From Acanthochlamys bracteata (Eukaryota; Streptophyta; Magnoliopsida; Pandanales; Velloziaceae), in the NCBI GenBank assembly GCA_019914995.1, contig CM034126.1:1803001-1867000 (forward strand): a stretch of 64,000 bases of DNA. Direction: 5' to 3'. Positions 1 to 64,000 of this stretch are shown in pieces. Numbering within the stretch: the stretch's first letter is position 1; each line of letters opens with the position of its first letter. A model generated the notes under the pieces. It was not told the DNA's origin and ran no database searches. It was given only the letters and a program-made list of their open reading frames with translations. A program made the position numbers and the translations under genes.

Positions 1-301
1 CCTCGTGCGATTCTATTTCTCTTTACTTGCTGCATGAAAAAAAATAAAATGAAATAAATTTTTTATTTTATAGAATTTTACTTGATTTATTCAAAAGTAA
101 ACAGTATTTAACATTTTTTTTTAATTTTTATTTTTACAAGTGAATATTATTTTTTCAAAATATCATTTAAATATTATTTTTATATTTTTACTTATTATTT
201 TGAATTATATTTTACTATATTTCATTTTTCATATATCATCTTTTTTTTTTGACTGTTTTTGATATTGCATACTAAAAATAACTTTTTAACTTTTTTTCAT
301 T

Positions 302-500
302 TCATATTTTTTAATATATATTTTATAAATATTTATAAAATTTATTTAAAAATTTAGATAGTGTAGAAAAATTTTACGTAATGAGATCTTTTATTGTATA
401 TTTTTATTACTTTTTTTAAAATAAAAAAAAATAAAATTTATTTTTTAAAAAAAATAAAAATATTTTTTATTTTAGAAAAATTCTATTTTATAAACAATTT
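302..500. repeat. AT-rich dispersed repeat, copy 1
   Basis: This block of about 200 bases shares ordered sub-blocks with segments near 47.9-48.1 kb and 59.3-59.5 kb, all in the same orientation: a run resembling TTTTTTAATATATATTTTAT, then ATTTATTTAAAAATTTA, then AAAATTTTACGTAAT, then mixed A/T runs ending near ATTTTATAA. Shared order argues for a transposon-like family (possibly a MITE) rather than chance low complexity. No clean terminal repeats or target duplication were found by eye. Confidence 0.5.
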
Positions 501-887
501 CAAACACGCATCTTATGAGCTAAAGCGAACGAAGGAAACCAAAGAATCCGATTTGGAAACACTTCTAAAATGAAAATGATTGTGTAACTAAAAAGAAAAA
601 GATTTACTAAAATCTAAGTGTGTATCTAATGTTGCAGAATTTAAAGAAAAAAAAAAGAATATTTCTTTGACATAGTAGATCGATCATAAGATATCAATCA
701 TACAAAATGACACTAACACATGTATACTCCAGAATTTTGTCTTTTCTTAAAATATTACGAAAACGTACGGAATGTACAGAGAAAATTACATATGCATAAC
801 TTCATTAATTTGGGACCAGAAAAAAGAATCCAACTATATAGAAATTTTCTTGATTACAACAAAAACCTTTTCTTCCTATAAAAGACC

Positions 888-1503
888 TTGACAAAATATT
901 TCCACCTATCTACGTCAATGTAAAATATTAATGACTGATTTGTTTCCTTGTCAATTTAAAGTTTGTTTTTTCACTCATATATAATATGCTTATTCTGATA
1001 TGACCTGCATGCATGTAAAGGCAAGCTGGCCTTTTGGTGTTTCGATAACAACGAAAACCTTCTTCTTGCCCACACGGCTCATGACAAAAACCTATCGAAC
1101 AACTAACCCGTGCTAGTTTTTCCACAGAGAATTTTTTTTAGAGCCAATATGCAACTAGTACTTCGCGGACGTTAACATCTCTTGGAAGGAAACGAATGAA
1201 ATTTGGACAGAGGAAAATGAATATAAATGTTTTGCATGCGTACAGGATCTGCATGTAAAGGCAAAATGGCCTTTTGTTGTTTACATCTCATAGCTAGCTA
1301 CCATGAAACTTTGTGGAATGAAACAAAAAAATGAAAGAAACTCAACAAGGTAAAGGCATATGAGATGATGAATTACAGAAAGTTAGTGTAGTAGTAGTAG
1401 TGTCATTGACAAATCTTTCCACCTACCTATGTCAATGCAAAATATTAATGATTGATTAGTTTCCTTGTCAATTTGAAGTTTGTTTGTTCTCTTATATATA
1501 CGT
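888..1503. repeat. Local duplication with two repeated modules
   Basis: Two modules occur twice. Module X (888-992 and 1405-1503) includes TTTCCACCTA and TTTCCTTGTCAATTT in both copies. Module Y (1005-1042 and 1249-1282) includes GCATGTAAAGGCAA and TGGCCTTTTG. All copies are in the same orientation, but the order is X-Y-Y-X, so this is not a simple tandem repeat. It could be two rounds of local duplication or decayed copies of one element. There is no coding content. Confidence 0.6.
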
Positions 1504-2439
1504 CCCAATTAAAGGAAATCCAATAAAACAACAGCAGAGATTATTATGCTTATTGTCTTTTAATCATTGCAGAGTCACTACCAAATGTTCACAAGGAACT
1601 TAATAAACTTGATTAGATGCAATTATTAGATACGGCGCTAGCTCTATATATCATAAACAACTATATTATGCCTAATATTTTATATTATGACTTGAGATAC
1701 TTTTATTATAAAAATAGGTCACTGAAATATAATGTTCATGTGAATATGATCTACGTTATACGAGAGATTCAATTCTCTTTCTGGATTTTAAGAGAAAGGA
1801 AACAAATAAAAGAAAAAAAAATAAAAAATGGTACATGAGTTTGTTAAATATACTTTTAAGAAAGTTAAAGCTTTGTAAAACATGCATTAAAAGAATACAA
1901 GCATCTCTTGATGAATTGTGTAAGAATCATTTGATGATCATTAACTTGCGTAGTTTCTTTCCAGATTTAAAACAGAAAAGCTAAAGCCTCAAAAAAACAC
2001 TCGCTCATGTTTCAAACTTTATATATACCTTGCTTGCATTGAAGACCCTAGTTTCATTCAACTTTATTTTTAGGATGTCTTTTATTTAGTAGAAAGTTAA
2101 GTTTCGTAAATTTAATTAATAAACATAAATTAAAAATTAGTTCAAATTAAAATAAATAAAATAAATTTTATGTAATTATAGTACACAATTATCTAAAGAG
2201 AATCTTTTCTCTTTCTTAATATAAATTAGTCATCGTACGACTAAGTCGAGGAAGAAAAAAATAACGTCTTTGTCAGATTCTCAAATCCTAATCATCATCC
2301 GTTGAAAATTCTAGTTCTATGGCATAGAACCTACGCATCATATACTTTCTTTTTAATTTGTCATTTTATATAGTGAGAAGACCACAAATAATTAATTACG
2401 ATAGGTGTGAGAGATTAAATTTATCATTTTAATTTGTCA

Positions 2440-2720
2440 TTTTATATAGGAGTAGTTGCTAATGTAACAATAACAGCAATGGTTGCTGTTCAACTAACAA
2501 CGACCTGGTCAAGATAGTCGTTGATGTGACATTAGCGACCACGGGAAGTCGCTGATGTCAAACCAACGACAGCCCTTTAGCTAGTTAGGATCGAGGTTAT
2601 TGATGACACATCAGTGACTAGCAAAAGTGGGTCGCCAATGTTACATCAGTACCATAAGAAGGTCCCTAATGTAACATCAGTGACCAGTAAAAATCGGTCG
2701 CTGTTGTTTGAATCAATCGA
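2440..2720. repeat. CACTA-like subterminal repeat block
   Basis: About six degenerate copies of a unit of roughly 40-45 bases follow one another. Each has a variant of GTCGCTGATGT then ACATCAGCGACC (for example TAACATCAGTGACC and CGGTCGCTG). Paired sense and antisense GTCGCTGATG-type motifs are a known feature of the subterminal regions of plant CACTA (En/Spm) transposons. I see no intact CACTA terminus, transposase or 3-bp duplication, so the family call is an inference and the element is a decayed fragment. Confidence 0.4.
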
Positions 2721-3142
2721 TAAATTCACATACAGTATAGTTCTGTTTTCATATTTTGTTACTGAAGAAAACATGTTTAGACGTTGTTAATATTTAGTTT
2801 TATATGAAATAACAAATTTTTACTGGTGAAGTAAATTAATTAAGATTAATTAAGCATCAATTAATGAATGGGTCCTTAAAAAGTGGTATATACTGTTACG
2901 TTCTCGTTCGTACCATTTCTGAATTATCGTTCCTGCTTTTCGGGTACGCGTACTACATTTTTTTTTGGCTTCGTTCTTTTTTCTTTCCAATAGGATTATT
3001 ATTGATAAAATTAGCATTATTATTATGTACAGTGTTTTAATTTCTCTGTATGGGCATATAGACCAAATCTTATGCATCCAGGACCATTGATTTTTCATAG
3101 CCATATTGTTATCATTTGTTTTTTTTATCATATTTTATCTCA

Positions 3143-3162
3143 TATATATATATATATATAAA
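3143..3162. repeat. (TA)n microsatellite
   Basis: A short run of alternating TA. It has no associated gene. Confidence 0.7.
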
Positions 3163-4617
3163 AGATAAGAATATTTTTTTTAAAAAAATACTTCTGCGCA
3201 CTCCATAATTATTTTGTACTGTGGAGATCTCTAATAATTTAATTTTTAATATTAGATATAAAAAAGTATAAATCAATAATATGCAGATAAAATTTTAGTT
3301 CAATTAGATAATTCTATTCGATTATTCGATCATAATGACACAATAGATAATGAAATTTCTAAGAACTACGTAGAAGTCTTGAAGGGTGGTTTATGTTTGT
3401 TAATTGCTTAATTAGTGCTTAGTTTGTAATTTGTACTCTGATTTTTTCATATGACTTATGAAGTTAATTTTTTTATTTGTAATAAGCATGAAAGAAAAAT
3501 TACTTCATTATACTTTTCTATACACGTCATCATTAAAAGATAATAATAATTTTGTTTTTAGACATACTGGATTATATATGATAATCAATGTTTAATGAGC
3601 ACCATCAAATGTTGGTCTTCCATTTGAGGTGTATTTACTATATAAAAAGTATGCATTGGTCTCTTAATTTATTCTTATTCGTTAACAAATGATTAGTCAA
3701 GGCCTAAACATTTTAATATAATACATAGGTAGTGTTAATAGAATAGTTATAGTTAGTGAATATTCATCTATATATTAAGATAGTTTATATTCATCCTCTA
3801 GAAAGACAACCCATTTGTTTAAAGGGTTAGAAGATATTTTGTTGCTTAATTGTTTTATGTACACATTTTGAAATACAATTATATAACAATAAAGATACTA
3901 ACTACCGAAGGTTTAAATTTGAACCGATTAAGCAACAAAAATGTGTAAGAAATGAATTTTTAAATAGCAATGATAAAAATCAAGGTCAATCAGGTGTTTT
4001 TTTTTCAGAAAAGGTTAACTTTCTAAAAAACATTTTTAATATAATAAAATATATACAACAAATTATCACAAAATAATATAAAATTATTTATAGGTACAAA
4101 AGAATGCACTTTTAGTGTCTGTAGTGTCATAAGCAATTGGTAACTCAGTGGTTATTCTTTTAACATAATCCCAACTTTTTCGTTCATAATTTATATATTA
4201 AATATAATTGGAGAATTTGCTTCCATAACCATACCAAGCCACTTTCCATAATCAATCTACCAATCATTAAATATTTAAGCAGAGACAATGAAGGCCACAT
4301 AAAGCTAAGAGAACCAACATGAATCTCATGAAAAATGAACACTGCTCATTTCGCAGAATTGTCGAAAACAATAAAAGAAATGGCAATTATGTGTTCAATC
4401 ATGTATTTGAAATGTAGTTCTTTTATTTTTGTAATCAAATCCGTGCCGAAATAGCAATCATTTTGAAAAAAAATTGCTTCATTTAAAAATTGCAATATGA
4501 GCACACGAAAGTTGCAACCATTTCGTTTTTGAGAGCTTAATAATTTGTGCAATTTGCAAAGTACACAAGTCAACTATGTGAATAGAGTACAGGGTAAGTT
4601 AAACGTAACTTATCAAG

Positions 4618-4815
4618 TATTTTTCATTTCATAAAAGTATCTCATATTTTTTAATAAAAATTTTACAAAATTTTATAAAATTTTTAAATTATAAAAAATT
4701 TATATATAATAAAGTTTCTATACATACAAATTTTTTAATAAAACAATCAAATTCATATTTAGAAAATTTTTAAAATATATTTATTTAAAAAAATTATTTT
4801 AAGCATTTTTAAATG
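4618..4815. repeat. AT-rich block, possible dispersed repeat
   Basis: This AT-only stretch contains ATATTTTTTAATA, AAATTTTATAAAATTT and ATATATTTATTTAAAAA blocks, reminiscent of the repeats at 0.3, 47.9 and 59.3 kb. The order of blocks is less well conserved, so membership in that family is uncertain. Confidence 0.3.
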
Positions 4816-5406
4816 TACCCTAAAGTATATATAAACAGAATCAAAGCAAATGCTTTTTTTCCTCCTAAGATTTGTAAAGCTATGTGTCACTTATGGTGAA
4901 GTAAAGCTAGCCTCATTAATCCCACTACAAAAGCCTTTAGTTATGCGTTCCACGACCATAATTATGTTCCACACTTATATATTATTACAGTACAACAAAA
5001 ACTGTTTAAAGCATTATCAACCATAATTATGGGTTCCCTATGAATTTTTCATAGGGATTAAAAAAAATCTTCGAATTTGTTAAACAATGTTATCATCGCC
5101 AATTGAATTGAATGCTATGATGAATCAACAAATAGAAGAAATGCTATTTAATATAAACAGTAGCATGGTTATAAAATAGCACACAGACAAAAATTGGTTG
5201 TTGATGATAATGCAATTTGATTTTACGTAAATGAGCACGAATCATAACAACCAATTGATATTCACTTCTTACCAAATTAATCAACCGATTAATCTCAAGA
5301 GAAAATTTGAAAAAGAAAAAAAAAGCATCAAGTTTATTTGATTGAAGCATGCTAAATAGCACCTTTTGTTCTTTGAACACTACTACACATGAGCTATGAC
5401 TAGATA

Positions 5407-6192
5407 CTAACATTCCCACAAGAAGGGTTCATCAAGCCGGAGCTCAACTCCGTCTTCTTCCACCGCCGACGTTAACCACGCAGAATATGGATAGCAGTGC
5501 CGGAACCCATCAGGGAGTCCGATGAACAAATCAGGAAGATCAAACAATTGAGCTTCATCATCATCATCATTCACATAAGTACTGCCATCATTGCCTGGCA
5601 ATGAATTAACATGCGAGATACGTCCAGAGGCTTCTGACAGATTGCCTTCCGGAGCTAAAGACTCCGCTTGCTCATCAGAGCACGACCGGAGCTTAAATGC
5701 AGCCGCTTTTATCGCAGCAACTTGAATATCTTTTGGGGAACAGCTAGTTGGTTGCGGAAGTAGGGAAGCAAGTTCAGGGAAGTTAAGGTAAGCAGATTGA
5801 CCTTTAATGGCGATGGCAGCGACATCGTGCGCCCGTGCGGCCATCTCCGCAGTTGGAAATGTTCCTAGCCAGATTCTGGACTTCTTTCGTGGTTCGCGGA
5901 TTTCTGATACCCATTTACCCCAGCTCCGCATTCTCACACCTCTGTATGTCGGGTGCTGATCATTCCTTCTCTTCTTTGCTTCGTTGCCAACTATTCCATT
6001 GCATGTCTTCTCCTTCTTCGGCAGTACTGATGAATCTGAAGAAGAAACTGAATGAGATGAGGCAGAACAAGTTGAAGTACTAGAATTGATTGAAGAATTT
6101 GAAGTAGAAAAAGAGGTTGTAGTGCAAGATGAAGAAGTACTTCTTCTAGAAGAAGAAGAAGAAGAAGAAGAATGGGGTTCTGTGTCTTCCAT
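5407..6192 (-). CDS. DREB A-4 type ERF transcription factor
   Basis: A 261-residue intronless AP2/ERF protein. One AP2 domain lies at about residues 82-139 ([18 protein letters not shown] through AYLNFPE). It is preceded by a basic KKRR stretch and has valine at the DREB-defining position of WVSEIRE. The AP2 flanks ([11 protein letters not shown], then SPKDIQ.AA..AA) and an acidic C-terminus with LPDLF and a final EPFLWEC match the A-4 group around Arabidopsis ERF034, ERF035, ERF038 and ERF039. Such proteins bind DRE/CRT elements in the nucleus; the target genes here are unknown. Residues 8-55 are very serine-rich, encoded partly by a GAA/CTT triplet run. I start at the ATG before EDTEPHSS because the frame extends upstream without another ATG. 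The subgroup is firm; a one-to-one orthologue is not. Confidence 0.95.
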
Positions 6193-6456
6193 TAGAAGAA
6201 AGAGCAACAGAAACAAGAACAAGAATGGTAGTGAGCAGTAGGGGAATAGAGGATGGGGGTTTTAATATGAATGAATGGGCAATGAGTGAGGAGAGGGAGA
6301 GAGGGAAAAGGCGGACCCCTACAAAAGAAGGTGCAGTTGTGCATATTTACTCGCTCAAGTGGACTGCTGTTTACGTTTTTATTTGGCTTTTGAGATGCTT
6401 TATATTATTAGACACCGTCCCTTATCTCTGTCTTTTATCTTTTTCTAATTATTGGC

Positions 6457-6464
6457 TATATATA
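6457..6464 (-). promoter_or_regulatory. Candidate TATA box of the ERF gene
   Basis: TATATATA, read leftward as CCAATATATATAGCC, lies about 265 bases upstream of the ERF start codon. It is the only classic TATA-like motif in the proximal upstream region. No transcription start is known, so this is an inference. Confidence 0.3.
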
Positions 6465-8489
6465 TTGGCAGCGTGTCGGGTACCCAATGTGCCACACATA
6501 AAAATTTTATATACCCACAGAGTGTTACTACTGAGGCGTTCTTCATTCCTTAGTGAAAAAAAACATTTTGCAGTTCTTAGATAGAAATATCAGATATTGA
6601 TTGGTCATAAATTATATCTACAATTTCAGCTGTTTGTATCATTTTTTTTAAAGTCATCTAGCTATAGAGGGAGCGGAAACCTGAGTCCAATAAAATGGGT
6701 CCTTATCGGAATTAGTGCCAGTGTGGGAGGAAGAAGAGAACCTTCTTTAGGACTATCTTTAGTTGTGGACGCATGGCAAAGGATGGTTGTTTGCCATGTG
6801 CCTTGTGGGCCGTTCGATGTTGCCAGATTTCTTACTGTATCTACTCTGATACATAAGGGCAGCAAACCTATGTCCTCCAGGGACTTATGGGGCATTGTCT
6901 CCAACAAACAGGAACGTTTCTAGCCAAATTCCAACTCAAATTCACAATGAAAACTGAGTTCTTTAATTACCAGAATAGTTCATTACAATGATCGGGAAGA
7001 ACATTGCATTGATGTGATGACCCTCTTTTGATGTCTTTTGATCGGCATCTAGAACAAGTCCAATCGTAAAGTAAAAGCACATGAACGATTATCTACAACT
7101 TTGATATTGCAAAGTAAAGCACATGAAAAGATAATCACAAATTTGCTAGACGATGAGCCACAGTTTTCTTGAGAATTTCAAGCGTTTTTTTAGTAACATG
7201 TCTGACTTGCTACCTTTGTTTTGTATACGCAAAGGGATCAATTAAACTAAAGTGACAAGTGAAAGGCAACGGTTAGATTAATTAAATCCCATGCTTGAAC
7301 TTTAATATGGTAGTAGCTATGTTCTTGTGCTAGAGTTGTTCTTTTCCTATCTAATCATGTTTTGATCTATTAAGACCTTTTAGAATTTCAGTAGTTAATA
7401 CTTTGAAGTCATAACTTCGGCAAGGATATGCTTTAATTTTCTTTTCCAGGCCAACAAGCTCGATCAAAGGCTATGAGAAACTCGTGTTTCAAAAGTTTAT
7501 TAATAGAAAATCAATACATATACGAAAACGTAACTGGATCCCTTAAACGCAAGTAAGATCCACTAAGCCAATGAAAATCAAGTTCTAGAACTCTGTCCCA
7601 TTTTATTCTAAATCAAGATCGAGTTGAATTTGCCATGGCATAATTATCAGCTGATTTGCAGCCTATCAACCTAACGAAGCACGTAGTCCACAGCTTTAAT
7701 TTCCATTTAATCAAACCAAGTCTCACACGTTTGACCATATTATGCTATGAATTAATAAGTTTATATTGAAGCAGATTAGAAATGCAATGATTTAGCTCTT
7801 GTTCATGTCTATTCAAAAAAACTTGGAAGTATCTATAACGCTTGGAATCCTATGAAGACCAAATACATATATAACTTTATTATTCTAATTGCAATACAAA
7901 AGCCAATGAGAATTCATGTATCCTACTTCTTCTGAAGTTATTATATGTGCATAAAATGCTACTGACTCCACTTCATTAGACCAAAGTTTTTGAGAGCAAA
8001 AGGAATGCAATGAACAGAGGAGCTAGAGAGTGTCACCTATTTGCTTTAAAAAACATGGACGTGATTGAAAGAAGCTACACCTTTGTACCCCAAAATGATA
8101 AGCATCATTCATGCCTTCTCTTCTTCACCTAACCCACATCAGTATTTAGATTAAATGACGGAAAGTGATTAAATCCGCTTCCAGCTCTGCTATTTATTTA
8201 TCTTTCGCAAAAGATCAAACTAAGTAGTGCTTAATATATCATTTGGAATCCAATTCTACCTTGTGCCAAAATTAAGCTTCTACTTGTGCCTATAGTAAAC
8301 TCTAATTAATTGTGACAATTCGAGAAAGAGAAAAAAGATTATGGTCACAAAAATTTGAAGGACCAAACTAAGATGCAGATATAGAACTTTTCACTACTAA
8401 CATTTTTTCTCATGTTATGATTTGTGTAGAAAGAAAGGATAAATGTTTTCGAAGTTTGGAAGGTTTTCAAGGGTACTAATTAGTTTTTC

Positions 8490-8566
8490 GAGGCGCATAA
8501 GTTTTTCAAAGGCCACTGAAAGGTCTTTAGCATTTGTCCTAATTACTATAAAAGCTTATGCGCCTC
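8490..8566. repeat. Short perfect hairpin
   Basis: GAGGCGCATAAG at 8490-8501 is exactly complementary to CTTATGCGCCTC at 8555-8566, with a 53-base loop. It is isolated, has no T-tract and no neighbouring gene. Its function is unknown and it may be chance. Confidence 0.5.
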
Positions 8567-10267
8567 CTGAATAATAATGTTAACTAATATACAATCACCC
8601 TGCAGGAAAGCCCCCTCTTCAAGGGCACTTTGATTTAATACCAATTTGGGCAATCTTAAAATTTGTCACTTTCATTTAACGGTTTCATAGTAAGTTGAAC
8701 CATCCAAAGAACAACTTCATTATTATAGACTAATAATTACTAATTATACCAAATGTTTCGAATCAGCAGGAATTAGTTTAGATATTTTCTACACTTCGCA
8801 ATTCTTCTGTACAAGTAATGCTAGACATGGCCTTGTACATGAATCTTCACACGACTCGAGATGCGTTTTGCCGCTCCAAGTTTTTAGGATTTGGTTCAGC
8901 TTATAAGGTTTTATTATTTGTTAGGAGAAGGCTCTCAAAGCAGAGCATGTAGAGTAGGTTTACTAAATACTAAAGAAGCCTGTGCGTATAACTTCTTTTG
9001 CTTTTCTCTTAACAGAGAGTTAATTCAAAACAATTTTTATGATATTTTCTGATGTTTAGAGGGCATTTAGAACAATGGCGAACAACAGAAATTGTCTGAT
9101 GATGCCCAAATGAAGCCAATAGTACAGCTTAATGGCAGACAACATCACTCTTACCTGGTTGCATTACTACTAAATAGATATTGTGTTGGCTCTAATCTAT
9201 CTGAGTAAGCTTTTCTTATGAATTCCTACAAAAATTGAAATTCTACTAACAGGAGATGTTCTTGTAGGGGGTCCAAGCATATGACCCCATTGTAAGCCAT
9301 ATTCTATATGTGGACTCAAACTAACCACAGGGACCAGTCTCTCATAAATATGTTAAAGAGTGAACCAAGACAAACATAAAAACACTAGGACTAGTCTTTT
9401 GATGATGCAGGTCATAAATTTTGGCAGAAAAGTAGAGAGCTCTTCATATGGTTCAATGCGGCAGTGTGTAAAAAGCTCATAGATCATAACAATTGCTCAC
9501 CTAATCCTCCGTTGCTTCTCGTCTTCTTCATGAATCCACAGCACTTCTGTAAGCAGATGATTTCTGTATTCATATATTTTTTAAATGCTCCTGATTATTC
9601 CCTTTTCCGATGCCCAAGTAAATGTCTCCATACTGCATGCCCCATCCTATAATCCAGTCTCCTTCCATCTCCTTCTAGATTAAGTGATTTAAAACCACCA
9701 CACTGCAGCAGAAACACAAACAGACTTAAGGAAAAAAACAATACAAAAAGAATTAGCTTGTAAATTTGCCCATATCATATTGTATAGCTGGTTGCAACAT
9801 CTTAGGTTATAAAGATATGCAACACGGTATAGAAAAATGTGCAGATACGATGTCTTCACTGTTTTTTGGCTCAACATATGCAAATTTATGACAAATTTAA
9901 TAATATCGCGCATACCGTCTAAGAAAGACGTTTCATAGTATTTCTGCTGAATTTACCTAGTAGAACTGAAAAACCGAGATTTAAATAATTCAACTTTATA
10001 CCACCATTGTTTGCAATACAGCACAAGCGTGGCACATATATTACAGTATAGTTTCAACATAATAGTATTTTACGTTGACCGATTTACATTTAACTGTACC
10101 TATACCCTCCAAGGAAGCAGACCAACTATAACGCATACATAGTTATTATTCGTATCTGTTAAATGCATTTATCATAATGGCTATCTTATCGTATCTCAGA
10201 CTACTCTTTTCGTGGAGACCATACATCAAGGCATCAACTTAAGTAGAATAAGAGAATATTCGGCAGT

Positions 10268-10445
10268 GCTTATTATTTTAAAAAAAATTCTATTTTTAAA
10301 ATAATTTTTTTATTATATAATTTAAAAAGTAAAAAACATATATAAATTACATTATTGTATAATTTATATATATAATAATAATTATTTTTTTAAGATTACA
10401 AAAAAAACTTCAAAAAAAGTTTAAAAGAAGTTCTATTATGATAAT
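10268..10445. repeat. AT-rich block, possible dispersed repeat
   Basis: An AT-only stretch with AAAAAAAATTCTATTTTTAAAATA at its left and a similar TTCTATTATGA at its right, resembling the AT-rich blocks elsewhere in the window. No target duplication was seen. Confidence 0.3.
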
Positions 10446-11677
10446 CTTCTCTTCCATATCTGCCTAAACTGATGGAGGACTATCCCTCCAAACAAACTCC
10501 AAGTCAAAATTTTTTATATGCTACAAAATTCTGACGTTGGTATAACTTTTGCTAATTCAGCAATTTTGGGTTTTCCATCCTCCAACCAACAAGACCCGAA
10601 TCATTAAATGCAATGGCCTCAGCGTAATTTATATGGTCATAGCAACGCTTACCTTATTGCTAAATGCTAAGCTACCTTCCAAACCTAGCAAATGCTTTGG
10701 TTTGGGGTCCATCCGAAAAACAGTCAATGCATTATGACTGGACACGGATTGACCACATCTTTTCCAGAATGGCACAAGACAAAAACCCCATATCATATCA
10801 AAGTATCAAACTGCAAGGGTATATAATAGTAGCAGTACATGATTAAAAAAATCAAACTTCGTATGGTTCATATGCAGTAGGTAAACAAGATAGGAAATGG
10901 TCCTCACCAAAGTCTAGCTTAGCTCATCTTCTCAAACAAAAAGTTAGCAAGAATAACACGATAAGCGCTTTTGTGCAGATTGAATGCTTCATATGATCAA
11001 GAATTCCTATTATTTCTAAATGCATGTTCACATGCTGCCAAGCATCTCAGTCTCATGCTCCTTAATCTTCAAGCACTGGTTTCCTGCGAGCGCTAGTTCA
11101 GAAAAACAAATCAAGTAACCAATTGATCATTTGCTCACCAGAACCAGTACCATCTTTATAAGATAAAAAAATCTCATATGCCCATGCCTGCGATACAGAA
11201 GATTAGAAATCCAATGACCTGCACTACACATGCTTTAAATGTCACATGATCCTCATCTCGAATGTAATAATACTTGCAGGTTCCGTAACGGAAAGAAATC
11301 ACCCATAAAAATAACGAGACAATAAGCACAGAGGCGCAATTCAAGCATTAAAAAATTGCAATTCGTTGCATCTCGGTAGATTTAATTAAACTGTACATAA
11401 ATATCATCATTAAAACAGGGAGAATTCAATATACAAAAGCTCAAAAAGCATCATACTATTTAAAAGAAATTCTTCATTAGGAAGTTCTCACATGTCCGTC
11501 TGCCTGTATGTTTTCTGTGCATATATGTAAGGAAAGCTGTTAGAAGAAAGAACTCTTCACTCTCTATTGCATGCAGACATGTGTGCATGACTGAAGGAGC
11601 TGGGTAAGTAAAGGAAGATGAAGCACCACTTCCACTTTGAAGGGTGACTCATTAGTAATCAAGACAGCACCATGAGA

Positions 11678-14401
11678 TCAGGATGACAGAATGATAGCTT
11701 TCTTGAGTGTATAGGTAACGGCAAAGACAACTACAGGAAAGACACAAATCTTTGATGCCAGACTCTTTAAGTTTATATGCATCCAATGAGACTTCATGAA
11801 ACTCAGTATCATCTGACAAAGAACTGCCAGCCAAGACCCAACTAGAGCTACAATCTTAGCTAAGGCTTCTTTCAGTCCTCCAACTGAGCTTGCTCTTAGA
11901 TGCATTGAATCTACATACTGGCCCACTTGGCTCATCCTGATAACTTCCATGCAAGCCCAGAGACATGTTCAAACGATTTGATACTTGTTTCAACAACAGG
12001 CCAGCCAAGCAACCTCGTCATCTGAGATAGGCCTCCTCTTCCAGTCACCTTTGTGTCTGACATCGTCCCACTTCCCCAATCCAAAACACGGCTGCTTAGG
12101 GTATAAAAGTTATCCATGTTCTCCTACACCATTTCTGTCTTCATAAAGAATTGGCAAGAGGGGGTCTTCTGAAAGTGCCACCAAAAAGAACATTCATCTG
12201 GTTTCTAATGGAGTCCAAGGTCAAAAGGTGTGAAATATCCTTTGAAGATATTTGGATTTCATGCTCCGCACATGGAACAAATAACTGTACAAGTAGCAGC
12301 AAAGATTATTAGATATGCACAGACTATCAAGGTAGTTGTGTACTCCGAAAAGATAATTCACTCAGATATTTAAGACCATAATTTGAAATTAAGGAAACAA
12401 ACGATGGCAGCATAGTTTTGTTTGCAGGAAATTCAAATAGATATGGATCTATACACGGACTGCAGAAGCAATGCAGTTGATGTATTAGCTGTAGTATGCA
12501 AATTGCAGGACGACTAAAAACCAGAAGATTCTATCAAATCAGATACTAAAGATGAAAATTTAAATTCAGAAAATACATGACAATAACACATCGTTGTTTG
12601 CAATAAAACCTACAACTAGTCCATGTCCAAACTAGGACAGTGGGAAATAAGTATGGTGTATTAGCTATACCACGTACATTGCAAGAGATTAAAAGCAGAA
12701 AAGTTTTCCACAAATGAATTCACTATAGGAAATTAGCTGTTTAAGCCAGATTAGATTGGCAGGATGAAATCATCTTAAAAACAAAAACTTATTAAAGTAC
12801 TAGAACATGAGGACATAATTCTGGTAAATACAACTCACTAAGAAAAGTTTCTGATCATTCTCTTGGTACTTATATATGATCTTCTTCCTTTACAGAGTAC
12901 TTGAGTAGTGCGAAAGAGAACCATAGCCCCATAAAGGCGTGACCACTTCAAATGTCCGGTCCAGACTACCTATGTAATCTTACTTTTTCTCCTCTATGAA
13001 CATACTTCTTCACTCCTTACTTTGTCATTATGAATTACTTGAATAGGACTAACCTGAATACACATCTCCCCGCCGCTCTTTAATCGTGGTTCTCAAGATC
13101 ATGGGAGGGCTCAATTCTAATCAGGATTAACAGATCCAATACTTCACTTATAAGTGCAAACCAGAAGACAAGGAGTAGCTTGTGTGCACAAAAAGTGAGA
13201 AACTCCAAACTTGAGTAGCCAAGAGCAAAAGAGTGCCGGCACATGTGGAACCAAGCGTAAATGAGATAGGTACATACTGGGCATGCTAGTCATTGCAAGT
13301 CACAGCAAGACAAAGGTAAATCAGTATAATGATAAAGGTACAGTAAATAACAACTAGGCAACTCTGAAGAAATTGAGAAAACAAGAACATGCATGTTTTT
13401 TATTTTTAAAAAAAAAACCATGATAAGAACCAACAGGCCTGATAATACAAAGATACGTGTCTAAAGAAATCCTCATGTAAGCAATATACAACATTCTAAC
13501 TGCTGTTGATAACATTACATGAAGTTCTATCAGTGATACACATCCACATATGGTATATCTACTATATGTTACTATTTCATGTAAATTTACTGTAATATAC
13601 CATTTCTACGTTAGGTTTCCCTCATTCTCCAGCAAATTTTGCTTAATTGGGAAGAACAGATTACCATGAAACTTGTCAGTATCTACTTTGTGCAGTGTAA
13701 TGCTTATTACATCATGTAGCAGTTTCGAAATGAATCCACGTTATACTGATTAAATTGCCAACGCAGTATGCATGAATAAAAAAGAACAAAGTTTTGATGG
13801 AATCTAAAAGCAGATATTCCAATTCTCCAGCAATACTAAAATGTGAAGGTAATTGCCTTCTAAAAGACGTGTGATAGAAGACGAAAAGATTATGAAGGTA
13901 CCGAGAGTTGGCTCTCAGCACCATCTTCATTTTTGCTAAATAGCTTCAAATCACCATTTCAGTTCTCATGATGGAAAGACCCATCTGCATCATTCTCGCA
14001 TAAATCATCCTCCCAGTCCTGAGATACCCAGAACAGGAGATGCCTTAAATCACAAGGCACTAATTGTTTGCATATTAAATCACATCCCAAAGGGAGATAA
14101 TTATAAACTAGGCTAAACACGACACAAGCATTCTGTAGGACAGACACATCTCTACAGAGGAAAAATAAAAATGGTAAAAAGAATTCACCAAAAACTACAA
14201 ACATAAAGAAAGCCACTTACAGGATGCTGTAAGTCAAATTATAATATAGAAACCATAACTGAAAACCTTTAAAAAATTTACCTGAAGCTGCTCTCGAATG
14301 GATGGAATATTCTTATGAATGTTATCAGAAGAAGGTGAATGCTATCTACGTAACGGGAGATCCATCAACTCTCTAGATGAGGTCAACAAAGTTCGAACCT
14401 A
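11678..14401 (-). pseudogene. Decayed multi-exon host gene, family unknown
   Basis: Exon-like segments on the minus strand join in phase but carry stops. The first, about 14401-14281, follows a TAG acceptor, contains RTLLTSSRELMDLPLR and IPSIREQLQ, and ends at a GTAAAT donor; it has an internal TAG. The second, about 14020-13902, starts CAG|GAC (DWEDDLCENDADGSF), continues to FSKNEDGAESQLS and a GTACCT donor, with an internal TGA. The third starts at 12284 after TACAG (LFVPCAEHEIQ, then DSIRNQMNVLFGGTF) and meets a TGA. A frame-shifted continuation from 12117 (MDNFYTLSSRVLDWGSG, then GGLSQMTRLLGWPVVE) shifts again near 11935 into MSQVGQYVDSMHLRASSVGG. It ends in a hydrophobic stretch (VFPVVVFAVTYTL). 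I do not recognise the family. The alternative is chance open frames, but three in-phase junctions make that less likely. Confidence 0.42.
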
Positions 14402-15179
14402 CATAAGTATAGTGCTACTAAAATCAGAACAGGCATATTCAAGAAGAACCTTTGAAGCAAAATCATCAATATAGAAAGTCAACAACCCATTCTAACTTGA
14501 AAAAAATCATATGCGCAAAAATATATGGACCTGGTAATGGATTATAAAAGCAGAAGATTGTTGCAATATTATATATATAAGGAAAATATGCATGCAATTC
14601 AACATATCAATGCTAGAATATATTGGGCAGCATGAACTTAGCATCATGAAGAAAATAGGGAGAGAAACTAACCTCTCAGAACCATCTCAAGCACCATGTC
14701 TACATTTTCATTCAGGAACATGTTGGCAAACCCAAGAAAATGCACAAACAAAGATCTGTAGAAGAGATAATTTGATAAGGCACAACTCTGCCGGACAGAT
14801 GTATAGCTAGCAAGCCTTTTGCTTTAGATACATTATTATTTCTTGCCCAAGCCTCTTTAAAGCAACTACTTAAAGGCAACTCCAAAACAGAAAGATCCTC
14901 AGGGTTGCATTGCCATGGGGAAACATAGGCAGTCCTTAGTGAGAGAACATCTAATCCATTCTTAATTGAAGTCCCACATACGGCAATATATACCTATACA
15001 GAGGTCTCTGGATAACAGAATTCCAGGACCCAAACAAGTTCTCACATGAAACCATATTATTTCAGGACTGATCAACATCCAGCAAACCACAAGTCCTAAA
15101 GGACTGGCGTCAAACACCTTTGATGGTTCCGTTTTTCAGTAGAAAGAAATCATATTATAGTTCAAATACTTCATGAACA

Positions 15180-15640
15180 GCTTCAGCATCTGCTAGCCCT
15201 GCAGTAGGAGGGGCGTCTCGAGAACTGCTCGGAATGGGAAGAAAAGAACCAAAAAGCAAACAAATCTTTACTGGCAAAGGAGAGAAACCATTATCCCCCA
15301 TCCAGAGATGCACCAAGGTGTGACGAACTCAGCCTGCAGGAGAGCTGAAGCATCATAGCTTGAAGAGTAGTGCAGCAGTGAGCTCCAGTATGGAAGATAC
15401 GTGTTTTCGCACAAAAGCATGGAGATAAGCATATATCTATCTCATATACAAATCAGTCTCCAACTTCTGCCTGGTCCGCCGGCCAATGCTCATCAAAGGA
15501 GGTAACGAGGCCGTCCAACTCTCTAGCCTGAACATTCTGTTCTTCACACTCGTCCATCGTTCTGCGGTCTCAGTATTGCCTCTGCAAACAAGGAAGTAAC
15601 CAAACCAAAACATGTAATACTCAAAAACATTATGCTGGAG
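15180..15640 (-). other. Exon-like segment with two short minus-strand frames
   Basis: After a good acceptor (pyrimidine tract and TTTGCAG near 15585), an ATG in strong context at 15562 opens a 34-codon acidic frame beginning MDECEEQNVQARELDG. Further along, a second frame of about 54 codons (MLISMLLCENTYLPYWSS, then LLHYSSSYDASALLQAEF) ends near 15268. These could be upstream frames in a long leader, or further pieces of the decayed gene just to the left. Neither matches a family I know. Confidence 0.25.
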
Positions 15641-16079
15641 CTGGAGATTCCCCTGAACCAAATCTTCTACAATTCTCTGTTTGAGGACTGGACAGAGATC
15701 GGAATATATTACAAGGAGATCGTCGATCAGATGAGAGCAAATCAAATCTCATCCATTCTGGTAGCCGCTCGCTAGGAAAAATATATTTAACAAGCGAAAT
15801 CCGATCAGCAGCAGCGATAGCAGAGAGAAGACTTCCAGAAGGAGAGAGGAGATTGAACAGAACAGAAGCCAGATGCAGCAGATGCAATGTCAATCCAAGC
15901 AGATGAAGAAGAAGAAGATGATGAAGATACTGAATCAGTAAGACCGAAGAGACGAGATAGAAGGGCAGAGAATGCAAAAGAGAAGAACGCCGGTGGATTA
16001 TCAACGGAGTGACAGAGGAGAAATGAATCAATAGACGAACAAGTATCGGAGATCTGCGGTGGAATTATGTGGAGTGATC

Positions 16080-16610
16080 GTTACGGCGAGATCTTGCGCA
16101 GCTGCTGCCGGCGGGGAGGATATGGTGAAGTGACTCCTAGCTGACCAACGACGACGGCGGCGGCGGCAGCGTCAGCGGCGCAGGAGAACCTGCGGTGGGT
16201 TTCTGTTAGGGTTTTCCGGTTTTCCCTAATAGAGAATGAACGGCACCGTACTTCGAGTTGGTAAGCAGCGGAACTACGAGTTTTATCATTATTTCTTTAG
16301 TTAAGCCTGGTAAGTCCGAAATATTCATTTATTATTTGCGCAACTAGTTCTTCAGCTAATGAGTGTACCTTTGGCTTTTTCTATACCTGCTTAGTGACGT
16401 GGCACATTAGTCTTAGCTAACTGGATTACGAATGTAAGGTCGGCCCTTTTGGCCCATTTACGTTTTATAGTGTTATTATTTGTTTTTCAAGCCAGCTCTC
16501 CCGGTCTATGACCTATGTAGACTTCTACCGCTGCAAGAAAAAAGCGAAGCAAAGCAAAGCAAACCAATCATCTTCTTTCTTTCTTCGCGCCTGAAAAGGT
16601 TGTCGATTGT
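16080..16610. promoter_or_regulatory. Shared head region between the decayed gene and ATG3
   Basis: This interval holds the only strongly GC-rich stretch nearby (GGCGGCGGCGGC near 16155) and separates a leftward locus from rightward ATG3. That is consistent with a bidirectional promoter plus the 5' leader of each transcript. The ATG3 leader is expected in the last 100 bases. The layout is seen; promoter activity is inferred. Confidence 0.4.
16395..16404 (+). promoter_or_regulatory. TGACGTGGCA bZIP-type element upstream of ATG3
   Basis: TGACGTGGCA lies about 220 bases upstream of the ATG3 start codon. The core ACGTGGC is an ABRE/G-box variant, and TGACGTGG matches the plant unfolded-protein-response element bound by bZIP60-type factors. 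A single ten-base match can occur by chance. Confidence 0.35.
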
Positions 16611-16622
16611 TTGAGAACAACG

Positions 16623-19600
16623 ATGGTTCTGTCGCAAAAGATACACGAGGCATTCAAGGGAACAGTAGAGCGAATCACTCCTGCACGCACCGTCTCGGCT
16701 TTCAAAGAGAAGGGTGTTCTTAGCGTCTCTGAATTTGTCATCGCCGGTGATAATCTTGTCGCTAAATTTCCAACCTGGTCTTGGTACGTGTTTCAAATTC
16801 TTCGTGATTGTTAGCGCTTGATCTCAATTTGGTGTTGTGTTTTGTTACGTTTGTTGTTTGATTGTTGAATTTTGGGTTGTGGAATTAGGGAAGCGGGTGA
16901 ACCTAGCAAGAGGAAACCTTACCTTCCTGCTGATAAGCAGTACCTAATCACCCGCAACGGTAAGTCGCTAACACTATGTTACTGTAATTGTCCGATTTTT
17001 GCTATAGCTTTGGATTATTGTGAATTATACCAGCAATTGGAACTAGGGACTAGGCTTCAACAAGCAGCGTTGTTCCTCTCTCTATTTACAATCAATGAAA
17101 TCACGTTTGTCAACCTGTTACTGTATTTTTAGTGTTTCTGATATGGTGGTATCTACTAGGTTTTTGTTCTGCCTACTTCCTGAAGTAGTAACTTACTTTA
17201 AAAATATGGATTTTATTTTTGTACAAGATCGTTCCTGCTACTGTCTGATAAGTTTTGTTGTTCTTTAGGATTTGTTAATTTGTCTAGCTTTAGTTCTGTT
17301 TTGTTTACTTGTAAGGATGATGGCATGATTAAAATTGTGATTTTGGGCAGTGCCTTGTGTTAAGAGATACTCAGCAGTCAAAGAGGAGTTAGAGGCTGCT
17401 GGAGGGGAGATTGTGATCGAGGAAGATGGTGATGACGGATGGCTTGCTACACATGGCAAACCGAAAGGTAATTGCAATTATTTTTTGTTAAAATCTTGTG
17501 GTTTTACCATAAATGACTTTTATTTTATATTTTTCCACAAGTTCGTTAATTTACTTTTTCGTTCCTCAGAGACGAACGCAAGGAGTGATGAGGAGGAGAA
17601 TTTGCCATCCATGGACATGGCAGAGGTCAGTGAAGGTAGAGCTATTCATCCCATACCTTCCTATTTTGGTGGGGGGGAGGAAGAAGATATTCCTGACATA
17701 GCAGATCTTGAGGGTTCTGAGAACCTTGTTGTGAATGACCCGGTAAAGTACTGCCCCACCTTTACTTGTAGTGGCTTGTCTTTTCCTGTGGCAATTTTAT
17801 AGGTTTAGGTTGATGAGTTTGTAGGTATTGAGTCCCTACAGAGAGACTAACACGCTCAGCAGTGTTTGTCAGATATGATTTTTCATTGGTTACTCTTAAG
17901 AGGAAATTGTATGTGAAATATTGTTTCCTAAGCATGACCTCCGTTTTGTTCCTAAAGAGTAGTATTACTATATCTGTAGTAATATCATAAAGGAACTATC
18001 CATCACTGACAATTCTGTTCCTAGACTTGTTTCAGTTAACAAGTATATTGAGTTGTAATTACTGTTTGCGCTATATCTTAATATCTTAATTGCTGTGATG
18101 TTTATAGTTATGGAGCATATGGTCTGCAAGCAATCTTCAAAGGAAATAGTTCTCTATCAAATAGTTCTTTGCTTAAACCCCAATAAAAGATGTGCATCTT
18201 AGCTCCCTCAAAGAGGGTATTAAAATATGTTTTGAACTACCTCCTTTTAGTCTCATTGCTAAACTACTATGAACTTGTGGCTACTTGCAATTCGATGCTC
18301 TGTAGCATATGCCTATTCTCTGAGACTTCTATGTTTTGGTTAGTCATTTATTATATGTTGCTTTAGAAATCCAAACTAACAGGAAATTTTAAGCAGGCTA
18401 CTTTGCAAAATACTTACTTTGTTGCTCATGAACCTGAGGATGACAACATTCTGCGGACGCGAACCTATGATGTTAGCATCACGTAAGTTTCTTGTCATCC
18501 CAATACCTCCTTGTATCTAGAGTTTGGCTGGTTTGTTTCATTTATTCATTCTATTGTAATAAACAAATCTGTACTCCCGTTTCTGGTTAGTTACTCGAGC
18601 CAAATTGTATATCTTATGATCCAATTTAGTTCTTCTAAGATCTATCTCATATTTGATACTCAAAAGTTATATGTTGTAAAAGGTTAAACATAGATGTATG
18701 GTGAATTGTTTGACCTTTCTGTGCTTTTCGTAAAATTGCATGCTGATAGAATCCGATTGAATGAATGTGCTTTGAAGATGTTCTATGCAGATGTAATACA
18801 AAGACCTTTTATGCAATGGTTAGAGCAAACTCATGTGATTATGCTCTCAACACAGTTTGAATTATTTTAAGCATGAGTAAGTTTTAAGGTGATAGCTTTG
18901 TTTGAATGCTTAGAGGATAGATCATGGCCATAGTGGTTGGAAATGTCAGATACTTGAAATTCATCTAGTTTCTTTCAAAATAGACTTCATATTTCATACA
19001 ATTTTGAATTTGTATCTTTGTTGTCATAAGGGTTAAGTTTGTTTTGCATTTCGGGAATTGCTTTCCTGAACGCCCTGGTCTTACTATTATGTTTAGACTA
19101 GGATCAGGTTAGTGGCTGGACTCAACCCCATTAATTAGACATTTTTAAGAACAGCTAGCTACTTTCACAAGCCAATCAACTAGAAATCTTGACTAGAAAT
19201 ATTCTTCTTAATTGTTTAAATGAAAAATAGTCTAGCTTCGAAGTATGTGTATTTATAGCTTTTGCTCTAAGTACACACATACTATTCTTTAGTTGTTTTA
19301 GGCTTTAATTATTCAACAAAAATTTCCTATATTTGTAAGCTTCCAGTTTCTTTACTACTTTTTACTTTGTCAAGTACATCATTTGCTTTTAATTTATTTA
19401 AATTAACATTTGTTTGTGCAGATATGATAAATATTACCAGACACCTCGAGTGTGGCTTACAGGATATGATGAGGTTGTGATTCCTTTGAGCAATTTATTA
19501 AAAAATTAACATAGAAAAACTTTTTGTTATTTTCTGAGAAAACTAATATATGCTTACGTTTGTCATGTCAGACTTAATGTTCTATTTTGGGTGAAGCATA

Positions 19601-21560
19601 GCCTCCTTGCTCAAGCTGCAAACTTTTGGTTGAAGATTTAACTTTTTAGCAATGATTTAGATCAATGTCCTTTTGGCACTGCAGTGAGTAGATTTTAACT
19701 GTTCGTGGATTGTAGTTAGGCTGCTTATGTAGATTACATCTATGCTCCCTAATAAAAATCTGCTCCTGGGTGAACAATTGATCTGCACGGCAATCAACCA
19801 AGCCCATTTTACTGTGTTAACATTGTTACTCAAATTATGGTCCTTGTCTTATGCTGAAGTTACTTGAGAACATATTCAAATTTTTTTCATTGAGGACTTC
19901 TGTCAAGTAAATAGATCAGGTACAAACTTACATAAAGATATGACAATCTATTCTTCATGTCAACCTGACTTTTTCAAGCCAAAATCTATGTGGTCATGAT
20001 TGCTGCTCATTGATTCTTTAGACCACCATCTCAAGTTTGATCTATTTCAAGATTGTAAAAGCTCTATACTGAACATCCCTTTCCTTATAAACCTGGTAAA
20101 TTTTGTTGCAGTCAAGGATGCCTTTACACCCAGAACTTGTATTCGAGGATGTCAGCCAAGAACATGCTCACAAAACAGTAATGGCTTCTCCAGCACTACT
20201 TTCCGTATTATGTTTTTCAATTAAAGCTTACAAGTTTTGTATGGGCTTGGGACCATTATCTATTCTTTGTACAACCCATCTCTTGTGTGGGTTTTTGCAT
20301 TCTTCCAGGTTTGTTTATTAATAATGCTTGTTACAATGTGCTCCTTTGGTTAAATCAATCTTGTAGTAGGAAGCATGTTGAAGGATTGCTGAACTGCATC
20401 TACTATAGATTAAGCTATCAATTGCTTTCTTCGAAAAACAAGACAGCAGTACAAACAATATAGTGCTAATGGAAATTTTATAGTGAATCTAATAGGTGGT
20501 TTTTGAACTTTCGCTGTAGGTGAACAAATTTATTCTTACATAAATCATGTGCTTTTAGTAAACTTAACTTGGCGATGAGTGATAGTTTTGATTTTAACTC
20601 TCAACTTATGAACTAACAAGCTCAAATTGTAAGTCATTGCTTGTGCCATCCTATAAACAAAGCGATATTCCTTTTTATTGTTACTTTTTTACCTGAAAGC
20701 TCTATTTATTCAAGCAGTTTATCTCAACTTAATTTTGATCAGACTTTGCATTCCTATGAAGCCATCGATGATTGAACTGCTTATGCTCATCTTAATTTTT
20801 TCTCTCTGTTGCTTTTGCATGGATGATAATAAATTAATCTGACCAACTTAAAATTCCAGGTAACCATTGAGGATCACCCACACCTACCTGGGAAGCATGC
20901 ATCTGTACATCCATGTAGACATGCTGCAGTGATGAAGAAGCTCATTGATTGTACAATATCAAATGGAGCTGACCCTGAAGTGGATAAGTAATGTTCATAA
21001 CTATCTTAAATGCTTTTTTTTGTTTTACTTTTTAAAATCTTTTTCTGGAATTTTAAGTTTCATTAGAGCACAATCATGAATGGCCATGCAGCCTATCCAT
21101 TTGAGAGATGAAGGGTTGGACGCCATTGTTTTATGATTTCTGGTGAACAATTAGTGGTCTTAGTACTGTCAGTGTTCCATTGTGATTCTATTGGCCCTGT
21201 CATGTAAGCTTGTATTTTGCACTGCTTGCTGCTTTGGAGCTTTCGTTGATATTAAGAAAATTTTCATTTCTGTACTTTTTTGGTGAGTGAAGAGATCAGC
21301 ATTTGAAGTCCCACCTTCTTGTTGGCTGTTAGATACCCTTGCCTACTTCTGCTCTCCCTTGTTCCATATAATAGTTTAATATTTATTATAGTCTACTTTC
21401 TTTAGCATTACCAAGAAGTATTTATCTAATTTTTCATTGCAATAAATATGCGATGTCTCATCTGTCTAGGTACCTTTTTACATTTTTGAAGTTCATAGCT
21501 TCTATAGTTCCAAATATTGAATACGACTACACCATGGACTCTGATCTTGGCAGTGCCTGA
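16623..21560 (+). CDS. ATG3: Autophagy E2-like enzyme ATG3
   Basis: ATG3 transfers ATG8 from ATG7 to phosphatidylethanolamine during autophagosome growth in the cytosol. Nine exons join in phase: 16623-16783, 16889-16959, 17351-17467, 17570-17742, 18397-18482, 19422-19473, 20112-20177, 20860-20987 and 21470-21560, giving 314 residues (Arabidopsis ATG3 has 313). The N-terminus [20 protein letters not shown] is the membrane-curvature-sensing helix. An acidic flexible loop ([13 protein letters not shown]) follows. HPC at about 259-261 carries the catalytic cysteine, in [12 protein letters not shown]. The C-terminus is [14 protein letters not shown] start at the ATG before VLSQK; the frame runs upstream only through a non-ATG codon. 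All introns are GT..AG; the exon 6 donor (GAG|GTTGTG) is weak. It converges on the HUB ligase, with 2.3 kb between the stops. Confidence 0.97.
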
Positions 21561-23838
21561 AGCTCATTTAAGGTAAAATTAATTTTTTAAATATTTCATA
21601 ATATGAGTGACTCTTATATCATTTTGTGCGTTCTCTTTTTACTAAAATTGTTGTCCATGTAAATCCAGAAGTAAGCTGTGGGTAAATGTAGCTAATTGTC
21701 TGATTGAGCTTCAGCAATTGTTGGAATGTCACATTGCCCTTTTTACTTGGTGGTTTGGTGCTATAGTATATATTACAGTTTTGTGATAGTTTACTTTTAC
21801 CGGCTGGTGCCTGTGTGCCTATGCCTTATCACATCTAACTTATTTTCCAGATTTCAATCAGTGAAAATTTGTCCAGCTGAAACATTATATGTAATAGTAA
21901 GATTGACTCGGAATCAGTACATAAGCTTTTTTATAAGGCGTATGTGATTAATTGTGTAACATATGTTGGCACAATTAGAGAGATACATTTTCTTCAAACA
22001 AAAAAGGAAAAAGAGAAGTTGCCAAATTTGTGATGATGCACATATATCAGAGGATTAGCTTTTTATGGGTATGTCATGCCTTGATTTCATATTCTAAATA
22101 GATGATTGGTATCAACTATGCAATTAATTGGATGGAGTTTTCTTTGTTTTGCATGTATTGTCAAGCTTTTAAGAGTTGTGTCGATCTCTGACCAATATGT
22201 CTCTTGGCTTGATGCATTCTGTCAGATCAGTTGTCCGCTGTTGAACCACATCCCTTCTCAAAATCTGATGGATTTTATGTACTTCAGGAAGCTGTATATT
22301 CATGTTGTCAAAACCATGTCATGAATTGCTTGTTTTGAGCTGATAATGTTAATATCTTCACTTTATGTTATCCAAAAAATGTGTTTTGGCTAGTGTTAGA
22401 GCTCGTATTGGGAGCTTCAGTTGCGGTCGCTAGTTGAACAATCTGGTCAATAGTCTTTTCTGCTTGTTCGGATTAAACTTCTCATTTCACTCATGCAATG
22501 CACTGCTCTATTAACACATTAGATATAACTGTGCTCCAGTTGCAACTGAGCTGGATCGTATGTTTAGCTGTATATTGTTGTGAAATTGGAAATTGGGAAC
22601 CAGCTAGCAAGATATGTCCTCAAAACAAGGCATCTTGGCATCAGAAGAAAAGCACAAGTAAAGAATCCCTGTAATGTTATCCTGACTACCAATGCATGTT
22701 AGTTGCAGTTGGGGAACTTAGATTGACGGTGTATTTGGATTATGGATAGGCGTGGTGAGTGATAGTGATAGTAAAATATTTTTTCATACTTGCGGTTTGT
22801 AATATCTCATTAAGAGTAGAGAAGGAAGCTGTTCTCCTTTTTTATAAAACGTGGTGAAATGCGTACCCACTGATGCATTGGGTGTGGGTTGCCATGATGA
22901 TAGAAGAGAAAATAAATTTGCTTTCTTTTTCATCTTTTTAGTTTTGTTTTTAATTTTTAATCTAATTTAATAGTTATATTTATTGTAATATTTATTTTTA
23001 ATATAATATTTATTTATAATTTATTATATTTATTTAATTTTAATAGAAAATTAATCTAAATTAATATAAAAATTAATCTAAAAAATAATATTGATAAAAT
23101 TAATTTAAAATTATATTAATAAAAACTAATTAATATAAATTAAAAAATTTTGAGTTTTTATTAAGAAATTATTTTTGTTATTTATTTACATATCTAACTA
23201 GATATAATTAATTTATTATTGTTATATATTCAAATATCATAACATTAAATAACTATCTATATCCATCTTCTTATTATTTGTTATATCAGTTCTCTTACTT
23301 TTATTTTTTACCCATATATCCAAGCATATCGTGAGAGTACATTGTTCATCTCTAGGGAGTCTTTCACTCGTTTTATCCTCCTTGCACAATTATTTGTAGG
23401 CAGCAATCTGCTTGTCATCATCATCAAAGATAAGAATAAAAATGGCAGTAGAAGGGTTGGTAGCAAGCTTAATTTTACAGCTTACAGGTAAATATAAGAG
23501 GGGAGAACCTTTTCAAGAGCCTCAAGAATTATCTTACCACTAATTACAACAAGCATTTTACACCGCCGAACATTATCAATAAGATCCCCAAGCAATCAAA
23601 TAAGGATGGAGGTCTTGCTATATGAAATTGCCTGCACATCTCCAAGTCTTTACAAAGACCCAAAACTACAGGTGGTGGCTGAAAAATCTATCTGCAATGC
23701 TTGCATGGAGCAAGCAGTGCCACTACCTATGTTCCATAATGCACTAGATTGGGGCACAAGAAGAGCAGGAACTACAATGATCATGAGCACCAACAGAACC
23801 ATTGATGTGTTTAGGTGTCCTTCCAGTTGCCATGCATG
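21561..23838. other. Convergent 3' region with an AT-rich block
   Basis: This lies between the stops of two convergent genes and should hold both 3' untranslated regions. From 22730 to 23330 runs a block bounded by GTGTATTTGGATTATGG and CCATATATCCAAGCATATC, with AT-rich filling. Its edges look like imperfect inverted repeats, so it may be a small transposon-like insertion. There is no coding content. Confidence 0.45.
22733..23332. repeat. AT-rich block with imperfect inverted ends
   Basis: The left edge GTATTTGGATTATGG is roughly complementary to the right edge CCATATATCCAAGCATA, and the centre is almost pure A/T. This is compatible with a small non-autonomous DNA transposon. I found no clear target duplication. 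Confidence 0.3.
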
Positions 23839-25719
23839 TTATATGTAGATAGGTTTCACATCGCTGGGCCCAAAACTTGCACTACAAGCAGGGCACTTCC
23901 GATGACGGCTTTCTATGGTCTTCTGAATACATTGACTACAGAATAGATGATAACATTTCGTAATTACCGCCTGTGGCACATGAAGAATTAGAATATGATT
24001 AAAGTAATAACTGACACTAACTTTAAAATCCTAAGAGAATTATCAGTTAAAAAGCATAAATAGAAAATGATCATCAAGCAATGATCATCATTGCTGCAGC
24101 TGAACAGTGCTAAAATCTCAAAAGAGTGTCTGGACCCCATACAAATAAACTCACAGCACTGATTTCACTAATAATGTCACCTCGAAGGCTCAACTTAATA
24201 ACTATAAATGCAATGTCAGGCTCTACCTACAGATGATGCTAGAAATATGAAAAACAATGCATCTACTTCTATTCTTATTAGCTTTACCTCTTTTTGCCTA
24301 TCTTCACAGATACTACATTTCAATATTCCCATGTATTCTTTAGCCTCCTTTTGAAGCTTGTCCAACAAAATTGTGCGCTCACTTCTTGCCCTCAGGTTTG
24401 CAGCTTTCCTTGCAAGGACTTCTAGTTCCTCCTCTATTCTCTTTTTGCTAAATCTGCTTGATCAGCAAGAGCAGGTACAAATAAAAAGCAGGGTCTGTAA
24501 GTTGTAAGAATCAACACAAGAAGAAGCATATGGATGTCTATTTGTACCTTTCCTTTTCAAGTTCTATCAACAATTCTGCAACAACCACTCGACTTTCCTC
24601 AACTCTGGCTTGTGCAGCATCTAATGACTGTCTCAGGTGCTGGGCTTCTGCCTGAACATCTAACAATCTCCTCTGAGTATTCTCTAGGGCAAAGGAACGC
24701 TGCCAACCTTCTTCTAAAAACTTCGCAACTAGCTCTGACCAGGTTTTCAACTGCATGGAAGCTAAATCTGAGGCAAAGAAGAAACAATCCTTCTTTTGAG
24801 AAACACAAGATCAGAGATGGTTACCTGTTCCTCTAATGTAGCCACTTTTACATCATACGCATCCACAAGTGAATTTGCTTGCTGTATTTCATTTTCCATG
24901 GTCTGTATTTCAAAGCGTAAAGTGTCATGGAGTTGCCTTGCTTTGAGACCTTCCATAACAAGCTGAAACAGAAAAAACTCACAATGAGACACTTATCTTG
25001 CTAAAAGAGCACTAGGAATCCAATAAGCAAGAAACAGGTTAATGACATAAGATGATGAAACCAACTCAACAAAACAAAGAACTAACAATCCAAAACCTCT
25101 CCGTCAGTCTCCCCTCTTTGAAATCATCCTTTGATCCTTTAACACCCATGTTAAATTTCTTGGGTTGATTCTGATACTAAACAAATGCTTAGCAATATAA
25201 CTAAACATTTTTTCAAGCATAACATGCTTAGGTGAGTAATGCAAGGTGAACATCAAGTTTGAAGCAAAACACATAAATTAAATGCTTAAAGAGAACATAT
25301 GAAGCATTTGTTGTGCAGTGGGAACAGGAAACGTCATTGTGAAAGCTTTGGAGCAAGTTGGACAAGAACAAACTCAGAGAAAGACCAAACGGGTAGTTCA
25401 TTGAGTCGAGAAAACAAGTTAGCTCGATGCACCTTCAGTATTTCAAATATGACTTCTTACGAGCTTCAAAATTCAATTAACTTTTATCTTCACCTAATAC
25501 TTAAAGACTCCTGGAATCTTGTGGGGCACTATACATCACACTTTCATGGATGACTAACCTCTATCACCAATCGCCACATGATTATTCTCAATAAGAACTT
25601 TATTAGTACTTCAACCTGACATCTTCTCAACAGTGTAAAAGTAAATATATTTGCGAGGATTCAACTGATAGATACATTCCTTGAATTCATTTCATCTCAT
25701 GCTTAGTTGTAGAAATATA

Positions 25720-25750
<31 letters not shown>

Positions 25751-28700
25751 CAATACCTTGATGTTATGATCATCTCTCTGAGTGATTTGCTGCAAAAGCT
25801 GCTGATTTTGAGACCTCATATCTTCATATGCTTGTCCAATACTCTATATTAGTATTATAGACAAGTGAATTTACATATAAAATTTAATCTGCTTGAGTTC
25901 ATCTACAAGGGCAAGGAGAAAGCCAAACCTCAATCTCAGTTAAATAGACCTCGCCTTCCTCATGCTTGGATTTCAGCACTTCTGTCAACTTACAAATATC
26001 CCTGCAAACAAAATAATTTCGTTCACTTATAACGCAATCTTTCAGCTCAATAAAGGACCTGCAAGCTTTTTGACCCTAAAAGATAGTAGGCCCTAGATAC
26101 TTGATTATCGCTGGGTCAAATTTAACTCAGTAATGTATCTGAATATATAACAGTGAAGAAGGTAACTATCTTTATGGTTGGGAATTTCCCTTTAACATTT
26201 AACATGAATACAAATACAAGGAAATGAAGTTGTGATTGTACAAACCTTCTAAAAACATCTAATTTGTGCCTTAATTCAGCAATCTCAGCCTCAGCAGCAG
26301 CTACCCTCTGTTGTGAAGCCGCTTCAGATTCAATAGCTTCTTTAACATGGAGCTCCAAATTATGCTCATCAAGAGAAGACTCAAGACGTTGAACATGAGC
26401 CCACACCTCAAACTCCCTCTCTTTAGCTTCTATAACTTCTCTGCGTTAAAAGAAATTCAATAATTCATGTGAAGAAAAGCAAAACTTACAAGATTTGGAC
26501 AAATCTCGTATTTTCTTTCAAAATTACATCTTTTATTTCAGGCTGACATGTCATGATGATTTAACTTCAGCAGACAAAAGCATCAGTTTGAAAAATGATG
26601 TACACGTATGGAAAACTGAGGTTATGTGCGTCACGGTAGCACCCATATACCTTGAATCAGTGGATTCCCGTCTATACATTTCAAGAATTAGTTTCAACTC
26701 CTGCTCACTTTCCCTTAAATCCTGAACCTACAGCATAGCATAAGATTCAAGCACAAAAACAGTTGTTGCATGAAAAAGTAAACAGAATAGATTTGAACAA
26801 CTCATACCAACTTGAAGCCCTTACAGAAGCTGTCTTACCAAATCATACGACATATTCATCCTAGAGGAACTGCTTTCAAATTAGCAATACAAACATATGG
26901 AAGTTGAAACATTAAATAAAACTAAGAAAGAACTAGTGCAAACTCCACCACTTGCAGCCCACCACCAAAAGCTAAACATAACCAGTGTCGCGCCAAACAA
27001 CTGGCATTTTAATGTACTTCCCTTTTCAGGCACTGAATGAGTTGTTGACATAAAAGATCAGATAATCATGGACAAAACCACGCAAACTTTTCATTTAAGC
27101 ACACCCATATCAATTCGTTGACTGCTTTTCTTTTCTTTTTGACAAGAGAATAAAAGAATTCTTGATATTTATTAAGTGCTTGCGCTTAAATAATAATGAT
27201 GCTAAATCTTTAATAATTTCTTACATTTTATAACATTGGATTTACGCTTGAAATCTACAAGAGTTTTTGGAAAAACTATGTGCTATCTATAAGATCATAG
27301 AGCTCTTAGCCATCCAAACCACATTACTATTTTTATAAAACTAATAATACATGCATACATATCTTATTAGGCCAAACTCTGAAGCTCTAAATAGCCATTA
27401 GATCTAAATGTCCTTGCATAAAAAGTCAGACTGTACTACTGTCTTAATCGCAAACAACAGGAAGCTTCAAAACATCTAGAAGAAACATCACATACCATTG
27501 CATTTAATTTCTTTAGTTGAGATTGGTTGCTAAGAGATCTTCCAGACAAAGTTCCCAACTCGGCTTCCTGTTTATAAGAAAATTCAACAACTTAAGAATA
27601 AAACCAGGGACTCATCACCCGACTACTGTCTATAAAGTCGAATAAAAATGCACTAGCTACATATAACTAAACCCATGGCTTCGTGAATCAAAAAAAGAGA
27701 GAGAAACACATGGTTCTAAAGACAATGACTTGAAGAAAGGAAAGAAACTTAATGGAAAGTGAAAACATACAAATTAATTCCAATTTACGCTCTACTTCCG
27801 TTTCTATCATGATAATCTAAGGACCACTGCGTAAAAACACTTAATCTTGCCTTCTTTATCTTGGCAGTGTACAAAAACCATCACTACTAATGAAAATGAA
27901 CCAATGGGAGAAGCTTGAAACACACTAGAATTGGCCTTTTCTGTGCAACTAGACTTGAAAATGTTAGTATCTAACCCACTTGAAATTATCCAGAACAGCT
28001 AACCATAGAAGCTGGGAATCAACACTTGTTTGTGCATTAAAAAATACACACCTAAAGTAGATTCAACAGTTTCAAGTAGGTCTTACCTTCCTATGCAAAA
28101 TGCTTGAAAGAGATTGGACTTCAGACCGCAACAAATGAATTTCTGTAGAAGCCTCCTTGTTTTCACTAAGCTGACTTTGCAAAATTCCCATGTCGTTGGG
28201 AAGGGATGAGACAAGTGCTTTAAACTCTGCAATTATCTCTCTCCTACCTGAAAATAAAAGAAAGCTAGTATCTAAGAACATGCCAAGAAGAAAGGCAGAA
28301 TCGAAATTCATGCCCAGAAGATAGTATAGCCTTGAAAAAAGGTAGTACTCGGATCTACCTGGTTCTTTTGATGCCTCATTAAGCTTGGCCTCCAGGCTAA
28401 TCTTTTCTTCAACTAGTTTTTGTACCTCATTTTGTAAAGCAGGTACTCTAGATTCATAAAAGGCAGATATCCTCTGAGAAACATCAGCCAGATCAGTTCT
28501 TGCAGCTACTTCTTTCTCTAGCCATGTGAAACTGTCCTTCTCAACCTGCCACCAAGAATATTCAGTACGAACATACCAGTATACAAGCCACACTTAAGTA
28601 TGCAGGCTACAAGTAGCTACCGACCAGTTACCACCTGTAGTTTCTCTAATAATGTCTGGCACTGGTTCATGTCTGACTTTGATATTTCAAGTTGATGCTC

Positions 28701-31700
28701 CAGTAACTGAAATGCTTTCGATGAAGAGACGCATTTGACACTCAGCCACGTGTTCTGACAATTGTGTTAGCAGCAATGATGCCTTGAGGGCCGATTCAAA
28801 TCCCAATGCTACAATGTGAATGAATCTAACAAACACTAACAACATTAAAAGTTTTGTGCTTACCTTTAACGAAGCTAATTTTTTCAAGATCTCCAATCTT
28901 TCCTCGTGCAAATTGGTAATTTTTAGTAGCTGCTCTGAAACTAGTTCCTGCTAATGAAAAGGAATTAAGTGACGAACATAAAACCTGGAATATCACAAGG
29001 GAAGCCAGCAAATGATTACCTTTAAGTTCTTGTGGGTGGACTCCAGTTCCTGCAATTCCTTTACGTTATCTCTAACCTTATCAGGACCAACATGTTTATT
29101 TCCTAATGTTGGAAAGGGAAATTGTAACCTTCTTGTTGGATCTTTTTGAGATTTAAGTGCCATCAACTTAAAATTGCAATCTTCCAACTCTCTAGTGGTG
29201 TTAGCCAGCTCCTCTTTAACAAAATTACAAGATAGTAGGTTGTTAGCTTTGACCACTAAGAAGGAACTCACATAAAAATAATAAAATTTGAAAACAACAT
29301 ATAAATGCTGACAATGGCTTCCAAAAGAATGTAAACCTTATGACAATGTTATGGCTTCAATAAGTGTACCTGCCAGTCGTCTGAGGTTGATCTTATTTCT
29401 GGCATCTGAATCCCGATTGTTCTGGAGATCATCCACCACCATTCTGTGCTTCAAATGGAGATCCCCTACAGCTGCTCGGAACTTCTTAACTCCAATCAGC
29501 AAGTTGGTTGTTGTCTTCTTCATCTGACTACAAGGTGCTGCAAATTCAAAAAGAGTGGTTCTATGACAAAGAGCAAAGATGGAAACAACATACAATAAAG
29601 TGTAAATAGCCACTACAAAACACAGGAATCCATAGCCTTTACCGTCATCTGGCAAAGCTTCCAAGAGGGAAGCGGTTAATTCGTGATTTAAACACCAAAC
29701 GTCATTGATGGCGGACAAAATATTACTCAGAAGTTGTCCCATCGTTGCTTTTGTACTCTGTACAACATCTTCAACTAACATATCAGTTGTATCACCAGAG
29801 GAACTTTCTGTAGCATCTGTAAGTAGAAGCCTGCTCAGAAAGTCACTGTGTATAGGAGTAGATACTTCATCTGCCAAATTAACTGTAATGAATCAGTATG
29901 ACTCGGATCCCTGATTAGCCTTCTTGTAACAAAATTTTGTAAGGACTAATTTAACTGAAAGAGAAATGACAGTAGAGTTAAATGCAACAACAACCTAATG
30001 CTACATGAAAGAAAAATACACCATAGATATACCCTGAAAGTTGACACATAAGATGGACTTTCCTAGGACATAGTGAGATCTAACAACCGTTCAATATGAT
30101 TAAATATATACCTCCTACATGGAATAAAAGATACAGAATGTTTGTATATCTACATTCCCTTAGATATCTATCTCTACAACTAATGGCAGCTGGAAAGTCG
30201 CTATCACCCATAAAAGAAGTTCATAGACATTATGTCGTATTTCAAATTTTGGAAATGTGAAAAATAAATCACTGACAAAACTAGAAATTTTGTTGCTAAT
30301 GTAAGTGACATCAGAGATAGCGGTACAAGCACACACCTAACACATCCATGATAAATCAACTTTAAGTAGGAAATTATGTAATAACATAAAATGGGGCAAA
30401 TCACTTTACATTTTGCACGAACAAAAGAAGTTTGAAATTGATAACCTAGGCAGCCCAAACTTTACCCTCAAAATAAAATACTAAATTACACTTTAATTCA
30501 ACTATATCTTATTTGAGGGACATAATAAAAAATTATATCCTCATTCTGTTTAAATTATTAATATGCACTAAATATGTCTAGGAGATTAAAACAGGTCAGA
30601 TTCAGATATACCCATACAAGATCCTAACCAAGATTCATGTACAAACAAGAAAGACCATACTAGACAAATTTAGGGTCGAAATTCATACCTGCTTATAAAT
30701 TTGATTTTTTTCTTGAGGACATGTTCAAATTATGCAGTGTATTGTAATATTACAAGAAAAGTAGATTATGCTAACTTGTGACATCAATAATAGGCACTAA
30801 AGGATTAGGTCCATTTCAGTAAAACTTAGACACGAGTAAAGTAACATATGGCATCGAAAACTTGAAAACACATCTATCTTATATTCTCACATTAATAGCT
30901 TACTACATTTGTGTTTGGGTATAGAATGCAAGGAACGTACAGACTCATCGGCTTTGATATTTTCAATATGTACTAGAATAAATTCCTTCCATAGCCGTAC
31001 AGTACAACTATGTTAATACAAAATAAATGAGCACGCACAGCTCACCTTTCGATGATGGAGAACTCTTTGATCCATGCCTGCAACTAGTAATTTTACTTGT
31101 GGAAGACGACAAAGATTCCAAATCGGAAAGAAGCTGCCAAAATAAGCCAAAATAAGTCCTGTAAGAAGAAAGACGGGACCAAACAATAAAATACTTGCGT
31201 AATAAGTCATATGTTACCCCTTCCCATGACTTATTGACCAATGCTAGTGTGTCATCACAAGTCTTTTGTTTCTCTTTCAACTGACAAAATTTGCTTTGGA
31301 GAATTGAGCATTCAACCTTTTGTACCTCCAGTTGCTGAATAAGCTTTTGATTTTGAAATTGGAGAACAGTAACATCAAGCTGCATAAAAATAACCAATTT
31401 ACAGTTGTTTAGAATATTGTAATTTGGGAAAATAATGCTTCAGAAGTTGCAGACAATGAAAGTGTTTCACTGATACTGTCAAAATTCAGGGATTGTAGCA
31501 TTGTTAGCATTAAGCCTTTGACCCTCACAGAACAACAACGGCACCTGGAGGATAGTACCAACATGACTAACACATCAAATTGGTGCACCTATTGTGAACC
31601 TTAACTGTTTATAGATAAATAGCCAAATGCAGATTTTCAGAGAACAATTTACATAAGATCATAGGATCATATAACACCTTGGATCATGTAAAACCTTCAG

Positions 31701-32645
31701 CCCTTCACATGCACATCAGTTAGCCCAACTAGCAGAAAGAACTGAAGAACTATAAGAGCAACCATTCCGTGATTAGGCCTTATTAAATGGTAATCAGGTG
31801 TTTACAACAAATCAATGATGTATCCAAAAGATTACAACAGATGTTTTGCTAGAGGCCTATTTAACTAGTGCAGATTCTCTCTTGGCATGGTATTTCAGCA
31901 CCAATACCTTTCAGTAAAGCCTACTTAATTTACTCCAGAAAGAACTTTTCTCAGAGCAATAGTAAAACTAAGAAAAACTTACTTACATGTCTAGCAGAAG
32001 AAATACCATATTGACCAACAGATTATGATTTTCTTAGTAAATAAAGTAGAACAGCCATGGGTTACTAGAAAATGTCTCGAACAAAACAAAAGTATATACA
32101 TGACAGTCATTTCAAAATCCAACATCTCCAGAATCAAAAGCCACAGCAGTTAATTTCAACTAGCAGTTCTATAAGAGTAAATGCTCACTCCATCAAAACA
32201 TTAGTGTCACAATTTTCAGCTATAGATGCATATTTGAACCAGCAAATTTCACTAGTTAACCGTCACAGTTGTTCTACACTTAAATACAGTTTCAAGAAAT
32301 AGATACTAACAATTGACATACAGTACAAATTGTTTGGAAAACAAGGTATTCACTAAAATGCATATAATAAAGATCCATGCACTGAGCAATAAAAACTGTC
32401 AGTTGCAGGATCATGAAGTGGACAAATTTGCTATAATCAGCGACCGGAAGCAACCTCCCCTTAATATAATCTCAAAAAAATTACAGAAGAATACGAAACG
32501 CTAGAACTAATTATCACAGGTGAATCTATACCCTCCTGTCGCTTGATGACGATGAGCATGGAAGGCTCGGCTGTTTCTTCCCGGCGGTCGGTGACAACGG
32601 GCCAACTTGTCGCCGCTTGCGCTCAGGTTCGCCGGCGCTCCCCAT
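23839..32645 (-). CDS. HUB2: HUB/BRE1-type E3 ligase for histone H2B (HUB2-like)
   Basis: The family monoubiquitinates histone H2B in the nucleus, promoting transcription and affecting dormancy, flowering and the cell cycle; HUB1 and HUB2 act as a tetramer. Nineteen exons join in phase: 32645-32532, 31379-31218, 31133-31046, 29882-29643, 29537-29370, 29213-29020, 28947-28864, 28754-28635, 28545-28359, 28247-28087, 27567-27496, 26727-26651, 26440-26246, 26001-25929, 25843-25757, 24962-24825, 24750-24548, 24447-24288 and 23970-23839. They encode 884 residues (Arabidopsis HUB2 about 900). The body is long coiled coil, including VLQFQNQKLIQQLE and WAHVQRLESSLDEHNLEL. A C3HC4 RING at the C-terminus has KCSIC, CYHLFCSQC and KCPAC, and the end FGPSDVKPIYI matches HUB2 better than HUB1, whose end differs. 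An ATG immediately upstream (32648) would add one methionine; I prefer the second, in MGSAGEPERKRR, for its A at -3 and G at +4. Confidence 0.95.
25725..25750. repeat. (GA)n microsatellite in a HUB intron
   Basis: About 13 GA units sit seven bases from the donor-side edge of the exon that starts at 25757, just inside the intron. Length changes here could affect splicing of that exon, which is an inference. It would serve as a polymorphic marker. Confidence 0.9.
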
Positions 32646-34513
32646 CATCCTCACACCTAACTACAACAGAACAAGAGCCTTAGCCATCTAGCTCCTAACC
32701 TGATGTCAATTTTCTAGGAGCAAGCTAGTCAGAAAATCTCAGTTCCTTCCTTCGATTTAAAAAATCCACAAAACCCTAGCTAAGCAATCACCAAGAATGA
32801 TCGCTGTGGTCGAAAATGATTGTACGCGTTGCTGACGAGGTGAAGATTTCGATTCTCGATTGATGGATCACTGGTTCTTTCGATGATTTTTGAGCTGAAA
32901 AACTAAAACTTAGTGAATGGAGAGATTAATAAAGTGGGTTTTACATACGAAGAAAGAGAGAGAGGGAACAGAGAAAGAATATTATAGAATGAAGATTTTA
33001 TAACGCGGAAAAGAAACGAGAGTGTGATTTCGACATAAATAAATCGTCAAGGGTAAAACATCATCTGGAAAATAATATTTGAGCTTTTCTATTTTACTCG
33101 CATTTTTTTCACACGAATCAAACACCAAATGAAAGGTATAAAACAAATTTAAGATTAACTGCTCCCCAACAGAAATTATTAGATGGTATCTCTCTCTTGA
33201 AGTTGTTTCTACCTCTAACAACTGTCTTTTCGGTGATATTATTTGTTCCATCAATTTTTTTTAACGTACTAGTAAATAAATAAAATACATAATTTAAGTA
33301 TAAAAATATCACAGAGCTGTACAAATGAGATGGCCAGATATTACTACTACAATCTCATACGGCGTTATGCAAGACGTAATAATTTGGTCGTCAACGCACA
33401 CCATAACACTGATAACAGAATCTTCCAGTTTTGCCATTGCATCGAAGCAAGATATTATTAAAGGTGCAAGTGAATTTTTTAAAATTAAAATTTTAAAAAT
33501 AATTAAAACTGATGTATTATTTTATTTTTAATAAAAAATAAATTTAAAAAATGTTTTTTAGTAAAAAAGAAGTGATTTTTATGTGAAAAAAATGTGACTC
33601 TAAGTATTATTTTTTTCTAGAACTAAAGTTTTAGTATTTTAGAAATAAAACTTATTTTTGTTTTATATTTTATATTTTATTGAAGTAAATTTTCAAAAAA
33701 TATTTTAATTTTAAAATTCAATTAAAAATAAAATTTAGTAAAATAATAAAATTTAATTGTATTAAGTTTGATTTAAAAATAAGTTAAAATAATTATATAT
33801 TTTAAAAAATTTAAAATATTGAAAATATACACCAAATCTCCATCCAAAAAAACACACAAAAAAGCTGTTGAATTTTTTGACAAAGAGAACTGTTTAAAAT
33901 ATCATACAGCACCAACATTGCTTGCTAAATGGCAACAAACCTTCAAGATATTGACGTACGTAGTAAGAAAAAAGAATGATCTTCAATCGAGAACCAGATG
34001 TGACATACATGTAATAGCTCACGAACAGTAGAGATTTCTACTTCTTATGATTAAGTGCATTGTTTGAAATTACTTATTAATTTTAAAAAACAAATTTTAA
34101 TTAAAAAATTATACATAATTTCTAAATTTTAAAAATTGAAATATATAAATAAAGTATAAATTATAAAATATTTACATATATAATTTTTATATTTAAATAA
34201 ATTTATAAAATATAAATTTAAAAGTTTCTTTTCAAAATTTTTTATTTAATAAACACTTAGAAATATTCCCTCAATAACTGTTTGTGTGTACGATCGCACT
34301 GTTTTTATTCTATTTAAAATTTATATTATAATAAAAAAATTTTAATTTAAAAATATAATAAATTAAATATTCTAAAAGTTTTATATATGTATAATTTTTA
34401 TTTTAAATAAATAATAAATTTTTTTGTGATGAATACTAAAATAAATTTATATTAAAAAAACTTCTTATTTTAAGTATTTATAAACATTCTCTCGATACTC
34501 AAATTTTACAATC
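32646..34513. other. HUB promoter region and AT-rich DNA
   Basis: The first 300 bases should hold the HUB leader and promoter, including a GAGAGA-containing stretch near 32957. From about 33.48 to 33.85 kb and from 34.05 to 34.50 kb the DNA is nearly pure A/T with mixed homopolymer runs, resembling the dispersed AT-rich elements of the window. No gene was found. Confidence 0.5.
34055..34500. repeat. Two adjacent AT-rich element-like blocks
   Basis: Two A/T blocks (about 34055-34275 and 34300-34500) are separated by a normal-composition island containing GTGTACGATCGCAC. Each right edge has a similar short motif (AAACACTTAGAAATATTCCCTC and AAACATTCTCTCGATACTC). The similarity suggests two insertions of related elements or one duplicated element. 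Confidence 0.3.
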
Positions 34514-37500
34514 TCACTTACCTTCATTGCAAACTCGCGTTGTCTGCCCAAGCTCCATAAGCAGTGTAAGGAGAGCCTCGCATACCACGGACGAATCAAG
34601 CACACCTCCAGCATTATTCATGGAAGAGTATACCATATAGGCACGGTCCAGTTTCTGGTCAGGCCGCATGACAACGGACCCGCGAACCTCTGCGTCTTTC
34701 CTTGTAACAAGGCCATCACTCCTCTCCATATCTGACCTGCAGCAACTGAGCACAAGCAGCCATAGCAGCAGCCAGTGGCACTACAACAGGAAGCTTCGGG
34801 CGCTGGGCATCTAGAGGGAGCTCTTCATGCGCAATGTGTGATAAAGTAGAGAAACCTGCTGGAGTAATTCCAGCCTGTGTGTGGAAGGAGACAACAGGGA
34901 GCTCACTTGGCAATGGATGCTTCCTTATAAATTCTCTTCTTTTCTCATAAGTCAAATCCTCAAGGGCCTGCATATCTCCCTGTAACCAGTAAGGCGGAGT
35001 CACAAAGCCTGACCATGATGTCAACTAATCCAAGTACTGGGATTGACCCACACAAGGAAAGAAAGCAGGAAACCTGATTTGAACATTTACAACTCTCTAA
35101 AGGATTACTAACCAAAAAAGATGAAAGAAAAACGCGCATGTAACAAGTCCAGAAAGAGGCTTATTATTAAGAAGCTGCTACTTTTAGGCTTCATAAATAG
35201 CAGCTCAAGTAAGAGATAGTAGCCTATATATTACTCCTTCCACGGAGTCTAGACATAAAGATGAAAATGGTACTAACACAAAGTCAGATATCAATTCCTT
35301 AAAGAAAATTTAAAGGATCAGTGCTCAGGGTATCATTGGAAGAATGCCAAAATGAAAGCATCCTCTTCTTAAAACTAGATATAAAATTGAAGAATTACCT
35401 TAATAACTCTGAATATTAGGATCACCATTAGAGTTCTTAGTTTAACATAATCACCAAGCTGACCATCTCGCAGAATATCAGTTGCTATAGGAGTACCTCC
35501 TTAAGGACTCTGTACTAATGCCAGACCAACCACCTTGTCCTTCAGATCAGACCAGTATAAAGATAGTGCTGCTGCAGCATCTACACCACCTTTACTGTGC
35601 CCAAGAAGTAAAACACGTTTCTTAGAACCCCAATATATCTCTTAAATGTACTCCTTTAACTCCCATGCATTTTTAGCAACCGAAGCCTGGGTGTTGAAAG
35701 TAAATTATGAAGACAAAAGTACGATGAAAAAACACAAACTAAAAAAGTTTCAGCAGAAACAAATGTCACTGTGAATCTTTGCAATGTGACAACTAAGACA
35801 AATCTTTGAGAAATATTTCTTTGTAATAAAATAAAAGAGGAAGGTGGTTGCTAAAAAGACCTGGAAATATGGAAAAAAAATGATGGCCAATGTCTGAGGC
35901 AAAAGCTAAGGGAGATATCTTCTCATGCCATGGGCATTGCAAAAGAATAAGTTACCTGGAATCAAAAGATACACCATTGAATCTGGCAGCTTATGCTCTT
36001 TATTTCTGGAAAGTAAAAACTCCATATTAGAGTGGCATAAAATCCAGCAATTAATGAACACTCTTCCATAACAACTGTAAGTTATGTCATCAGACCTTAT
36101 ATTGCCAAGCAATTCATTGAATCTTCGGGCTCCATCTTTTACAGGAGGCAAGCCTTCTGCATGTTGTAGCCAACCAATGTCCTCTACTGAGCCAAGACCA
36201 GTCTTCGGAGCTTGGGATACAAGACTGCTGGACAAAAATGTAAAAGTCGGTTTTTCATTTCGTCATGCAAAACCATGCAATCCTAAAATGAACATTCTCT
36301 GACTTTTATCTATCTTCTTGACGATACTATAGAGGACAAGCAACATTCATGTCCATAATTTTAGCAGTGGCAAAATTTTAAATCCAGAGCAACCGAACTG
36401 AAGTCTAAGAAAAGCTTAAAGGCCGCGCCAAGCCACTTTTCAGCCCGATAACAAATTGCAATTGTCCCATTACAATATTCTACCAAGATGATAAGTCCAT
36501 ATGTTTAACAACATAAGCGATAGGAAGCATGGAAGAAAAGCTCACTCCTGGAACAATGAAGTTCTACTTTGGAAGCTAAACATTGACCTCATAGCTTCCA
36601 ATCTGTCTTGAAGTGGACTACCTTCTGTGCTTGTACTCACTTCACTATGTATTGATGAAGAAGTGTTGGCATGACCTGAGTTCTCAACAACTGTGGACTG
36701 CCTTGCAAACGAAATACTATTGCCTCCGTGTAAAGGCCCACTGGCTTGCTCAGATGATGGTGAAGGCAGTTCCAGTTCATTAGCTCTAGCATCCCCTACG
36801 TCATTTTTAAAAGAAATATAAATCAATTGGACAAGTCAAAATTTTCTAACTGATGACGACAGTACAATCAGTAGACAAACTTAGATTGGTGCAATATAAT
36901 TGTAGGAATTTTTTTTTTCCAAAAAGCTTTTCTTAATATAAAGGAGGCTGGAAGCAAGCATTTGAAAGAAGCACGAAATGACTATAATCAAGTTACCATA
37001 ATAGTAGCAATTGCCATTTAGGGCATGCCACAACAAAGTGGTGTGGGTCAATAATTTTTTTAAATTTAAATAAAGAAAATTTTAAAAATATCTAATAATA
37101 CTCTCAATACTAAGACATAATGATATGTTCTGAACCTCACAACACTGAAAATATGAAGTAGACCATGTGACTAATACTTCATGAGAATCTCATAATGTTA
37201 ATGGTAAAAGCAAATCTGATTTGTGAACAAGGGTGCGTTTGAACAGCATTTACACTTGAAATACTTGCCGTCCAATTTATTGGACAACCGTTTGCAAGTT
37301 GACACACAAATCCTCGCATTGCTATGGACATACACATCAACGTAAGTCTACGGATGCCTTTATTGTGAGATCAGAAATTATTTTGTTACAGATAGACACT
37401 GGAGAAGATCTATGCTAGAAAAATGCTTCAACATTAAACACATACACAATAACGGTCAGCGAATGCCAAATCACGGTAGTGCCATATCAATAGTAGGATA

Positions 37501-40500
37501 CAAAGTCACAACTTGAAGGTTTTACTAAAATGTGGCATAAGTTTCCTTTAATAAGATATTGAGTACATGTTACATGACTTGCCTCAATTCGAAATTCAGA
37601 GGCAGAAGAATTATAAAAGATATAAACACTATAGGTAAATATTTCCCACCAAACCATATTTATCATGGTGTAGTTTCTATTAACATAAGAACAGCCAGTC
37701 ATACTAAGCTACATTGCAAGTAACTAAGTGTAATATCTCAAATTTTCTTTAATGGGTAGTCTTGTCCTCATAAATGATTTGGGTAGGTGTGTGAGCAAGT
37801 TGGGCCTGTCGGTGGAGTTCAATTAGCCACCATCCCTTAAAAAGTATTAAAGATGTCTAAATAACTCTAGAAATGTCTAAGTTTAATATTTTCATTTCAC
37901 CTTATCTCCCTGCTCCTTCTCTGTCTTTTTCTTCTCCCGCGCGTAGAAGCTTCACCGGTGCTCTCTCCCTCCCGATCCCTCCTTCTTGCTGAAATTCTTT
38001 TCAGCTTGTGCCAAATTAACTTTCTTCTTCTTCCATTCATCCCCTCCTTACAATCGCCAAGCTATTCACTGCCCAAGCAAAGAAAAATTCGTTCTTCCTT
38101 ACTGCCCAAGCTATTCACTGTCAGAATTCGGCCAAATCCGCCGGCGATCGACGCTGTAAGTGGTTTCTTACCCTTCTCGTCTTTCTCTTGCTCCTTACTT
38201 GCCTTGATTACACTGTAGATCTCACCAGAGCAAAATTTAGGGTTTGGCCGAAATTTGTTTCTTCGTCGGCGGCTGCCGCCGTGAACAACCCAATCAGTTG
38301 CTTTCGTTACTACTGCTGCTACCTCTGCCTCACTACTAAAATTTTTCAGTGGTCGGAACTTTAATCGCCGGAGTTCGGCGAACAAGCGGCCGGAATTGTT
38401 AGGTGAGCTGCTACGTTTAATGTCGTCGTTAAGACTTGTTATTAATGTAATTACTAACTTTTTACGCGGTAGGTATTATTCCTAGATCGAAAGTATTAAA
38501 GATTCAACGCCGAAATTGGAGGTGGTTAAGAGTAGTTGATTTGTATAATTAGGTAAGCTTCTATTCAACTATGATTTTATGCGGTTATGTTTGGGGAAGA
38601 AAGTTAAATTCAAGAGTATACATTAATTTGGATGTAGAGTTATAGTTTCGTAGATGCTTAGTATTCGATAATAGTAATTTGATGGACTTTGGTAATTATT
38701 TATGCATGCTTGTTAGGCTTGAAAAGAGAAAGATAGTGTTCCAAGAAAATTGTGGCGGCTTAAGCAATAACGAAGAAATTAAGGTGAGGATTACCGTGCC
38801 ATCTTTTTCTTCCTAGATTAACGCTAGGCTTTCGGCACAGGTAACATTGCTTTGATCCTCGGACATACCTTGCCATTTTCTTGCATTTTACAATTATACC
38901 TTCATAATGCATAGCTATTGTGATATATGTTTTCTTGACATGATAAGTGTTTATAATAGTATAAATAGTAACTTGGATTTACAATATGTGGATAAATGTA
39001 TCAAATGAGTATTAATGAAAATTTGAAAGATGAGTTATATATACATATGGTTTATGAACGATTGGATAAGTGTTATTATGCTTACTTAAAGAGTTAAATG
39101 ATTTATGACGATGATTTTATGGATTTCTAAATGATTTGAAAACGATTTTGTATGTTGTTATTATGCTTTCATTTATTAAGCTATAGATTATGTTTGACGA
39201 TTAATTTGAGTTTTATTTAGAATGTTATTTATTGAAGTAATTGTGGATATTGAAGTGTTTAGAGATTCGCGCTGCATTGAGACAGGCGATAGTCAGGGGC
39301 TGAGTTCAGGATTATCGTCTCTCTCTCCTCTCTCTTTCGTCTGTAGATTAGGTGGGCCCATGCGCGTGGGGGCGATAATACCACGGCACCCGGATTAAAT
39401 ATATGGATATGTGGACGAGTTGGAGACGCGATCTCGCTCGGTCCTTGGTATTTCTCCTGACTCCCTGACTGGTAAAATTGTTGTGGATTGATGTTTGGCA
39501 ATAAATGTTTAATTGTTATAAGTTCTCAATTTACTTATTTGTTTGGCTTTTAATATGACCTTCACTACTATTCATTAGGTATTTTAATAATTTATTATTT
39601 ATACATTTATTTGTTATTTAATATGTTGTATTCTAACTATCTATAGTTAATTCAATTTTATTCAATATTTCTTTTATTAAATTGGAATGTTTATACTTAT
39701 ATATTTTTAAGAATAATAATAAAATGCTTATATAGCGGACAACATAATTTCTTGTTTTTATTGTATGATTATTGTTTGAAGTATATGCATTGCATATAGC
39801 CGAACCTTTTGTACTAAGGACTGAGTTGGTATGGGACGACTCAGGACTTAGTAATAATGATCTTGATCCAATCCCTGCATTTTGTACATGTAGAAAGTTA
39901 GTATATAAACATTAAGATAATGCATTAGAAAACTTAAATGGTGCATCTGTTATTTTTAACCTCACTGAGACTGGGCCCATTTCTTTCTTTTCCTTGGCCT
40001 CTCCCAGATAGCTCAGAGGCAGTAAAGCGAGACTCTGAATTAGCATTATCGACGAAGCTTACACATTAAGGGTATCCCGATGTATCTTAATACTTTATTT
40101 TGCATATAGATAACTCTGTGATCTCAAGAGGCATGTACTACTCTGTTGCTTAATTATATATTGTCGTATATTTTGGGTTGTATTTATTTTGTAATATAGT
40201 TGGTAGACTACCGGTAGCCATTGGTCGTAATGTGTAGTTTAGTAATCATGTTGTTTTCTTTTATGGCATGAGAAGGTATATATAGTGTGTTGTTTTATGT
40301 TAAAATTTTTGTGTTTACACCCTTAGAGTTTTAGGGGAAGTGTTGTCCAAATTTTGAAAATTTTTGGTACTTGCTATTTGAGGTTGTTGTGACAATTTTG
40401 GTGTCGTGCCCTAAGTAGGGGCGTGACACTAAGTAATCAAAATAAGTAGAACTCACCAACAGATCCAGTGAAGCAGCCGGTTAAGTACGTAGTCTATGAA

Positions 40501-41208
40501 AAAAAAAAAAGTGGCAGCCTCACTAAGAGTTGGTACTGAGGGGAAAAGTTGAGAAGTACTGACCGACCTATCATCATGCACCTACAGCAGAAAAAAGTGT
40601 CCAACTTCATTATCTAAGTCAATGCACCATCAAACTGGGAAAGCAATTGCTTCTTCCACCCTTTGTTAACTAAGAAGGTCAATACATCAAACTTTATAAT
40701 CTAGTAAAGCCGCCTTCAGGGTCAATTTTTTGTGTTTATGGATTGTTTGAAGACCAAAAGTTAGATTCTTTTCTTCGTGCTTGCACCTAAAAGATTTGAG
40801 ATAAATGGTTTATTGTAGAAGCTTAGCGAAACCGCAGCTAAAAAACAAATCTATGTTATAAAGCGAATTCTTTGCAGATGATATTCGTTGTCTTTCTTCT
40901 AATTGTACTTGCACTTTCAGTAAACCAATATTGACAAACAAGTCAACGAACAAACTCCAATGGACGAAATACTCCTTAAAAAAAGTGAAAATAAGAAGCA
41001 GAACTACAGCGACATACCTCGTCGGCGAGTATAACAATGACGCCGACCTCGTACCTACCGACGAGCCAGGCACACCGCCAAGCCGGTGAGGCTTCAGCTC
41101 CGCCGTGATCGCGACGTCCGCCGAATGAAAACCACCGGCGTTCTCAACTTCTCGATCATTCGCCAGAACGATCTCCACCACAGCGATCAAGCTCTGGGTG
41201 CACCCCAT
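34514..41208 (-). pseudogene. Broken alpha/beta-hydrolase gene
   Basis: Minus-strand segments resemble a plant alpha/beta-hydrolase-fold protein. A start exon (41208-41018; MGCTQSLIAVVEIVLAND, then SADVAITAELKPHRLGG) has a one-base frame loss before WLVGRYEVGVIVILADE and a GTATGT donor. Segments near 36.5-36.8 kb (serine-rich) and 36.0 kb (KLPDSMVYLLIPG) follow. A catalytic exon at 35686-35399 has AKNAWELKEY and the nucleophile elbow GHSKGG (a GxSxG motif), but carries in-frame stops at 35642-35644 and 35501-35503. The last part (34979-34514; GDMQALEDLTYEKRREF, then AAAMAACAQLLQVRYG) shifts frame near 34715 before SDGLVTRKDAEVRGS. About 30 expected residues between LLIPG and the catalytic exon are not seen. 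A solo LTR sits in the first long intron. It lies head-to-head with the acetylglutamate kinase gene. The fold assignment is firm; the subfamily is uncertain. Confidence 0.7.
37724..40433. mobile_element. Solo LTR, Ty3/Gypsy-like, with 5-bp target duplication
   Basis: A 2,700-base segment (37729-40428) begins TGTAATATCTCAAATTTTC and ends AGTAGGGGCGTGACA, so it has TG..CA ends. It is flanked by the identical 5-bp duplication CTAAG (37724-37728 and 40429-40433). No second LTR, primer-binding site or internal coding region is present, so it looks like a solo LTR left by LTR-LTR recombination. The end sequences and great LTR length recall Tekay/Del-type Ty3/Gypsy elements; the family is an inference. 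Perfect duplication suggests a fairly young insertion. It lies within an intron of the broken hydrolase gene. Confidence 0.85.
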
Positions 41209-41513
41209 TAAAAAGCTCTCAGACAACCAAGTCTGGATGGGATCTCGGCAAATGAACTCAAATCAATGTCTAAATTTCGCAAATATTGAAACAATTGCAA
41301 TATCGGACAGAATTTCGCAATTGAATAATTGCAATATCGGACAGTTAACCATGATTATTGGCACATCGGACTGAAAATAATCTTTTGGTATTTCTACGAC
41401 AAAAAACCTGCTAGGTGAACAGAAAGTATCAAGGTTTACCTACTCTTTCTTCCCCGTCTTCGCTCGCCGATTCTTTTTTCTCCGGCAATCTAGCGACGAA
41501 ACTGAAAGTCAAA
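41209..41513. promoter_or_regulatory. Short divergent promoter between hydrolase pseudogene and NAGK
   Basis: The two start codons lie 305 bases apart on opposite strands. The interval contains a direct duplication: AATTGCAATATCGGACAG occurs at about 41291 and again at about 41327, and ACATCGGACTG follows at 41363. Such repeats could be regulatory, but no factor is assigned. Confidence 0.4.
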
Positions 41514-42542
41514 ATGCTAGCGGTGAAACCACTATCGGTCCATTCTCCTGCTTCCCAACACAAAATATTCTCGATCTCTACCAAAATCCGTAACAATCGA
41601 ATTATATTCACCGCAATACCGGAACCAAAATCAATTTCTCGAATCAGAGCAAGCGCAGCAACATCACCGTCACCACCGCGGGCCGAAGAAAGAGACCAGT
41701 TCCGGATCGAGATTCTATCAGAATCTCTACCATTCATTCAACGATTTCGAGGGAAAACAATTGTTGTTAAGTATGGCGGCGCTGCGATGACGTCACCTTC
41801 CCTGCAGTCTTCCGTCATCAAGGATATTGTTCTTCTTTCATGTGTTGGTCTCCGACCGGTTCTGGTACATGGTGGTGGTCCTGAGATAAATGCGTGGCTG
41901 CGCCGCCTCGGGGTTGAGCCTGTGTTCCGTGATGGTTTACGTGTTACTGATGAGACTACCATGGAGGTTGTTGAAATGGTTCTCGCTGGAAAAGTTAATA
42001 AATCACTTGTGGCGAACATTACTCGTGCAGGAGCTACTGCTGTTGGACTATGCGGAAAGGATGCCCGATTGATCACTGCCCGTCCTGCCCCGGATTCTTC
42101 CACTCTTGGGTTTGTGGGGGAGGTTGCTAGTGTTAATCCATCTATACTTAAGCCGATTATCAATGATGGCCATATACCGGTGATTGCTTCGGTTGCTGCT
42201 GATGAGAATGGGCAGGGTTACAATGTCAATGCAGACACAGCTGCAGGAGAGATTGCAGCTGCTTTAGGGGCTGAGAAGTTGATACTTCTTACAGACGTGA
42301 CAGGGATACTGGAAGACCGCAATGAACCAAATTCTCTGGTGAAAGAGATCGACATTGCTGGGATTAGAAAGATGGTGGCAGACAGGAAGGTCGCAGGAGG
42401 GATGATACCAAAGGTCAACTGCTGTATTAGGTCACTTGCACAGGGTGTCAGGACAGCTAGCATTATCGATGGTAGGGTGGAACATTCGCTACTGTTTGAG
42501 ATTCTTACCGATGAGGGAGCTGGAACGATGATCACTGGTTGA
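41514..42542 (+). CDS. NAGK: Plastid N-acetylglutamate kinase
   Basis: Phosphorylates N-acetylglutamate, the controlled step of arginine synthesis in plastids. In plants it is relieved of arginine inhibition by binding PII. The 342-residue protein is encoded without introns, as in Arabidopsis (347 residues). Residues 1 to about 60 are rich in Ser, Arg and Ala with few acidic residues, as in a transit peptide. The amino-acid kinase domain follows: KYGGAAM at 86-92, [10 protein letters not shown] at 118-126, GLCGKDARL at 178-186, [17 protein letters not shown] at 235-251 and LLTDVTGI at 258-265. The C-terminal arginine-site region [18 protein letters not shown] is intact. I start at the ATG before LAVKP because the frame continues upstream only from a non-ATG codon. 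It looks fully functional. Confidence 0.97.
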
Positions 42543-45308
42543 GCCTTTTGAGGTTAGACTGCCTAAGTTTTGTTGTAGTTGTAGCTTTCATTTGCTAAGT
42601 CTAATTTTCTCTAGGAGAAAACAATTCTTGTGTCAAATAAGTCATTGCAACCTGGAAATGCAATGCTGAGTGTCAAGGTATCTTCTTTATGTTTTCTTGG
42701 TCGCTCAGAATGTCGTCTCAGTGACATCACCGCAGGCCATGTGATCACTGTTTTTCTCTTTCAAAAAAATAAAAAAGAAAGAAAAGAAAAAGAAAAGATA
42801 ACGCAGCTTGCTGTCAAAGGTTAACATCATCTTGCAATGTGATGCCATAGTTCATAGACAGTTCTCAGACAAGTGGGAGTTGGCAAGTTAAAAGACAAGC
42901 CCTTGCATTAGTTGAATGTTTAGTGCATAACTGATGAGGTTCTGTTAGGCATGTTTTATATTGTTTCTGAATGGAATCAAGATACATGCATTTGGATCTG
43001 GTTCTTAGACAGTATCTAAAACATGATGCCCTAGGTAATAATGTGGAATCAAGCTCATGCTAAACTTCTACGTGGGTCAAACTTTAGTTTACAAAAGCAA
43101 ATGGCAAGTGATTCCATATAGCAAGAAGTATATGTAATGTTAAGCTGTGTATCTGAACTATTTTAACAAGGAGGTTAGTAGCTTTGCATCTTCACTTAAC
43201 AGTCAAGTCACTTGAAATCTCTGCTACCAATAAATAAGAATCTATGTGTGAGCTTTTTATCGCACGTCTTTTCTTGTATTTACACGATATGTGAGATCAA
43301 TAGAAATATAGTTGGAATATTTTCTTGGACATTTTCCACTGTATTAACATGGCCTCAAAGCAGTGGTAAGGTAATAGTGGAACCTCGAATTTAGTTTTAG
43401 TTTTTACTTTAGTGCTATTATCCTTACAATTGAAAATAAAAGCAAGTGTATTTTGTAGCATATGAAATCCGTGTGCAGACAGGAAGCTAAATTTACGGAA
43501 AGAGAAGGTCTCAAATGCATTTATAGACTTGTAAAGCTAGCCCTAAGCATCTTTGTAACTTCACATAGTGGTAATCCTTAAGTTGGCATAATTTAGATCA
43601 TTTAAAATGATGGCGCTAGAAAAAACTGAGCTTAACCTTCCAATGCGTTGGCTAACCTTGTTTGAACAACCTGCACAATCTGGATATCCAGTTTTCATAG
43701 GCTACCAGCTCTTTGCCTTTTGAATTGAGAATAAATTGCTTTCGAATTGTGTTTGTGTTCTGTAAAAGTTTAAATTTCAAATTGCAACTTTTGCTGACCA
43801 AAAAGCCAAATAATTTAGATGGGCATGTGATTGCGCTTATATGATGGGTTTAGGAAAGAAGAGCAATTCAATGAAACTGTAGTTTAAGAATGCATGTATA
43901 GTTTCCATTCCCATCATGTTAGGATATAGTTGATTAAGCATACATATCAAATGTCTACTTTCTAGCTATACGTAACTCCAGCTGCCAATTCGTTGTACCT
44001 TTATATTATCTGTTGTTGTCCTTCACTTGCTCCACTTGATTACATTTCCTTGACTATGAATATGATAAGCATTTATATCATATTGCGAACTCATCACTTT
44101 TAGTGTGGGAGCATAATCATATTTTTAAGCTAGCAATTCTTTCGTTGAATGAGTTTTGCCACAGTTTGGTGTACTGTTATCAATTCAAAACCATTTCTTC
44201 AAGGTCTTTAGTATTTGTAATGCTTATTGCAATACTTTTTATTCCAAAAAAAATTTCACGTTTTCGAATAAACTTTCTACAGTATCTAAATTTCTAAAAT
44301 TTTTTTGAAAAGTACTGGTAATTTACATCTATCTATATCCTATAATCAAACTCGTTTCTGAAAACCCCAAAAAAAACTCTACTCTATAAAAGCTCATTAT
44401 TTTAATCACTCCCAACCCCCTTAAGTATATATTTCCATATAAACTTTTACACATTAGGTGTGTGCCTAAAGCCAAGGTTTGCACTTTTCTGTGTGAGATG
44501 ATTTAAAATTGTAGTGTTCGGGCTTCGTAGCTTATTATCGGCGTCTTGAATTCGCTTCTCAGATCCTCAGAGTTTCGATACGAGTTTATTTGTTTCATAA
44601 GGTGAGGTTGTTATCACTATTAACTTTTTGTACTTGTGGTAACATCTCATTCTAATTGCATTGCAAGTGTCATTTGCTTGATAGACAAATATAGGGCCTG
44701 GCATTCCTTATAGTGATTTCTACTATTTAAAGCGGCATCTTGATCCAAACATGGACTTGTTTTAATACTACGATTTCAAGCAAGTGCATACATAATCCTT
44801 ACAGGGCATTTACAAGGTCAAAAATTTTAAAGCGGCATCTTGATCCAAAAATGGAACTGTTTTCAGACTACGATTTCAGGCAAGTGCATACATAATCCTT
44901 ACAGGGCATGTACAAGGCCAAACCACAGTCACCTTATTCTCTTTTTAGAAAAACAAGCTAGAAATCTAACAAGTAGCAAGCATTAATGACTTCTGGAGGA
45001 GTTATTTACTGATTTAAGGGCCTTTTTTTAGCAGTTTTCTCTCAAGCAGAGTGAATGCCATATCATAAGAAGTTATAACACTGTCAAAGTAAAGAATGCC
45101 TAGACGTATTGGATATATGATCAAACCATTTCAGACAGAACTCAACAAGAAACAAGACTTATCCTTGGCATTCATAACGTTCCAGAGAGTCATAAAGTCC
45201 TTACAATCAAAATTCCATCATAAGACATTCATACTTCAACCTACATGATACTAGAAATAAATTATCCTAAAAGCATTACAAGGAGATTTTCAAGTCGACG
45301 AGTGCTAA
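42543..45308. other. NAGK 3' flank and intergenic DNA
   Basis: It should hold the NAGK 3' untranslated region at its left and the 3' region of the leftward membrane-anchored gene at its right. The only structure seen is a 100-base tandem duplication near 44.8 kb. The open frames here match nothing. Confidence 0.5.
44726..44922. repeat. Tandem duplication, 100-base unit, two copies
   Basis: The copies at 44726-44822 and 44826-44922 share TTTAAAGCGGCATCTTGATC, ACTACGATTTCA and CAAGTGCATACATAATCCTT with few differences. They abut directly. This is a recent local duplication with no coding content. Confidence 0.9.
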
Positions 45309-47458
45309 CTAAGATCCTTGGACACGGGCCACAACAACAATAATAAACACCATAACAGAGAGCATGAATGAAGATCTGATAGCAGCCTCAAAAGGATCAA
45401 GTTTCTCTTCCTCTTGCTCCCAGCCGAAGAGGTCATTTACAAGCTTACCTATCTTCTTGACTAGTTCTGTGATTCTTGCCTTGATATTTTCCATGATCCA
45501 ACTAACGACACCAGATGCAGCATGCTGATCATCATCAAAGTCGTCAGACAGTGTGCTCCCACCTATGCGACATACCAGGACAACTTATAAACAAAGATCA
45601 TTTCTATTTTTTTAAATGAGTAGATAGTGCTGAAATAAGTTCACAAACCTTCAGAGAAGGATCTCTTGATTTCTTGAACTACTTCATTCTTCATAACAGC
45701 ATCCCAGACAGCTTTATCAGATGAGAGTGAAACCACCATCCTCTGTATAAGAAATTCCATTGAATGGTTAACACTCTCTAAAACAATTTGCAAGTTTGCA
45801 TCTACAAGCAATAGAAAACTATAAAATACTTCCAAAAAATTCCTGGCTTATAGCTAAGAAATTCCCTGTAAATATAATCGATCAAAGATCAAACAATTCA
45901 ATACTTCAAATGTGCCAACTACTTTGCAGAGTAATGCTTCTGAATTAATGGGTGCACATGCATATGAAACCCAATCTAAACAAGTACGACACCAACAAAT
46001 GGACTTTTACCTCCTCAAAGGAAAGGGAACTTTACCTCTTTTCTAACATTTGACCTTGAGAAAAAAAGAAAGACGGGAAGCAGACAATGTTCCAGGTCAA
46101 ATACCTTGATTGCAGGATTTGTTTGCAACAAGTGAAATGCGTTCAGAACTCTACCATGCTCTGGAGAATGATAACCTCCAGAACTCAAAAGCTGCTGTGA
46201 TGGTTCAATCCAGTCTGATCCTACTTCAGCCAAGGATGTCCTCTGAAAGTTGTCACTTGAATTCCAAATTTCATTAGTCCCACTCTTAGGTGAGGACGGA
46301 AACTTGTCTTCTGAAATCTCGGAGTAGCTGAGGGGCACAAAGATCCTGCACAGAGTGCTATCACATAATTTGCCATGATTCAGAAAGGAAACCTAAGCCG
46401 ATTTTCACTTTATTTTAAAGTGTAGGCAGGTAGATATCCATTTTCCAGAATAAACAAGCATAAATCCGATTATTCTATGGAGCTACAATCACACTACGTT
46501 GAATTATTAATATACATAGTAGCACCACCTACAGCTCAAGTATATGAAATATCAAAGTAGAAAATAGTCATACAAAATTATTGATAGAAACCTTACAGAA
46601 GTCTATGCAATCATCTAGAAAGTTTTTAAGCGCAGATAGCAAAAGCTCTAAATCATAATCTAGGAGATCGAAGGTAGAATGAGTGCAGGTAACTGCATAG
46701 ATGCAACTGATTAGAACCTCCTCTTACGTTGATGATCCAATATCTACAGTGAATTCTGGGACTGATCAAGGTTAGGGAAAGTTTTAATATGAATAAGAGA
46801 TTCATTCTCACTTTCATTCTCAATGGTCCCCATAAAAAAAGAACCACTTTTTTGGGACTCATGACCAAATCTTTACTTCAAACTAAAATCATCAAAGCCA
46901 TTCGAACAATCATTTTCTAATTAATTGAAACGTCTTTCTTAAAGGCGTTGTTCTTCCAAAAGAAACCTTTCGTAAGCAAATAACTTCATGCGATTTCTCC
47001 AAGCAAGGTACGGAAAAAAAGGGAAGAATGAATTAGCCGAAGCAAGCAAAATCAATTAATCGAAGCAAGCAAGCTAACATAACTCACTGCTGAATAGTAG
47101 CAACAGCTTCCTCTGCTTCCTCTCTGGTTGGTGCAGGCCCAAACACAAGCCTCTCCTCTTCTTCCCACCGGTAATCTTCTGCCACATCTTCCCACTCATC
47201 AACAAGACACGATCGGGATAATCCTACCTTGTTGTTATGGCTGTTGCTCTCCCCCGTTGGAGAAAAAGTAACAAAAGAAACTGAAGAAGTTGAAGACGGC
47301 AGCGGAGATGATACAGTTGATGAAGCAGCAGCAGAGATGAAGTTGGATGATTTTGCAGCGCTACTGCTACGGACGGCGGAGATCGCGTTTGCGCCCATTG
47401 CTTTGCCCACGGCTCGCAGCATTCTTCCTCCGCCTACCCCTGTTGGCCTGCGCATCAT
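45309..47458 (-). CDS. Tail-anchored protein of unknown function, copy A
   Basis: Four exons (47458-47088, 46345-46105, 45742-45649, 45562-45309) join in phase to give 319 residues. The N-terminus is basic and low-complexity (MMRRPTGVGGGRMLRAVGKA), then Ser/Ala-rich. A conserved acidic block contains WEEEERLVFGPAPTREEA and EEAVATIQQ. A second conserved block is MVVSLSSDKAVWDAVMKN. The end is an amphipathic stretch (MENIKARITELVKKIGKLV), then a single membrane segment (MLSVMVFIIVVVARV) within the last 25 residues. That arrangement predicts a tail-anchored protein facing the cytosol. I do not recognise a named family. It is a tandem paralogue of the gene at 51.0-52.3 kb with the same exon number and phases. 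Two adjacent ATGs open the frame; I use the first. Confidence 0.85.
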
Positions 47459-47867
47459 CTTGTTTCTTCTTCACTGAAGAGAGAAGCACAGAAAGAGAAA
47501 GATAAGGGAACGTTTTAACTTGATGATGAAGGAATACGGCGGGAAGTGAGGCTGTGCTATGGCTCTGTGGCTTTCGTTTTGTCCCCGAGATTAAAGATTA
47601 GCATGCAGTAGAAGACAAAAACGCCTGACGCGCTTTGTTTTCTGAAAGGCGGTTTGTTATCTGTTTCTGACGGGAGAGAAGTGTGGAGATTGGCGAATTT
47701 GGATTAAACGGATTGGGTTGTGCAGTTCCATCTGCAGATAATGGAATGTGGTGATGGGGCCGAAACTTTTTAAGTTGATTGGGCCAGCTGAGAAATATGT
47801 TGGATCAAGTTTTGAGTTGGGCTGAAGGCGTGTACGTTGATGTTGTTAAGAGCGGGTTTGGTTTAAT

Positions 47868-48095
47868 TTTTTAAAAATTATTTTTTAATTTTTTTAATTA
47901 TATATTTTTTAATATATATTTTATAAATATATAAAATATTTATTTAAAAATTTAAAAAATATAAAAAAAATTTATGCAGTGATATTTTTTATTATATATT
48001 TTTATTATTTTTTTGAAAATAAAAAAATAAATTTCATTTCTAAAAAAAAAATAAAAATATTGTTTATTCTAAAAAAACTTTATTTTATAAGTCGG
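47868..48095. repeat. AT-rich dispersed repeat, copy 2
   Basis: It shares ordered sub-blocks with the repeats at 0.3 and 59.3 kb, including ATTTTTTAATATATATTTTA, ATTTATTTAAAAATTTAAAA and a final CTTTATTTTATAA, in the same orientation. It lies about 400 bases upstream of the start of copy A. This is a probable MITE-like family. Confidence 0.55.
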
Positions 48096-48511
48096 ACTGA
48101 AAAATTTGGCAGTAAGTTGCACAATTTGAAGGATCCTTATCTGCCTCTCATCTGTTAGTCGTTCCGGTAAGTTGAAAACCTCTTATGTTGTCTTCTATGT
48201 ACCATAAGAAAATCATAGTTCAAGCTCTAGTGCATGAAAAGTGCATGAATTGGTTTGAGTTAGCTTGATTGAGTCGAAGCATTATTAGTTGTGAACTTTT
48301 CATGGAAGAGTAGTTTCCAAAAGATGTACGCTATATATGTGGGAAGATCTCTGGCATATTTTTGCATCACGTTCTAGATACTGTTTTGGCCCTGAACCTA
48401 GATAATATGTTAGAAAAACTTTTACAAAATCAAGTATATTATACGTTATGAAATTACTATGTGAGCTAACATATAGGTTTAGATAATTTTCTAAATTCTG
48501 TTTCTTGCAGC

Positions 48512-48769
48512 AGAGTTGGACTTTTACCTGCGCGTATACCTCGTAAGAAGAAAGAAAATAAGTGCCAACCTTGCTCTATCCATTACATAGAAGGCGTGAT
48601 CATAGTAGAAACAGATAGCCGAGAAAAATATCATCAGCTAGTTGGAGCTACCTACTTCAGACCCATCGGCCAAAACACAAGAGGTACTTTTCACTCTTAT
48701 GCCTACTATTCCAATTTGACTCATCCCATTGGCTTACACATGATAAAGGCCAGCTCTCCTGGGCTATAG
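48512..48769 (+). other. Open frame without ATG after an acceptor-like site
   Basis: Following TTTCTTGCAG, an 85-codon frame has protein-like composition (GLLPARIPRKKKENKCQPC, then IHYIEGVIIVETDSREKYHQ). It ends at a TAG at 48767. It has no start codon and no identified partner exon, and matches no family I know. It may be an exon fragment of a lost gene or a transposon piece. Confidence 0.25.
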
Positions 48770-49828
48770 ATTTTACAAAGAACGTGATTATAAAATATAA
48801 ACCCAGTAAGACAACTGATTGCTCTGGATTCCAGTATCCAGCCTTGGCATTGTTGACTTTTCTTCAAGGGTGCCAACCACCTTTACAAACCTACAACTAA
48901 AAACCAACCAATTTACAGTGGAAACTGGCCTAAACTCAGGGCGCATATCATGCACTACCATTACCTTAATGAAAGTCTAGCAAGACCCATCACCATCCTT
49001 GTCAGTATCCATGAATTACAAGCTTTACTAAAGTTCTGCATGCTGCAGCATAATAACTTCCTGGTAGAAAATAATCACACATATTTAAGTAGATTCTGAT
49101 GTTCAACTGCAAAAAAATATGATGTTCAACTGATAATGTGGTTAACTCTTGAGGGCTTAGCAAAGCCGTAAAGATCTATTTCAAAATGGATAGAGAATTT
49201 ATGAATTAACCCCTAGATATAATTGCAGTTATGTCCCTACTATTGTCACTGGTTCAATGAAAAAATCAGGAGAAGAAATTCTCTGAATTGTAATTATATG
49301 TGATAGAGAAAGAGAAGGCTTCACATTTACAAGATCCAAAGAATGCCCCATCAAAGTGGAAGGTATAGCACATCTACAATGAGCAAATGTCAACTAAGAA
49401 GTTAGATGTCTTTTCATTAGTATTGACACTTAAGTACATTCCTCCAGCAACAGTTTGATGAGAGAAAATATTACTATTGCACCATGCTCGTATAACCTAT
49501 AAGTCAGTAAGAATAGGCTATGTATAATTGGTGCATCAAAAACTTGCTTAATTGCTAAACATGACTAAGAAAAGAATGGTCTTAGACTGATGCTTATCAC
49601 TGGAATTGGACAGGTTTCCAGGTGACATTTTGATGAAAATCACATTTCTATAGCACCACACTTGTATAGTCTATAAACCAAATCTAAGAACAAACTATGC
49701 AGTATACCCAGTGCTCATAGGACCATACAAGCACAAGTAATCTAAGCAAGAATAGCATGTACAGTTAATTAAATGTTATCCAAAAAGTTTTTAAAGTTCT
49801 CTAAATCTCCAGCTTGGGAAAGAGTGAA

Positions 49829-50188
49829 GGACTTATAGCTAGAAAATGATGGTACCGCAGAGAAAGAGAATGAGATATGCAATTTGATAATTTCCGTGAG
49901 CCCTTTCGTCGAGGCATTAATTCTCTGCTTAAGTAATATCTCTGCCTTGTAGAATTTTAAATCTTTATTACATGAAAATGTTCTGCTGTGGTGAAGCTCT
50001 TAAGCAGTGACGGACTTATAGCTAGAAATGATGGTACCGCAGAGAAAGCTTCACCACAGCAGAACATTTTCATGTAATAAAGATTTAAAATTCTACAAGG
50101 CAGAGATATTACTTAAGCTAGAGAATTAATGCCTCGTACGACAGGGCTCACGGAAATTATCAAATTGCATATCTGATTCTCTTTCTCT
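49829..50188. repeat. Large foldback with 140-base arms and duplicated module
   Basis: The left arm (49859-49998) and right arm (50047-50188) are near-perfect inverted copies around a 48-base spacer. For example, the left arm ends GGTGAAGCT and the right arm begins AGCTTCACC. The spacer holds a direct copy (50012-50048) of the module just outside the left arm (49829-49866; GGACTTATAGCTAGAAA, then TGATGGTACCGCAGAGAAAG). The order is therefore A-B-A'-B inverted. A transcript would form a hairpin of about 140 bp. Mismatches are few, so the structure is young. Confidence 0.9.
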
Positions 50189-51022
50189 TGCCTAACAATA
50201 AGCTTCTTCTTTTCTTAATATATACACTTCTGGTATCAGTAGAGATCGAGAACTCAGCAGAAAATATTTAAGATTAGAATAGAAAAAAAAACAACATTGA
50301 ACATCTCCCGTTCTGGAAACGAAGGAATCGTCGGATATAACAGAATCAAAATGAAGATTGATTAATAGCAAAACATTCTAATGAAACAGGAACAAAAAAT
50401 CTAGAAAAAGAAAACAGAATTGAGAGAGACTGCTTGAGTAGAGAATGAATACCTTCTTTGTAGACAAATCGGTCGCATCTGTTTCGCTCACTGAAGAATT
50501 TGACACTGCTTCACTTGAACCAACTTTAAAGGAAAAAAACAGAAAAGAAAAACGGAAACAAAAATGACCGCCCCCTTTACTCTGTTGATTGACATGTTCC
50601 TTCCCCACAACTGCAACCGCCATCATCGCTCAGTCGACTTCGCCGCCGGAGAAAACCAAAATTTCTTTCCTGCGGATTAAAAATGGTAAGAGAGAGCTTC
50701 GAGCAATAGTGACTATTTATAGATCCGAGTCGGGAGAGATGAGAGGAATAGTGCGCACAGTGCGGGTATTCGTCGCACCGATTATAAATCTTAGAGATTC
50801 GCAGCTTTAGATCTACTATATGTTGCCACGCGTGCACTTGACTCATGTTTTGATACTTGCATGAGCACACCATATTCAGACCAACTGTAATACCAATGTC
50901 AGAGCTCATGGTGAAGTTTACGGCAGTTCATATCAAGTAATTAATTTGATTGTATACGAAGAGTTTACAGACATAATTAGTAAAAATAGTTTAATGCTTG
51001 TCTCAACAAGGTATAATGAGGG

Positions 51023-52323
51023 TCAAGCCCTTCGGAGACGGCCCACAATGATGACAATGAAGGCCATAACAGATAGCATGAACGAAGTCTTCACTGCGAA
51101 ATGAAATGGCTTCGAGTTTCCATTCTTCTGGTGCAATATGCTTTTAACGAGCTTTCCTACGTTGTCAACCAGTTCTGAGAACCTTGCCATAATGTTCTCC
51201 AAGATCCACTTCAAAAGCCCAGGAGCAACTTGTTGTCTGTCATCTGTGTTTTCTAAACTGATGCTTTGTCCTGAGCAAGGGATTCACATGAATTAGTGCC
51301 AATTTAGGTTTACTGGATTGAATTGATTAGTAGATGATTCCATGAAAGAGGCTGTCCTTTCATTGTAATTGAGGCGGCTTCGGTAAGTGAAACACGATTT
51401 AATTTACCTTCAGAGAAGGACTTCTTGATTTCTTGGACGACATCGTTCTTCATAACAGCATCCCAAACAGCTTTGTCAGATGATAAAGAAACCACCATTT
51501 TCTGCATCATCATGTCACCACACAGATTGGTAATTAATAGTTTCAACTGGAAAAACAAAAACAAAAAGATTAATCAAATTAATGTTCATATATAGAGGTT
51601 ATGAATTGCTTACCTGGATCGCTGGGTTAACTTGCAGCAACTGCAAGGCATCAAAAACATTACTCTCATGTTCAGAAGATTGCAAAGTTCTCGAACTTAA
51701 AAGAGATTGTGAAGGCTCGATCCAATCTACTCCAGATCCTGCAACATTTTCCAAGCTCTTGCTCTGTTCAGAGATATCAGTTGAGGTACTAATAATCATG
51801 TCACCGTCTACCCTGCTGCTCGATGAAAGGTGTTGATCATCTTCAGCAATCTGTGAATAACTCAGGGGCAGAACAATCCTGCGCCATCGTATTGAATAGG
51901 AATATTGTTGAACTACGTATATAGAAATCCAAAACAATATTAAGCGCTAGCGACTGAAGCTTACTGCTGAATGGTAGCAACGGCCTCTTCCGCTTCCTCC
52001 CTAGTCGGCACCGGCCCAAAGACCAGCCTCTCCTCCTTCTCCCACCCATAATTATCATCCCAAACAAAAGCCCAGTCATCAACAAACCAGCTGTGCACCA
52101 GCGGCTGTTGGCTCTCACCTGTCACCACGAAGGATGAAGACGCTGAAGCAGGCGGTGTAGGAGACGACACGGTTGAAGAATTAGCTGATGTCACTGAAAC
52201 TGACCTTGCAGGTTTAGTTGCCCATGCGCCCCGTGCTGCAGACACTGCGTCTGCTCCAGTTCCAACTGCCCGTCCTACTGCCCGCAAAACTCTTCCACCG
52301 CTCATCCCTGCCGGCCTCCTCAT
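51023..52323 (-). CDS. Tail-anchored protein of unknown function, copy B
   Basis: Four exons (52323-51965, 51878-51614, 51501-51408, 51270-51023) join in phase to give 321 residues. The layout matches copy A: MRRPAGMSGGRVLRAVGRAV at the start, EKEERLVFGPVPTREEAEEA, a third exon of exactly the same length (94 bases; MVVSLSSDKAVWDAVMKN), and a C-terminal segment FMLSVMAFIVIIVGRLRRA. The end is more basic than in copy A (RRA against QGS), and the linker between domains diverges strongly, so targeting may differ; that is an inference. I start at the ATG before RRPAG, matching copy A; upstream the frame has only a non-ATG codon. The protein is intact and the family unknown. Confidence 0.85.
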
Positions 52324-52940
52324 GTTTAATTTCTTCAAACACAGATAAGAAGATAAGAGGTATACAGGTTATATACATCACATTTCTCCGCTAATCAGTA
52401 GCGATTATCGTAAGAAATTAAAAGTATGAAATGGAATTATTGGTTCATTGAAGTAGTGAGTGGATATGATGAATTCTTGTGGGAGAAGAAGAAGAAAAAA
52501 GAAGATTTAGATGGACGCATACGGCGGGATTAGTGATTTACACAGGTCAATCTGTTGTCTTGTGACACGCAACGATTGCCGTAGTGGACAACGGATGCGA
52601 ACATGATTTTTTTCTGCGAAGCGATCGATTTGTGATAGGCGCTGGCTGTGATAGTCACGGTCAAAAAGTTTTGTGGTGCTTGTTGCATGTAGCCGCCGGC
52701 CATCCATGGCACTGACGGCACCAGTTTATTTCATGTATTCTCATGCACATCAATACAATAAAATAAACTACTGGTTTGTATGTTACTGTTTCCATACCGT
52801 ATAAGCTCATTTTCTTTACTTTATCGTGCAGTTCCTTTATTTAATGGGGAAGTTAATCCTTCAGTATATGTGTAAGAAGTAGGATGCACGTACAAGTAAA
52901 TCATGAAAAGGTTGCTTTCAGAAAGGTTACTTAAGAAGCT

Positions 52941-53148
52941 TTTGGGAGTGTTTAATTTTCTAAAATAAAAAATACTTTTACTTTATTTCAATAAATAATT
53001 TTTATTATTTTAAATTCAAATAATAATAATAATAAATTTTTATTAATTAAATTTTTAAAAAATTAAATAATTTTTAAAAAAATTATTAATAAGCGTGAGT
53101 TGAAAAAATTAAAAAATATTTTTTGATAACTCAATCTCAAACGGGCTC
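52941..53148. repeat. MITE-like AT-rich insertion
   Basis: It is bounded by GGGAGTGTTTAATTTTC and CAATCTCAAACGGGCTC, which are partly complementary (GTTTAA against TCAAAC), with an almost pure A/T centre. The terminus style resembles small hAT-type MITEs of plants. No duplication was confirmed. Confidence 0.35.
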
Positions 53149-53508
53149 TTTGAGAAAGTTGTTATATAGGGATAACTTGGAAGTTAGAAATCACGGATGG
53201 CGTTTTGTTCTGCTTATAAATGGGAACGAAAGTTATTTCACCATGACTTTTAAAAATGTTTAACATTAAAAGTTTTTATAAAAATTAAATTATTTTGAAA
53301 AATAAAATTAACTTTTTTACGTAAATAAATAATAAACTTATACATATAATTAAATAAAAACTTAAAATAAAAGTTTAATAAATAGTCACTGTCAAACATA
53401 CCATAACTTTGAAGCTCCTTTTGACGCTGCTAAGTTACCATGAGCCAGAGCCCAAACTCTGAACCCATCACAGAAAGCTGTGACTCGAAATCACGAAAGC
53501 CCATTAAG

Positions 53509-53862
53509 TCCCTGTTTGGATTAGGGTGTGTTTTAGCTATGAAAAATTAAATTTTTTGAAAGTAAATTCAGTGAAATTTTTAAATAATAACTGAAATATA
53601 TAAAGTAAATTTTAAAATAATTCAGTAAAAATAGAATTTAATGAAATTAAAAATAAATTTTATAATTAAAACACAAAAATGATACAAATTAAAAATTTAG
53701 ATGAAGAAATTGAAGTTCAATAGTATTAAAAACCATATCCGAAATAGTTTGTGAGTATTTTTGAAATAAATTTTTTTTATAACTTTTAAATTTTTTAATA
53801 AATTTTTTATGTAAATAAAAAATTAAAAAGTTATTTTTAAGTAAGCAATGCCAAACACCCCT
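53509..53862. repeat. MITE-like AT-rich insertion with inverted ends
   Basis: The left end CCCTGTTTGGATTAGGGTG and right end GCCAAACACCCCT form an imperfect inverted pair (GTTTGG against CCAAAC, flanked by C/G-rich tips) around about 330 bases of A/T. This is typical of non-autonomous DNA transposons; hAT relationship is an inference. Confidence 0.5.
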
Positions 53863-56274
53863 ACGACTCTACATATGGGAAAACCCTTCAACTTTGCTTG
53901 ATGATTAAAAGCACCCTTCTCACTAATTTAATCATAACCAGTAATTCTCTAATTTTATATTAATATTATAATTAAGCAATTAATTATTCTTATATCCTCC
54001 TTTCTATTCTCTTTCTACTATTTATCTACACCACCAACGGCACTCAGACAAATACCACATTCTTTTTTTTAAAATATCTAGTTAGATTTTTTTCTTAATT
54101 TAGATCTAGTTAAATTTTTTTCTAGTTTAGATATTAGATATTCTTTCTAACTTAAATTTTTTTTAACTTATATATAATATATTTATTTCATGAATAAAAT
54201 TTGTGATTTTAACTTTCTGTTATCCAGAGCTCGATCCAATTTTTATTTTTGCCGACAAATCGAGAACTTCTCCTGAACTTTAAACTTTCAAGTAAATAGT
54301 AAAACTTAAACAGAATTAAATCACAGATTTATGCAACGACGAGGGCCTCGATGCATTAACACGAAATATTGACGGTGGGAGCTTCCGAGGATCAATTCAG
54401 AAAGTGATGACGATGATAGCAGTGAATTAATCATACAGCATATCAAACTTGTCCAGCTCGTATCGGAGCTACGAGTTTTCGAAAATTTTTCTGTTAATTA
54501 ATCTTTCGGGTTAGATTCGAACTTTCCGGTCCGAGCTCACAACTGAATTCTGCAAGAGTACTTCTTTCAGGTGTTTATCATATGCTTGATTCCGAATCTT
54601 GGGACCGTTGGACATATTGCACATCTTCTATAATTAGAATGTTTTTGAGAGGAACTGCAGAATAACTCTTTTCTTGACTTGATTCTCTTTCTCTCTTTCA
54701 CAAGCAGTTGGCAACACATATTCTTCCGGAAAGTGCTGATAAATCGGCATGAACAGATCATGGAGGAACTAAGCCTTCTTTTTGTTCGGAGTGCAACTAC
54801 AATTTCGTAGGCAATATTAATTTGTTCCACCACCCTTCTTTCCCTTTTTATAGAAAAGTTGAACCGAAGCAGAGCCATATTCTACTATCATTAAGGGTGT
54901 ATCTACCATTTCTTTGCATCGAAACTGCTCTCAGGCACAGGCATCTATATCGCGTGCAATGTTTTTCTTTTCGTATTTGATCTGTCGGTATCCAAATGAT
55001 AGGTTCCGTATCTTAGCTTTTTGATTGCTATATATTCCCGTCCCAAGTATTTCATCTCTCCCGCACAGAGATGAATACTAAGGGCTCATCAGGAACATCG
55101 CTTTTGACATCTAAAAAAAGAACGGCGTTGTTTTATCATTCTTTTCAGATCAAGCAAAGCAAGAGTATCAATTATCCGCTCACTTTATACACTAGAAATA
55201 TATTCTGGAGGTCCCCCTCCATTCCAATACAACAAAAAGCTTGCAAGGAAAAGAGATTAAAAAAGAAAAAGGGAATTTTGTATGGGAAGTAGAAGTTTAG
55301 TTGTAGGAATTGCTTGGGTTATATATATATTTAGCTAAAGGAGTAATGCTATGGGTGGTCTGCTTAGTAATAACACAAACTTTCTGCCACCAGAGTTAGC
55401 AAATCATAAAACATGACTTGAGACTTCCCTCTTTCTGTAATAATACTGTAAACAAGATTCAAATCTTGCAAAAAATAAGCTCCAAAATTAATTGTAGCAG
55501 TAACAGGAATCAAATACTTCATGGGTTGCTCACAGAAGATCTGCTCAATATTACAAGAAGAAAGTAACAAGTATAAATTCAATATACTGAAAATGCTAGC
55601 AAGAGGAGTGTCCCATCCAATTCCTACAGGGTTATTAAGAGAAAATGCAACAGTATGGTGCAACGTTGTCTAGGTAACTATTATGTAAGTTCTGTCTTAA
55701 CTAAATTAGCAATTAATAGTGCACGGGTGTTCCATACCTGGGCCACAGATGACCACAAAAACCATCAAGATATGATAAATAGTCGTTAACCTGTAGACTA
55801 AGAACATGCATAACACTTATAACTGGAACCGAAACTTGTAGGACGGTATTATTAACGTATACAGGCTTCTTTATTAAAGTTGGCAGGAAAATGCTGCCAT
55901 TCACCATTTAATAAAAACATATATTTATGAATATCACAAATGTGCTGAAATGCTCACCATCTGAGTCTGAGACAACAAGTTCATGGAGGCTTGGAGGACT
56001 GGAGTTATTCCTAAACAGGTATTTGTGAAGATGGAAGCAAAAATAGAGATAAGAAAGTCTTAAGATTTCTAAATTCTCAGAAGAAAAGAACGCTGAAGTC
56101 AGTAATTCTAACTCTGGTGCTCGGGCGATGACTATTTTATCACTGCTATATTACCGAGTCTATCTGATGCATGGAAGGTTTGAGTTCCTACTTAACTGGT
56201 GAATTTTATACCCCAAACTAACTTTTAGTTAGAAAGCATATCCAGGCGTGCAGCAAAGCTACTGTTTAATTTGA

Positions 56275-58094
56275 TTAAGGATGGAACCATCCAAGATCTA
56301 GTCGATCTTCATCATAAAAGTGAGAAGTTGGTGGCTGGCTTGTGTCGGGTGTCTTCGCGAACCGCCCTTTGATCCTAGGTCTCATCTCCGCATATGCCTT
56401 CCTCGAAGCATACCGGATTTGTTTTTCGTACCTCCTCTTGTTCCTCTTCTCTTTGTACCTCATAACCTTGGCTTCTCTATCAGTTGCAGGATCACTTTGC
56501 CCAGGATTTGAACCCATTGCGTCGCTAGCTTCTTTCAAATCATTTCCACTTGAAGCATCTTTTAATGTGCTTCCGGTGAACGACAGCTGCGAAAGAATCA
56601 GGCATAAGCATAAGATGGAATTAGAAACAATACTCTTACACGGTACATATATATGTTTTACAAAAAATTAAGAGCGTTTGAAAATACGAAAGATATTTTT
56701 ATTTTTAAAAAATAAGATTTAATTTTTTAATCTAAAAAAATAAAAATAAAAAAATCTTACTACTTATATTTTTAAATAAAATTTCTAAATATTTATAAAA
56801 ATATATTAAAAATATAAATAAAAATTAAAATAGAGTTTTTAAAAAATGCTGTTTTAAACGCCCCCTAATTACATGAAATGACAGTTCCTGAGTTTAATTG
56901 ATGATACATGTCCATACGTTTGAAAGACTTTTTAACAAGAGAAGTCCATACATCACGACGAGTTGACAACATCACTCTCGGACAATAGTAACATATTTTG
57001 GTAGTGAGATAAATTCCCTCCTTTTTCCCTTTTACAAGTGGTAGTTTTATTGGTTGAAATAAGAGAAAATCATTGTCTTTGCATAACTTCAAAAGAGAGT
57101 TCAATTGCATTAAATACTTCGACCAAGATCTACCACACAAACAACCAGATAATAATATGAATACTAAAAGACTTAAAAATTGATGGCTTCCAGTTAAAGT
57201 TGAAGGTGGCACAGAATCAACCACAAAAATTTGTTCACTCTGATCAATAATTTCAGTGAATTTTTCTTGTATATGACAAAACGGGAAAAAAGTCATTCAT
57301 AAAAACTTTAATATGTGACTTGTCGGCAGAACAAAGAAGATAAACATGAGCAGATTCACATTTCCATCATACATAATCAAATAGCTGTTCCTACCCATCG
57401 ATTAATGTCTTAAAAAACCTGATGTCTTTTGATGATACATATGTTTTTGTTAGTTTTCCTTTTTCCTGACAAATTAAGTAAAACCTCTCTCAAACTATCA
57501 CTGGAGATATTGAATCTTAAGGATGACTGAACAAGGGAAACAAAAAAGACAGTGAAGAGCTTGGGCTAATTAACCTATCTACGGCTGCATGAGTTGATCA
57601 TAAATAAATCACAAACCTCCTACTATATGATCAAGTGAGATAATCGAACCACTCACGATAGTGGCGCTAGAAGCCGCCTGGCCGCCAAGTCCAGAGAGCT
57701 CCATCACTGGTGACCGTGGGACAACATCAGGCGGAGAGCTCGTTGAGCTCAAGCAAACATCAAAAGTCAGCCGCCCAGCAGCAGGGATGCATGGCTGTTG
57801 CTGTTGCTGCCTCAAGCTCTCCAAGTAATTAGATGTCGGTGGCGGCACTCCCATTGACTGCTGATGTTGATGCTGCTGGTGTTCTTCAGGTGCTGTGTTG
57901 GGATCATTGAAGAGCCATGCGACGGAGTCATCATGGCCGAAGAACTGGAACTCTTGCAGGCCGTCATCATGCCCGTGATCAGGTTCTTGGAACAGCTGCG
58001 GAACACCAAGGTTAAGATCGGTGTGGTGCGAGCAGGCCTTGCCGGCCAGCCTGCACGCGTCACAGGGATCAAAGAAGGACATGGCAGCAATCAT
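56275..58094 (-). CDS. CCT-domain transcriptional regulator, Ghd7-like
   Basis: Two exons (58094-57657 and 56586-56275) join in phase to give 249 residues; rice Ghd7 has 257 and also two exons. The N-terminus has a zinc-finger-like C11-x2-C14..C21-S-H cluster ([14 protein letters not shown]). [17 protein letters not shown] at 46-62 and RLTFDVCLS at 108-116 match Ghd7 in order. The exon junction falls at ASSATI|LSFTGST, just where Ghd7 has SATIMSYCGST. The CCT domain (184-226; [20 protein letters not shown], then [19 protein letters not shown]) is intact, and the protein ends in LDLGWFHP. Histidine/glutamine-rich tracts lie at 71-100. CCT proteins act with NF-Y factors and repress flowering; a flowering role here is inferred from Ghd7. 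An alternative start four codons later is possible. Confidence 0.92.
56674..56861. repeat. MITE-like AT-rich insertion in the CCT intron
   Basis: GCGTTTGAAAA at the left edge pairs with TTTTAAACGC at the right edge, around an A/T centre with internal inverted runs. It sits at the 3' side of the single intron of the CCT gene, about 90 bases from the acceptor. It probably inserted as a small DNA transposon. Confidence 0.5.
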
Positions 58095-61000
58095 AACACC
58101 GATGATTATAGATAACCCAGTGGCTGTATAGCTGAAAATAGGTAGTATAATGAGTATTGCTTAAGGCGAGGTACTTGCCCAATGAGTTCTACTAGCTAGC
58201 TAGGGTTGTGGTAGAGAGAAGATTGATCATCAGGAGAATGCGGAAGAAGTTAAATACTTAAATGGTGTGTGGTGTGAACCAAGTGACGTTCTGTAACGAA
58301 GGAAGGAGCCAATCAGTGAAGAGGAAGAGATAGGGGCGATCAAAGATTTCTTACGTGGAAGAGTCCTGACCACCTTTCTCTTCTTTCCTCCATATATGAA
58401 TATATCTTTTATTAACTACAAATGGTTTTGTTTTGAGGAGAAAAGGAATTTCTACTTTGTGGACATAGAGGACTGGTTCCTCAGCAGCAAAGTGACTTGT
58501 GGCATCCCTAGCAGCTGCCCAAGTTTCTCCTAGGCTCCTAGCTAGCTACGTATTCAAATTGGATGAACTTATATAGTATAAATTAATTCATCATCCTAAA
58601 TTTTCTACTTTTCCAATGGTCACGCAACGCCAATATGTTTCCTTTTCCTACTGTTCGACCAAATAAACATGGACAACCTAGTTCAATGAGACGGTATGAC
58701 TAGCTAGATGGAAGTGAAATTTTATCTCAAATTCTTAACACTTTGCTGTAAGAAGTTAGGATATAGTTCACACAGATGAGTACTGAAAGAATTAACTAAA
58801 TGATGTGTAGATTTACTGTTGAAAGATTAAGTTGCACAAAATCAGTTCTGATAAATTTACAAGTGGCTGGATGGATGGATGGAAAGTAGATTTAGTATCC
58901 TATTGGAATGAGAGTACTATGGCATATTTTAGTTACCATCAAATTCTATTTTTTTATATTTTGAATTAAACACTACAAGTATTTTAATCAGTATTTTAAA
59001 ATTTATTTTTACTTTCATACCGAATTATATTTTCATCAAAAATTTAATATAAATTTTATATAATTTAGTTATCATTTCAAACTTTATTTTTATCGAATTT
59101 TAGTTCTTATAAACTCTACTTTCACATCACCTAAAGCAAAACTCCGTTGCTATTTTTCTACTTGTCTGATTGTCTTTTACAACGGTAATGAATCCTGACA
59201 ACTGCTGGAGTACTATTTATAAGGGAGTTAGACAAAAGACTGAATATATCCCGGAAGATTTAGAAGGTATTTGGTTGAACGTTTCTCTAATATATTTTTT
59301 TTAATTTTTAATTTTATATTTTTTAATATATATTTTATAAGTATATAAAAATTTATTTAAAAATTTAAAAAAATTTTACGTAATAAAATTTTTTTATTAC
59401 ATATTATTATTATTTTTTTAAAAATAAAAAAATAAAATTTATTTAAAAAAAATTTTATTTTATAATAAATTCCGAAAACACGAGCAGGAGTTGGTGTTCC
59501 AACTTCCAAGAAGAACATGATCAATGAAGCACCATCATTTCGGTGAATTCTAGTACGAAAATGGTGCACTTAAAAATTTAGTTTATTTCTTAAATTCTTA
59601 GCAGACAGAAAGAATACTGAACTTGGAAACCTGTGCTCTTGGAGGCCTTCAGCTGCAATATCAAATGCAGCATGTTTCTTCTGATGGAGATCAAGAACCG
59701 GCTTCAAAAAAAGTTCTTTTTTTTCCCCCTAAAACACTTCTCAGCAACCCAAACGTGCAGAATGTGGGCACTAAACCATTGAAACAGTTATATCTAGCAA
59801 AAGAAAACGCTTTCAACATCCTTGCACTTTACATAACATTTTTGGGGAATTATTTTAAGACAACTACGAGATCTCAACCCCTGATTCCACTTTTTTTCTC
59901 CTTCAAAATTAGTGCTTTTCAGCTAGTAGTTTGTTCTTGAAAATTAGTCTGGATTTGATTTATCAGGCACCTTCACCAATTGACTTGAATATCAATTCAA
60001 CATATCTCTGTTTCTTCAAAAATGTCTTCCTGCAAAATAGAAATTAAAAGAACCATGCAATCTATGTAAGAAATATGGAGCTTGTGAAGCTATCCTTGCA
60101 CAGTTCAGAACTTGCTTTTCTAAAAGTACCTAAGATCATATTCGTTTTGTTGCAAGAGTTAATATGCTGAATGTTTTCCCTAACCTAGTATTTTGTGACT
60201 AAATACAATTGGATGAAGCTAGTTTAGCATTTGGATATGTTTTTAGAGACTAACACCAACAAAAATTTCCAAACCGAAGTACTTTCCAACTGCCATTCTT
60301 AGAGAAACTGCTATTAATGCTTCTAGTTTCTACAAATTCATGTTTTTGGTGAGATGTCTTCCAATAATCACAGCACCTAAGTATTGAAATTAAACTATAA
60401 AATTTGGACCAGGTGATAGGTAAATCAAAACCTAGAAAACTTTAAACATAATTTTAAGGGGTCGATAAGTTCAAACAGCAACAAGGTGTAACTGTCTAGA
60501 TGCAACGAAGCTAATCTTTTAACGATTTAAAAGATCCCAAACCATGAATATCCTCTGAATCATTTATCAATATTAAACAAAAGCAAACTTATACCAACCA
60601 TTAGAGTCATAGTAATACGATGAACTAGGAATGCATGTTATTGAAAACTAAAGCCACCAGCTAAGACATTTAAACTTTAATTGTGCAAAAAGAAGTTTCA
60701 TCAGAGAGCACTTCAATCCTTGTCAAATGGCAGCTACGATGGTATTCCCGTCCTCTAGAAGACAATACATTTCATACAAGAATCATCCTTAATATCAACA
60801 TCAATGAGCCAATTTTGAATAGAAAAGTCTGTCAAAACTATAGTTCAAATCCACAACCAAAAAAGCTCAGGTTACCAAGAAATGGAAATTGTCCATCAAT
60901 TGAATGTCTAATTTCATGCAGCGTTCAACCATTGAAGATAAGATCTCAATATGGGGAAGTTAGTAAGTACCCAAACTATGTTAAGAAGGTTATGAGATTG

Positions 61001-61865
61001 AGCCTCTCTATACTCTTACAATCTTATTGTATAGTTTCCTGATATAATCCTCTAAGGATGATGTAAGAAGGCTATATGGAGCATCAAATTGGAGAAGGAT
61101 CTTTTCAGTTGCTTCGCCAAGTGAGCTTTTTTAATTAGCTTTTATCACATAACCATATTGCAGAGAAACTTTATAAGGCTACTAAATATTTCAAAAATCT
61201 AACACACTGCAAGATCATTCCCCTTGCAGTTTGACCAACATCAAGACAATAGTTTCACACCTGAAGTCAAACGATGATGTTTCTCATTAATTGTGAAGGC
61301 TTTCGAGAACTTTCTCCGAATTGAAATGCAACAGTATTTATGGTATCAATATTATTTACTTAATTGAGAACTAGTTACAAAAAGGATCCTATAAAGCAAG
61401 GCATATCGGACCAATCAAAATTTATTAACTGATCTTAGGTCCATCTTTAGTCAGGGGTTTTAAAAAGGGGCCGGCTACAGCAATGCGCTAACAGGACTGT
61501 TTAATAACCAAGACTTTGAAAAGACTCAGACCTGCCAGACAAAAGGGATCAACATGAACAATGTTTTTACACACTAGTCCCACATATATTATCAGAAGTA
61601 CAAATATGGTTAATGTCTAGCTTTGCTTGTTTCAGTATATGACAATCACCTGGCATCAGATTCCTGCCAAGCTGTCCTGAAAACTTCTCAATTAATAGAT
61701 CTAATTGGAACACTATGAACTCCAGACAACAAGAACTGTGCTGCTCTAGGAAATATTTGACAGAAGACTTCAAAAGAAAATGACAATTAGAGCATATTGA
61801 CAAAGAGTCATTAATATTGGCTCAGGTACATACCTTACAGTCATATGATTTTCCGAGAATATAAA
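58095..61865. other. CCT promoter region and MSH4 3' flank
   Basis: The first kilobase is the CCT gene upstream region. An AT-rich dispersed repeat lies at 59.28-59.48 kb. The rest, up to the MSH4 stop, has no frame I can support; an open stretch at 59.6-59.9 kb lacks an ATG and any family match. Confidence 0.5.
59275..59480. repeat. AT-rich dispersed repeat, copy 3
   Basis: It contains, in order and orientation, the same sub-blocks as the repeats at 0.3 and 47.9 kb: ATTTTTTAATATATATTTTA, ATTTATTTAAAAATTTAAAA, AAATTTTACGTAAT and a final TTTTATTTTATAA. It is probably a MITE-like family. Confidence 0.55.
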
Positions 61866-63372
61866 TCATTTTAGTCTGCCTTCTGTACAACTGTCCTTGA
61901 GATTTTGCAATGCTTTCCTGATGTCATTTTCTCCTAGGTTAGAGTACTTCAAACAGATTAATTTTTGGGCAACACTGTATGTAACTTGAATTGAATTATG
62001 CTGCTCAAAATCAATGTCAACCCTCCTTGTTTCCTGCAAAGTAGAATTGGGAAACAAAAATCACATCTGTTATCACTGTTAGTTCTCAAGGCTAGATTTC
62101 TCCCAGATGTCTTCAAATAATGCCAATCTTCTTAAAGGGGCCTATGCAATTCCATGAGCATCAAACACAGTATGATAAATATATAGACTTATCAATAAAG
62201 AAGGACAAGAAATAGAAAACAGCTGCCGCCTCATAACACTAGTTCTACTGATCTCTAATTGTGAGATAGAAACTGATGTCTATAATAAGCAATGAGATTT
62301 TTTTTTTGGGGTTGGGTGTGGGGGGGAGGTGGTGGTTGTTAGTGAAAATGTCTTTCGCACCTCACTTGCTTCTGCATATAAGCAATATCACTGACATAGT
62401 GCAGTAAAACATGATTCAAACCATTCAATACCATCTCTGTGATTCTTGAAGTTATAGCCTGTGCTGTTTCAATCACTGAGTTTGGTAGACCTGCAACCCC
62501 AGCCAACAGAAGGCCGTAATGTGGTACATGGTGGGTTCCATCCCTGAGACAGAACTGATGTTTAGGATGTATTAGCAGTTCGTTATCATAAAATGATAAT
62601 AACCTGAAGATATAGGAAATACCTTAAAATCTAAGCGGTTATTCCTCAAGTCCACTTCAAAATGAAGCATTTTAACATTTGGATAGATGCTTGCCAATTG
62701 TGATAAACCTTTCATATGTGTTGCAAATATTGTATAGCTGTGTAGAACAATAGCTCACTACATAAGGTACAAACCTTAACTCAATGAACAAGCAAGTTAT
62801 CTATAATAAGCTAAAGAAGGAATAACGTGCGACATTGCTTGTTGCCTACAATGACCAAGATGAACTACAAACTCAAGTTGCAGAAAGCAGTTACTTTTTC
62901 TTCATCCAATCTAACATTAAACATATCAACCCCAAAGTTTCCATATGAATAGTATGACATAAAATAATACTCAAGGTGGGGCTTCAATGACAAAAAATTC
63001 AGTAGCATAGCTCAGGTTGTGCGAAAAGCCTAAATAAAGTTCTCTAAAGCCTTTTACATTTGAAACACATGACCTCCTTAAAATTATCAAATGATGTAAT
63101 TATAGTGTAAGGATTTAAAACATTACGCCTTGAGAGATAGAAGATGTTCACAACAGCTCCATGCAATGGCAAATCCATCCGATGAAGATGTAGCACGTCC
63201 AAGCTCATCTATTACAATTAAACTCCTGCAGTCGAGGTTAAGACAAAAAGACAATCAGACTACCTGTTCCAATTAATAGATGTGTATTCAGGTAACCAAG
63301 AACAGCAGCAGAGAGATACCTAGGAGTAATATTTTGCATGAGAAAAGCTGTTTCCCTCATTTCAGTCATGAA
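61866..63372 (-). CDS. MSH4: Meiotic MutS homologue MSH4, C-terminal part
   Basis: MSH4 pairs with MSH5 to stabilise recombination intermediates and promote interfering crossovers in meiosis; it does not repair mismatches. Five exons are in the window (63372-63320, 63225-63127, 62737-62623, 62554-62432, 62033-61866), encoding the last 185 residues in phase. They hold the end of the ATPase domain: [18 protein letters not shown], the Walker B region [31 protein letters not shown], then [13 protein letters not shown] and the C-terminal helical region with [11 protein letters not shown] and ALQNLKDS. The Walker A and all earlier domains lie past the right edge. FCLRDG replaces the more usual FQLRDG at one exon junction; this may be natural variation. 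The visible part is intact. Confidence 0.94.
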
Positions 63373-64000
63373 CTGCGAAGCAATGTTGAATTACCCCATT
63401 CAGCCAAGTAATAGGATAACTTTTTCAAAACATATTACTGTGAAATCAGAACATAAAGTCCAAAGAAGAAATCTTCAAACAAACCAAAAAGAAAATCAGA
63501 AGGCTTCCAAAAGTACAAGCACCCCACCCAAAATCCAGTGAAAGCAAACTCAATAAAAGAGTAATAGCTCATCAAAAGATACTCGTCCATGCTACAAAGA
63601 AACAGAGTTTTCCCAGCAAATCAAGCCCTTTTGATTATTATCTGCAGTAATTTCATCAATATCCCATTGGGTTCTGCTAAAATTTGATTCCAAAATATGG
63701 ATCCACAGCAGCACCAGAGGCCAACAACACTTCCAACTTAAGACATTGCCTCCATATCATAAGTTATATCAGCCAATTATACATTTTGGTGAACAAAATG
63801 GAGTTTTACAGCTCTTTGTAATTGATAATATCCGCAGCTATGAAAAGGTTTCTGCAATGGGAGCATAAAGATGTGCAGTGTCATCAATGCACATTATGAC
63901 CTGGATCTCGTGTTGATGGCTCAGATCTATTTATTATGTACAAATGTGTGGCTAACTTAAGTATTAGCAAAATGACACTTCCATTATGCAAACAAATAAA
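63373..64000. other. MSH4 intron, continuing past the edge
   Basis: The next upstream MSH4 exon (expected to carry the segment before FMTEMRE) is not found up to the right edge, so this stretch is best read as one intron of at least 628 bases. Nothing else is seen in it. Confidence 0.6.

Follow-up and report, generated by a model that had tools for sequence, protein, structure and literature searches.

The locus described here raises the question of whether a gene of the Ghd7 type, which is thought to be without Arabidopsis homologues and whose grass orthologues have shifted position (PMC3503983), is present in the window (the whole stretch of 64,000 nucleotides that was analysed) and, if so, in what kind of plant. 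A sequence-only reading had proposed a Ghd7-like CCT gene in an apparent eudicot and, from it, an old Ghd7 lineage that some eudicots have kept. Modeling from the sequence alone bore out the first part of this proposal, since it gave an intact two-exon Ghd7-like gene on the minus strand (58082-56275), with a predicted product of 245 residues, or 249 if the ATG at 58094 is used. Its parts, together with two pieces of a neighboring gene, are listed below.

57657..58082, minus strand: first of the two exons of the Ghd7-like gene (142 codons); open frame with a GT donor, 86% identical in the copy found on C2; encodes an N-terminal C-x2-C-x6-C-x2-H cluster, EFQFFG, SVAWLF, poly-Q stretches and LTFDV
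56587..57656, minus strand: single intron of the Ghd7-like gene, phase 0, GT-AG, 1070 bp
56275..56586, minus strand: exon 2 of the Ghd7-like gene, 103 codons plus stop; encodes a GSTLKDAS block, the CCT domain and the C-terminal RLDLGWFHP
56350..56478, minus strand: CCT domain, from a genome-wide Pfam CCT search (C1:1859350-1859478, E 2.1e-16)
58083..58094, minus strand: candidate 4-codon N-terminal extension (MIAA) from an in-frame upstream ATG; MISA in the C2 paralogue
58083..58901, minus strand: upstream region (about 0.8 kb) that aligns with that of the C2 paralogue
62432..62521, minus strand: presumed MSH4 coding piece (MutS domain V), upstream neighbor; profile match, C2 copy
63126..63239, minus strand: second presumed MSH4 coding piece (MutS domain V); profile match, C2 copy

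Either start is possible, the upstream ATG giving MIAAMSFF in the window copy and MISAMSFF in the C2 paralogue. The upstream alignment belongs to a single match (about 71% identity) that extends over exon 1 and into the intron. CCT was the sole Pfam domain of the window protein (residues 179-221, 64.1 bits), and no B-box was detected by Pfam, in a scan at E 0.001. The ordered Ghd7-type blocks of the protein read [35 protein letters not shown], followed by the CCT domain and the C-terminus RLDLGWF; the list of blocks taken as specific to Ghd7 follows the sequence-only reading. The features that this reading had listed (the EFQFFG, SVAWLF and LTFDV blocks, the single intron, the CCT domain and the Ghd7-type C-terminus) were found, and the N-terminal Cys/His cluster is present in the window copy. 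In the C2 paralogue, however, Asn takes the place of the final His of C-x2-C-x6-C-x2-H, the sequence there being [14 protein letters not shown]. In both copies exon 1 ends with ATI in phase 0, and exon 2 starts with LSFTGS (window) or MSFTGS (C2); the GSTLKDAS block of the window copy is GSTFTDAS in the C2 copy.

To place the gene among CCT proteins, we aligned the part of the window protein that precedes the CCT domain with the same part of seven proteins, with 300 shuffles each, provisional reference sequences standing for rice Ghd7 and Arabidopsis CO. The rice Ghd7 reference reached 155, against shuffled scores that averaged 33.2 and peaked at 64 (z = 22.2), and the C2 paralogue 789. The Arabidopsis CO reference and four COL proteins built from this genome stayed between 31 and 39 (z -0.2 to 1.0). 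Among the proteins compared, the pre-CCT similarity was therefore specific to Ghd7. In the CCT core, 42 of the 43 residues were identical to the window protein in the paralogue, 37 in the Ghd7 reference, 34 in each of the four COLs and 32 in the CO reference. The window CCT domain could also be aligned with the solved CCT chains of CONSTANS and HD1.

The genome-wide search gave 37 CCT matches, and the sequences of 11 were retrieved, that of the window gene among them. Complete proteins were built from five loci (on C2, C19 and C20, on C11 at 7.6 Mb and on C8 at 0.42 Mb), while C3 and C17 gave partial group III COL proteins and L039, L040 and L041 were excluded from the trees. The window gene, its C2 paralogue and the rice Ghd7 reference, the only family member from outside the genome in either tree, formed a clade both in the full-length tree (10 rows; support 100/99, with a long-branch warning) and in the CCT-only tree (12 rows; support 100/100). 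Kinship of the window gene with Ghd7 rather than with generic COL proteins, which the sequence-only reading had argued from the shared blocks, is supported by these comparisons. Neither tree singled out a nearest COL type; in the CCT-only tree the C8 and C11 COL copies were slightly nearer by path than the C19 and C20 copies labeled COL4. The type names of these four copies, including COL4 for those on C19 and C20, are provisional.

The likeness to the rice Ghd7 reference comprises a single CCT domain, the lack of a B-box, the N-terminal Cys/His cluster, EFQFFG, SVAWLF, LTFDV, an intron outside the CCT domain and a C-terminus of the form RL[DE]LG(Q)WF. The window protein ends with RLDLGWF where the rice Ghd7 reference has RLELGQWF, and its N-terminus is shorter. 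The COLs of the same genome resemble it in the CCT domain and in having a phase-0 intron at an equivalent place, but they keep two B-boxes, end with GYG[VI]VPSF and show no pre-CCT similarity above that of the shuffles.

These COLs also bear on the origin of the gene. In all four, the phase-0 intron precedes [MIV]SSSE: the C19 and C20 paralogues have two B-boxes, an exon 1 ending with SHS and an exon 2 starting with MSSSEVGVV, and the C11 and C8 copies are arranged alike (NNS, then ISSSE or VSSSE). The C19 and C20 proteins start with PCDSC, which resembles the PCDAC of the window protein. By eye, the N-terminal [15 protein letters not shown] of the window protein can be aligned on PCDSC-KSAAALLY-C-RAD of B-box 1; an automatic alignment paired no Cys of the two beyond PCD-C. 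The Cys/His cluster is probably left over from the N-terminal half of B-box 1. From this B-box-like cluster and the phase-0 intron arrangement we infer that the Ghd7-like gene descends from a group I COL gene (of the COL4 type according to PMC11180029) that would have lost its B-boxes. Reading the cluster as half a B-box fits the published origin of Ghd7 and VRN2 from COLs by B-box loss.

Such an origin has a published frame. PMC11180029 describes a monocot-wide GHD7-like clade (support 88) that arose by an early monocot duplication of COL4-type genes and whose members (MonGHD7L) lost the B-box motifs, so that Ghd7-like genes of non-grass monocots are already on record; Acanthochlamys is not mentioned in the excerpted treatment of this clade. 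The window gene resembles MonGHD7L as a COL-related protein without B-boxes from a non-grass monocot (see below), and its features and taxon point to membership. Against this reading counts PMC3454399, in which CMF8 (Ghd7), CMF11 and ZCCT have one conserved intron in common that differs from the intron of other COL genes, and in which the branch of CMF and ZCCT is considered Poaceae-specific. From grass Ghd7 (OsCMF8), VRN2/ZCCT and CMF11 (HvCO9) the window gene differs in being a non-grass gene and in occurring as two copies from a duplicated block.

Searched with the exon 1 protein, the genome yielded two hits, one in the window and one at C2:2049141-2049560. The gene on C2 is built alike, both copies are open, and 211 of 243 aligned protein residues are identical. 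For this one pair, the Nei-Gojobori method gave a dS of 0.46 and a dN of 0.065 (ratio 0.14). Within the CCT domain the ratio fell to 0.014; over the rest of the protein it was 0.19. Judged by these ratios, both copies are under purifying selection. A promoter scan of the 1.5 kb upstream of both copies yielded no reliable motif: evening elements and G-boxes were absent from both, and the CCAAT and CORE cores seen there may be chance occurrences.

The neighbors on C1 and C2 are collinear and all on the minus strand: an uncharacterized gene (C1:1855039 and C2:2035248), the Ghd7-like gene and two MSH4 pieces (C1:1865432 and 1866126; C2 counterparts at 2057948, 76% identical, and 2058784, 81% identical, with no stops). 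The pair therefore arose when this block or the whole genome was duplicated; PMC11891173 mentions signals of duplication in A. bracteata. The duplicated block, C2:2035248-2058861, is collinear with about 52-63 kb of the window, and the second MSH4 copy is seen in it as two short pieces. Joined as one query, the two adjacent minus-strand coding pieces of the window matched MutS domain V (E 3.4e-15); the presumed name MSH4 follows the sequence-only reading. A second open copy would be unusual for a meiosis gene such as MSH4. We rejected a candidate decayed MSH4 copy on C2 (a 57% match with a TGA), because the match spanned the seam of the joined query; single-piece queries gave 76% over 29 residues and 81% over 26, without stops. 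The second piece had a third match at C5:1081716 (56%), which may be another MutS-family gene.

The source of the window was assessed from plastid sequences in the assembly (195.5 Mb, 557 contigs), which contained 42 rps19 matches; the best 10 were scanned for tRNAs. trnH-GUG adjoined rps19 in five of these 10 loci, on five small contigs (L016, L017, L018, L020 and L024). Among the same best 10 of 42, no trnH was found beside rps19 in L025, a short contig end, or in L019, L021, L022 and L023, on large scaffolds; judged by their place, the latter four are nuclear genes or insertions. Longer stretches of two of the five contigs (L026 and L027) showed a presumed rpl2 on the other side of trnH, and the presumed rpl2 frames were broken in L028. 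In the survey of 123 angiosperms by Wang et al. (2008; PMC2275221), most monocots are characterized by having trnH and rps19 clustered in both inverted repeats; Winteraceae are exceptional non-monocots that have it and some Alismatales lack it.

The repeat junction was located from both of its sides. Toward rps19, nine loci (six contigs) continue from the first 9 bp of that gene, with a presumed GTG start, into the rest of it. Among 28 psbA-family matches, six loci were examined: four on three contigs (L044, L045, L046 and L048, of which L046 and L048 overlap on one contig) were identical up to those 9 bp of rps19 and then diverged, while L047 and L049 were more diverged, with no trnH found in either. 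psbA ended 111 bp from the junction in L044 and L045. According to PMC8238049, 9 bp of rps19 fall within IRb in Acanthochlamys bracteata, but the gene remains inside the LSC in two Xerophyta species, and psbA is 111 to 117 bp from the junction across these three plants. The junction found here, 9 bp inside rps19, is the one published for A. bracteata (Velloziaceae, Pandanales), unlike that of the two Xerophyta species. Plastid genes on many of the short contigs (L010-L015, L026-L031 and L044-L049) were interrupted here and there by frame breaks and stops, and the small contigs have the appearance of plastid reads left uncorrected or of decaying plastid insertions.

Two other observations pointed the same way, more weakly. 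Of four TIR candidates scored genome-wide (195.5 Mb), one passed (L009, C6:3501609-3501899); this count, made on this genome alone, fits a monocot, though some eudicots also lack TIR genes. An rbcL stretch of 370 residues had 1wdd as its best chain (832.7 bits), followed by 1rlc and 3rub (822.1), taken to be rice (1wdd) and tobacco (1rlc and 3rub). On the type and position of the plastid junction, it is virtually certain that the source is a monocot, and very probable that it is A. bracteata. Such a source had been named beforehand in the sequence-only reading as a refutation of its own eudicot claim, and the claim is therefore refuted, provided that the plastid contigs are native to the assembly.

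The retention of an ancient Ghd7 lineage in a eudicot is accordingly extremely improbable. It could draw on the several ordered Ghd7 blocks of the protein, on the low GC of the window (26-42% per 2 kb), which may suggest a eudicot, and on Elaeagnus formosana, a eudicot named in PMC2275221 among plants with a junction beyond trnH; against it stand the trnH-rps19 adjacency on five small contigs, the junction at the A. bracteata position, the single TIR match and the presumed rice entry as best rbcL match. A generic COL or CMF protein that acquired the shared blocks by convergence is just as hard to credit. Two COL paralogues have an AASWLL that can be lined up with SVAWLF, and all the proteins compared share the CCT domain, but the pre-CCT z value was 22.2 for the Ghd7 reference against at most 1.0 for CO and the COLs, and the CCT domain by itself also grouped with the Ghd7 reference.

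The remaining alternatives concern what the gene does. One of the two copies could be dispensable, given the other, and 34.5 nonsynonymous differences separate them outside the CCT domain; yet both frames are open, the ratios of nonsynonymous to synonymous change are low, above all in the CCT domain, and the supposed stop in the MSH4 copy on C2 was an artefact of the joined query, so that a redundant or decaying duplicate is very unlikely. A more serious competitor, though one we consider unlikely, is a true Ghd7-like factor with a main role other than day-length repression, e.g. in growth, branching or stress response. Rice Ghd7 affects height and grain number (PMC3503983), and PMC11180029 states that functional data are lacking for all orchid COL4 homologues; the strong conservation of the CCT domain of both copies and of the Ghd7 blocks suggests, on the contrary, a conserved biochemistry.

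The reading that we prefer, and regard as very probable, is that a non-grass monocot, most probably A. bracteata, carries here an intact and unremarkable Ghd7-like gene of the MonGHD7L kind, derived from a COL gene, duplicated with its block and presumably acting as a flowering repressor. The gene would have been doubled with the chromosome block after its origin, and both copies kept by selection. By inference from rice, its CCT domain would join an NF-YB/NF-YC dimer in place of NF-YA, and the trimer would bind CORE or CCAAT-type sites near florigen-pathway genes. The CCT domain and the Ghd7-specific N-terminal blocks would in this way lower florigen-gene expression in non-inductive day length and delay flowering. 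DNA binding, partner binding, repression and day-length control are all attributed to the window protein by analogy. In rice, a GHD8-OsHAP5b-HD1 heterotrimer activates Ghd7, with suppression of Ehd1 and lower Hd3a (PMC6825352).

The striking claim of a Ghd7 gene in a eudicot is thus replaced by a modest one, a non-grass monocot with two intact Ghd7-like genes. New here is the duplicated pair itself, both members open and under selection, in a block shared with MSH4. We found no earlier report connecting Ghd7 with Velloziaceae, Pandanales, Acanthochlamys or Xerophyta among the open-access papers listed, nor any of eudicot or dicot Ghd7 homologues among open-access titles. With the pair, the grass genes Ghd7, VRN2 and CMF11 gain an outgroup. 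A bolder and rather doubtful reading is that flowering repression of the Ghd7 type is older than the grasses and that this Pandanales herb has retained it in two functional duplicates; if so, a comparison of the two copies could show what portions of Ghd7 act before VRN2 and Ghd7 separated within the grasses.

Other genes were noted in the window. Two neighboring open frames on the minus strand, 51964-52368 and 47087-47470, are related (54% identical), and one of them is also copied in the C2 block; frame 51964-52368 matched no Pfam family at E 0.01. A gene of the amino acid kinase family lies at 41415-42539 on the plus strand (Pfam E 1.3e-47), its product being presumably acetylglutamate kinase, and an AP2-domain (ERF-type) gene lies at 5410-6261 on the minus strand (Pfam E 1.1e-14).
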